From Candidatus Micrarchaeum sp. (GTDB taxonomy: Archaea; SpSt-1190; DYHY01), in the NCBI GenBank assembly GCA_020723935.1, contig DYHY01000003.1:1-47415 (forward strand): 47,415 bases of DNA, given 5' to 3'. Below are positions 1-47,415 of this stretch, one piece after another. The notes beneath the pieces were generated by a model, which saw only the letters and a list, made by a program, of their open reading frames with translations, was not told the DNA's origin and ran no database searches. A program made the translations under genes and the position numbers. Position 1 is the first letter of the stretch. The number at the start of each line of letters is the position of its first letter.

Positions 1-31
1 GAAGCCCTGCGCGACGAGCGCTAGCGAGGAG

Positions 32-115
32 TGCAGGGGGAGGGATTCGAACCCACGAAGGCACTAAGCCACAGGATCCTAAGTCCTGCCCCTTTGACCG
101 CTCGGGAACCCCTGC
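32..115 (-). tRNA. tRNA-Leu (anticodon UAG)
   Basis: Reverse complement GCAGGGGTTCCCGAGCGGTCAAAGGGGCAGGACTTAGGATCCTG...GGGTTCGAATCCC...CCCCTGCA: 7-bp acceptor stem, CAGGA-CTTAGGA-TCCTG anticodon arm, TTCGAAT T-loop, long variable arm (class II). Confidence 0.95.
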
Positions 116-173
116 ATCGCTCACCCTGGAACTCTGTCAGGCCCTTAATAAATTGCCGGCCGCGTCCGCCGTT

Positions 174-863
174 TCAGCGGAAGACGTCCAGCATCCCGGG
201 CGGGCGCTGGACCCTCTGCGCCTTGGCGACCAGCCGCTTGTCCAGGGTTCCTGCAGCCTCACTCTCCAGGAACCTCTTCATCGCCTCGAATGCCTTCGCC
301 CTGTGGCTCACACGCATCTTGTCGTCCTCTTTCATCTCGGCGAAGGTCTTTATCGCCCCGGCGGGCATGAAAATCGGATCCCAGCCCATGCCGTTCTCCC
401 CCCGCGGCGGGACTATCCAGCCCACGGCTTCGCCCTCGAAGATGTGGATCTCGTAGGGCGCCCCCCTCCTCCCCGGCTTCCTCAGGTACCCGACGACGGA
501 GACCGCCTTGGCGTCGTAGGACTTGCGCGACTCGGCCATGTTGTAGAGACCCTCGGCCCCGATCGACTGGATGAACCACTTGACCATCGGTCCGGGGAGG
601 TTGTTCATCGCCTTCATGCGCAGGGACGAGTCCTCGACCATGAGTTCGTCCTTTCCCGTACGCTTCATCGCCTCTACAAGCTTCTCCTCGACGATGCCGC
701 GCGCGTCCGTTCCCTGGAGCTCGGGAAGCTGGAACCTGAGGCCCTCGACCTCGCAAGAGTCCCCGAGGACGGACCTTGCGGCCTGGACCTTGCCCGGGTC
801 GGATGTGACTAGGAAGATCCTCCTTTTCCCCGCGCCCCCGGTCCCTGCCATCGTCTGGTCCAT
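174..863 (-). CDS. rdgB: Non-canonical purine NTP pyrophosphatase (RdgB/HAM1/Ham1p-like)
   Basis: IFLVTSDPGKVQAARSVLG, VEDSSLRMKAMNNLPGPMVKWF, GMGWDPIFMPAG, SHRAKAFEAMKRFL family motifs; start codon chosen as MDQTMAG. Confidence 0.9.
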   Translation of the reverse strand: MDQTMAGTGGAGKRRIFLVTSDPGKVQAARSVLGDSCEVEGLRFQLPELQGTDARGIVEEKLVEAMKRTGKDELMVEDSSLRMKAMNNLPGPMVKWFIQSIGAEGLYNMAESRKSYDAKAVSVVGYLRKPGRRGAPYEIHIFEGEAVGWIVPPRGENGMGWDPIFMPAGAIKTFAEMKEDDKMRVSHRAKAFEAMKRFLESEAAGTLDKRLVAKAQRVQRPPGMLDVFR

Positions 864-879
864 TTCGCTCTCCGTCGGC

Positions 880-1743
880 TTAAAGGCATTCCACGCTTTC
901 GTCCGAATCCTCGTCGCGCGGGTCGGGCCCGCACTCGAACTCCAGGGTGGCATGGCCTATTTTGTACTTTTCCATCAGGACTGCCCTTATCCGCGCCGAG
1001 ACGCCCTTTAGCTGCGAGAGCCGGCGGTCGGCGACGCGCACGTGCGCGGATAGAGCGACGCTCCCGCGGCCTATCGTCCAGACGTGGATGTGGTGGGCCG
1101 CCTCCACCCCCCCGACGGCCTCCATCGCCCCACGTATTTCGGAGGCACCCATCCCGCGGGGTATCGCCTCCATCACTATCTCGAGGCCCTCGAAAAGGAC
1201 GTCGGATGCGCCCTTGAGCACAATCAGGGAGACGGCGAGGGAGAGGACTGCGTCGGCCCAGGCGAAATGGAAGAGCGTGTGGATGACCCCTGCGAGGATC
1301 GCCGCACCCCCCGTCATGACGTCGTCGGCGAGGTGCCAGAACGCGGCGCGCACGTTGAGGCCCCCTCCCGTCGAGAGGCGCCACGCCGCGAAGCCGTTCA
1401 GCGCGATCGCCAGGGCGCCGACCGCGATGAGGATCCCCCCGTTCACCTCGTTCGGCGTCCCGGCCGAGAAGGCGGCGATCGCCCTGTAGGAGACGAAGGA
1501 AGCGCCGGCAATCAGAGCGATCGCGTTCAGTATCGCCGCGAGGACGGAGAGGCGCTTCAGGCCGTAGCTCATCTTCTCAGAGGGTGGCCCGCGCGAGCGT
1601 GTCTCCGCCGCGTAGGCGATCCCCATTGCGACGGCGTCCGAGAAGTCGTGGAAGCCCGCGGCGAGGAGCGTGCGCGAGCCGGAGAGGAAGGCGCCTATGA
1701 AATCGACCGCGGAGAGGACGAGGTTCAGCGCCAGGGCGGTCAT
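880..1743 (-). CDS. Cation diffusion facilitator (CDF) family transporter
   Basis: Multi-TM protein with SAVDFIGAFLSGSRTLLAAGFHDFSDAVAMG, AFWHLADDVMTGGAAILAGV and cytoplasmic domain HHIHVWTIGRGSVALSAHV; ORF extends to 1839 if an upstream start is used. Confidence 0.85.
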   Translation of the reverse strand: MTALALNLVLSAVDFIGAFLSGSRTLLAAGFHDFSDAVAMGIAYAAETRSRGPPSEKMSYGLKRLSVLAAILNAIALIAGASFVSYRAIAAFSAGTPNEVNGGILIAVGALAIALNGFAAWRLSTGGGLNVRAAFWHLADDVMTGGAAILAGVIHTLFHFAWADAVLSLAVSLIVLKGASDVLFEGLEIVMEAIPRGMGASEIRGAMEAVGGVEAAHHIHVWTIGRGSVALSAHVRVADRRLSQLKGVSARIRAVLMEKYKIGHATLEFECGPDPRDEDSDESVECL

Positions 1744-1864
1744 GAGCTCGCGCCCCCCCTCAATTTCTTTCGCGCCCGCGAAACAGCTGTGCCCGCGGCC
1801 CCCCGCGCCCGCTTCGGGGCCGTTCCCCGCCGTTTTCACTGATCGTCTCGCCAGAAGAGGGTGT

Positions 1865-2350
1865 TCACCTTATTTTTATCACGTCGCCCAGGGTCATCCC
1901 CATGTCTCCGGAGGAGGGGCCGGGCCGCCTCGCCGAGGATTTCTTCCCCTTGGGATCGTCCGGTCCCACGGATGAAAAGAGCCGCACGCCCAGGACCTTC
2001 TCAAGCTTCGTCGCCGCGGAAGCCGAAGGGATGAGGACGCCCTGCTCGATCTTCGTTATCACAGACTCGCGCTCCGTCGCCTTGGCCGCGAGCTCCTTCT
2101 GCGTGAGCCCCGCCTTCTCGCGGGCGGTTCGCACGATCCGCCCGAAATCCGGGACGATCTCGCGTCCGCCCTCCTCGGCGCCCATCAGCCTCGGCGCGGA
2201 GGAGGGCCTCCTGATATAGACGTCCCTCACCTGGGAGCCGAACCTGCCGCACTTGGCGCAGACGGAGAGGAAAACTCCCTCGACGGCGAACTTCCCTACG
2301 GCCGGATTGGCGCCGCATATCTCGCAGAGCTTGACGTTTCCTATGACCAT
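1865..2350 (-). CDS. Archaeal multiprotein bridging factor aMBF1 (zinc ribbon + HTH)
   Basis: CEICGANP...CAKCG zinc ribbon followed by IVRTAREKAGLTQKELAAKATERESVITKIEQG HTH_3. Confidence 0.88.
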   Translation of the reverse strand: MVIGNVKLCEICGANPAVGKFAVEGVFLSVCAKCGRFGSQVRDVYIRRPSSAPRLMGAEEGGREIVPDFGRIVRTAREKAGLTQKELAAKATERESVITKIEQGVLIPSASAATKLEKVLGVRLFSSVGPDDPKGKKSSARRPGPSSGDMGMTLGDVIKIR

Positions 2351-2522
2351 CGCAATCTCTATACCCCGCTACCTTCCTTGCGGGACCAGGGGCGGGATAA
2401 AAAGACTTTGCGCGCGAAAAGCCCTTCTTGCGGCCCTGGAAAAAGCTTAAAAATCGTGCTATGGGTGCCCGATTACCCGCAACAACTACCCCCGTGGCAA
2501 GGGACGTAGGAGGGAGAAAAAA

Positions 2523-3161
2523 ATGGACAAGAACACAGTTCTCGAAGCGATTAAGAAGGTCCGCGAGCAGTCCAAGAAGCGCAATTTCAAGCAGTCGGTG
2601 GACTTTGTCGTCAACCTCACGAACGTCGACATGAAGACGCTGAAGCTGGGCGATTCCGTCGAGCTTCCCGCCGGGCGCGGCAAGCCCGTCCACCTCGTCG
2701 TCATCGCCGACGGCGAGCCGTCGCTGCAGGCGAAGAAGTCGGGCGCAGACATCGTCGTGACCCGCAAGGAGATCTCCGGCTACGACAAGAAGAAGGTGAG
2801 GCAGCTTGCGGCCAAGACCGAATGGTTCATAGTCCAGGCCCCGCTCATGCAGCCCTTCGCTGCCACCTTCGGAGCAATCCTGGGGCCCCGCGGCAAGATG
2901 CCGTTCCCCAAGGACGTCCTCGGGCCGACGACGGACCCGACCGGGGCGATGAAGCGCCTCTCCGGAAGCACCCGCATCAGGGTCAAGGACAGGCCGATAG
3001 TGCACAGCTACGCCGGCACCGAGGAGATGACGGACGAAGAGCTCGCCGAAAACATCCTCGCCATCCACCACGCGATACTCTCGAAGCTGGAGAAGGGCAC
3101 GAACAGCCTCGGGTCGATGTTCATCAAGACTACAATGGGCGCGCCCGTGGAGGTCAAGTGA
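2523..3161 (+). CDS. rpl1: Ribosomal protein uL1 (L1)
   Basis: FKQSVDFVVNLTNVDMK, LGPRGKMPFP, first gene of the L1-L10-P1 order. Confidence 0.95.
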   Translation: MDKNTVLEAIKKVREQSKKRNFKQSVDFVVNLTNVDMKTLKLGDSVELPAGRGKPVHLVVIADGEPSLQAKKSGADIVVTRKEISGYDKKKVRQLAAKTEWFIVQAPLMQPFAATFGAILGPRGKMPFPKDVLGPTTDPTGAMKRLSGSTRIRVKDRPIVHSYAGTEEMTDEELAENILAIHHAILSKLEKGTNSLGSMFIKTTMGAPVEVK

Positions 3162-3162
3162 A

Positions 3163-4005
3163 ATGGCACGGATGAGCGAAGACCGCGTTTCGGAAGCGAA
3201 GAAGAAGAAGATTTCCCAGGCCGAGGAGCTCGCCGGGCGGATCTCGCAGAGCAGGTCCGTCGCGGTCGTCGACCTCAAGACGACGCCGGGCTCGCACATA
3301 TCGACGCTGAGGAAGGCGTTCTCGGGCGAGACCAGCATAGTCGTGAGGAAGAAGGCCGTCATTGAGCGCGCGGTCGCGAAGGCCGCCGAGAAGGAGCCCA
3401 CCCTTTCGGGCCTTGAGCAGTACGTGGCGAAGGCCCAGCCCGCGCTGATACTTTCGAGCGCGAGCCCCTTCAAGGTCCAGTCCACGATCGCCAAGGCCAA
3501 GGTCCCCGCGCGCGCCAAGACAGGCCGCGTCCCGGACAGGGACATCGTCGTCCCCGCCGGGGACACGGGCCTCCCGCCGGGACCCGCGATCGGCGACCTG
3601 CAGAAGATCAACCTCCCGGCCAAGATCCAGAAGGGAAAGATCGTCGTCGAGAAGGAGACCGTCGTCACGAAGGCGGGCGAGCCGGTGACCAAGGACGTCG
3701 CAGACGCGCTCATACGGCTGGGCCTCGAGCCCTTCGAGACGCAGATGAACGTCCTCGCCGCCTGGAACGGAGGCATCATCTACACAAGGGAAATCCTCGC
3801 CGTCGACGAGGCGCAGGTCTTCGGCAACTTCATGCAGGCACACTCCTGGGCATTCAACTTGGCCGTGGAGGTGGCATACACGACGCAGGATACAGTCGAG
3901 GCGCTTGTGAAGAAGGCGGCCTTGATAGCTGCGACGGTAGCCATCGAGACCAAGACGGTGCCGGGGGAGAATGTTTCGGCGGTCCTCACCGGGGCCGCGA
4001 AGTAG
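3163..4005 (+). CDS. rplP0: Ribosomal protein uL10 (acidic P0)
   Basis: Follows uL1; GTG/ATG-proximal [59 protein letters not shown]0 motif. Confidence 0.93.
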
Positions 4006-4040
4006 AGAGAAGAAGGACAAAGGAGGAAAAAAAGAACGAA

Positions 4041-4343
4041 ATGGAATACGTGTACGCTGCAATGCTCCTGCACAAGACGGGGCATAAGATTGACGAGGCG
4101 AGCATCAAGAAGGTGGTCTCCGCCGCGGGCGCAAGCCCCGACGAGGCCAAGGTCAAGGCGCTCGTCTCCGCCCTGGAAGGCGTCAACATCGACGAGGTGA
4201 TAAAGAAGGCGGCAGCCGCACCGGTTGCAGCCGCGCCTGCCGCTGCCGCGCCCGAGGCGAAGAAGGACGAGGGTCCATCTGACGCCGAAAAGGCGGCGCA
4301 GGACGAGGCCGCGTCGGCCGGTCTTGCCGCGCTCTTCGGTTAG
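4041..4343 (+). CDS. rpl12: Ribosomal protein P1 (L12 family)
   Basis: [30 protein letters not shown], Ala-rich hinge, acidic C-terminus ending GLAALFG. Confidence 0.95.
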
Positions 4344-4357
4344 AAACAGAAAAACCC

Positions 4358-4404
4358 GAAACGGGGGCCGAAAGGCCCCCGGATTCTTTATTTATCCCCG
4401 TTTC
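4358..4404 (+). terminator. GNRA-capped hairpin after the ribosomal operon (putative terminator/3' processing element)
   Basis: GGGGGCC-GAAA-GGCCCCC (4363-4380); outer GAAACGGGG/CCCCGTTTC can alternatively pair; T-rich tract follows. Confidence 0.5.
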
Positions 4405-4540
4405 TCTTGACAGCCGGAATTTTCCTCAGTGAATCGCAGTTTCCGGACAAAACCCGGAATCCGAGGAAATCCATCCAGAAAGGCCCATTTTCCTCTCCGT
4501 TTTCGCGGAAGACCTTTTCATAGACCTTAACCTATCTGCC

Positions 4541-5902
4541 GTGACACAGGCTTTTATCCGAGAAACGCAGTATGTCTTGCGGGAGGAGGGAGACAGTTTG
4601 ACATTCAGAGGCGACGAAAGAATCAAGAACGCTGCCAAGCCGGGCGAGACGATTTTCAGATTTTCGGAGAATGCGGGTGACGGGCCGGCCGCGACGAGCC
4701 TTTGCTACGCCGTCGGTTCGGCGCTCCTCCCCTACACGATGCTCAATCGCGGAACGGGCACGATGCCGGAAGCCGTCACGTACAACGAGGCTTTGAACGC
4801 ATTCATAGTATCCCCGCACGTCCTCAGGGAGAAGGATTACGGCGTTCCCGCCGGCGCGCAGAATTACTGGGAGAGGACTGTCGAGATCGTTTCCGTCTTC
4901 TCGCTCACAGAGACTGACGAGCCGGACGAAAAGGCGTCCGCAGCACCGGCAAGCCCACCCTCTTCCAAGAAAACGAAGAAAGGGAAGAAAAACGGCAAGG
5001 GGGGTGAGAAGGGGAAGGGGCGCGCACCCCACTACGAGGCGCATGCGACGCTCGTCGCAACCCTGGCGGACGGCCCGGCGGGGGAGACGCACGAGTACAC
5101 CTTCCATTCTCCGCATTCCGCTGACGCGTTCCGCCCCAATGGGGCGCCGCGCGCCGACAGGTCGCAGAAGGGCGCAGGGCTTGTCAGGGATTTCACTTCC
5201 GAGGGCGCCGAGTACCTGACCGGCCTTGAAATGACGATCGTCGAATCGCCCAAGGGGGCCCTGCTCTACGGGGAGACGCCCTCCCCCGGAGGCTCGGGAA
5301 TGGGGATGATTCTCTATTCGGCCGACGTCGAAGGGGCGAAGCGCGCGATGGCGCTGAAGAGCGAGAGCGACTGGAAGAGCGGCCTGCGCAGGTTCGGCCT
5401 AGACTGGGCCGAGAGGCTCGAGATGTCCGCAGCGGCCCTGGGCGCCCACAAGGACAAGGGCGGGTCGTACGTCGTGCCCGTTCCGGACGAGATCTCCTAC
5501 GCATGCTCCCTGGACCCCGTGGCATACCCGGGCGTCTCGCGCGTCTTGGTGAGCGTCTTTCCTTCGGCGAAGAGGGATGCGGACGGGAAATACGGAAGGG
5601 CCGCCCTCACAATAACGCCAAAGAAGGGGTGGAGCGCAGGACCGGCGGACTGGAACGCGGTCAAGGCATGCATCGCCTCCTATGCAGACCCCGAAAGCAG
5701 GAAGACGGACTTCGAGCCGGAGGAAGGAAGGCTCCTTGCGAGCCAGTTCGGCTACGGGCAGGTGGCGGAAATATTCCTGGGGAAGGACGGCTCGGTGGGC
5801 ATCTCCGTCCCCCTGACGAGGCCCCTCTCGGACGCCGACAGGCTCTATGAGGACATCGGGCGCCTCGAGGAGCTAGGGCGCCTCGCGATGAAGGTGCTCT
5901 AG
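4541..5902 (+). CDS. Hypothetical protein with Lys/Ser-rich central linker
   Basis: 453-aa ORF; consistent GC3 coding pattern; low-complexity SKKTKKGKKNGKGGEKGKG insert; no family recognised. Confidence 0.7.
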   Translation: MTQAFIRETQYVLREEGDSLTFRGDERIKNAAKPGETIFRFSENAGDGPAATSLCYAVGSALLPYTMLNRGTGTMPEAVTYNEALNAFIVSPHVLREKDYGVPAGAQNYWERTVEIVSVFSLTETDEPDEKASAAPASPPSSKKTKKGKKNGKGGEKGKGRAPHYEAHATLVATLADGPAGETHEYTFHSPHSADAFRPNGAPRADRSQKGAGLVRDFTSEGAEYLTGLEMTIVESPKGALLYGETPSPGGSGMGMILYSADVEGAKRAMALKSESDWKSGLRRFGLDWAERLEMSAAALGAHKDKGGSYVVPVPDEISYACSLDPVAYPGVSRVLVSVFPSAKRDADGKYGRAALTITPKKGWSAGPADWNAVKACIASYADPESRKTDFEPEEGRLLASQFGYGQVAEIFLGKDGSVGISVPLTRPLSDADRLYEDIGRLEELGRLAMKVL

Positions 5903-5968
5903 GCCGCCGGGAGCCAATCAGGTTTTTAAGGCGGGTTTCCGGGCTCCTCCCTCAGCGAAAAAGCCAGG

Positions 5969-6937
5969 ATGGTCAAGCAGGAGGATCTTCCCAAAAGCAG
6001 CAGGCCCGCGCGCCAGCCGGCGCAAGAGCAGGCGAAAACCAATCCCGCTGCAAAGGCCGCCGCCGCAGCGGCCGCAGCACCGCCACATTCTTCGCAATCT
6101 GCGGACGGAGCATCCGCGGCGGAGAGAGACACGCGCGCCCTCTACGAAGATCTCCTCTCCGAGAAGGACAAGCGCGACGCTGCCAACCACGCGGTCAGGC
6201 AGGCGATAGACGACCTCAAGCTCCTGAAGGAGGAGCGCGACAGGGTGAACGCGGGCGTCGCCGAGGTCAAGGCCAAGAGGAACGCCGCGCGCGCGGAGGG
6301 GAAGAGGCTCCTTGAGGACGCAAAGAAGCTGCGCGACCTCCTCAAGGGCGTCACGGTGCCGAGGGGGTCAAGCGAAGCCCTCGCGAAGCTGTTCGAGCAC
6401 CTGGATTTCACCTATCAGACCAAGCCCATGCCCTTCGCGCAGGAGCGCCAGCTCGTGAAGAAGCTGGAGGAGCTGCGCGTCATAGTGCGCACCAAGCGCG
6501 CATTCGAGAAGAAGAACGAGAGCCTCTCCAACCTCTCCGGGAGCGTCGACTCCCTTTTCAGGGAATCCCGCGCGCTGCACGAGGACCTCCTCAAGAGGGC
6601 CGAGGACAGCGAGCGCGTCCACAACCTCGTGATAGGGAAGGCGCGCGAGATAGACGCGCTGAGGAGGAAGGCCGACGAGGCGCACGCGAAGGTGGTCGCC
6701 ATCTCCGCCGCCTTGGGGGACGCTAGGGTGGACGAGAACGAGGCGCGCGCCCGGGCGAGGGCCGAGGAGGTCCTCGCGCGCGAGACGGCCCTCCGCGAGA
6801 AGGCAAAGGAGATCAAGACGAAGATCTCGGGGAAGAAGAGCTTCAACCTGAGGGACCTGCAGGTCTTGGGGGCGGCGGGGGAGGAGATGAGCTTTGAGGA
6901 CGGAAAGGAAAAGGCCGCAGGCAAGAGGACGCCCTGA
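5969..6937 (+). CDS. Coiled-coil protein (archaeal COG1340-like)
   Basis: Long heptad-rich E/K/R sequence, LLSEKDKRDAANHAVRQAIDDLKLLKEERDRVNAGVAEVKAKRN; Pro/Ala-rich N-terminus. Confidence 0.75.
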   Translation: MVKQEDLPKSSRPARQPAQEQAKTNPAAKAAAAAAAAPPHSSQSADGASAAERDTRALYEDLLSEKDKRDAANHAVRQAIDDLKLLKEERDRVNAGVAEVKAKRNAARAEGKRLLEDAKKLRDLLKGVTVPRGSSEALAKLFEHLDFTYQTKPMPFAQERQLVKKLEELRVIVRTKRAFEKKNESLSNLSGSVDSLFRESRALHEDLLKRAEDSERVHNLVIGKAREIDALRRKADEAHAKVVAISAALGDARVDENEARARARAEEVLARETALREKAKEIKTKISGKKSFNLRDLQVLGAAGEEMSFEDGKEKAAGKRTP

Positions 6938-7583
6938 GTCCCCCCGGCGGTCGTCTTCGATTTCGACGGCCTGCTCGTCGACAGCGAGACAGTGTTCTTC
7001 TCTTCGTTCTCCAAAATGGTCCTCCAGAGGACCGACAGGCGCCTCGCGCCGTCGGATTCGAACGCCTTCCTTCGTGGGCAAGAGCGCGCACTCGAACATG
7101 ATCCTCCTCAACAGGAAATACGGGGCGAACTTCGGGTCGGAGAGGGAGCTGTGGGACTCCCTCATGGCGGAGTTCGACAGGAGGAAATCCCTCCTGAGGA
7201 TGCCCTACACCCTCGTCCGCTCGCTACACGGGAGGGGCGTGCCCCTCGCCGTCGCGTCCCCTTCCCTTCGCCCCTATGTGAGGAAGTTCCTGAAGGCCGC
7301 GGGCCTTTCGCGGTATTTCAGGGCCGTAGTCTGCGGCGACGACGTCTTGAGGAGGAAGCCGGACCCCGCGACATACCTCCTGGCTGTGAGGCGCCTGCGC
7401 GTGCGGCCCGAGGACTGCATCACCGTCGAGGATTCCGAGACCGAGGTGATCTCGGCCAAGCGCGCGGGGATGTTTGCCATCGCCGTGCCGAGCAGGTACA
7501 CGAAAAAGCAGGACTTTTCGCGGGCCGACGCGGTGCTGCCCTCCCCTAGGGAACTTATTTATTCGGAGAAATACGCCAAGTAG
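6938..7583 (+). pseudogene. HAD-superfamily hydrolase (beta-phosphoglucomutase-like), frameshifted and without recognisable start
   Basis: VVFDFDGLLVDSETVFFSSFSKMV in the 6992 frame, then SNMILLNRKYGANFGSERELW...VCGDDVLRRKPDPATYLLA...CITVEDSETEVISAKRAGM in the 6894 frame; shift near 7066-7075. Confidence 0.75.
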
Positions 7584-7587
7584 CCAT

Positions 7588-7887
7588 ATGGGGAACCTCG
7601 TGAACAAGGTGCAGCTCCCGGTCAAATGCTCTAAGTGCGGGAACAAGATGTTCCGCGCCCAGTACACCGAATTCGCCGACAAGCACATCCACTCCGTCGA
7701 CTACTGCCCGGAGTGCGACAAGGAGTTCGAATACAAGCTCATGCACGAGATAGACTCCGAGCGCCAGGCCAACCTCAGGAACAGGAACCTGATGACGGTG
7801 TTCTGGATAATCGCGATAATAGCGGTGATCCTCCTCGTCCTGAAGCTCCTCAACGTCCCCGTGAGCGTGCCGATTCTTCCCAGGTAG
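7588..7887 (+). CDS. Zinc-ribbon single-TM membrane protein
   Basis: CSKCGNKMFRAQ...VDYCPECDKEFEYKL then VFWIIAIIAVILLVLKLL TM helix. Confidence 0.75.
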   Translation: MGNLVNKVQLPVKCSKCGNKMFRAQYTEFADKHIHSVDYCPECDKEFEYKLMHEIDSERQANLRNRNLMTVFWIIAIIAVILLVLKLLNVPVSVPILPR

Positions 7888-7982
7888 GATAGGACACGGG
7901 GCTTCGCGAGCGGCGGCCCGAACAGCCCATCGAAGCCCCGGCCGACACATTTTTTAACCGCCCTTCCGGCTCCCTGCCTGCA

Positions 7983-10427
7983 ATGGCCGATTCCGCCTCT
8001 CCAGCATCCCCGCAGCAGCAGCCGCAGCAGCCTCCTCAGCAGGCCCCTTCGGGCCCGCTCCCCGACAACAGGTGGGTGATAACGAAGGAGGCGGAAATCT
8101 TCTCCAATTGGGAAAAGGCGGGCATCTACGCCTTCGATCCGGGGAAGAGGCAGCGGGTCTGGACGATCGACACGCCCCCGCCGTACGCGAGCGGCACCTG
8201 GCACATGGGCGGCGCCGTCCACTACGCGAGCATAGACATCATCGCGCGCTACCGCAGGATGAAGGGGTACGCGGTCAACTACATGATGGGGATAGACCGA
8301 AACGGCCTGCCCATCGAGGTGCAGACGGAGAAGGAATACAAGATCCGGATGTATGACACGGACAGGAAGCACTTCCTGAAGCTGTGCCGCGAGCTCCTCG
8401 ACAAGTACGAGTCCGAGATCCTGCGCGTCTGCAAGCGCCTCGGCTGCTCCAACAACTCCCTCTCCGCGGAAGGCGTCTACCGCACGGACTCGCCGGAATA
8501 CCGGGCAGCCACCCAGGCGACCTTCATCGACATGTGGAACAAGGGCTACGTCTTCGAGGACGAGCGCCCGAACAACTGGTGCACGGACTGCGGGACCACG
8601 ATAGCGGACGCGGAGATAGACTACAAGGACGTCCCCTCCAAACTCCTTCACCTCAAGTTCGCGATCAAGGGCGCGGGCGGCGAGCACCTGGTCGTCGCGA
8701 CGACGCGCCCCGAGATGCTCTTCGCCTGCGCGTGCGTGCTCGTCAACCCCGAGGACGCTAGGTACAGGAAATACCACAACAAGAAGCTGATAGTCCCGAT
8801 CTTCGACAAGGAGGTCCCGATAATAGCGCATCCGGAGGCCGCGATGAACTTCGGCTCCGGCGCGGTGATGATATGCAGCTACGGCGACTACACGGACGTG
8901 CGCCTCTTCCGCGACCTGAAGCTTGCGCCGACCAAAGCGATAACGCCTGACGGCAAGATGACGGCGGCGGCCGGCGCCTACCAGGGCCTGCGCGTGAACA
9001 AGGCGCGCCTGCAGATAGCCGAGGACCTGGAGAAGGCCGGCCACGTCGTCAAGATCGAGCAGATAAGCCACAGGACGCCGGTGTGCTGGAGGAGCAAGAC
9101 GCCGATAGAGTTCGTGACAATGCCCGAATACTACCTCACGCAGAAGGACGTCGTCCCGCAGCTGAGGGAGGTCGCGGACAAGCTCAGGTTCCACCCCGCC
9201 CAGGCCAAGCAGATACTCCTCGACTGGCTCACCTCGGTCTCTATAGACTGGCCCATCTCGAGGAGGCGCTACTACGGGACGGAGCTCCCGATCTGGTACT
9301 GCGACAAGTGCAAGCAGGTGGCGCTCCCGGAGCCCGGCAAGTATTACCAGCCCTGGGTGGACGACTGCCCGCTGAAGGACTGCCCGAAATGCGGCGGGAA
9401 GACGTTCACCGGCGAGAAGCGCACCTTCGACACGTGGTTTGACTCCAGCATCTCGGAGCTCGTCGTCTCGGGATATCTCCACAACTCCGGGCTCTTCGAG
9501 CGCTCGTTCCCCGCCTCCGTGCGCCCGCAAGGGAAGGACATTGTGCGCACGTGGCTGCACTACACGCTCCTTCGCGCATACCTGCTCTTCAAGAGGCCCG
9601 CCTTCGAGCACGTCTGGATATCCGGCCACGTCGTTGACGAGAAGGGGGAGAAGATGTCCAAGTCCGTCGGGAACGTCGTGAAGCCCGAGCCGATGCTCGA
9701 CAGGTACGGCGCGGACGCCCTGCGCCTCTTCGCATCCAGCGAAGCGCTCCTGGGGAGCGACCTGAGGTTCTCCGAGGAGCGCCTTGCCGGGGCGGCCAAG
9801 TTCGTCCAGAAGCTCTACAACGTGTCGCGCTTCATCTCCACCTTCCCGCAGGCGGGGAAGCCAAAGAAGCTCTCCCCCGCGGACGCGTGGATCCTGGGGC
9901 TCTTGGACAAGGTCGTCGAGGACGCCGACGCAGGATACGCGGAGATGGACTTCTTCGTCCCGGGGAACAGGATAAAGAACTTCACCTGGGACGTGTTCGC
10001 GAGCCACTACTTGGAACTCGTCAAGGGCCGCGCGTACAACAGGGACGGCAGGTTCTCGGCCGAGGAGCAGGAGAGCGCGCACTACGCCCTCCACCAGTGC
10101 CTGAGGACGATCCTCAAGCTCCTCGCCCCGATATCGCCCTTCGTCACCGAGCACGTCTGGCTTGCCCTCTATTCCGAGGGCGGCAGGTCGCTGCACCTGG
10201 AGGCGTTCCCGGAGAAGCTGGGCCTGAAGGCGGACGATGCGATCACCGCGAAGCTAGCCGAAGTGAACTCGCTTGCCTGGAAGGCGAAGAAGGACGCCGC
10301 CAAGTCTATGAAGGACCCCCTGTCGGAACTGGTCATCCCGCAGGAGCTGGAGCTGCTTTCGGCGGACCTGGCGGCGATGCACAACGCCCTCAAGGTGCGC
10401 ACGGGCGCGCCGGCCGCTTCCATCTAG
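7983..10427 (+). CDS. valS: Valyl-tRNA synthetase
   Basis: WTIDTPPPYASGTWHMGGAVHYASIDIIARYRRMKGYAVNYMMGIDRNGLPIE; editing domain LVVATTRPEMLFAC; KMSKSVGNVV. Confidence 0.9.
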   Translation: MADSASPASPQQQPQQPPQQAPSGPLPDNRWVITKEAEIFSNWEKAGIYAFDPGKRQRVWTIDTPPPYASGTWHMGGAVHYASIDIIARYRRMKGYAVNYMMGIDRNGLPIEVQTEKEYKIRMYDTDRKHFLKLCRELLDKYESEILRVCKRLGCSNNSLSAEGVYRTDSPEYRAATQATFIDMWNKGYVFEDERPNNWCTDCGTTIADAEIDYKDVPSKLLHLKFAIKGAGGEHLVVATTRPEMLFACACVLVNPEDARYRKYHNKKLIVPIFDKEVPIIAHPEAAMNFGSGAVMICSYGDYTDVRLFRDLKLAPTKAITPDGKMTAAAGAYQGLRVNKARLQIAEDLEKAGHVVKIEQISHRTPVCWRSKTPIEFVTMPEYYLTQKDVVPQLREVADKLRFHPAQAKQILLDWLTSVSIDWPISRRRYYGTELPIWYCDKCKQVALPEPGKYYQPWVDDCPLKDCPKCGGKTFTGEKRTFDTWFDSSISELVVSGYLHNSGLFERSFPASVRPQGKDIVRTWLHYTLLRAYLLFKRPAFEHVWISGHVVDEKGEKMSKSVGNVVKPEPMLDRYGADALRLFASSEALLGSDLRFSEERLAGAAKFVQKLYNVSRFISTFPQAGKPKKLSPADAWILGLLDKVVEDADAGYAEMDFFVPGNRIKNFTWDVFASHYLELVKGRAYNRDGRFSAEEQESAHYALHQCLRTILKLLAPISPFVTEHVWLALYSEGGRSLHLEAFPEKLGLKADDAITAKLAEVNSLAWKAKKDAAKSMKDPLSELVIPQELELLSADLAAMHNALKVRTGAPAASI

Positions 10428-10490
10428 CCGAAGGGGGACGAAGAGCCCCCGGCCGGCAAGGAGAAAAGGAAGGAGGGCGCCTGAAGAGCG

Positions 10491-11720
10491 ATGAGCTTGG
10501 AGCTGTTCGAGTTCAAGAAGAAGATCAAGGAGCTAGCGGACAAGCGGGCGCGCCACACCGAGCTCATCACAGTCTACATCCCCCCCGGGACGGAGCTTGC
10601 CAAGGTGATGAACCAGCTCAAGGAGGAGCAGGGCACGGCGAGCAACATAAAGTCCACATCCACGAGGAAGAACGTCACAACCGCCCTCGAGCGCATGATA
10701 CAGCACCTGCGCCTCTTCAAGAAGGTCCCGGAGACGGGCCTGGGTGTCTTCTCAGGGAACACTTCCAGGACGGAGGGGCGCGACAACTTCGAGATATTCT
10801 CGATAATACCCCCCCAGCCCCTGAAGACCCGCACCTATCTGTGCGAGCAGCGCTTCTTCATGACCCCCCTAATTGAGATGACGGAGCACCAGGACGTCTA
10901 CGGCCTGATAGTCCTGGAGCGGGGCGGGGCGACGATAGGTCTCCTCAAGGGGACGCGCATTGAGAGCCTGCAGGACGTGAAGTCAATAGTCCCTGGCAAA
11001 TTCAGGGCGGGCGGGCAGTCCTCCGTGCGCTTCGCCCACGTCAGGGAGAACCTAGCGAACGACTTCTACAAGGAGGTCGGGGAGCTCGCGAGCCAGGATT
11101 TCACGAACACCAAGAACCTCAAGGGGATAATAATAGGCGGCCCCGGCCCGTCCAAGGACGAGTTCGCGGCCGGGGAGTTCCTCACGCGCGACATGCAGGC
11201 CAAGGTCCTCGGGGTGAAGGACGTGGGGACCGACGGGGACGCGGGCCTGCGCGAGATGGTGGCGAGGAGCGAGGACCTGCTTTCCAACGCCGACATCACG
11301 CACGAGCGCGAGCTCATGACCAAGTTCCTCTCGGGCCTTGCCACCGGCGGCCTCGTCGCGTACGGCGAGGAGGAGGTGAGGCGGGCTCTCGACCTCAACG
11401 CGGTGAGCACGCTCCTCATCTCGAGCGACACCGAGCGCCTGCGGATCGGGATAAAGTGCACGACCCCCTCCTGCGACTTCAAGCGCGAGGAAACGATAGA
11501 CACCAACGTCGACACCTTCTACTTCAAGCTGCGCCAGGAGAAATGCCCGAAATGCGGCGGGCCGCTGCAGGTCGACTGGACCAAGGACACCATCGAGGAG
11601 CTCGCCGCCAAGATGGAGGCGGTCGGGGGGACCGCGGAGATAATATCGCGCGACACCCCGGAAGGGGACCAGCTCTTCAACCTGGGCGGGATAGCGGCGA
11701 TGCTGCGGTTCAGGATATAG
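10491..11720 (+). CDS. prf1: Peptide chain release factor aRF1
   Basis: NIKS motif (ASNIKSTSTRKNVTTALERM) and GGQ motif (KFRAGGQSSVRF); zinc-ribbon-like C-terminal domain. Confidence 0.95.
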   Translation: MSLELFEFKKKIKELADKRARHTELITVYIPPGTELAKVMNQLKEEQGTASNIKSTSTRKNVTTALERMIQHLRLFKKVPETGLGVFSGNTSRTEGRDNFEIFSIIPPQPLKTRTYLCEQRFFMTPLIEMTEHQDVYGLIVLERGGATIGLLKGTRIESLQDVKSIVPGKFRAGGQSSVRFAHVRENLANDFYKEVGELASQDFTNTKNLKGIIIGGPGPSKDEFAAGEFLTRDMQAKVLGVKDVGTDGDAGLREMVARSEDLLSNADITHERELMTKFLSGLATGGLVAYGEEEVRRALDLNAVSTLLISSDTERLRIGIKCTTPSCDFKREETIDTNVDTFYFKLRQEKCPKCGGPLQVDWTKDTIEELAAKMEAVGGTAEIISRDTPEGDQLFNLGGIAAMLRFRI

Positions 11721-11733
11721 GACGGAGCCGGAG

Positions 11734-13080
11734 ATGGGAGAGGGCGGAGAAGAAAGGCGGCTTTCCGGAATACTAGCCAATTCCCGCAGGTCCGCGCTCG
11801 CCGAATTCCCCGACCTGATACATCCCGACTACAAGGAGAGCTGCACTTCCAACATTCAGGACACCGTCCTCCGCGCCTTCGGGATGGGGGGCAAGGGCCG
11901 CGCCCTGGCAAGACCCGGCTTCTCCCCGACGGCCGTCATCCTCCTGATAATCGACGCCCTGGGCTACGAGTTCCTGAAGAGCGAGATGCCAGGCTTCCCC
12001 GCCGAGCCCATAACGTCCGTCTTCCCATCGACGACCGCCGCGGCCCTGACGGCGATAAACCGCGGCCTCTCCCCGCGCGAGCACGGGGTCCCCGGCTGGC
12101 TCGCGAACATACCGGAGGCGGGCGGGATATGGGATTGCCTGCATTTCAGCTCCTATGCCGGGGGCGACGGCAGGCGGAAAGACAAGCCGCCCGCCGTCAC
12201 GCCCGAGACGCTCCTCCTGACGAAGGAGCCGCCACTCTTCTCGGTCCTGAAGAAGGAAGGGATCTCGCCGAAAATCCTCGTGAAGAAAGACTACATCGGC
12301 GGGGAGTTCGGGAGGATGATGCACGGCGACATGAAGCCCAAGGGGAAGATTCCCTACCATTCGAGCTCGGATTTCGCGGTCCTGATCAGACGAGAATTGG
12401 AGCGCGCGAGGAAGCCGCTCTTCCTCAACGCCTACTGGGATGGCGTCGACAAGATCTCCCACCAGTACGGCCCGCATTCGGAGGCGGCGCGCGCGGAGCT
12501 TCGCAAGATCCTGCACGTCCTGCGCGACCAGCTCTCCCGGCTCAAGCCGCAGGCCGCGAAGGACACGCTCTTCGTCCTCACCGCCGACCACGGCCAGACG
12601 CAGATATCGCCGGAGCGCACCTTCTTCGTCTCGCAGGACAAGTTCCTGCGGGACACGCTCGTCATCCCCCCGTGCGGAGACTGGCGCGCCACCTACTTCT
12701 ACGTGCGCGAGGGCATGCTCGGCAAGACCAAGAGATACCTCGAGAGCCATCGGATCCTGGGGAAGAACTTCGCGGTCCTGGAATCGAAGGAAGCCCTGAA
12801 GAGGGGCCTGTTCGGACCGAAAGCCGGAGCGCGGGACAAGGAGTTCGCACGAAGGATCGGCGACCTAATACTCATCGCGCGCAGGGACTGGAAAATAATG
12901 GCATCGCCCGACCGCGGGGTCCCCGGCGTGACGCGCGGGACGCACGGGAGCCTGACTGGCGCCGAGGCGCTCGTGCCCTTCGGGTTCGGGACCGCGAAGG
13001 AAGCGGGATTGATTTGGGAAAAAGGTAGCCCCGGGCAGATTCGAACTGCCGTCACGGGCTCCAAAGGCCCATATGCTTGA
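11734..13080 (+). CDS. Alkaline phosphatase superfamily / type I phosphodiesterase-nucleotide pyrophosphatase
   Basis: VILLIIDALGYEFL, SVFPSTTAAALTAINRGLSPREHGVPGW, YWDGVDKISHQYGP, VLTADHGQT metal-site motifs; 3' end overlaps tRNA-Gln antisense. Confidence 0.85.
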   Translation: MGEGGEERRLSGILANSRRSALAEFPDLIHPDYKESCTSNIQDTVLRAFGMGGKGRALARPGFSPTAVILLIIDALGYEFLKSEMPGFPAEPITSVFPSTTAAALTAINRGLSPREHGVPGWLANIPEAGGIWDCLHFSSYAGGDGRRKDKPPAVTPETLLLTKEPPLFSVLKKEGISPKILVKKDYIGGEFGRMMHGDMKPKGKIPYHSSSDFAVLIRRELERARKPLFLNAYWDGVDKISHQYGPHSEAARAELRKILHVLRDQLSRLKPQAAKDTLFVLTADHGQTQISPERTFFVSQDKFLRDTLVIPPCGDWRATYFYVREGMLGKTKRYLESHRILGKNFAVLESKEALKRGLFGPKAGARDKEFARRIGDLILIARRDWKIMASPDRGVPGVTRGTHGSLTGAEALVPFGFGTAKEAGLIWEKGSPGQIRTAVTGSKGPYA

Positions 13081-13098
13081 CCGCTACACCACGGGGCT
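13026..13098 (-). tRNA. tRNA-Gln (anticodon UUG)
   Basis: Reverse complement AGCCCCGTGGTGTAGCGGTCAAGCATATGGGCCTTTGGAGCCCGTGACGGCAGTTCGAATCTGCCCGGGGCTA: acceptor, anticodon loop CTTTGGA, T-loop TTCGAAT. Confidence 0.93.
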
Positions 13099-13147
13099 GT
13101 GCTAGGCGGCTTCCGAGACCGCGGCTTATATGCCCGACGAAAAATCC

Positions 13148-13248
13148 CGCCCGTCACGGGAGGCTCCCGAGGGATCTGCGGATGCCGAGGCCCATATGTT
13201 TGTCCTCCGAAGAAGACCACTCGGCCGCTAAACCACGCGGGGCTGTCC
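13148..13248 (-). ncRNA. tRNA-like element (tRNA-Gln-related 5' half and anticodon-arm blocks; no canonical T-arm)
   Basis: Reverse complement AGCCCCGCGTGGTTTAGCGG...ACATATGGGCCTCGG...GGGAGCCTCCCGTGACGGGCGGGATTTTT; TATA-like AAATATAAAGG upstream on the minus strand (~13268-13278). Confidence 0.4.
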
Positions 13249-13389
13249 AGCGAGGTTCTTGCGTTTTGCCTTTATATTTGCTAGATGCCTTTTTTCGGCT
13301 CGCCTGAGAGGTTCGGCGGGAAAAGGACTTTCTCCTGTTTATTTATTTATTATTCAGTAGTAAATTTTAAATAGGAAGGAGCGGGAAGC

Positions 13390-13989
13390 TTGGACAATGC
13401 CGATCATCTATCCCCCCTCCCGCCGCTTCGCATCGTCCAGGGCGAGCCCGACGAGGCGTCCCTTGCTTGCGTCAGGGACACGCTCAAAGAGGCGGCGTCC
13501 TCGGGAGATATGCCCGCCCGGGGCCCGATAGTCTATGCGGAGACAACCTTTCCGGGCTTGAATGCGCGGTACACGCCCGACTATTACGAACTCAAGACCG
13601 AGAACTGCAGGACAGATGCATGCGTCGTCCTCGGGCGACGCGCGACCCGCCGATGCGAAAGGAGATGGAGCTTTCCGCGGAGCTCGCGAAGCAGACCAAG
13701 TCTCCCGGGTTCGCGCAAGCCGTCTTCGGAAGGGAGGGGGATCCGCGACCTCAACCCCAACCCGTCGTATTCGACGGTGTTCGTCGAGGATCGCGCCGGA
13801 GGCACCTATTATGTAGGGACCGTCACCGTCGGGGTCCAGCCGATGGGCCCCTATTTCGACGGGGACGGGTATATGGCTTCCCTGTGGCTTGACGCCTGCG
13901 TCCCGGGCTGGGCCGGGGAGATTGCAAGCTACGGGGCGGCTTTCGCTTCGCAGATCTCGTCGGTTCGGGCAAAAGAGCTTTCCAAGTAG
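13390..13989 (+). CDS. Hypothetical protein (probable pair of compensating frameshifts)
   Basis: Plausible N- and C-terminal thirds; central ~35 codons read better in the 13467 frame (MRKEMELSAELAKQTKSPGFAQAVFGREG). Confidence 0.5.
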   Translation: MDNADHLSPLPPLRIVQGEPDEASLACVRDTLKEAASSGDMPARGPIVYAETTFPGLNARYTPDYYELKTENCRTDACVVLGRRATRRCERRWSFPRSSRSRPSLPGSRKPSSEGRGIRDLNPNPSYSTVFVEDRAGGTYYVGTVTVGVQPMGPYFDGDGYMASLWLDACVPGWAGEIASYGAAFASQISSVRAKELSK

Positions 13990-14057
13990 GACCTGCCGGG
14001 GGTTCTTCCGCGCTGTTCCTGCCAATATTATAAACCACCCCCGGCGCCCTCCCCCAC

Positions 14058-14819
14058 ATGAAGACGTCCAAGATGCAGGCCTTCCTCGGCAAGCACTGGA
14101 CTGTGATAGGCGGTGGCTTCCTGATACTCCTGATAGCCGCCTCGTCCTTCGGAGTCGTTCTCGACCACAGATCCCGAAGCGGCGACGGCGCCGGGAACGG
14201 CGATCCCAACGCAGCCAACGGCGGGACAGCGAACCCCGCGAAGAAGGGGACGCAGGTGGGCGCGTACAACGGAATCAACATCTACAAGATATCCGACATC
14301 GACCATTACGCTAACCTCAACGGGGTCGAATGGCATTTCCGCGGCAACCCCGCCGAAGCCGCCAACGTCACGTTGGAGAGCAGGTACAAGCTGATCCTGG
14401 GGACTGTCAGGGGTGGCCCGGGGACGCGCGACATCCTCACAGGGAAGAAATTCGACAAAATAGTGTTCCTCACCGACCCCACCGGGAACGCGCGCGTGGG
14501 TCTGGACGTCCTGGAGGTGTCCAAAGCCCTCGGGAGCCTAGGTTGGTCCTACCAGAACCTCGAGAACGCCTTCACATCGGATGTCGAGAGCCAGCCGGGC
14601 GCGAAGGTGATGACCCTCTCCCAGGCGCAGGAGACGAACGAGACGGCCCTGATTCTCTACTTCGGCGTCTCGCCCGACCTCCCGACGCCCTCTGCGATAC
14701 GCGCGTACTACACCGACGGCTCCAAGGGGGCGGCGATATTCGTCCTGGGCCGCGACTATGCTAGCTTGGATCGCGCCGAGACGACGATAGCGATGTTCCT
14801 CCTCGGCTGGCTGCAGTGA
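14058..14819 (+). CDS. Hypothetical membrane-anchored protein
   Basis: N-terminal TM (HWTVIGGGFLILLIAASSFGVVL), Gly/Asn-rich linker, globular C-terminal domain. Confidence 0.7.
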   Translation: MKTSKMQAFLGKHWTVIGGGFLILLIAASSFGVVLDHRSRSGDGAGNGDPNAANGGTANPAKKGTQVGAYNGINIYKISDIDHYANLNGVEWHFRGNPAEAANVTLESRYKLILGTVRGGPGTRDILTGKKFDKIVFLTDPTGNARVGLDVLEVSKALGSLGWSYQNLENAFTSDVESQPGAKVMTLSQAQETNETALILYFGVSPDLPTPSAIRAYYTDGSKGAAIFVLGRDYASLDRAETTIAMFLLGWLQ

Positions 14820-14832
14820 TGAGGGGGGCGAG

Positions 14833-15171
14833 ATGAAGCAGGTCATAGTCGTCCGCTCGGACGTGAAGATGAGCCCGGGCAAGCTCGCGGCGCAGGTCGC
14901 GCACGCGTCCCTCGAAGCCTACAAGAAGGCGAGGAAGGATGACGTCTCCGACTGGGAGTTGGAAGGGGGAAAGAAGGTGGTCCTCAAGGCCGCTGGCGAC
15001 AAGGAGCTCTCCGAGCTCCTCGCCAAGGCGCGCGCCGAGCACCTCCCCTGCGCCCTGATAACGGACGCCGGGCACACGGAGCTCCCGCCCGGAACCGTGA
15101 CAACCCTGGGAATCGGCCCGGCGGAGGACGCGAGAATAGACAAGGTGACTGGCGCCCTGGGGATGCTCTAG
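14833..15171 (+). CDS. pth2: Peptidyl-tRNA hydrolase, Pth2 family
   Basis: MKQVIVVRSDVKMSPGKLAAQVAHASLEAY...LPCALITDAGHTELPPGTVTTLGIGPAEDARIDKVTG. Confidence 0.95.
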   Translation: MKQVIVVRSDVKMSPGKLAAQVAHASLEAYKKARKDDVSDWELEGGKKVVLKAAGDKELSELLAKARAEHLPCALITDAGHTELPPGTVTTLGIGPAEDARIDKVTGALGML

Positions 15172-15180
15172 AAGGGGGCT

Positions 15181-15774
15181 TTGCGGAAGGAAAAGAACAT
15201 GCTATCTGACCTGGACAGGAAACTGGGCCTTCGCAGGAGATTCCTCGAGCCGTTCGTCCCGCACATTGATCCCAACATCGTGTCGGCGAGCGGGTTCGTC
15301 ACCGGGCCCCTCGCGGGATACTGCCTCGGGACGGGGAACGTCCTCCTGGGCCTCGTGTTCGTCCTCCTCAACGCGGTCTCCGACGCGATCGACGGGACGA
15401 TAGCGAGGAAATACGGCCGCGTCACAAAGACCGGCTCCCTTGTCGACGACCTCGCGGACAGGGTCTCGGACGTCTCAATCGCCCTAGGCCTGGGGGGCCT
15501 CGCCGGCTCCCCGCTCCTCGGGGCGTTCTGCGCGGTCCTCCTCGTCCTCAACTCCTACCTCTCCCTCCAGGGCCTCGCGCTCTACGGCGAGAAGGCCAAG
15601 TTCGGGGTCTTCTCGCGCGCCAACAGGACCGCCGCGATAATCCTCTTCCTGATGGCCTCGCTCGCGACTGGAAGTAACCTCGCAGCGCTCCAGCTCTACC
15701 TCACGATAGGCGCAGCGTTCCTCACAATCCTCCAGAGGACATTCTTCCTGTTCGGGAAAGGCGCGGGGAAATGA
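15181..15774 (+). CDS. CDP-alcohol phosphatidyltransferase (archaeal phospholipid synthase)
   Basis: DAIDGTIARKYGRVTKTGSLVDDLADRVSD matches DG(x)2AR(x)8G(x)3D(x)3D. Confidence 0.88.
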   Translation: MRKEKNMLSDLDRKLGLRRRFLEPFVPHIDPNIVSASGFVTGPLAGYCLGTGNVLLGLVFVLLNAVSDAIDGTIARKYGRVTKTGSLVDDLADRVSDVSIALGLGGLAGSPLLGAFCAVLLVLNSYLSLQGLALYGEKAKFGVFSRANRTAAIILFLMASLATGSNLAALQLYLTIGAAFLTILQRTFFLFGKGAGK

Positions 15775-16271
15775 TAGCGGAGTTCGCCCTCAAGGTATTG
15801 CTCTTCATCCCCGCGTTCGTCGGGAACATGCTCCCTGTGGGGAAGTCGTTCAAGATCTTCAAGGGCGTGCCCAACGCCCCGATGGATTTCGGCGCGAAGC
15901 TCTCCGACGGGAAGCGCGTCTTCGGCGACGGGAAGACGTTCCTAGGGTTCGCGCTCGGGATAGCGGGCGGGACGCTCGTCGGCCTAATCCAGGGGAACTC
16001 CCTCCTCGGGTTCCTCCTTGCTACCGGAGCCCTCGCCGGCGATCTCGTGGGGAGCTTCATCAAGAGGCGCATGGGCCTCAGGCGCGGGGAGCAGGTCTTG
16101 CTCCTTGACCAGCTAGATTTCGTCGCCGGGGCCCTCATCCTCTCCTGGCCCGCGTGGGCTCCCCCCTGGACTCTCCTGCAGGTCGCCCTCCTCTGCGCCC
16201 TGGTGGTCCCCTTCCACCGACTTTCCTGCATCCTCGGATACAGGGCGGGGATAAAGAAGGAGCCGTGGTGA
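15771..16271 (+). CDS. carS: CDP-archaeol synthase
   Basis: PAFVGNMLPV...PMDFGAKLSDGKRVFGDGKTFLGFALGIAGGTLVGLIQG; ATGA overlap with upstream gene. Confidence 0.9.
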   Translation: MIAEFALKVLLFIPAFVGNMLPVGKSFKIFKGVPNAPMDFGAKLSDGKRVFGDGKTFLGFALGIAGGTLVGLIQGNSLLGFLLATGALAGDLVGSFIKRRMGLRRGEQVLLLDQLDFVAGALILSWPAWAPPWTLLQVALLCALVVPFHRLSCILGYRAGIKKEPW

Positions 16272-16281
16272 CCCTCCGGAA

Positions 16282-17016
16282 ATGGGAGCGAAGACGCGCG
16301 GCGGGATAGTCTGCGTGATCCCGGCGTACGAATGCGAGAAATCCGTCGGGAAGGTCGTGCGCAAGGCCCTGGGATACGGGAAGGTGGTCGTCGTCGACGA
16401 CGGCTCAAAGGACGGGACCTTCGGCGCCGCGCGCAGGGCGGGCGCGTTCGCGATACGCCTGGAGAGGAACTGCGGCAAGGCGGAGACGCTCAGGCGCGCC
16501 GTCTCCGCCGCGAGGCGCTTCCGACCCAGTTACGTCGTTTTCCTGGACGCCGACGGCCAGCACGACCCGGACGAGATCCCAGCCCTCGTCTCCGAGCTTT
16601 CGCGCACCGGCGCCGACATCTGCATAGGCACGAGGATCTCCTCGGGCCACAAGAGGGGCATGCCGCGCCACAGGTACGTGAGCAACCGCCTCGCATCCCG
16701 CCTCACCTCCACCCTCACGGGCATCGGGGTGACGGACATAGCTTCCGGCTACCGAGCGTTCGGGAGGCGGGCGCTGCGCCTGCTCTCCTTCCGGGGCCAC
16801 AGGTACGACATCGAGCTTGCGACCATCCTCGAGGCTAGCGCCCTGGACCTCAAGGTCTGCGAGGTGCCGATAAGGACCATTTACGGCGAGGAGAAGTCGC
16901 ACGTCAACCCGGCAAAGCTTATTATCGGGACGAGCAGCCTCTGGCTGAGATGGCTCCTGAGGAGAAAGAGCTTCGCCGCAAAGAGGAGGAAGGCGCGCCC
17001 GGCGCGCCGAAGCTAG
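16282..17016 (+). CDS. Family 2 glycosyltransferase (dolichol-phosphate mannosyltransferase-like)
   Basis: VCVIPAYECEKSVGKVV, VVVVDDGSKDGT, FLDADGQHDPDEIP. Confidence 0.9.
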   Translation: MGAKTRGGIVCVIPAYECEKSVGKVVRKALGYGKVVVVDDGSKDGTFGAARRAGAFAIRLERNCGKAETLRRAVSAARRFRPSYVVFLDADGQHDPDEIPALVSELSRTGADICIGTRISSGHKRGMPRHRYVSNRLASRLTSTLTGIGVTDIASGYRAFGRRALRLLSFRGHRYDIELATILEASALDLKVCEVPIRTIYGEEKSHVNPAKLIIGTSSLWLRWLLRRKSFAAKRRKARPARRS

Positions 17017-19364
17017 ACTTCTCCGGGATTACGGACGTAGCTTTCGCCGATTCCGCCGAAGAGCCCGGGCAGGGAGCGGCGGGCGGGGGATTCGCGGGCG
17101 TGCGGATCGTCAGGCGGGCCGGCGAGAAGAGGACAATCGAGGCCGACCGGAGCCTTCCGCCCTACTTCTACCTGCGCCCGAAGAAGGCGGGGCGGCCCGA
17201 CTTCCCCAAGGAACCCCCCTTCGACGAGATAACGGGGACAGAGGAGGTTGAGCTTGAGCTGGAGGGCGAGAAGGCCGTCCTCCTCAAGGTCTTCGTCTCG
17301 CGCCCGGGGATGGTCCCGCTCCTGCGCCAGGAGATATCGCGGTTCGGCAGGGTCTTTGAGGCGGACATACCTTACCTTCGCAGGTACTGCGTGGACCGCG
17401 GGATAGAGCCGCTGTCGGGCATCGTCCCCCGGGTTCTTGTCTTCGACATCGAAACGCTCTCCAGGGACGGCTCGGTCGTCCCGGATTCCGGGCGCGACGA
17501 GATAATACTCATCAGCTACGCGCTCCTGGAGGGGGGCAGGATAACCCAAAAGAAGGTCCTCTCCTCCAAGGGAAAGGACCTGCCCTCCTTCGTCGAGAGG
17601 GTCGAGAGCGAGAAGGCGCTCCTTGAGCTCTTCTTCGAGCGCGTCAGGAAGCTTGACCCCGACATGCTCGCCGGCTACAACTCCGACAACTTCGACCTGC
17701 CCTACATCTCAGACAGGGCGCGGGCGAACAGGATCCCCGCCTCGATGGGCGTCGACGGCTCGGCGCTCTCCTTCAGGAAGAGCCGCGGCAGGATGTCGGG
17801 GCAGGTGCCCGAGGTCTTCGGGAGGGGGGTCCTGGACGTCTACCTCTTCGTGCGCTACATAATCAGCCACAACATGCATACACAGACCCTTGACCTGGAC
17901 TCCGTCGCATCCGAGCTCCTCGGCGAGAGGAAGGTCCCCTTCGACTTCGCGGACCTTCCGGGCCTCGTGAAATCGGGGGACCTCTCCAAGTTCTGCGAGT
18001 ATTCCCTGCAAGACTCGGTCGTCACGGCCAAGCTCGCCGACAAGCTGGTCCCGATAATACTCTCGCTCTCGCGCTTCGTTTCCCTCCTCCCGGCCGAGGT
18101 CTGCAGGATGACGAGCGGCCAGATAGTGGAGTGGTTCCTCCTCAAGGAGTCGCATTTCTGGGGCCTCGTCTCCCCCAACAGGCCGGAAGGGCGCGAGTCC
18201 AGCGAGCGCGACCTGCAGAGGTTCGAGGGCGCCTTCGTCAAGGAGCCCGAGAAGGGCCTGCACGACAACGTCGCGGTCTGCGACTTCCGGAGCCTGTATC
18301 CATCGATAATTGTGAGCCACAACATCGACCCGTTCACCTTCAGCAGATGCTCGTGCGGCAGGGGCTGCGCGAAGGGGAACGTCTCCCCGACGGGCGACGC
18401 GTTCTGCACCGGCAAGTTCGGAATCCTCCCCGCGTCGCTCAGGGAGCTCCTGCGCATGCGCGCGGGCCTGAAGAAGGACCTGAAGAAGCTCAAGTCCGGG
18501 ACGGAGGACTATGTCGCCCTCGACGCCAAGCAGACTGCCCTCAAGCTGATAGCGAACAGCTTCTACGGGTACCTGGGCTACCAGAACTCGCGCTGGTATT
18601 CCTTCGAGGGGGCGCGCTCGACGGCCGCCTGGGGACGGATGTACATCAAGGAGACGATTGCGGCGGCCGAGAAGGACGGCTTCCCTGTCATCTACGGGGA
18701 CACAGACTCGCTCTTCTTCTCCTCCCCGAAGAGGCGGGGCGCGGATTTCGAGGCCGGCGTGAGGAAGTTTGTCTCGGACGTGAACGCGAAGCTCCCCGAG
18801 GAGATGGAGCTGGAGCTCCAGGACATCTATTCGCGTGGCGTGTTCCTGACGAAGAAGAGGTACGCGATGATAACCTCCGACGGGCGCATTGTGATCAAGG
18901 GCCTGGAGCGCGTCAGGCGCGACTGGGCGGGGATAGCGCGCACGACCCAGGAGGAGGTGCTCCTCGCGGTCCTGCGGGACGCCGACCCAAAGAAGGCGAT
19001 GTCGATAATCGGTGCGGCGGTGAAGCGCCTGAGGGAGCGGAAGGTGGACAGGGAGGAGATAACCATCTACACCCAGCTCACGAAGAAGCCCTCCCAGTAC
19101 CGCCTCACGAGCCCGCACGTCGAGGCAGCCAAGCTCACAGGCCTCCCCGCCCGGGCGGGCACGATGATACGGTTCATAATAACGAGGGGCAGGGGGTCGA
19201 TATCCAGCAGGGCGAGGCCGGCCGATTCCGTGACGACCGCCGACTACGATCCAGAATACTACATCGAGAACCAGCTCCTCCCGCCGGTGATGCGCATAAT
19301 GGAGGCGCTCGGATATGGCGAGGCGGAGCTACGCCAGCAGAGCAGCCTGGGAGGGTTCCTTTGA
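16950..19364 (+). CDS. polB: Family B DNA polymerase
   Basis: Exo I VLVFDIETLS, Exo II YNSDNFDLPYI, motif A DFRSLYPSIIVSHNI, motif B KLIANSFYGYLGY, motif C YGDTDSLFF. Confidence 0.96.
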   Translation: MAPEEKELRRKEEEGAPGAPKLDFSGITDVAFADSAEEPGQGAAGGGFAGVRIVRRAGEKRTIEADRSLPPYFYLRPKKAGRPDFPKEPPFDEITGTEEVELELEGEKAVLLKVFVSRPGMVPLLRQEISRFGRVFEADIPYLRRYCVDRGIEPLSGIVPRVLVFDIETLSRDGSVVPDSGRDEIILISYALLEGGRITQKKVLSSKGKDLPSFVERVESEKALLELFFERVRKLDPDMLAGYNSDNFDLPYISDRARANRIPASMGVDGSALSFRKSRGRMSGQVPEVFGRGVLDVYLFVRYIISHNMHTQTLDLDSVASELLGERKVPFDFADLPGLVKSGDLSKFCEYSLQDSVVTAKLADKLVPIILSLSRFVSLLPAEVCRMTSGQIVEWFLLKESHFWGLVSPNRPEGRESSERDLQRFEGAFVKEPEKGLHDNVAVCDFRSLYPSIIVSHNIDPFTFSRCSCGRGCAKGNVSPTGDAFCTGKFGILPASLRELLRMRAGLKKDLKKLKSGTEDYVALDAKQTALKLIANSFYGYLGYQNSRWYSFEGARSTAAWGRMYIKETIAAAEKDGFPVIYGDTDSLFFSSPKRRGADFEAGVRKFVSDVNAKLPEEMELELQDIYSRGVFLTKKRYAMITSDGRIVIKGLERVRRDWAGIARTTQEEVLLAVLRDADPKKAMSIIGAAVKRLRERKVDREEITIYTQLTKKPSQYRLTSPHVEAAKLTGLPARAGTMIRFIITRGRGSISSRARPADSVTTADYDPEYYIENQLLPPVMRIMEALGYGEAELRQQSSLGGFL

Positions 19365-19415
19365 GGCCTCCCGCAAAATGTTATAAGAACAGGGGGCTGG
19401 AGGCCTCCCGATAAA

Positions 19416-19604
19416 ATGGGAGAAGCGCTCCACTGCCCCGTCTGCAAGGCGGCGCCCCCCGGGACCGAGGACGCCGAGGACGGCGACATATTCACCTGCC
19501 CCTCCTGCGGGCGGGTCTTCGTCGTGAGGGATTTCGGCAAGTTCAAGAGCCTGAGGTTCCCTGACGAGGAGGAGAACGACAAGGAGCCGACCATCTCGAT
19601 ATGA
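19416..19604 (+). CDS. Small zinc-ribbon protein
   Basis: CPVCK...CPSCGRVFVVRDFGKFKSL, 62 aa. Confidence 0.65.
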   Translation: MGEALHCPVCKAAPPGTEDAEDGDIFTCPSCGRVFVVRDFGKFKSLRFPDEEENDKEPTISI

Positions 19605-19789
19605 GGACCGTCAAGGAGGCCGCATCCCATCCGGTGATAATCGGGGCCGCCCTCTCGGTCGCGGCCGGGATCCTCGTCTTCCTCGCGGCGATGACGTTCA
19701 CTAACCCCTCCTACGCATTCTACGCCGGCTTCGCCGTCGCGCTCTGCGGAGTGCTTCTCACGCCAAAAGTCCTAGCGCTCGGCAAGTGA
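19601..19789 (+). CDS. Small two-TM membrane protein
   Basis: ATGA-coupled to the preceding gene; two hydrophobic helices. Confidence 0.6.
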   Translation: MRTVKEAASHPVIIGAALSVAAGILVFLAAMTFTNPSYAFYAGFAVALCGVLLTPKVLALGK

Positions 19790-20567
19790 GGACGCCGAAG
19801 AGCGCGCCGAGGGCTATTGTCGGTATTCCGGGTATCCCCGTCGTCCCGGTGTTCCTGCTCCCGCTCGCCACCTTCTCGAGGAGGAGGAACCCCGCCGCGC
19901 AGGAGAGCGCGACGATCGCCGCGGGGATCATCCCCCCGCCCCGCACGACCGATGCGACAAGCGTCGCGGGAAGGGCGAAATCCCCCGCGCCTATTATCGA
20001 GACCTCCTTTCTTGGGAAGAAGAGGGCGAGGGTGTCCCTCCAGAAGGGCCGCTCTATGCGCGCGTCGAGCCATCCGCCGAACCACAGGAACTTCATGTGC
20101 TTCGTGTAGAAGACTGCGAGCACGTCGTAGACGCTCATCGCGGCCATGAGGAGGAGGACGAGGTCGTACTTCAGGAAGAGGCCGAAGAGTATTGAGAACG
20201 CCTCGATGGAGATCACAGTTGTCGCGTTCGTGAATATCAAGAAGGGCAGGGCGCGAAGGCCCACCGCGACGGCCCCGAGGAGGAAGCCGGGGAGGTCCCC
20301 GAAGAAGATGGATCCCAGGTAGTATGTCGCGATGAAGACGCTCCCGTCGACGAGGAGGCGCAGGCGCAGGCCGACGAGCCGTATGAGGATGAGGACCGTG
20401 GTCCCCGCTATCACGATTCCCACGATCTGCGCGATGTCGAGGGCGGTGGGGACGGCCGATATTATCTCGGGCCGGTAGGATTCGATGTCTGGTCTGCTGA
20501 GGGAGGCGAAGGCGAGGGCTATCGCGAGGAGCTGGATGGCGAAGAAGACGACGACCTCCCGCTTCAC
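19758..20567 (-). CDS. Presenilin-like A22-family intramembrane aspartyl protease homolog
   Basis: Multi-TM; YD motif (AAMSVYDVLAVFY), GxGD motif (IIGAGDFALPATL), C-terminal PxIALG (GIPTIALGALFG) in the PAL position. Confidence 0.75.
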   Translation of the reverse strand: MKREVVVFFAIQLLAIALAFASLSRPDIESYRPEIISAVPTALDIAQIVGIVIAGTTVLILIRLVGLRLRLLVDGSVFIATYYLGSIFFGDLPGFLLGAVAVGLRALPFLIFTNATTVISIEAFSILFGLFLKYDLVLLLMAAMSVYDVLAVFYTKHMKFLWFGGWLDARIERPFWRDTLALFFPRKEVSIIGAGDFALPATLVASVVRGGGMIPAAIVALSCAAGFLLLEKVASGSRNTGTTGIPGIPTIALGALFGVLTCRALGLLA

Positions 20568-20599
20568 GGGAGGCTTGCGGCGCCGAATCTTATATATCC

Positions 20600-21214
20600 G
20601 TGCCGGAACCCCCCGTCCGGATGGCTGTCACCGTCGAGCAGGCCGAGCGCGTGATACGCGCGGGAGGGATTGTCGCCTACCCTACAGAGACCCTCTACGG
20701 CCTGGCGTGCAAGCTGGAGGGAGCGCCGATAGCGCGGCTCAAGAGGCTCAAGGGGCGCGACGCGAGGAAGCCGATACTGATAGCCGTGCCGGACGTTCGC
20801 TCGATAGGCAGGTACGCGGCGGTTCCCAAGAGGATAATCCCGTTCCTCAAGGCCGTCATGCCCGGGCCAGTCGCGGTCGTCCTCGACAGGCGGAAGGGGC
20901 GGGTGTCGGCGAGCCTCACCGGCGGGAGGCGCGGGGTGGGGATACGCGTCCCGGACGATCCGATCGCCCGCAGGCTCGCCAGAGAATTCGGCGCGATAAC
21001 CTCGACGAGCGCGAACATATCGGGCAGGGCGCCGTCCAGGACCTCGCGCGACGTGGAAAGGTCGGGCCTGGACCTGTTCACGATAATCCCGGGGAAATGC
21101 AAGTACGGCAGGCCCTCCACCCTCTTCGATGCGAGGACGGGCAGGGTCGTGCGCGAGGGCGCCGTGCCGGCGGAAAAGGTTTATAGGCTCTGGAAGGAAC
21201 TCGCGGGGCGCTGA
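20600..21214 (+). CDS. L-threonylcarbamoyladenylate synthase (Sua5/YrdC)
   Basis: GGIVAYPTETLYGLACKLEG, KGRDARKPILIAV, MPGPVAVVL, ITSTSANISGRAP. Confidence 0.92.
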   Translation: MPEPPVRMAVTVEQAERVIRAGGIVAYPTETLYGLACKLEGAPIARLKRLKGRDARKPILIAVPDVRSIGRYAAVPKRIIPFLKAVMPGPVAVVLDRRKGRVSASLTGGRRGVGIRVPDDPIARRLAREFGAITSTSANISGRAPSRTSRDVERSGLDLFTIIPGKCKYGRPSTLFDARTGRVVREGAVPAEKVYRLWKELAGR

Positions 21215-21233
21215 AGAAGGCTGGGGCGGCATC

Positions 21234-22115
21234 ATGACCATGGAGGGTTTCGACGAATACGTGGAGGCGGGCAGGATCGCTTCGAAGGCAAGGAGCCTTG
21301 TCGCGGCGCGCGTCGTCCCCGGCGCGTCTGCGATGGATGTCGCCCTCTACTGCGATTCGCTGATAGCGGAGATGGGGGGCAAGCCCGCCTTCCCGATAAA
21401 CCTCTCAATCAACGATTTCGCCGCCCACTACACACCCTTCCCGGGCGACGACATCGTCTTCGCCGAAGGAGACCTCGTGAAGGTGGACCTGGGAGTCCAT
21501 GTCGACGGGTTCCTCGCCGACACCGCAGTGAGCGTCTGGGTCGGGAAGCGGGAAAAGCATCCGCTCGCGCAAGCCGCGGAAGCTGCCCTCGCCGCGGCGG
21601 AGAAGACCCTCAGGCCTTCCGTCCCAGTCTCCGAAATAGGGGAGGCGATAGAGGCGGCGATCGTCTCGCGCGGCTTCAAGCCCATCTACAATCTCACCGG
21701 CCACACGGTCGAGAAGTGGAACCTGCACGCGGGGAAGAGCGTCCCGAATTACAAGGGTATGAAGGGGCAGCTCGACGCCCCCTGCGCGGTCGCGATCGAG
21801 CCCTTCGCGACGACGGGCGAGGGCAGGGTCGTCGACGGCCCAGCATCCAGGATTTACTCGATCGTGCCCGGCAGGCAGGCCCGCATCCCGCAGGCCCGCG
21901 CCGTCCTCTCCGCGATAACCTCGCGCTTCTCGACGCTCCCGTTCGCCTTGAGGTGGCTCCTCCCGGCGGAGGAGACGATGTTCCTCCAGCTAGTCAAGGG
22001 CGGTTCGGTCTTCAACTATGCAACCCTTCGGGAGGTCTCGAAGGCCCCGGTTGCGCAGGCGGAGCACACTTTCCTCATCGCCGAGGACGGCAAGGTCACC
22101 GTGACGACAAGGTGA
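21234..22115 (+). CDS. map: Methionine aminopeptidase type II
   Basis: AHYTPFPGDDIVFAEGDLVKVDLGVHVDGFLADTAVSV, NLTGHTVEKWNLHAGKSVPNY, AIEPFATTGEG. Confidence 0.93.
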   Translation: MTMEGFDEYVEAGRIASKARSLVAARVVPGASAMDVALYCDSLIAEMGGKPAFPINLSINDFAAHYTPFPGDDIVFAEGDLVKVDLGVHVDGFLADTAVSVWVGKREKHPLAQAAEAALAAAEKTLRPSVPVSEIGEAIEAAIVSRGFKPIYNLTGHTVEKWNLHAGKSVPNYKGMKGQLDAPCAVAIEPFATTGEGRVVDGPASRIYSIVPGRQARIPQARAVLSAITSRFSTLPFALRWLLPAEETMFLQLVKGGSVFNYATLREVSKAPVAQAEHTFLIAEDGKVTVTTR

Positions 22116-22198
22116 GCGGCGCACCCCGGCGCGGGCCTGCGGGCCCTTCGGACCCCAGGCTCCCAACTTTTATTAAGCCGTCCCGAGGCTCACGGCCC

Positions 22199-22414
22199 GT
22201 GGCCGAATTCCAGAGGTCCAAGATTGACGAGCTCATAAGGAAATCCGACGGGGGCCTGCGCGTCTCCGAGGACGCCAAGGACGCGATGTCCTTCCTCCTG
22301 GAAAGCCTCGCGTTCGAAGTCTCCCGGCAGGCCGCGGCATACGCCCAGGCGGAGAAGAGGAAGGTAGTGACCGCTTCCGACGTGCGCCGCGCGAGGAAGG
22401 AGCTCTGGGACTAA
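22199..22414 (+). CDS. Archaeal histone-fold protein
   Basis: GTG start; LIRKSDGGLRVSEDAKDAMSFLLESLAFEVSRQAAAYAQAEKRKVVTASDVRRARKEL histone fold; TATA-like TTTTATTAAG upstream. Confidence 0.85.
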   Translation: MAEFQRSKIDELIRKSDGGLRVSEDAKDAMSFLLESLAFEVSRQAAAYAQAEKRKVVTASDVRRARKELWD

Positions 22415-22424
22415 CCTTCTTCCC

Positions 22425-23324
22425 ATGGCAGTCGGGTTCGTCCTCCTCCTCGTGACCCTCGCGTTCCTCGCGTTCGCAAGCTTCAGCGACATGAGGACGC
22501 GCGAGGTGGCAGACGAGCTTTCCCTCGGGCTTTTCGCGGCCGCCCTCGCGATAAGGCTCCTCTATTCCGTCTGGTCGACCGATCCCGCGTTCTTCCTCGT
22601 CCCCTTCGCGGTCTCCTGCGGCTTCCTCATCTTCGGCCTCGTCATGTACGGCCTCAAGCAGTGGGGCGGCGGGGACCTCCTCCTGCTCGTGGGCCTGGGT
22701 GCGGCTTTCGGAACGCTTCCCGCCGATCTTGCGCAGGCCTTCCCCCGCCGGGCAGCGGCGGCCGCGAGCCTCATGCCCTTCTGGCTCGGTTTCATCGTGA
22801 ACATCCTCGTCGTCGGTTCGGCCTACGGCCTCCTCTGGATCCTCTATTATTTCCTCACGCGCCCCAGCCTCAAGAAGGTCTTCGTCCAGCAAGTCCGCAA
22901 GAATTGGCTTATTTTATCTATAACTCTTGCAATATCCCTTATTTCGCTCAAGTTGGTTGGAATTGCAGGTTCTTTCCTCAACATCTCCCTATTCTTGATT
23001 ATCCTGCTGATAATGCTCTCAAAGTCCGTGGAATCCGATATTTTCGTGAAAAAAATCTCTCCCGGAGACCTTCGCGTGGAAGACTGGCTTGTGAAGGACG
23101 TAACCGCCCGGGGAAGGGTTATCGCGTCCGCTTCGAGCCCCGGGCTTACAAAAACCGACATCGCTGCGATAAAACATGCCTTTTCAGCCGGAACGCTGGA
23201 CGGCCGGGAAATAGTCGTTAAAGAGGGAATCCCGTTCGTGCCCGTCTTCCCCCTGGCGCTCGTCCTGACCGTTGCCTTCGGAGACCCGATAACGCTCCTT
23301 CTCTTGAGGATTTACGGCTTCTAG
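22425..23324 (+). CDS. A24-family prepilin/archaellin-type peptidase
   Basis: FASFSDMRTREVADELS and GLKQWGGGDLLLLVGLG (GxGD) aspartates; multiple TMs. Confidence 0.85.
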   Translation: MAVGFVLLLVTLAFLAFASFSDMRTREVADELSLGLFAAALAIRLLYSVWSTDPAFFLVPFAVSCGFLIFGLVMYGLKQWGGGDLLLLVGLGAAFGTLPADLAQAFPRRAAAAASLMPFWLGFIVNILVVGSAYGLLWILYYFLTRPSLKKVFVQQVRKNWLILSITLAISLISLKLVGIAGSFLNISLFLIILLIMLSKSVESDIFVKKISPGDLRVEDWLVKDVTARGRVIASASSPGLTKTDIAAIKHAFSAGTLDGREIVVKEGIPFVPVFPLALVLTVAFGDPITLLLLRIYGF

Positions 23325-23351
23325 GCGCCGTCCCGGGACGGGCAAGTCAAG

Positions 23352-23525
23352 TCACATCCTGCGCTTTATGACCTTCTTGGAAGTGCCGAGGCCCGCGTAT
23401 GCGAGGGTCGTGACTCCGATGAAGAAGAGCAAGCCCCACAGGACGGGATCGGGCTTCCCGGTTATCAGCGCGGCGGTTGTCGAGACGATTATCACGAAGA
23501 AGCCGACCTGGAACCAGGGAGCCAT
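23352..23525 (-). CDS. Small two-TM membrane protein (57 aa)
   Basis: Minus-strand ORF MAPWFQVGFFVIIVSTTAALITGKPDPVLWGLLFFIGVTTLAYAGLGTSKKVIKRRM, below the ORF-track length cutoff. Confidence 0.6.
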   Translation of the reverse strand: MAPWFQVGFFVIIVSTTAALITGKPDPVLWGLLFFIGVTTLAYAGLGTSKKVIKRRM

Positions 23526-23643
23526 TTCTTTGTTCCTTCCGCAGCTATCCCCTCGCTTCCCATTAATAAACGCTTTTCTCCGCGCCCCCCGCAGCCCGCC
23601 TTCCGAAACCTTAATTACCGAAAGGGGCCGATGGAAGGGGGAT

Positions 23644-23823
23644 ATGGCGGACGCTTTGCAGGCAATCTGGAGTTTCGTTTTGTCGGTCCCCTGGGAGCTT
23701 GTGCTCGCCGGGCTTTTCGGGCTTTTCGTGGGCTTCTACCTCGGGAAGTTCTTCGCCGAGGACAAGGGCGAAGGCAGCAGGTACGACTACCTCTCCGGGA
23801 AGAAGAGGCTGAGGGAGGACTGA
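23644..23823 (+). CDS. Small membrane protein
   Basis: MADALQAIWSFVLSVPWELVLAGLFGLFVGFYLGKFFAEDKGEGSRYDYLSGKKRLRED; ATG after TTAATTACC promoter-like sequence. Confidence 0.65.
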   Translation: MADALQAIWSFVLSVPWELVLAGLFGLFVGFYLGKFFAEDKGEGSRYDYLSGKKRLRED

Positions 23824-23827
23824 GGGG

Positions 23828-23971
23828 ATGGCAGGAAACTTCGAGGTTCTCGTCGTCTTGGGAGTCTCGCTCGTGCTGGGAATCGCCGCCGGATACATCT
23901 ACGGCTCCAGGACAGAAGGGAAGAAGTTCTACAAATACCCCTCGAGCCACTGGAGAATCAGGGGCAAGTGA
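23828..23971 (+). CDS. Small membrane protein (47 aa)
   Basis: MAGNFEVLVVLGVSLVLGIAAGYIYGSRTEGKKFYKYPSSHWRIRGK, immediately downstream of the previous gene. Confidence 0.6.
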   Translation: MAGNFEVLVVLGVSLVLGIAAGYIYGSRTEGKKFYKYPSSHWRIRGK

Positions 23972-23997
23972 CAAGGGGCCCAAGGAGAGGATAGGCC

Positions 23998-24438
23998 TTG
24001 CGGCGGATCCAGGTAGCGCTTCTGGGGGACGGCGGGGACCTTGAGCTCGTGCGCGAGGCGGCTTCCATGTGCGCCAGGCGCGGGGCCGTCGTCCTGCTGG
24101 AGAACACCGAGACCGGCGCCGAGGCGATCTCGGCCGGGGAGAAGATCCCCAACTTCCGCCACATCTCCTTCGAGTTCCCCAGGAAGGACAAGGGCGCCGG
24201 GAAGGACCTTGAGGTGCGGGTGCGCCACCAGACAGAGCTACAGTCGCTGGACGCCATGTGCGCCTCCTGCGACGGCATGATCATCATAGGCGACCGCCCC
24301 CTCGCGGAAGCGATGATGCGCGACGCGGGGAAGCCCGTCGTGAAGCCACGGAAGGTCGGCGACTGCCTGGAAGCGGTGACAGACCTTATGAACAGGATGG
24401 TGGTCGTGCCCTTTTCGGAAACGCTCAGGAAGCGCTAG
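23998..24438 (+). CDS. Hypothetical Rossmann-like protein (TTG start)
   Basis: IQVALLGDGGDLELVREAASMCARRGAVVLLENTETGAEAI...DGMIIIGDRPLAEAMM; alternating beta/alpha pattern. Confidence 0.6.
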   Translation: MRRIQVALLGDGGDLELVREAASMCARRGAVVLLENTETGAEAISAGEKIPNFRHISFEFPRKDKGAGKDLEVRVRHQTELQSLDAMCASCDGMIIIGDRPLAEAMMRDAGKPVVKPRKVGDCLEAVTDLMNRMVVVPFSETLRKR

Positions 24439-24497
24439 CCGCGGGCTTGCGCCATCATTTTCGCGTGCTCAGCGGAGCGCGCATCTGCGAACCCGCC

Positions 24498-24851
24498 TCA
24501 GGCGATTATTTCCCCTACCGCAAAATTCCTGAAGACCCTGACGACCTTGACGCGCACGTCTTGGCCGGGCTCGCCGCCCGCGACGAAGAGGACGAGGCCC
24601 TTCACCTTGGCGATGCCGTCCCCCTTCTCGCCCTTTGTCTCTATCTTGACATCGAGCTCCTCGCCGACGCGCAGAGGCTTGAACCTCCCGAAGCGCCTTC
24701 GGCCCTCGCCTTCCTGCGCCCCGGGCTGGCCCTGCTGCTGGGGCCCTGCTTGCGGCGGCGCCTGCCCCTCGCCGGAAGCCTGCTGCTGCTCGGGCTGCCA
24801 CTGCTCTTGCCCCTCGTCCCCTTGCTGCCCAATAGGAGAATCGCCGCCCAT
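24498..24851 (-). CDS. TRAM-domain RNA-binding protein with Gln-rich N-terminus
   Basis: PLRVGEELDVKIETKGEKGDGIAKVKGLVLFVAGGEPGQDVRVKVVRVFRNFAVGEII TRAM; Q/G/P-rich N-terminal ~50 aa. Confidence 0.82.
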   Translation of the reverse strand: MGGDSPIGQQGDEGQEQWQPEQQQASGEGQAPPQAGPQQQGQPGAQEGEGRRRFGRFKPLRVGEELDVKIETKGEKGDGIAKVKGLVLFVAGGEPGQDVRVKVVRVFRNFAVGEIIA

Positions 24852-24990
24852 TTCTTTCCTTTCGGCCGGGAAGAGCCGAGGCCCGTTTTTAAGTTTTCAC
24901 GCGCGGCCCCTCCCCGCCCTCCCGAACCCCCCTCAATTGCTTTAAATGCGGGCCGATGAGGCCCACCTTCGTAGAGGAAGAGCGGAAACG

Positions 24991-25479
24991 ATGCACAAGA
25001 GCGCCGCCAGGAAGGCCGCCGGAGGGATGGAGGATTTCGCAAGGCTCCTTGCCGAGCGGAGGATCCCCTGCGAGCTCGTCCTCCACAAGGATTACGGCAG
25101 GCGCGCCGAGGACGTCGCGCCCCTCGTCGGCGTCAGGAAGGACGCGGTCCTCAAGACGCTGACCTTCGTCGGGAGGAGCGGCAAGGCGTCCCTCGTCATA
25201 ATCCCGGCCGACGCCAAGGTGGACGAGGGGAAACTTGAGAAGATCCTGGGCGAGCGCGCGAGGCTCGCCAAGGCGCCCGAAGTCGCCACCCTCACGGGCC
25301 ACAAGATAGGAGGAGTCCCGCTCACCGCCCATCTTCCCGCCCTGGCCGACAAGACCTGTTTTTCCTTCCAGAAGGTCCTCCTTTCGGCGGGCGTCCCGGA
25401 CGCCTCCGTCAAGATCTCCCCACAAGACATCCTCAGGGCGAGGCCAGACATCGCGGTCGCCGACGTCGCAGCCAGATAG
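24991..25479 (+). CDS. YbaK/EbsC-family aminoacyl-tRNA deacylase
   Basis: CELVLHKDYGRRAEDVAPLVGVRKDAVLKTLTFVGRSGKASLVIIPADAKVD...ATLTGHKIGGVPLTAH. Confidence 0.8.
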   Translation: MHKSAARKAAGGMEDFARLLAERRIPCELVLHKDYGRRAEDVAPLVGVRKDAVLKTLTFVGRSGKASLVIIPADAKVDEGKLEKILGERARLAKAPEVATLTGHKIGGVPLTAHLPALADKTCFSFQKVLLSAGVPDASVKISPQDILRARPDIAVADVAAR

Positions 25480-25635
25480 AGCGCCCGGCAAGAACCGCTT
25501 CATCGGGGCCCGCCGCAGGCAGTTTTCGGCTCCTTTCCCGTCGTCCTCTGAGAGGGACGCTATGCCCCCGGCGCCGGCTTGAAGTAACCTTTATATAATG
25601 AGTATAGCTTAGAGAAACGGGAGAAAGGGCTTTCC

Positions 25636-25992
25636 GTGGAACAGGATAACAAGCATTCTGTCGGCATTTCGGCATCGCCCGGCGAAAGCAGAGGGAAGAA
25701 GGAGCGCGAGAAGATGCGCTCGTATTGCCTGATACAGCTCAAATCCTCCGAGCCGCACGACATCTCTGACGCGTGCAAGACGTTCCTCGGGATCTACGGC
25801 GTCGTCGCGGCGACGGCGCTCAACGGGATGTTCGACGTGATCCTCAAGATCGAGGCGACGCACGAGGAGACCGGGCGGGCGATCGACGACATACGCTCCT
25901 TCCCGCACACCGAGTTCGTGACATCTTTCGAGGCGACGCAGATCTACGCGTCCCTGGACCAGCTGGTCACGAAGAGCGCCATATTCAGCTGA
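25636..25992 (+). CDS. Lrp/AsnC effector-binding (RAM/ROP) domain protein
   Basis: SYCLIQLKSSEPHDISDACKTFLGIYGVVAATALNGMFDVILKIEA...FPHTEFVTSFEATQIY; TATA-like CTTTATATAATG upstream; alternative ATG at 25714. Confidence 0.7.
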   Translation: MEQDNKHSVGISASPGESRGKKEREKMRSYCLIQLKSSEPHDISDACKTFLGIYGVVAATALNGMFDVILKIEATHEETGRAIDDIRSFPHTEFVTSFEATQIYASLDQLVTKSAIFS

Positions 25993-26013
25993 AGCGCGGG
26001 CGCGGCCCCTTGC

Positions 26014-27087
26014 TCAGGCGGGCCGGTTTATTATCACGCGCGTCGGGAGGGGTATTTCTATCCCGTTGTCCTTCAGGGCCTTGAAGACGGAGAACATCAG
26101 GGCGTTCCTCACCTGGCCGCGCGTCTTGTAAGATTTCGCGAAGAAGATCACCTTGAAGCTTATTGAGAAGTCCTTGAAGTCCGCTATCTGCACTATGGGC
26201 TCGCGCTTCACCGCGTCCGGGCTCCCCTCTATGGTCTTCGCCGCCGCCGCCTTCAGGATCCTGAGGACCTTCTCCGGGTCGCTGGAATAGCTCACGCCGA
26301 CGTCCACCGAGTCCGCGAACTCCTCCCCTTCCAGGGAGCGGTTCGTGAAGGTGCTCTGGGCGAGCTTGGCGTTCGGTATCAGTATCAGGGAGCCGTTGAG
26401 CATCCTGAGCTTCGTGTTGCGCCAGCCGATCTCGGCGACGACGCCTTCGAGCTGCGTCGCCCCCTGCGCCTCGGAGAGGGTGATGAAATCCCCGACGCGC
26501 AAGGGCTTGTCGAAGAGGAAGTAGAGGCCCGCGAAGAAGTTGGAGAGCGTCTCTTGGAGCGCGAGGGCGACCGCGAGGCCCGCGATCCCCAGGCTCCCTA
26601 TGAGCGGGGCTATCTCGACACCGAGATAGCTCAGCATGACTATGATGCCTGCGAGGAAGATGAGTATGCTTATCGCCTTGCTTGAGAACGGAAGTATTTG
26701 CTTGGAGAGAAAGGCCTTGCCGCCCTCCCTCTCCTCCATCTTGTCGGCGTACCAGCCGATGAAGGCCCCGACCGTGCGCGAGAGCATCCACGTCACGAAG
26801 AAGACGAGCGCGATGTAGCCGGCCTTGTTGACGTACTCGGTGTAGGCCGAGACCCCCTCGGTCACCCTGAGGGCCACGTATACGCTGATCGCGACAATCC
26901 CCAGCTGTATCGGCCCGGAGAGGGCTTCGAGGAGCCGGTCGTCGAGGGTCGTCTTCGTCTTCTCGGTGAGCTTCCTGACGACCTTGTCTATCAGGAACAT
27001 CCCGACCTTGGAGGAGACGAGGCCGGCGAGCACGACGGCAAAGAAGCTGACCACCGGCATTGCTAGTATCTGGGCGAGGTCTGCCAT
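26014..27087 (-). CDS. Small-conductance mechanosensitive channel (MscS family)
   Basis: GSLGIAGLAVALALQETLSNFFAGLYFLFDKPLRVGDFITL...EIGWRNTKLRMLNGSLILIPNAKLAQS. Confidence 0.93.
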   Translation of the reverse strand: MADLAQILAMPVVSFFAVVLAGLVSSKVGMFLIDKVVRKLTEKTKTTLDDRLLEALSGPIQLGIVAISVYVALRVTEGVSAYTEYVNKAGYIALVFFVTWMLSRTVGAFIGWYADKMEEREGGKAFLSKQILPFSSKAISILIFLAGIIVMLSYLGVEIAPLIGSLGIAGLAVALALQETLSNFFAGLYFLFDKPLRVGDFITLSEAQGATQLEGVVAEIGWRNTKLRMLNGSLILIPNAKLAQSTFTNRSLEGEEFADSVDVGVSYSSDPEKVLRILKAAAAKTIEGSPDAVKREPIVQIADFKDFSISFKVIFFAKSYKTRGQVRNALMFSVFKALKDNGIEIPLPTRVIINRPA

Positions 27088-27188
27088 TGTGCCGGGCAGG
27101 CTCCGGGCCGCCGTTAAAAGTTTTTCCGGAGGGGGCGCTTCGATGGCTCCTCGCGAAACGTTTTAAACGGAGCCGGGACCGCCGCGGG

Positions 27189-27866
27189 ATGGCGCAGGGC
27201 AAGCTCGACTTCTATGGCGGCAAGGACGGCAAGAAATCCGGGTCCGGGACGGCCCTGAAGGTCGTGCTCGGCGTCCTCTTCGTCCTTTTTGTCGCGTTCG
27301 TGTTCCTCTCGATGCCGAAGGGCGGGAGCAACAGCAACAACCCGGCCTGCCCGTCCGACTGGTACGCCAACTACACCGACGGCGGAACGAAGGTGGCTGT
27401 TGTCGAGTTCTCCGACTTCCTCTGCCCCTACTGCGCGCGGGCCGCCCCGACCGTGAGCGAGCTGAAGGCGTACTACGGAGGCAGGATAAGCTTCGTCTAC
27501 GAGCACTTCATAATCCACGGCGTTTCGGCCCAGAAGGCCGCCGAGGCATCCGAATGCGCGCGCGACCAGGGGCTCTTTGATGCCTACCAAGACAAGCTCT
27601 TCGCAAACCAGGCGGCGCTCCTTCCTAGCAGCCCCAACACCGACGCCCTGAAGAGGTTCGCGGGTGAGGTCGGCGCGGACAGGACGGCATTCGACTCCTG
27701 CCTCGACGGGGGCGCGAAGGGGCCGCTCGTCCAGGCGCAGATGAACGAGGGCGTCTGCCTGGGGGTCCAGGCGACCCCAACGTTCTTCGTCAACGGGAAG
27801 AAGATGGAGGGCGCCCTCCCGATAGACCAGTTCAAGCGGGCGATAGACCCGCTGCTCGCCCGGTAA
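27189..27866 (+). CDS. DsbA-family thioredoxin-like protein, membrane anchored
   Basis: N-terminal TM; VVEFSDFLCPYCARAAPTVSEL (CPYC), GVQATPTFFVNGKKMEGALP. Confidence 0.9.
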   Translation: MAQGKLDFYGGKDGKKSGSGTALKVVLGVLFVLFVAFVFLSMPKGGSNSNNPACPSDWYANYTDGGTKVAVVEFSDFLCPYCARAAPTVSELKAYYGGRISFVYEHFIIHGVSAQKAAEASECARDQGLFDAYQDKLFANQAALLPSSPNTDALKRFAGEVGADRTAFDSCLDGGAKGPLVQAQMNEGVCLGVQATPTFFVNGKKMEGALPIDQFKRAIDPLLAR

Positions 27867-27879
27867 GCGAAGGGATCCC

Positions 27880-28176
27880 CTATTTCCCTTCCGCTTTCTC
27901 GCCCTCTGCCCGGGCTTCGCCCTCTGCCCTGAGCCAGTCCTCGCGCGGGAGTATCGCGACGCCCGCTCGCCCCTTCATGGGCTTCCCGAACTTGGCGAGG
28001 AGATCCTGGGCGGTGAGGCTGGAGCCCTGCGCGCATTCCTGGCAGACCTTCGCGTCGAGGCCCTTGTCCGAATCGAAGAAGACGCGCACCTTCACACCCC
28101 CCTTCCCGCAGACGAAGCATTTCCCTTCCTCGAGCTCAGGCGTTATCCCTATCGGCATCCAGGGAAAGCCGCCCAC
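27880..28176 (-). CDS. Zinc-binding hypothetical protein
   Basis: CFVCGKGG...VCQECAQG; possible alternative start MPIGITPELEEG. Confidence 0.6.
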   Translation of the reverse strand: MGGFPWMPIGITPELEEGKCFVCGKGGVKVRVFFDSDKGLDAKVCQECAQGSSLTAQDLLAKFGKPMKGRAGVAILPREDWLRAEGEARAEGEKAEGK

Positions 28177-28221
28177 ACCCCTTAAAAAAACGGCGCCCCC
28201 TCGGAGGGCCGGCCCCTTTTG

Positions 28222-28337
28222 GCGCCCGCGTCATCCCATTTTCTTTTTCAGCGCCAGCTTCAGGAGCCCTCCGACGAGGGCTTTCTCGGCGCGCCCGCGT
28301 CATCCCATTTTCTTTTTCAACGCCAGCTTCAGGAGCC
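28222..28337. repeat. 47-bp near-perfect direct repeat, 69-bp period (two copies)
   Basis: gcgcccgcgtcatcccattttctttttcarcgccagcttcaggagcc at 28222-28268 and 28291-28337, one mismatch seen. Confidence 0.9.
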
Positions 28338-28632
28338 TCTTGTGCTTCTCCTCGTCGTAGTCCGTGGACGCGAGCAGGGCGAGGATCGCGGGGTGGCCGG
28401 AGACTATCACCCCCTGGACGGAGGCGTCCGTCGCCCGCTCCTCCTGCTCTAGGACCGACGAGACGAGGACGCGCGACTCCTCGGCCGTGGCTGCTGCGCC
28501 GCTGCCGCCGGACCTTCCCGAGGACGCGATGAGCTCGGAGACGATGTCGGCGTGGCGCAGGCTGTCCGTGCCTATCTGGCGAAGGAGCAGTTTCACGAAC
28601 GGGTCCCTGGCGCTCGGGCTCGCCGCAGGCAT
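28300..28632 (-). pseudogene. Ferritin-like domain protein, apparently 5'-truncated
   Basis: DPFVKLLLRQIGTDSLRHADIVSELIASS...VLEQEERATD...LLASTDYDEEKHKRLLKLALKKKMG; the usual first helix is absent and replaced by sequence antisense to the FTR1 fragment. Confidence 0.55.
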
Positions 28633-28936
28633 CGCGGCCCTTGCGGTCGCATCGGTCCTGCTCCTGAAGCTCGAGGCGAGGCTCCCGCTGAAGACACTCT
28701 TCCTCGCGACGGGCGCGGTGCTCGTGGTCCTGGCAGTCTCCTTCTCGGGGACCGCGGTCCACGAGTTCCAGGAGGCGCATATCGTCCCGGAAACCGCGCT
28801 CGCCTGGGGCCTGACCGCGGAAACCCTTGCGGCCCAGGCCCTCTTCGCTCTCGCCACCCTCTTCTTGGTGGTCCTCCCGCACCTCAAGATGGAGAAAGAA
28901 GCCGGCGCCAAGAAGCCCAAGGCCAAACCTATTTAA
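28604..28936 (+). pseudogene. C-terminal fragment of FTR1-family iron permease
   Basis: RLPLKTLFLATGAVLVVLAVSFSGTAVHEFQEAHIVPET resembles the FTR1 C-terminal region; N-terminal REGLE-type helices absent. Confidence 0.65.
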
Positions 28937-28959
28937 TCGAAAAAACAGGCCCGCTCGCT

Positions 28960-29394
28960 GTGAAGAGTAGCCCCGCCGGCCGCAGGGTCTCCCAAGTATC
29001 AATAGAATTCTTGATAGTCTCCGCCCTCGTCCTCCTGATACTCGCCCCGCTATGGATGTCGATGCTGCGCGCGATACAGGCGCAGCAGGACGACCTGCGG
29101 GTCTCCCAGGCGAGGACCGCCCTCCAGAGAATAGTGCAGTCAGCGGACCTAGTCTACGTCCAGGGCGCTCCGGCATCCGTCGTCGTGACGGTCTATGTCC
29201 CCTCCGGCGTCTCCAACTACTCCCTCTTGAGCAACGAGACGGTCTACATCCTCGCCCTCGGCTCGGCCCACACCGATGTCGTCGAGCCCACCAAAACGCC
29301 CCTTTCCGGATCCCTCCCGACGACGGAGGGCACCTACAAGCTCATTGTCAAGGCGGAGGCCACGGGAATTGTCAACGTCACAGGCTTCTCTTGA
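28960..29394 (+). CDS. Pilin-like protein with class III-type signal
   Basis: GTG start; GRRVSQVSIEFLIVSALVLLILAPLWMSML N-terminal signal/TM; extracellular-type remainder. Confidence 0.7.
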   Translation: MKSSPAGRRVSQVSIEFLIVSALVLLILAPLWMSMLRAIQAQQDDLRVSQARTALQRIVQSADLVYVQGAPASVVVTVYVPSGVSNYSLLSNETVYILALGSAHTDVVEPTKTPLSGSLPTTEGTYKLIVKAEATGIVNVTGFS

Positions 29395-29761
29395 GTTCCT
29401 CGCCCTCGTCGGGTTCGTCCTGATAGTCCTGGCCGTCGCAAGCGGCATATACCTGCGCGAGCGCGCGGCGTCCGCCGAGGAGCTCCTCCTCGCCGAGTCC
29501 AAGAACGCCCTGACCTCCCTCGCGTCGGCGATCAACCAGGTGTACCTGGGCGGAGACGGCTATTCGGCGAACCTCACGCTCCCGCAAAGGATCGGCTCCT
29601 ACCAGTACAACATAACCGCCTCCTCCGGCCACCTCTACCTCAAGCTCTACGGCTTCGACCTCTCCTATTCGGCCAAGATACTTCCGGCGTCCGTGACGGG
29701 CTCCGTGCATCCGGGCACGGACGTGATATCCAACGCAGGGGGGCAAGTGATTGTCTCCTAG
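29369..29761 (+). CDS. Pilin-like protein with class III-type signal
   Basis: TTG start overlapping previous gene; STSQASLEFLALVGFVLIVLAVASGIYLRERAASAEE. Confidence 0.65.
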   Translation: MSTSQASLEFLALVGFVLIVLAVASGIYLRERAASAEELLLAESKNALTSLASAINQVYLGGDGYSANLTLPQRIGSYQYNITASSGHLYLKLYGFDLSYSAKILPASVTGSVHPGTDVISNAGGQVIVS

Positions 29762-30269
29762 CGCGCGCGCTCCGGCGGCAAGGCAAGGCCAGGTCTTCTC
29801 GATGGACTTCGTCGCGAGCATCGTCTCCTTTATGGTGTTCTTCCTGATCTTCTTCACCATCTACGGCGGGATAAAGGGACAGGCGGCGGCGTCCGCGTCC
29901 CTCAAGGACGCGCAGGAGACGGCGGCCCTCCTCTCAGACGAGCTCGTGAGGACGCAGGGGGTGCCCGCGAACTGGACCAACGAGACTGCCGTGACTATAG
30001 GCCTCGCCTCCGAGGAGGGGGTCCTCTCCTACTCCAAGGTCCGCTCGATGGGCAACATGACGTACGCCGACACGAAGGACAACCTGCTCCTGGGGGGCAT
30101 GGACTATTTCCTGAACCTCTCCTATGTCACGAACGCGACGATCTTCTCCTACGGCTCCTACCCGCCCGGCAACGCGAGCGCCGTGATACCTGTCTCCAGG
30201 ATGGTCCTCTACGACAACGGGAGCGCCCGGGGCCTTGCGATACTGAAGGTGATCGTATGGAAGGGATGA
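29751..30269 (+). CDS. Pilin-like / pilus-associated membrane-anchored protein
   Basis: RQGQVFSMDFVASIVSFMVFFLIFFTIYGG N-terminal TM, Asn-x-Thr/Ser rich exterior. Confidence 0.6.
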   Translation: MSPSARAPAARQGQVFSMDFVASIVSFMVFFLIFFTIYGGIKGQAAASASLKDAQETAALLSDELVRTQGVPANWTNETAVTIGLASEEGVLSYSKVRSMGNMTYADTKDNLLLGGMDYFLNLSYVTNATIFSYGSYPPGNASAVIPVSRMVLYDNGSARGLAILKVIVWKG

Positions 30270-32236
30270 GGGGGAGCGCGGCGGGCGGCAGCGGCGGCAG
30301 GCGGGCTTTCGTCTTCACCCTCGACGCGATGTTCGCGGTGGTGATAATAGCGGTCGCGATCGTCGCCCTCGCCTCCATCCAGCGCGCATCAATCCTCCCT
30401 AGCGGCAAGTACATCTACCTCTCGGCGATATCTAGGGACGCCGCGACGGTCCTAGAGAAGACGCGCGTCTCGGAGGCGAGGAGCATCCCGCGCATAGACG
30501 CCTACGTCCTCAACGGGACGATCCGGCCCGAGGACGCCGACAAGAGGCTGATAGATATAGTCGGCTCCCTCTACGCGGGCGGCAACATCACGGTCGCATC
30601 CGACATCCTCAACAACCTCTTCTCCGCCTTCCTCCCCTCGCGCGTCTACTACCAGATCCTCATAAACAACCAGACGCTCCTCCTCAACAACGTGAGCCAC
30701 GGTACGGAGGTCGTCACCCGCTCGATAGTCTCCGGCTACCTCTCCGGGATGCCCACGAGCGGCTACATATCGCGCGCGTGGCTCGGGAACGCGCGGGGGA
30801 ACGTGACCGAAATAATCGAGATAGCGACCCTCGGGAGCGGCTTCAGCTCCGCGTACTGGCCCACCGCGTATGGGAACCTCACGTTCGTCAAGTACGTGAA
30901 CCTCTCCTCGGTGGACAACCTCACCGCGATCTTAGCCCTCTCCTTCCACGAGGAGGGCGGGTGGGCCTACGTCTGGGTGAACAACCTCTCGGATCCGATA
31001 CCAGTGGGGAACGAGTGCTACCACCCCGTCAACGCCTGCTACGACAAGATAACGCTCAACGCCTCGCACTTCGTCGTCGGCCAGAACGCGGTGAAGGTGA
31101 CCCTGGGGACGCCCACCAACTACCACACTCACACGCATCCGGGGATGCTCCTCACGCTCAACTACAACGACAACAGGCAGACCAACTTCGTGCAGGGGAA
31201 CCCGGTCGTGGAAAGGACGAACCTCACGGAGGTCTACGGCCGGCCAGCCGCCTGGGAGATTTCCCCGTTCAACATACCAGAGGGGGCCAAGATCAGCGAC
31301 GTGTGGGTGTATGTCAAGGCCGACGGGGTGAACAAGCGCGGCGAGATATGGGTGAACAACAACCGGGTGTGGTACAACTACACGAGCGGCAGCGGGAGTT
31401 GCGCCGTCTGCATAGCCACGCTGAACGGGGCCGGCATCCTGAAGAACATAACGCGGTGGGTGTGGCAGAACGCGACGGGCCACTCGTCGGGCCAAACGAA
31501 CACCGTCGCGGTGTACCTTGACATCGCCGGCGACGACGACACGGGCGGGAACGGCGTCGACCTCCCCGTCGACGGGGCGGCCGGGTACACCAACATCTCC
31601 GGGAACAGCTACGTGCAGGTCAACTACACGCTGGCGAACCCAATAGTGAAGTTCAACTACGTGCCCTACACGCAGGTCCTGGAGATCGACCGCCTCGACG
31701 GGCAGGGGGATGCCCTCACGAAGAACGCGAACTTCACGATAGCGAACACGACGCTCGTCTCGGCTTACTACCACGACGTCCAGAGGTTCTCCTACAAGAA
31801 CGCGGTCGCCGCCTGGCACCCGCCCGAGGCCCCCCCGAGCTGGCAGGGGTACCCCAACTACCGCTGGTCGGTCAACCAGATCTTCAAGTCCCCCAACTCC
31901 AGGAACATCCCGGGCACGATCTACATCCCGCTCTCGCGCCTGCAGGTGGGGGGCATCAATTCACTGAGGACGCGCGATGGCTTCGACGGGGGCTCGAGCA
32001 GCAACTACATAATGACCAACTCGACGATCGAGTACACGATCCTCGTCCCGGCGAGCGTCCCGTACGGCGACGCGTTCGCCAACACGAGCGCCGCGGACGC
32101 GGACGCGCGGGCCCGCCTCCAGGCGGCCCTCGCGCCCTACAACATAACAGGGACGCCCGCCAGCGACATCGCGAACATCGCCGGGATCTCGTGGCTGTGG
32201 GGGCCCTCGGAACTGAAGGTGATCATAGGGACATGA
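30257..32236 (+). CDS. Large membrane-anchored pilus-associated surface protein (659 aa)
   Basis: GGRRAFVFTLDAMFAVVIIAVAIVALASIQ N-terminal helix; long sequon-rich beta-type exterior. Confidence 0.7.
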   Translation: MEGMRGSAAGGSGGRRAFVFTLDAMFAVVIIAVAIVALASIQRASILPSGKYIYLSAISRDAATVLEKTRVSEARSIPRIDAYVLNGTIRPEDADKRLIDIVGSLYAGGNITVASDILNNLFSAFLPSRVYYQILINNQTLLLNNVSHGTEVVTRSIVSGYLSGMPTSGYISRAWLGNARGNVTEIIEIATLGSGFSSAYWPTAYGNLTFVKYVNLSSVDNLTAILALSFHEEGGWAYVWVNNLSDPIPVGNECYHPVNACYDKITLNASHFVVGQNAVKVTLGTPTNYHTHTHPGMLLTLNYNDNRQTNFVQGNPVVERTNLTEVYGRPAAWEISPFNIPEGAKISDVWVYVKADGVNKRGEIWVNNNRVWYNYTSGSGSCAVCIATLNGAGILKNITRWVWQNATGHSSGQTNTVAVYLDIAGDDDTGGNGVDLPVDGAAGYTNISGNSYVQVNYTLANPIVKFNYVPYTQVLEIDRLDGQGDALTKNANFTIANTTLVSAYYHDVQRFSYKNAVAAWHPPEAPPSWQGYPNYRWSVNQIFKSPNSRNIPGTIYIPLSRLQVGGINSLRTRDGFDGGSSSNYIMTNSTIEYTILVPASVPYGDAFANTSAADADARARLQAALAPYNITGTPASDIANIAGISWLWGPSELKVIIGT

Positions 32237-33477
32237 GGGGCGGGAGCAGGAAGGGCCTCGTCTACAGCATCATCGCGATAATGCTCTTCTCCCTCCTCGT
32301 AGTGCTGACCCTGAGCCAGTCCGCCCTCCTAAACACGGGCGAGCGCTCGACGGTGAACAAGCTCTCCAGCGACTTCATGATAAGCTTCGTCTCGACGGTG
32401 GACCGCGACTACGACAAGGCCCTGGACGTCTCGAGCAGGCGCGCGATTGTGAGCGCCGTGAACCACATGATAAACGGGACCATCCTGCCAGACGCCGAAG
32501 CGACCCTTGAGGAGCTCATAACGAACGGGACGATCAACGGCACGGCCGAGCCCCTGATGGACGCCAACACAATCTCCTACTGGCTCTCCAACATGCAGGC
32601 GAGGGGGTTGGCCGCGGGCCTGGACGTCAAGCTGCAGATGGCGAACTTCTCCGTTAGCGAGTACGACAGCTTCGACCTCCTGATGAACGCGACGATCTCC
32701 CTCAACGTCTCCTCCCCCGGGACCAGGGCATCGGTGTCAAGGATCCTTCACAAGAGCGCGGTCGTCTCGATAGAGAACTTCACGGACCCGTTCTACTCCT
32801 TCGAGACGGCGGGGCTCATCCCGCGGACGATCTCGATCTCCCCGTATTCCAACTATTCGGCCCACCTCGTCTCCGGGCAGAACGCCTCGGGCGCCGTCAC
32901 GGGCTGGACCGCCTTCGCCGCCAACAACGCGGCGGCCTGGGCGATCGCCAACAAGAGCGCGAAGATCCTCGTCGTCGTCAACGGCAGCGCGATCAACTCC
33001 ACGACCCAGTCGCTCTTCGCGGCGGTCGTAACGGAGCTCAACGTCAGCCTCTCGGCGGCCAACTACCTGAACGGGGCGGCCGGCGCTGTCTCGCGCCTGC
33101 CGGACGGCTCCTACGCTTTCCTAGACGCGACCTCAAGGGCCCTCTGGAACAAGACTGCGCTGGACCGCCTGGACGACACGATAAACGAGGAGTATTACGT
33201 CGCATCCTCCGGCGGCCCCGGGTTCCTGGACCGCCTTGAGCTGCACTTCAACAACACCCGCGTCTACGGCCTGGAGACGATAGTGTCCCTCCCGGAGTTG
33301 CAGGACAAGAGCCTCCCGGCCTACTCCAACACGACCCTAGTCGACTATCTCTACTTCCAGAACGCCACCGTGGCCGGAAAGGGCGTGCGGGGGCTCTATT
33401 ACACCTGGTTCAAGGTCGACGCCGCCCACGAGGCCCTCTATGGCGTTACTGCGGCGAACAGGACCCTCACGACCTGA
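32233..33477 (+). CDS. Membrane-anchored pilus-associated surface protein
   Basis: ATGA overlap; RKGLVYSIIAIMLFSLLVVLTLSQSALL TM; sequon-rich. Confidence 0.7.
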   Translation: MRGGSRKGLVYSIIAIMLFSLLVVLTLSQSALLNTGERSTVNKLSSDFMISFVSTVDRDYDKALDVSSRRAIVSAVNHMINGTILPDAEATLEELITNGTINGTAEPLMDANTISYWLSNMQARGLAAGLDVKLQMANFSVSEYDSFDLLMNATISLNVSSPGTRASVSRILHKSAVVSIENFTDPFYSFETAGLIPRTISISPYSNYSAHLVSGQNASGAVTGWTAFAANNAAAWAIANKSAKILVVVNGSAINSTTQSLFAAVVTELNVSLSAANYLNGAAGAVSRLPDGSYAFLDATSRALWNKTALDRLDDTINEEYYVASSGGPGFLDRLELHFNNTRVYGLETIVSLPELQDKSLPAYSNTTLVDYLYFQNATVAGKGVRGLYYTWFKVDAAHEALYGVTAANRTLTT

Positions 33478-33534
33478 GCCCCGCCGCCAGTAGCGTTTTT
33501 TAAATAGAACTGGCACGAGTGCTACCGAAGGAGA

Positions 33535-33786
33535 ATGGTGGAAGGCGGTGGCCCGGTGGGCGTGATGCGGACGTCGGTTGACGCGTTCCTCGAGCTAATC
33601 CGGGAGAAAAAGCAAGTCAACCTCGCCGAAGCCGCGGCGGCGCTCAAGGTAACCCAGGACACCGTCGAGCACTGGGCCCTGATCCTGGACAAGAAGGGCA
33701 TAGTTAAGCTCGTCTACCCCGAGAACCCGTTCGACAAGCCGTTCGTTAAGATGCACCCTCCGGACGCGAAGAAGGGGGTCGCCTGA
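33535..33786 (+). CDS. Small winged-helix-like protein in the pilus locus
   Basis: VDAFLELIREKKQVNLAEAAAALKVTQDTVEHWALILDKKGIVKLVYP wHTH pattern. Confidence 0.6.
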   Translation: MVEGGGPVGVMRTSVDAFLELIREKKQVNLAEAAAALKVTQDTVEHWALILDKKGIVKLVYPENPFDKPFVKMHPPDAKKGVA

Positions 33787-33792
33787 GGGGAG

Positions 33793-35376
33793 ATGGCAGC
33801 GACAGCGCCCCAGCCGGCCAGGAAGGAGGCCGCATTGATCCTCTCGACGATCAAATCCTACTCGCTGGAATCCGAGAAGGTGCGGGCCAACGTCTCGATA
33901 GTGCGCACGCGCGCCGATTTCGTCCCCAGGTACATCCTCTCGATTCCACGCCTCGCCGAGGGGACGCGCGCGATAATGGAGGAGATAGAGGCCAAGCTCC
34001 TCGCGGCGGTCGAGATAAAGCTTGAGGAATCCCTCGACCAGAAATCCATAGAGGCGCTCAAGGTGAGCTTCCGCCAGCAGGCCACGGGCCTCCTCAAGAA
34101 GGAGCTACCTGGCCTCACCCAGGAGGAGACGGATGTCCTCTGCGGCCTCCTTGTCCACCAGATGCTGGGCCTGGGGAACATCGAGTTCCTCCTCAACGAC
34201 GACGGCCTGGAGGAGATCGTGATCAACCACGCCGGCGACCCGGTATGGGTGTTCTACAAGCAGGTCGGCTGGCTCAAGACCAACGTCGTCCTGTCCGACG
34301 AGAGCCAGGTCGAGAACTACGCCTCGACGATAGGCCGCAGGGTCGGGCGCCAGATAACGGTCCTCTCCCCCCTGATGGACGCGCACCTCACGACGGGGGA
34401 CCGCGTGAACGCCACACTCTTCCCGATATCCTCCAAGGGCAACACGATAACGATCCGCAAGTTCCGCAGGCGGCCCTGGACGGTGACGGACCTCATAACG
34501 AACAGCTCGATAAGCTTCGAGGCGGCGAGCCTCCTGTGGCTCGCGATGCAGTTTGAGCTCTCCTACATCGTCTCCGGGGGCACCGGCTCGGGGAAGACCA
34601 CCGCCCTCAACATGCTCCTCTCGTTCGTGCAGCCCAACCACCGGGTGATCTCCATCGAGGACACGCGCGAGCTCAACCTCCCCGAGTTCCTCCACTGGGT
34701 GCCCCTCACCACGCGCGAGCCCAACCAGGAGGGCAAGGGCGAGGTGACGATGCTGGACCTGATGGTCAACTCCCTGCGCATGAGGCCGGACAGGATAGTC
34801 CTCGGCGAAATCCGCCGCCAGAGGGAGGCGGAGGTGCTCTTCGAGGCGATGATGACGGGCCACTCCGTCTACTCGACGCTGCACGCCGACACCGCCGACC
34901 AGACGATAAGGCGGATAACGAGCCCTCCGATCTCCATCGCCCCGTCCATGCTCTCGTCCCTGGACCTCATCGTCGTGATGTTCCGCGACAGGCGCCGGGG
35001 GATAAGGCGCACCTTTGAGATAGCCGAGATCCTCCCCGAGCAGGAGAGCGGAGCGGGGGGGAAGACCGAGGGCACCAAGGCCCGGGTCCTCTACCGCTGG
35101 AAGCCCAAGACCGACCTCGTCGAGCCGGTCGATCGCAGCATTGTCCTCTTCGACAAGCTCTCCCTGCACACCGGCCTCTCCACGCGCGAGATAGAGGAGG
35201 ACCTCCTGGAGAAGCAGAACGTCCTCAAATGGGTAATCGCGAACAAGGTCGTGGACGTGAACCAGATCGGGCGCCTGATAAGCGAGTACTACACGAACCA
35301 TTTGGAGTTCATGTCCGTCGTCTCCGCCGGAAGGGGCGCATCCGAGCTCGTGGGCGAGGTGAAGGTCCTGGACTAG
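33793..35376 (+). CDS. Type II/IV secretion system ATPase (TadA/GspE superfamily)
   Basis: Walker A GGTGSGKTTALNMLLSF; ISIEDTRELNLPE; RMRPDRIVLGEIRRQREAEVLFEAMMTGHSVYSTLHAD. Confidence 0.95.
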   Translation: MAATAPQPARKEAALILSTIKSYSLESEKVRANVSIVRTRADFVPRYILSIPRLAEGTRAIMEEIEAKLLAAVEIKLEESLDQKSIEALKVSFRQQATGLLKKELPGLTQEETDVLCGLLVHQMLGLGNIEFLLNDDGLEEIVINHAGDPVWVFYKQVGWLKTNVVLSDESQVENYASTIGRRVGRQITVLSPLMDAHLTTGDRVNATLFPISSKGNTITIRKFRRRPWTVTDLITNSSISFEAASLLWLAMQFELSYIVSGGTGSGKTTALNMLLSFVQPNHRVISIEDTRELNLPEFLHWVPLTTREPNQEGKGEVTMLDLMVNSLRMRPDRIVLGEIRRQREAEVLFEAMMTGHSVYSTLHADTADQTIRRITSPPISIAPSMLSSLDLIVVMFRDRRRGIRRTFEIAEILPEQESGAGGKTEGTKARVLYRWKPKTDLVEPVDRSIVLFDKLSLHTGLSTREIEEDLLEKQNVLKWVIANKVVDVNQIGRLISEYYTNHLEFMSVVSAGRGASELVGEVKVLD

Positions 35377-35382
35377 GCGAAA

Positions 35383-36267
35383 ATGGCGCAGGCAGTGATG
35401 AAGTTCGAGAAGCCCATCCTCAAGCTCTCCAAGAGGTTCCTGGGGATCGCCGAGGCATTCGAGAAGACGAACCCCAACCTCAAGATCCTCCTCGTCCAGG
35501 CGGGGATCCCCCTGTCCCTTCGCGAATACCTGGCATACGCCCTGGTCATAGCCGCCGGGACCTTTGTCCTCCCCTTCATCGCCCTGATACCGATAGCGGG
35601 GAAGATCTTCGGCTTCGAGGCGAGGACGATGCTGATCCTCCTCCTCCTCTGCGCCTTCATGGGCTGGTTCCAGTTCGTATATTTCACGCTCTACCCGCAG
35701 CTTCTCGTGACGAAGCGCGCGAAGGAGATAGACAAGGACCTCCTCTTCGCCCTCCGCCACCTCCTCATCAAGATACGCTCGGGGATAAGCCTCTTCGAGT
35801 CGATGCGCGGCATCTCCCAGGGCGGGTACGGCCTCGTCTCCGAGGAGTTCAGGAGGATAGTCTCGGAGATAAACGCGGGCAAGGGGGAAGTGGCGGTCCT
35901 GGAGGAGGCCGCGTACAGGAACACCTCGGTCTATTTCAGGCGCGCCCTCTGGCAGATAGCGAGCTCCATGCGGGCGGGCGCCGACATCGGGAGCACGCTC
36001 ACGAACATCGTGAACACCCTCTCGGCCGAGCAGAAGATATCGATAAGGAAGTACGGGAGCGAGCTGTCGCCCCTGGCCCTGGGCTACATGATGATAACGA
36101 TAATCATACCGACCCTGGGGATATCGATAATGATAGTCCTCTCCCAGCTCATGTCCTCTCTGCAGATAGGCAAGCCCGTCTTCTACATAGTGTACGGGAT
36201 GGTCGTCGTCTGCCAGTACTTCATAATAGGCGTCATAAAGACGAGGAGGCCGGCGATAGATGTCTGA
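35383..36267 (+). CDS. TadC-like pilus platform protein (T2SSF)
   Basis: FALRHLLIKIRSGISLFESMRGIS...FRRALWQIASSMRAGADIGSTLTNIVNTLSAEQ; multiple TMs. Confidence 0.88.
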   Translation: MAQAVMKFEKPILKLSKRFLGIAEAFEKTNPNLKILLVQAGIPLSLREYLAYALVIAAGTFVLPFIALIPIAGKIFGFEARTMLILLLLCAFMGWFQFVYFTLYPQLLVTKRAKEIDKDLLFALRHLLIKIRSGISLFESMRGISQGGYGLVSEEFRRIVSEINAGKGEVAVLEEAAYRNTSVYFRRALWQIASSMRAGADIGSTLTNIVNTLSAEQKISIRKYGSELSPLALGYMMITIIIPTLGISIMIVLSQLMSSLQIGKPVFYIVYGMVVVCQYFIIGVIKTRRPAIDV

Positions 36268-37336
36268 TGACCTGGCCCAGGCCGCGAAGGCCAGGCCCGG
36301 CGGCGCCCCTGCCGCCACTTCCGGATACGGCTACGGCCTCATGCGGCGCATATACATCTCGCTGGCGGGCCTCACACCCGCCTCCTACAGGAAGCACGTC
36401 CAGAAGATGCTTGCCTTCTCCGACATCGAGATAGAGCCCTCCGTCCTCATAGGCGCGCCCATCTTCTACAGCTTCATCGCTTCCCCGTTCGTCGCGCTCT
36501 TCGCGACGATACTCTTCTCGCTCAACGCTCTCCTCGGCCTCGCCCTCGTCCCCACCACCTTCTTCGCCGTGCAGGCGATCGTCTACCTCTTCCTCTCCTA
36601 CACAGTCGACAGGAAGGCCAATTTCGCCGACGACATTCTCCCAGACGCCCTGCAGCTCACGGCGTCCCACATCCGTGCGGGCCTGACGCCCGACAAGGCC
36701 CTTCTCATGGCCGCGCGCCCCGAGTTCGGGGTCCTCGAGAAGGAGATAAAGTGGATAGCCAAGCAGGCGGTCACGGGGAAGGACCTTGCGGACGCCATCC
36801 TGGGGATGAACGAGCGCATCAATTCCGTCCTCGTGCGAAGGACGACGAACCTCATCGCCGAGGGCATAAGGTCGGGCGGGGAGCTCGCGACGCTCCTGGA
36901 GGAGACTGCCGAGGACATCAGGAACGCCTCAACCCTCAGGAGCGAGGTGCGCTCGCAGGTCATGATGTACGTCATATTCATCTTCCTCGCGGTGGGGATA
37001 GGGGGCCCGGCCCTCTACGCGATCTCCACGTTCCTCGTCGAGAGCATGACGAGGATCTCGGCGGGAATCGACCCCTCGGCGTTCACGACGGACGTCTATT
37101 CCAAGAGCCCGATAAAGTTCTCCCAGGTCTCAATCTCCATCCCGTTCATGATCCAGTATTCCCTGGCAAGCATCATAACGTCGGCCATAATCAGCGGCAT
37201 AACCCTGGGCCTGATAGAGCAGGGCAAGGCCAAGGCGGGCCTGAAATACGCGCCGATACTGGTACTCGTGGGCATCGTCACCTTCCTCATCGTGAGGAGC
37301 TTCGTGTCCGGAAGCATCGGCACCCTGATACAGTAA
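36260..37336 (+). CDS. TadC-like pilus platform protein (T2SSF)
   Basis: ILPDALQLTASHIRAGLTPDKALLMAARPEFGVLEKEI...IAEGIRSGGELATLLEETAEDIR; multiple TMs. Confidence 0.88.
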   Translation: MSDDLAQAAKARPGGAPAATSGYGYGLMRRIYISLAGLTPASYRKHVQKMLAFSDIEIEPSVLIGAPIFYSFIASPFVALFATILFSLNALLGLALVPTTFFAVQAIVYLFLSYTVDRKANFADDILPDALQLTASHIRAGLTPDKALLMAARPEFGVLEKEIKWIAKQAVTGKDLADAILGMNERINSVLVRRTTNLIAEGIRSGGELATLLEETAEDIRNASTLRSEVRSQVMMYVIFIFLAVGIGGPALYAISTFLVESMTRISAGIDPSAFTTDVYSKSPIKFSQVSISIPFMIQYSLASIITSAIISGITLGLIEQGKAKAGLKYAPILVLVGIVTFLIVRSFVSGSIGTLIQ

Positions 37337-37402
37337 GACGTTTCGAATTACCGTCGAAATATCGGCTATCTAGAACTGCCGCCAGTTTTGGCCGATAAAC
37401 GC

Positions 37403-37408
37403 TTTTAT
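37403..37408 (+). promoter_or_regulatory. TATA-like box upstream of first major pilin
   Basis: cgcTTTTATAccg upstream of ATG 37484. Confidence 0.45.
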
Positions 37409-37483
37409 ACCGATTGAGAGCTATTCCCTAGTCAGCCACGCTAAATGGCACTGAACCAAGTGAAAATATAGGTGAAAGACAAG

Positions 37484-38005
37484 ATGGCAAAAAGACGCGC
37501 TCAAGGCGCACTGGAATATCTGATAACGTACGGCTGGGCTATCCTGATTATTGTCATAATCGGCGGCGCCCTCTTCGCTCTGGGGGTCTTCAACCCGTCG
37601 AGCTGGGTGTCCAACAAGAGGGCGACCGGCTTCGCCTCGATCCAGGTCAAGGACTGGAAGATCGGGCCGACGGGCGCCTCGTTCGTCCTCGGGAACAAGC
37701 TCGGGGACACGATAACGATAACCGGCCTCAACATGACGACGGCCGGCGCGGCAGCCCCCTGCTTCTCCAACTACACGTTCAGCCTCCTGCCGCTGAACGC
37801 GACGAACACGCTCAATGTCGACGAAAGCGGGAAGACGATCCCCGCGTCCGGCTCGATGAGCGGGACGTACGGTGGAACGGCAGACAACTGCGGCCTCGCG
37901 GGCCTCGGCAAGACCTACACCCTGACGGTGCAGATCCAGTACGTGACCCCGACCGGAGTGTCCCACGTCGACAGCGGGACGATAACGGGCAAGGTCGAGG
38001 CTTAA
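37484..38005 (+). CDS. Major pilin paralogue 1, class III signal peptide
   Basis: MAKRRAQGALEYLITYGWAILIIVIIGGALFALGVFNPSSW. Confidence 0.88.
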   Translation: MAKRRAQGALEYLITYGWAILIIVIIGGALFALGVFNPSSWVSNKRATGFASIQVKDWKIGPTGASFVLGNKLGDTITITGLNMTTAGAAAPCFSNYTFSLLPLNATNTLNVDESGKTIPASGSMSGTYGGTADNCGLAGLGKTYTLTVQIQYVTPTGVSHVDSGTITGKVEA

Positions 38006-38049
38006 GCTCAGATACTCTTCGGAGCATCGAGGCCCAGGCGAGCGTAACC

Positions 38050-38086
38050 GGGCGGCCCTCGGGCCGCCCCCCATCTTTTTCTTTCC
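38050..38086 (+). terminator. GC hairpin plus T-run after pilin 1
   Basis: GGGCGGCCC-TC-GGGCCGCCC followed by CCCATCTTTTTCTTTCC. Confidence 0.6.
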
Positions 38087-38150
38087 ACATTTTTCCCCGC
38101 TTCCAGCCGCCGCCCGCACCCCTCCTCCCCGCGGTTTCCGGGCCAAGACA

Positions 38151-38156
38151 TAAATA
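38151..38156 (+). promoter_or_regulatory. TATA-like box upstream of second pilin (leaderless arrangement)
   Basis: agacaTAAATAcgc ~30 bp before ATG 38183. Confidence 0.5.
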
Positions 38157-38182
38157 CGCAAATGCACCCTTGATTGTCCACC

Positions 38183-38650
38183 ATGGCAAAAAGACGCGCT
38201 CAAGGCGCACTGGAATATCTGATAACGTACGGCTGGGCTATCCTGATTATTGTCATAATCGGCGGCGCCCTCTTCGCTCTGGGGGTCTTCAACCCCTCGA
38301 CATGGGGCTCCAACAAGCGCGCGACCGGCTTCTCCAGCATCCAGGTGAGCGACTGGAAGATAAATTCCACCGGCCTGAACCTGGTAGTGGCCAACAAGTT
38401 CGGCGACACGATAAACGTCACGAACGTCTCGGTGGCCCTGACCGGCGTCTCCGGATTGTGCTGGCAGAACTCGTCCGGGAGCCTCCTCACTTCCGACGGC
38501 TCGGCGACCCTGCCGTCCACCGGGACGAACCTGTGCCTCCCCTCGCCCTACGCGGCCGGGAAGACCTACTCGGCGACCGTGCAGATCTACTTCACCGCCG
38601 GGTCCCTCACCCACGTCGACACCGGGACCCTGACTAGCAAGTACGAATAA
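38183..38650 (+). CDS. Major pilin paralogue 2, class III signal peptide
   Basis: MAKRRAQGALEYLITYGWAILIIVIIGGALFALGVFNPSTW. Confidence 0.88.
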   Translation: MAKRRAQGALEYLITYGWAILIIVIIGGALFALGVFNPSTWGSNKRATGFSSIQVSDWKINSTGLNLVVANKFGDTINVTNVSVALTGVSGLCWQNSSGSLLTSDGSATLPSTGTNLCLPSPYAAGKTYSATVQIYFTAGSLTHVDTGTLTSKYE

Positions 38651-38663
38651 TAGGCGGCAGGAA

Positions 38664-38702
38664 CCGGGGCCCCCTCCGGGGCCCCAGTTTCCCTTATTTT
38701 TC
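38664..38702 (+). terminator. GC hairpin plus T-run after pilin 2
   Basis: GGGGCCCC-CTCC-GGGGCCCC then AGTTTCCCTTATTTTT. Confidence 0.6.
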
Positions 38703-38719
38703 ACCCCCCTCACAACCGA

Positions 38720-38725
38720 TTTATA
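38720..38725 (+). promoter_or_regulatory. TATA-like box upstream of third pilin (leaderless arrangement)
   Basis: ccgaTTTATAgcc ~28 bp before ATG 38751. Confidence 0.5.
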
Positions 38726-38750
38726 GCCGGCCCGCGCCCTATCCGCCGCG

Positions 38751-39251
38751 ATGGCGCACCGGTCTCCCTTTCTTCGCAGATCCCAGGGCGCCCTCGAATA
38801 CCTGATAACGTATGGCTGGGCCATACTCATCATAGTCATTATCGGCGGCGCCCTCTTCTCCCTCGGGGTCTTCAACCCCTCGACATGGGGGGCCAACAAG
38901 CGCGCGACCGGCTTCTCCTCCTTCGAGCTGCGCGACTGGAAGCTCAACGCAAGCGGCATCTTCCTCGCCGTCGCCAACAGGTTCGGCGATTCCGTGACAA
39001 TAACAAACGTCTCTGCACTCAGGTCCTCGGCGGCGGGCGGCACCTCCCTCTGCGCCTACAACGTCACGGCCGCGATCCTCCTCCCCGTCGACGGCAGCCT
39101 CGCCCTCCCGGCGACCTACAACGTCACCTCGTGCGCCTCGGGCCTTTCCGCCGGGGAATACTATTCGCTTTCAGCGAGCATCCATTTCGGCGCAGGGACC
39201 CTCAACCATACGGACAGCGGGACGATAACGGGCAAGTTCGAACAGACGTGA
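38751..39251 (+). CDS. Major pilin paralogue 3, class III signal peptide
   Basis: RRSQGALEYLITYGWAILIIVIIGGALFSLGVFNPSTWGANKRATGFSSFELRDWKLN. Confidence 0.88.
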   Translation: MAHRSPFLRRSQGALEYLITYGWAILIIVIIGGALFSLGVFNPSTWGANKRATGFSSFELRDWKLNASGIFLAVANRFGDSVTITNVSALRSSAAGGTSLCAYNVTAAILLPVDGSLALPATYNVTSCASGLSAGEYYSLSASIHFGAGTLNHTDSGTITGKFEQT

Positions 39252-39396
39252 CTGTTCACGCTGCAAATGCGCGCGGGCGGCCCTCCCGGAAAAACCCATT
39301 TATATCGGGACGGCACGCGCCCGCGATGGCAAGCGACGGCGGCGACGGTCCTTCGCGCGGACGCCCCGGGTCATCGCCCGACGGTGCGCGGCGGCC

Positions 39397-40197
39397 CTAG
39401 AATATCTCTTCCGTCGGGTAGACGTAGATCCCGTGCGCGGTTATCTGCAGCGGATGTATCTTCATCGAGTGGATGGTGTCGCGCATCTTCCTGATGGACA
39501 GCGAGCGCATGAAGACGTTCCCGACCTTCGCGTAGTGCAGGGTTATCACGCCGTCGGCCGCGAACTCCTCGACGCCGAAGGTGCTCAGGGTCTCTGACCC
39601 CTCCGGGACCTCGGAGATGAGGAGGCTCGTTATGTTCCTCTGCCTGAAGGCCTTCCCTAGCTCCAGGAGCGCCTTCCTGAACTTGTACTTGTCCTCGAAG
39701 AAGAGACCGAGGATCGAGGAGGAGGCGATGACGACGCGCCTCGCCTTCATCTCGTCTATTATCTCGTCGAGGTTGTTCTTGAGCTTGTCGAAGTCGTAGA
39801 GCTCGAAATAGCGGATGGCGAACATCTTCTTGCGGATGAGGTCGTAGAAATCCAGGCCGAAGAGGCTCGCGTTCCTCATTATCGTCTCGGGCTGCTCCTC
39901 GAGGGATATGAAGACCCCAGGCTCGCCCATCTGCGCGCCCTGGTAGAGGAACTGCATCGCGAAGGTCGTCTTCCCGGTGCCGCAGGCGCCGGAAAGGAGG
40001 ACGAGGGAGCCTCTCGGCAGGCCCCCTGCGACGAGGTCGTCCATCCCCGGTATCCCCATCTGCGCTCGCTCTATCTTGCTGTAGTTCTCCATCAGCTGGA
40101 TGATGGATTTGGGCTGCTGCAGGGCGGAATCCCCGGGAAGGGCCGGGCCGGCTTCGGTAGGCGCCTTTTTGCGCTCCTCCGGGGAGGGCTCTGCCAT
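39397..40197 (-). CDS. KaiC/RadA-like single-domain RecA-superfamily ATPase
   Basis: GIPGMDDLVAGGLPRGSLVLLSGACGTGKTTFAMQFLYQGAQMGEPGVFISLEEQPETI. Confidence 0.9.
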   Translation of the reverse strand: MAEPSPEERKKAPTEAGPALPGDSALQQPKSIIQLMENYSKIERAQMGIPGMDDLVAGGLPRGSLVLLSGACGTGKTTFAMQFLYQGAQMGEPGVFISLEEQPETIMRNASLFGLDFYDLIRKKMFAIRYFELYDFDKLKNNLDEIIDEMKARRVVIASSSILGLFFEDKYKFRKALLELGKAFRQRNITSLLISEVPEGSETLSTFGVEEFAADGVITLHYAKVGNVFMRSLSIRKMRDTIHSMKIHPLQITAHGIYVYPTEEIF

Positions 40198-40254
40198 CTG
40201 AGGGGGTGATTACACCCGTTAGTTAAAAATACTTGCCGGGCGGCCGGAGGGGAT

Positions 40255-41460
40255 ATGGACGAAAACTACGAGAAATTCCTCGTTCCCCGCGACGGCGGAG
40301 GGAAATGTATGATGGTCATCCTCGATGGCCTGGGCGACCGGCCGGGGCCCGCGGGCCTCACGCCCCTTGAGGCCGCCAGGCCCGAAAGCCTCAGCCTCAT
40401 GGCCGCGCGCGGGATCACAGCCCTCTCTTACCCCATAGCGCCCGGGGTGCGGGCGGGGAGCGGGGTCTCACATTTCGCCCTCTTCAGCTACCTGCCCGAG
40501 AAATGCCCCGAGAGGGGGGTCCTGGAGTTCCTCGGCGAGGGAGGGAACCTGAAGAAGGGCGAGGTCGCGATAAGGTGCAACTTCGCGACGGTCCAGGGCA
40601 GGAAGATAGCCGATCGGCGCGCCGGCCGGGTCGAGGGCAAGCCGATAGTCGATTTCATCAACTCGAGGATCAAGTCCAAGGGGATCAGGCTCTTCCACGT
40701 CGTGGGCTACCGCGCGTGCCTCGTCGTCTCGGACGCCTCGCCCGAGATAACGAATTCGGACCCGACGCACGACGGCGGCGAGACGCTCCCGATAACGGGC
40801 AAAAGCCCCAAGGCCAGGAGGACCGCCAAGCTCGTCTCGGCATATCTTGCGAAGGTCCAGAAGCTCCTCTCCGGCCAGAAATTCGGCGCGAACGCCCTGA
40901 TAACGAGGAACGCCGGCTCCTATTCCCCGCCGGAGACGACCTTCTTCCAGCGGTTCCGCCTCAAGGCCGCGGCCGTCGCGGGCTATCCGCTCTACAAGGG
41001 GGTCGCGCGCTACGTTGGGATGGAGCTCCTCGCCTGCGATCCGGACGAGCATTCGGACGAAAGCCTTTCCGCGCGCGCGGACGCCGCGATCAAGGCGCTC
41101 AAGACGCACGATTTCGTCTTCCTGCATTTCAAGTCCACCGACGCCTACGGCGAGGACGGCGACTTCCAGGGCAAGACCAACTTCATCAGGCGCTTGGACA
41201 GGCTGGTGTTCTCCAAGCTCGCCTCGATGAAGGACGTGTTCTTCGTCGTGACCGGCGACCATTCCACGCCCTGCTCGGTGAAGGCGCACTCGGGCGATCC
41301 GGTCCCGGTCCTCTTCTGCGGGCCGGGGATCAGGCGCGACGGCGTCACGGAGTTCTCGGAGAGCTCCTGCCAGAAGGGGGGCCTCGGGACAATACGGGCC
41401 GGCAACATCCTCCCAATACTCCTGGACTACGCCAACAGGGTGGACAGATACAAAGCGTAG
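40255..41460 (+). CDS. apgM: Archaeal 2,3-bisphosphoglycerate-independent phosphoglycerate mutase
   Basis: MMVILDGLGDRPGPAGLTPLEAARPESLSLMAARG, GSGVSHFALFSY, RCNFATV, LHFKSTDAYGEDGD, VVTGDHSTPC. Confidence 0.9.
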   Translation: MDENYEKFLVPRDGGGKCMMVILDGLGDRPGPAGLTPLEAARPESLSLMAARGITALSYPIAPGVRAGSGVSHFALFSYLPEKCPERGVLEFLGEGGNLKKGEVAIRCNFATVQGRKIADRRAGRVEGKPIVDFINSRIKSKGIRLFHVVGYRACLVVSDASPEITNSDPTHDGGETLPITGKSPKARRTAKLVSAYLAKVQKLLSGQKFGANALITRNAGSYSPPETTFFQRFRLKAAAVAGYPLYKGVARYVGMELLACDPDEHSDESLSARADAAIKALKTHDFVFLHFKSTDAYGEDGDFQGKTNFIRRLDRLVFSKLASMKDVFFVVTGDHSTPCSVKAHSGDPVPVLFCGPGIRRDGVTEFSESSCQKGGLGTIRAGNILPILLDYANRVDRYKA

Positions 41461-41501
41461 CAGAAAACGGCCCGCAGGCCCGGCGCGCAAAGGAACGCGT
41501 T

Positions 41502-41683
41502 GCCCAGTGCCCCGCGGAGCACTAACTCAGCGGCTTCTTGCGGCGAAACTGTCCGAATCCTAGTTCGCCGAAAGAAGCCTGTTGCCCAGCCCTCGCGCGG
41601 CCAGTCATCCTTGACGTTGTGCGTCAGTTATCGTGGACGCTCGGCTATGGGCTGGGCGCTACACGGAGCCGGCGCCCAGTTTT
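41502..41683 (+). ncRNA. Putative structured RNA ending in hairpin + TTTT (unidentified family)
   Basis: Hairpin GGCTTCT..CGGCGAaACT / AGTTCGCCG..AGAAGCC (41532-41579); GCCCAGCCC/GGGCTGGGC (41584-41592 with 41649-41657); CTGGGCGC/GCGCCCAG+TTTT (41652-41683); no convincing ORF. Confidence 0.5.
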
Positions 41684-41703
41684 AACGTTACCCCCGCGGG
41701 CGC

Positions 41704-42279
41704 CTATTCGCGGAACTGGGAAAAGAACTCCTTGACCGCCCGGTACTGCGGCTCGAGCTCCTCTTTGAGCGCCGGGATCGAGAGAGCGGCCCATTTCTCC
41801 TCGGCCTTGGCAAGGAAGAGCTGCGCCATCCCGGAGAGGGGCATGTCGCGCAGCCCCCCCATCCCGCCCATCACGCCCCCGACCGTTAGGAACCTGCAGC
41901 AATCGGCGTTACAGCAGATCTCGGACTCGGCGGAATGGAACCTGGCGCGCCCGCCATGGTGCTCGAGGACGCAGGCGAGGATGTTTCGCCCCCCCGCCTC
42001 CTCGGATATCTCCGGGAACCTCGCTATCAGGTCGCCGGCCATCTCCGCGGAGATCCGCGCGTGCTCCTTCTGGCGCCCCTCGGCCATTGCGCACCCGAGG
42101 CCGCAGTCCATGAGGAGCGTCCCCGCGCGGACCACTTCCCTGTCCGCTGCGAGGGTCTTTGCGAGCCGATCGCCGACGTCCGCGGAGAGGGCTATCTGGA
42201 AGCGCGACGGCGCCCCGCGCGCGTCCGCCTCGGAATTGGCAAGGGTTTCTGTCGCTTTCAGGAACTCTTCCGGAACCAT
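41704..42279 (-). CDS. HD-domain-like hydrolase
   Basis: VRAGTLLMDCGLGCAMAEGRQKEHARISAEMAGDLIARFPEI...ILACVLEHHGGRA...NADCCRFLTVGG His/Asp pattern. Confidence 0.65.
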   Translation of the reverse strand: MVPEEFLKATETLANSEADARGAPSRFQIALSADVGDRLAKTLAADREVVRAGTLLMDCGLGCAMAEGRQKEHARISAEMAGDLIARFPEISEEAGGRNILACVLEHHGGRARFHSAESEICCNADCCRFLTVGGVMGGMGGLRDMPLSGMAQLFLAKAEEKWAALSIPALKEELEPQYRAVKEFFSQFRE

Positions 42280-42306
42280 CTCTTCTTTGCTGGGGCGCTC
42301 TCCGGA

Positions 42307-42765
42307 TTAAACCCTTTCCCCGTGCCTGTCCGGCACGGACAAAGCCTCGAAGGCTTCGCTCGCCAGCTTTTCCAGGCCGCGGAAGAACTTGGCGGGGACC
42401 CGTTTCCCTTTCCCGACGCCGCAGCACGCGGAAGAGACCCCCCAGCTGCCGTCGGTGCGAAGCTCGAAGGGGAACGCCCTGCATATCAGCGGGCGCCCGG
42501 AATAGATTGTGCAGAGATTGGCCTTCCCCAGGAAGATGCAGCGGCCCGTCCCGGTCTTTTTCATGCGGAACTTGTAGGGCCCGGCCCGCGCGCGCGACGC
42601 GAACTCCGAAACATCCTTTCCGGCGCCCGCCGAAATCCGCGCGGCCTCGCCCGGGAGCATCAGGATGTTCCTTTTGTGGCCGGGAACGTCCCCGCAGCAG
42701 GTCGCGCACCTGTCGCAGGAGAAATCGACATCCGGATAAGCGCCTTTTTCGGCTCGCTTTGCCAC
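42307..42765 (-). CDS. YkgJ-family cysteine cluster protein
   Basis: FSCDRCATCCGDVPG...CIFLGKANLCTIYSGRPLICRAFPFEL. Confidence 0.85.
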   Translation of the reverse strand: MAKRAEKGAYPDVDFSCDRCATCCGDVPGHKRNILMLPGEAARISAGAGKDVSEFASRARAGPYKFRMKKTGTGRCIFLGKANLCTIYSGRPLICRAFPFELRTDGSWGVSSACCGVGKGKRVPAKFFRGLEKLASEAFEALSVPDRHGERV

Positions 42766-42775
42766 GTCGGGAGGA

Positions 42776-43381
42776 TCAGGCGTACTTCTTCGCGCCCTGC
42801 TTGGCTATTTCCGTCTCGGCGGAGCGCAGGCGCATCTTGAGCCACTTGACGGTCTTCTCTATCTCCTCGACGCTCGCGAGGCCCGGGAGGATCGCCTTGC
42901 CCGTGCGAAAGACAAGGAGCCTCGTGTTCCCGAACTGAACCTTCATCCCCGGGAAATACTCGGGGTTGTACTCGCTCTCCTCCATGAGGCAGGCGAGTTC
43001 GTGCAATTTCAGCTCGCGCTTGAGGTCAATCGAGGCCACGATGTTCCTCACGTAGATGCGCGGCTTTGCGGTCGTCGCTATCCCATACTTCTTGAGCTCG
43101 TCCTGGAGCTGGTGGACCTTGGTTGTGGCGTCGTCGGTGCTCTTGGAGCCGGTGCAGACGATTTTTCCGGAGGAATAGAGCAAAAATCCCGCCTCGTACT
43201 TCTTCAGGCGCAGCGCCGGGAAGTTCCCGGGCTCGTAGACCGACCCGGGGACCTTCTTCAGGACGTCGAGGAGGTTGAAATTCTGGGCGAGCTGGGTCGT
43301 GACGACGACGTTGTTGATTTTGTATTCGTCGGAGGGAACAGAAGAGGCCTCGTTCCCGTCACTGTCCATGATGACTTGCAA
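42776..43381 (-). CDS. tbp: TATA-box-binding protein
   Basis: Two direct TBP repeats: NNVVVTTQLAQNFNLLDVLKKVPGSVYEPGNFPALRLKKYEAGFLLYSSGKIVCTGSKS and VRNIVASIDLKRELKLHELACLMEESEYNPEYFPGMKVQFGNTRLLVFRTGKAILPGLAS. Confidence 0.97.
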   Translation of the reverse strand: MQVIMDSDGNEASSVPSDEYKINNVVVTTQLAQNFNLLDVLKKVPGSVYEPGNFPALRLKKYEAGFLLYSSGKIVCTGSKSTDDATTKVHQLQDELKKYGIATTAKPRIYVRNIVASIDLKRELKLHELACLMEESEYNPEYFPGMKVQFGNTRLLVFRTGKAILPGLASVEEIEKTVKWLKMRLRSAETEIAKQGAKKYA

Positions 43382-43455
43382 GGGCCATTTGCTTATATAA
43401 CTTTCTCCGGGCCAAATTTTTTATAGAAACTCCGAAACCCTCTCCCGAGCGCAAG

Positions 43456-44523
43456 ATGCAAGCGAAAAGCCGCGAAATTTCATCAAGGAAGTCCGACCAC
43501 ATCAGAATTTCCTTGAAAAACGACGTTAGAGGCGGCCAGTCGGCTCTTTTCGAGGACGTCGTCCTGCTCCACAACGCCGTTCCCGGAATGGATCACGGTG
43601 AAATTTCCCTGAAAACCCGCCTTTTCGGGAAGAACCTCTCCGCGCCGCTCCTGGTTTCAGGCATGGTTGGCGGAACTCCCGAGGCCGGGAGGATGAACCG
43701 GGCGATTGCGGAGGCCGTCGAAGCCCTCGGGCTTGCCATGGGGGTCGGAAGCCAGCGGATAATGCTCGAAAAACCCGGGACGGCGGACACCTTCCGCGTG
43801 AGGAAGTACGCGAAGCGCTCGCCGGTCTTCGGGAACCTGGGCCTCGCCCAGTTCACGCAGGGCAATCTGAAGCCAAAGGACGCGCGCCGCGCGATGGAGG
43901 CGATCGAAGCCGACGGGATGTTCATCCACCTCAACCCGGCGCAGGAGCTCGTGCAGCCCGAGGGCGACAGGAACTTCTCCCGCGGGATCGAGAGGCTCGC
44001 GGAGATATGCGACGAGCTGGACGGCGTCCCGGTGATAGCCAAGGAGACGGGGTGCGGCGTCTCGGGGACCGTCGCGCGCAGGCTGATAGACGCCGGAATC
44101 TCGGGAATCGACGTCTCGGGCGCGGGAGGGACGAGCTGGATAGCCGTCGAGCGCATCAGGTCCGGCGATCCCGTCCCTGGGGACGCCCTCCTCTCCGCCG
44201 GCTGGGGGATACCGACGGCCGCAAGCGTCATGATGTGCTCGGGCCTCGGCGTCCCGGTCATCGCTTCGGGCGGGATGGGCTCGGGCGTGGACTGCGCCAA
44301 GGCGATAGCCCTCGGGGCGGCCGCCTGCTCCATCGCGCAGCCGGTCCTCGCGGCGTATTCGCGCGCGGGGCGCAAGGGGGTAGAGGCGCGCCTCCTGCGC
44401 GCCGAGGACGAGCTCAGGGCGGCGATGTTCCTCACGGGCTCGCGGGATCCGAGGGCCCTAGCAAAGGCGGAGCGACGCATCTTCGGGAGGCTCGGGGAAT
44501 GGGCGCGCGCGAAGAAGGCATGA
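43456..44523 (+). CDS. fni: Isopentenyl-diphosphate delta-isomerase type 2
   Basis: SAPLLVSGMVGGTPEAGRMNRAIAEAVEALGLAMGVGSQR, HLNPAQELVQPEGDRNF, VIAKETGCGVSGTVARRLIDAGISGIDVSGAGGTSW. Confidence 0.95.
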   Translation: MQAKSREISSRKSDHIRISLKNDVRGGQSALFEDVVLLHNAVPGMDHGEISLKTRLFGKNLSAPLLVSGMVGGTPEAGRMNRAIAEAVEALGLAMGVGSQRIMLEKPGTADTFRVRKYAKRSPVFGNLGLAQFTQGNLKPKDARRAMEAIEADGMFIHLNPAQELVQPEGDRNFSRGIERLAEICDELDGVPVIAKETGCGVSGTVARRLIDAGISGIDVSGAGGTSWIAVERIRSGDPVPGDALLSAGWGIPTAASVMMCSGLGVPVIASGGMGSGVDCAKAIALGAAACSIAQPVLAAYSRAGRKGVEARLLRAEDELRAAMFLTGSRDPRALAKAERRIFGRLGEWARAKKA

Positions 44524-45278
44524 CGAGCCGGGATTTCCGTTTCAGGAACCCGGCGGGGGACCTGATTTCGGCGAGGCTCATCTTCCCTAAGAAGCGGAAG
44601 GGCCCGTCGACTATGGCCGTCTTCTGCCATGCCTTCGGCGCGAACAAGGAGGCGATATGGGAAAAGCACCTCGCCCCCAGACTCCTTTCCCTGGGCTGGG
44701 CCTGCATGGCCTTCGACTTCCCCGGCTGCGGGAAGAGCGCCGGGAAGTTCTCCGACACGACGTACGCGCGCGACATCGCGACGCTCGAGAGGGCCGTCGC
44801 CGCGGCGCGCAAGCGCGCGAAATTCTCACGCCTCGTCCTCGTCGGCCACAGCAGGGGCGGCGCGTGCGCACTCTACTACGCGGCGAGGCGCAGGGTCGCT
44901 GGCATGTTCCTCCTCGCCCCGCGCTCGGACGTCGGCAACACGCTCTCGAGGTTTTCTGCGGACCAGCTCGCAGCCTTCCGAAAGAAGGGGTTCTTGACAT
45001 TCAACGACAAGCTCCAGAAGAGGCTTGGCCCCGGCTACATGGGCGACATCGCCGGCAGGAAGGGCGAGCCCCTGCGCCTCGCCGGGAGGATAGCGTGCCC
45101 GGTGACGATCGTCCACTGCGCGGAGGACGGGGCGATCGCGCTCGCCGAGTCGCGACTGCTGACGAGGAAGCTGAGGCAAGGGACGCTCGTGGCGGTCCCC
45201 AAAGGGGACCACTTCTTCCACGGCCTGCGCGAGAGGGCGGCGGACGAGCTTTCGAGGTTCGCCCGCTCCCTGGGTTGA
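44520..45278 (+). CDS. Alpha/beta hydrolase
   Basis: ATGA overlap; MAVFCHAFGANKE, FDFPGCGKSAG, LVLVGHSRGGACALYYA, DGAIALAES, PKGDHFFHG. Confidence 0.88.
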   Translation: MTSRDFRFRNPAGDLISARLIFPKKRKGPSTMAVFCHAFGANKEAIWEKHLAPRLLSLGWACMAFDFPGCGKSAGKFSDTTYARDIATLERAVAAARKRAKFSRLVLVGHSRGGACALYYAARRRVAGMFLLAPRSDVGNTLSRFSADQLAAFRKKGFLTFNDKLQKRLGPGYMGDIAGRKGEPLRLAGRIACPVTIVHCAEDGAIALAESRLLTRKLRQGTLVAVPKGDHFFHGLRERAADELSRFARSLG

Positions 45279-45367
45279 GCGGACCGCGGACGAAGGAAAG
45301 GGACCCGGCGGGGAACTGGAAAGATGCTTCGGCCAACGCTTAAAATCCTCCGCCGGGGGCTTCTCGC

Positions 45368-46537
45368 ATGGGCTGCAGGATCTGCGAGGGGGCCGGCGTT
45401 TCGCGCTGCCCGATACATTCCAAGGCGATCCTCCCCCGCGTGAAGTTGCATGTCTCCAAGGGATCCTTCTTCGGCGACTCGCCGCCCTCTGTCTTCGTCG
45501 GCCACCACGGCTATCCGCGCGTGCGCGCGGGCGTCCTCGCTCCGCCGGTGGAAGGCGAGGACCTGGACAGCCCGTCGAAATGGTTCGCGCAGCGCCTCGA
45601 GATACCGCAGGTCGTCGAGAAGCGCCTCTCGCTCCTCAACCTGTCGTTCTCGGCGAACATCAGGAAGCCCGCGTCCGCCCGGGAGTATTTCGACGAGATA
45701 GCGCTCGCGGTCACACCGACCGAGGTTGAGGCGACGACGGCACGGATGCTGCGCGATTCAGTCTCCTTCGACAAATACAACTCGCCCATGGGCCTCTCCG
45801 TCCCGCTCCTCGACCTGAAGGTAACGTCCAACCCCAAGATCCCGGGAAAGGTGGACTCAATCCTTTCGGAGAAGAACCTCCCCGCGGCCGAGGCGGCGCG
45901 CGAGCTCTTCGGCGACGGCTTCGACGTCTACTACCTCCAGCGCCTCCTCTCGGCCGGGCTGCTGGGGAAGTCGCAGCAGGGGAAGCGCCTCGTCCCGACG
46001 CGCTGGAGCATAACCGCAGCCGACTCGATAGTTTCCGAGGACCTGATAGGGAAGATACGCGAGTTCCCCCCCGTGGAATCCTTCCAGGTCTTCAAATCCC
46101 GCCACCTGGACAACGAGTTCCACGTCGTACTCGCGCCGCATGCCTGGGCCTTCGAGCAGCTCGAGGGATACGTCCCGTCCGGGACCCTGATGGTGGACAC
46201 GGAGTTCCACGAGGGGAGGAAGGACTACGCGAGGAACGTCGTCGGAGGCTACTACGCCGGGCGCCTCGCCGCCTGCGAATACCTCCTCTCGAAAGGCAGG
46301 CAGGCCGCGGTGATCGTCCTGCGGAGCATCGGCCCGGCCTACTACGCGCCCCTGGGCGTGTGGCAGGTGCGGGAGAACGTAAGGAACGCGATGGCGGGCC
46401 CCCCGGCGGAGTTCCCGGGCCTGGAGGACGCCCTCGTCCACGTCTTCAGGGAGAGCCGCCTGGACAGGGCGGCGGTCCTGCGCGAGTCAAGGCTCCTCTC
46501 CTTCCTGAGGAAGCAGGCGAAGATCACTGCCTTCTGA
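45368..46537 (+). CDS. nreA: DNA repair protein NreA (archaeal NRE family)
   Basis: N-terminal CRICEGAG...CPIHSK; SPPSVFVGHHGYPRVRAGVLAPP; FHVVLAPHAWAFEQLEGYVP; RSIGPAYYAPLGVWQVRENVRNAM. Confidence 0.85.
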   Translation: MGCRICEGAGVSRCPIHSKAILPRVKLHVSKGSFFGDSPPSVFVGHHGYPRVRAGVLAPPVEGEDLDSPSKWFAQRLEIPQVVEKRLSLLNLSFSANIRKPASAREYFDEIALAVTPTEVEATTARMLRDSVSFDKYNSPMGLSVPLLDLKVTSNPKIPGKVDSILSEKNLPAAEAARELFGDGFDVYYLQRLLSAGLLGKSQQGKRLVPTRWSITAADSIVSEDLIGKIREFPPVESFQVFKSRHLDNEFHVVLAPHAWAFEQLEGYVPSGTLMVDTEFHEGRKDYARNVVGGYYAGRLAACEYLLSKGRQAAVIVLRSIGPAYYAPLGVWQVRENVRNAMAGPPAEFPGLEDALVHVFRESRLDRAAVLRESRLLSFLRKQAKITAF

Positions 46538-46586
46538 GGCGCGGCGGGGGTTTCCATTATATTTTCCGGCGCGGCGCCCCCTCGGG

Positions 46587-46853
46587 ATGGCGAGAATACG
46601 CGCAATCTTCCGCGGCCTAGTCCAGGGAGTGGGCTTCCGCTACCACGTCCTGACTATTTCGCGCGACTTCCGCGTCACGGGGTTCGTCAGGAACAGGCCC
46701 GACGGCTCGGTGCTGTGCGAGGCGCAGGGCGAACTCAGGGAGGTGGAGAAGTTCTTGGACGCAGTCGAGGGCACCGCACCCGGCGAGCTCGAGAGGACCG
46801 AGCGCAAGGAGCTCCCGGACGTCAAGCGCGAGGCCGCCTTCAGCGTGATGTGA
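46587..46853 (+). CDS. acyP: Acylphosphatase
   Basis: RAIFRGLVQGVGFRYHVLTISRDFRVTGFVRNRPDGSVLCEAQGE. Confidence 0.95.
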   Translation: MARIRAIFRGLVQGVGFRYHVLTISRDFRVTGFVRNRPDGSVLCEAQGELREVEKFLDAVEGTAPGELERTERKELPDVKREAAFSVM

Positions 46854-46933
46854 CATTCGGGGTTCCGACCCCTTCCGGCGGAAACGGGAAGCGCTTTTCT
46901 ATCCTCCGCTGAGGATGTGCGCCCCTTGGGGCT

Positions 46934-47415
46934 TCACTTCCCCTTGGCTTCCAACTTCTTCACGAACTTGTCGCCGCCCTCTAGCTTGTCCCATGCGTGG
47001 TCGAAGAGGTCCTGCAGGGCGCTCGCGAAGAAAGGCGAGTGCACCCAGATCCCCGTGTCGTAGGTCGGATGGACCTCCTCCTCAGGGAGCAGCATGAAGA
47101 GCACCTCTTCGCCGTCGATTATGTAGAAGCGCGCCTTGATGTGGTTCATGTAGCGCACGTCGCACGCCTCCAGGAGCGTCTTGACCGCGTTGTGGTTCTC
47201 GGGCGTTATCTCCACGGCAATCCTCGTCTTCACGCCCTTGCCCTTGGCCTCCTTGAGGCTCGCGAAGTGGAACTCCGCGAGGCGGTTTATCTCCGAGATG
47301 CTCGCGACGATGTATATCGACTTCTCCGCGTCCTTGATGAGCAGGTCAATGTGGTCGTGGAGGTTGTGGCGGCCTTTGAGCGCGCCGGATAGCTCCGTCG
47401 GCTCTATCATCTCGA
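46934..47415 (-). CDS. TrmB-like transcriptional regulator, C-terminal effector domain (5' end beyond window)
   Basis: LHDHIDLLIKDAEKSIYIVASISEINRLAEFHFASLKEAKGKGVKTRIAVEI...VRYMNHIKARFYIIDGEEVLFM (PLD-like TrmB C-terminus); likely runs off the right edge. Confidence 0.7.
   Translation of the reverse strand, partial: EMIEPTELSGALKGRHNLHDHIDLLIKDAEKSIYIVASISEINRLAEFHFASLKEAKGKGVKTRIAVEITPENHNAVKTLLEACDVRYMNHIKARFYIIDGEEVLFMLLPEEEVHPTYDTGIWVHSPFFASALQDLFDHAWDKLEGGDKFVKKLEAKGK

Follow-up and report, generated by a model that had tools for sequence, protein, structure and literature searches.

The window analysed here, a stretch of 47,415 nucleotides from a Candidatus Micrarchaeum sp. genome, contains two truncated genes that meet head to head: the C-terminal part of a ferritin-like protein on the minus strand and the C-terminal part of an EfeU/FTR1-type iron permease on the plus strand. 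The following features were delimited around their junction.

28222 to 28268, no strand: first of two direct 47-bp repeat copies (identity 98%, spacing 69 bp), a duplicate of the ferritin-like gene's 3' end
28291 to 28337, no strand: second of the two 47-bp copies, within which the ferritin-like gene has its genuine 3' end
28300 to 28614, minus strand: ferritin-like fragment, namely helices B-D of the C-terminal domain of an HTH-ferritin-type protein, with the helix-turn-helix (HTH) and helix A absent (A4 profile, phmmer, alignments)
28361 to 28603, plus strand: extension of the FTR1 frame as shadow sequence, on the strand opposite the ferritin-like fragment; non-coding by codon usage
28589 to 28614, no strand: junction, where coding changes from the minus to the plus frame and the intergenic DNA with its promoter is gone (changepoint scan and edges of both similarities)
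28604 to 28936, plus strand: C-terminal fragment of an EfeU/FTR1-type iron permease, with both RE(G/T)xE regions absent (TIGR00145 match, full-length FTR1 alignment)
28615 to 28932, minus strand: extension of the ferritin-like frame as shadow sequence, on the strand opposite FTR1; non-coding by codon usage

Through the 47-bp repeat, the coding for LLKLALKKKMG and the following stop is present twice in succession; Tandem Repeats Finder with a minimum score of 40 reported nothing. Just downstream of the ferritin-like fragment, positions 27880-28176 (minus strand) encode a small protein with a pair of CxxC motifs (CFVCGKGG...VCQECAQG) and without a Pfam match. Positions 28960-30266 and 30257-32236 hold a series of secreted or pilin-like ORFs, all with hydrophobic N-termini; Pfam gave no match for the three tested.

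Read from stop to stop, the two ORFs (210 codons on the minus strand, 28300-28932, and 191 codons on the plus strand, 28361-28936) overlapped for the most part. A model of codon usage, for which 13 clear genes of the window served as the training set, gave coding scores to the minus frame until about 28,600 and to the plus frame thereafter, with no gap between them. The changepoint scan found one minus-to-plus switch, with its optimum at 28589 and positions up to 28607 scoring no more than 3 bits lower; this single-switch model exceeded the models in which the minus strand or the plus strand was coding throughout by 53.5 and 56.8 bits, respectively. Because the switch falls there, the ORF stretches beyond it are shadow sequence, as a previous sequence-only reading of this DNA had proposed. 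Open antisense frames were frequent in the GC-rich window, so the openness of the shadow frames is expected and is no evidence of selection. A search of the junction region with the bacterial consensus revealed no sigma-70-like promoter pattern.

On the plus strand, FTR1 similarity extended from about 28604/28610 to 28933, followed by the stop codon at 28934-28936. The fragment matched the EfeU/Ftr1 model TIGR00145 (1.2e-9, model positions 154-212 of 282) and the EfeU model NF041756 (4.6e-8, positions 145-221 of 257). The TIGR00145 score, 38 bits where the cut-off is 303.8, was that of a C-terminal fragment only, and PF03239 reached 11.4 bits, under the Pfam cut-off. When aligned with full-length FTR1 homologues, the fragment began at residue 149 of 278, 202 of 326, 218 of 340, or 590 of 701. 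It thus shares the C-terminal part of the family and lacks the first half, in which the homologues carry both RE(G/T)xE motifs upstream of the position of the junction; an FTR1 C-terminal part without the N-terminal REGLE helices is what had been read from the sequence. Bacterial relatives of about 315-700 residues with the same C-terminal LPLK...HEFQEA...ETLAAQAL pattern were found in a scan of 85,462 genomes, and the FTR1 relatives of the fragment measured about 275-750 aa. By homologue alignment, at least about 150-215 FTR1 residues have been lost, and given a long-form ancestor the loss was possibly much larger. Elsewhere in this genome, which measures 1.14 Mb and is 91% complete, no further FTR1 piece was detected, whether the query was the EfeU/Ftr1 family model (E<=10) or a full-domain archaeal FTR1 taken from L003.

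On the minus strand, ferritin-like similarity spanned 28303 to about 28614, next to a stop codon at 28300-28302. Pfam and NCBIfam yielded nothing meaningful for this fragment, a PDB sequence search gave chance-like matches only, and an AlphaFold prediction of the fragment alone had a mean pLDDT of 56. In a search of 397 archaeal genomes, the better relatives (5e-9 to 1.6e-7) were not stand-alone proteins; L035-L039 combined an N-terminal HTH_3-like helix-turn-helix with a C-terminal rubrerythrin-like domain, both slightly under the Pfam cut-offs. Profile A4, built from five of the HTH-fused relatives, matched the fragment at 3.4e-18 (62 bits), and its best phmmer matches among all proteins collected were likewise HTH-fused (L169, 1.5e-15; L131, 1e-14). 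Identity as a plain ferritin or rubrerythrin was rejected, since stand-alone proteins (L017-L019) aligned at about 30% and the HTH-fused proteins scored far better.

The fragment aligned from residue 138 of 233 in L169, 149 of 247 in L131, and 145 of 247 in L150, which places the HTH, the linker, and helix A in the missing part, about 135-150 residues when compared with intact homologues. No HTH was found in the minus frame upstream of the junction, where the intact relatives carry an HTH_3-like one. The family-invariant residues that fall within the fragment were kept, namely the Asp and His of helix B, the Glu of helix C, and the Asp-Glu-x-x-His of helix D. With respect to the rubrerythrin/ferritin-like superfamily (PF02915), the intact relatives match weakly and the helix C/D ligand pattern is present; however, the closest relatives are HTH-fused, the helix-B ligand position is Asp-Ser instead of Glu, and the window sequence has no helix A. 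The sequence-only reading had located both fragments correctly and was right about the ferritin-like domain and its missing first helix, but the HTH and linker are gone as well, and the gene probably encoded a metal-sensing HTH regulator, not a storage ferritin.

Profile A4 recovered full-length HTH-ferritin proteins in two archaeal phyla, from about 21 of 393 genomes in the first and about 51 of 400 in the second; weaker matches were HTH-only or ferritin-only proteins. The archaeal relatives, with an N-terminal HTH and a C-terminal ferritin-like domain, were about 230-270 aa long. Neither for them nor for FTR1 was a relative with the short form seen in the window found, and by model coverage neither window protein is full length. 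Archaeal HTH-ferritin regulators were not found described in Pfam, in NCBIfam, or in the titles and abstract openings of the literature searched. The family is apparently an undescribed type of metalloregulator, absence from such literature being no proof of this.

The neighbourhoods of 58 HTH-ferritin loci were fetched, and their genes were called with a simple, crude codon model. Upstream gene positions were occupied by FeoA (16), FeoB (13), ZIP (10), NRAMP (3), and FTR1 (1). A FeoA/FeoB, ZIP, NRAMP, or FTR1 gene lay no more than three genes upstream at 26 of the 58 loci, divergent at position -1 or -2 in 23 of these 26. Transporters made up 40 of the 114 genes at -1/-2 compared to 5 of the 417 genes at least five positions away; the nominal Fisher p of 2e-24 is to be read as a strong trend, since related loci are non-independent and the reference proteins were picked after the neighbourhoods had been seen. 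The transporter representatives were confirmed by Pfam, with one ZIP representative marginal only, and the adjacency pattern recurred in archaeal families f19, f23, f175, f186, f189, and f229. The window locus, with an FTR1 fragment divergent from and abutting an HTH-ferritin fragment, fits this context. From gene context and domain architecture, we lean towards reading the window as a broken member of a widespread, apparently undescribed group of archaeal metalloregulators, in which the ferritin-like four-helix domain would sense Fe (or Mn/Zn) and the attached HTH would repress divergent FeoAB, ZIP, NRAMP, or FTR1 genes.

Other neighbours were also observed. Six more HTH-ferritin loci (L149, L151, L165-L168) were divergent from a PhnD-like (PF12974) substrate-binding ABC operon, whose substrate may be a metal instead of a phosphonate; in L166-L168, a ZnuB-type ABC-3 permease gene was convergent on the opposite side of the HTH-ferritin gene. 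At loci of family f64 (L049, L132-L138, L147, and related ones), the divergent neighbour encoded a conserved, roughly 145-aa protein (MYRVYDRKMEIPIKISKGADEQAR...), for which the one member tested had no Pfam match.

An intact divergent ferritin-like/FTR1 pair, of the kind the sequence-only reading had presumed, was found at L150 (G822:C14), where an HTH-ferritin gene (9143-9886, plus strand) and an FTR1 gene (8137-8973, minus strand; PF03239 at 1e-65) lie 169 bp apart. It is the only one of four FTR1 genes in 80 genomes with HTH-ferritin or related ferritin-like proteins that adjoins an HTH-ferritin gene. Like the window, this locus has adjacent divergent genes of the two types and the same DSxRHAD motif in helix B; unlike in the window, both genes are complete and separated by an intergenic region, and the FTR1 belongs to another branch than the window FTR1 with its ETLAAQAL C-terminus (phmmer only 0.0031). 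L150 is therefore a precedent for the arrangement, not for close orthology. No genome of the window's own phylum had an intact HTH-ferritin/FTR1 pair. The sole same-family genome compared (G001) contained no match to the FTR1, the ferritin, or the DsbA-like left neighbour, so flank order was not comparable there; a weak FTR1 match in it (L012) was judged from its sequence to be rather a VIT/CCC1-type transporter.

Whatever did the cutting, both fragments are very probably remnants of a divergent HTH-ferritin/FTR1 pair. In the ancestral locus, the minus strand would have encoded an HTH-ferritin protein whose C-terminal domain sensed metal and whose N-terminal HTH bound the shared intergenic region, and the plus strand an EfeU/FTR1-type permease as the putative target of this regulator. 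A single deletion would then have joined the two gene bodies head to head. Its losses would comprise about 135-150 regulator residues (HTH, linker, and helix A) together with the promoter region and no fewer than about 150-215 FTR1 residues. The deleted length would be at least about 1 kb, a minimum derived from homologues with an intergenic region of about 170 bp if like that of L150. What is left cannot fulfil the original roles: the sensor fragment lacks both a DNA-binding domain and the helix-A glutamate, and the two RE(G/T)xE motifs are gone from the permease fragment. The earlier proposal that the 5' ends and shared promoter of a divergent iron pair were removed, by deletion or by assembly collapse, is supported by the codon-frame switch, the model coverage, and L150.

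We consider a real deletion in the cell the probable cause of the cut. The retained invariant residues, the sharp single switch, the family coverage, the L150 pair, and the neighbourhood enrichment count for it. Against it, the HTH and the FTR1 N-terminus could sit in the roughly 9% of the genome that was unrecovered, the L150 FTR1 is of another branch, no same-phylum genome shows the intact pair, the regulatory function is read from gene context only, and 32 of the 58 loci have no Fe/Mn/Zn transporter in the upstream positions. The normal codon usage of both remaining halves suggests a recent loss or else an assembly collapse of an intact locus. Such a collapse, in which the assembler merged a repeat or strain variant over the middle of an intact pair, would give the same appearance as a deletion. 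It is a possible but less probable origin: the assembly is fragmented (47 contigs), neither half shows damage in codon usage, and the near-identical 47-bp repeat about 250 bp away indicates local repeat structure, but no stray FTR1 N-terminus occurs on other contigs, the contig continues over 80.8 kb, and the junction itself showed no repeat.

An inversion or translocation that joined the gene bodies and left the 5' parts elsewhere is unlikely. One breakpoint would yield head-to-head C-terminal parts; however, the divergent order is already present in intact loci, and the absence of a reciprocal FTR1 N-terminus from the genome argues against a balanced inversion. Also unlikely are functional short forms, a truncated ferritin-like protein and a small membrane protein that would start at in-frame ATGs upstream of the junction, near 28632 and 28541, respectively, and overlap head to head. 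Both frames, though open as antisense frames in this window commonly are, lose coding-type codon usage at the junction, what is missing includes the DNA-binding domain and the permease motifs, and relatives of such lengths were not found.

The junction itself is ordinary, whether gene loss or assembly produced it; tracing it revealed a candidate regulator family in which a DNA-binding domain is combined with the fold of an iron enzyme and which lies beside four metal transporter families in several archaeal families. DtxR/IdeR and Fur are known iron regulators. The role proposed for HTH-ferritin proteins, that of a metal-sensing repressor beside iron transporters, is the same, but the sensor domain is unrelated, and intact members had no DtxR or Fur match. 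If the proposed role is true, ferritin-like domains would take part in transcriptional control by sensing metal, and archaeal lineages would gain a directly testable candidate iron regulator.
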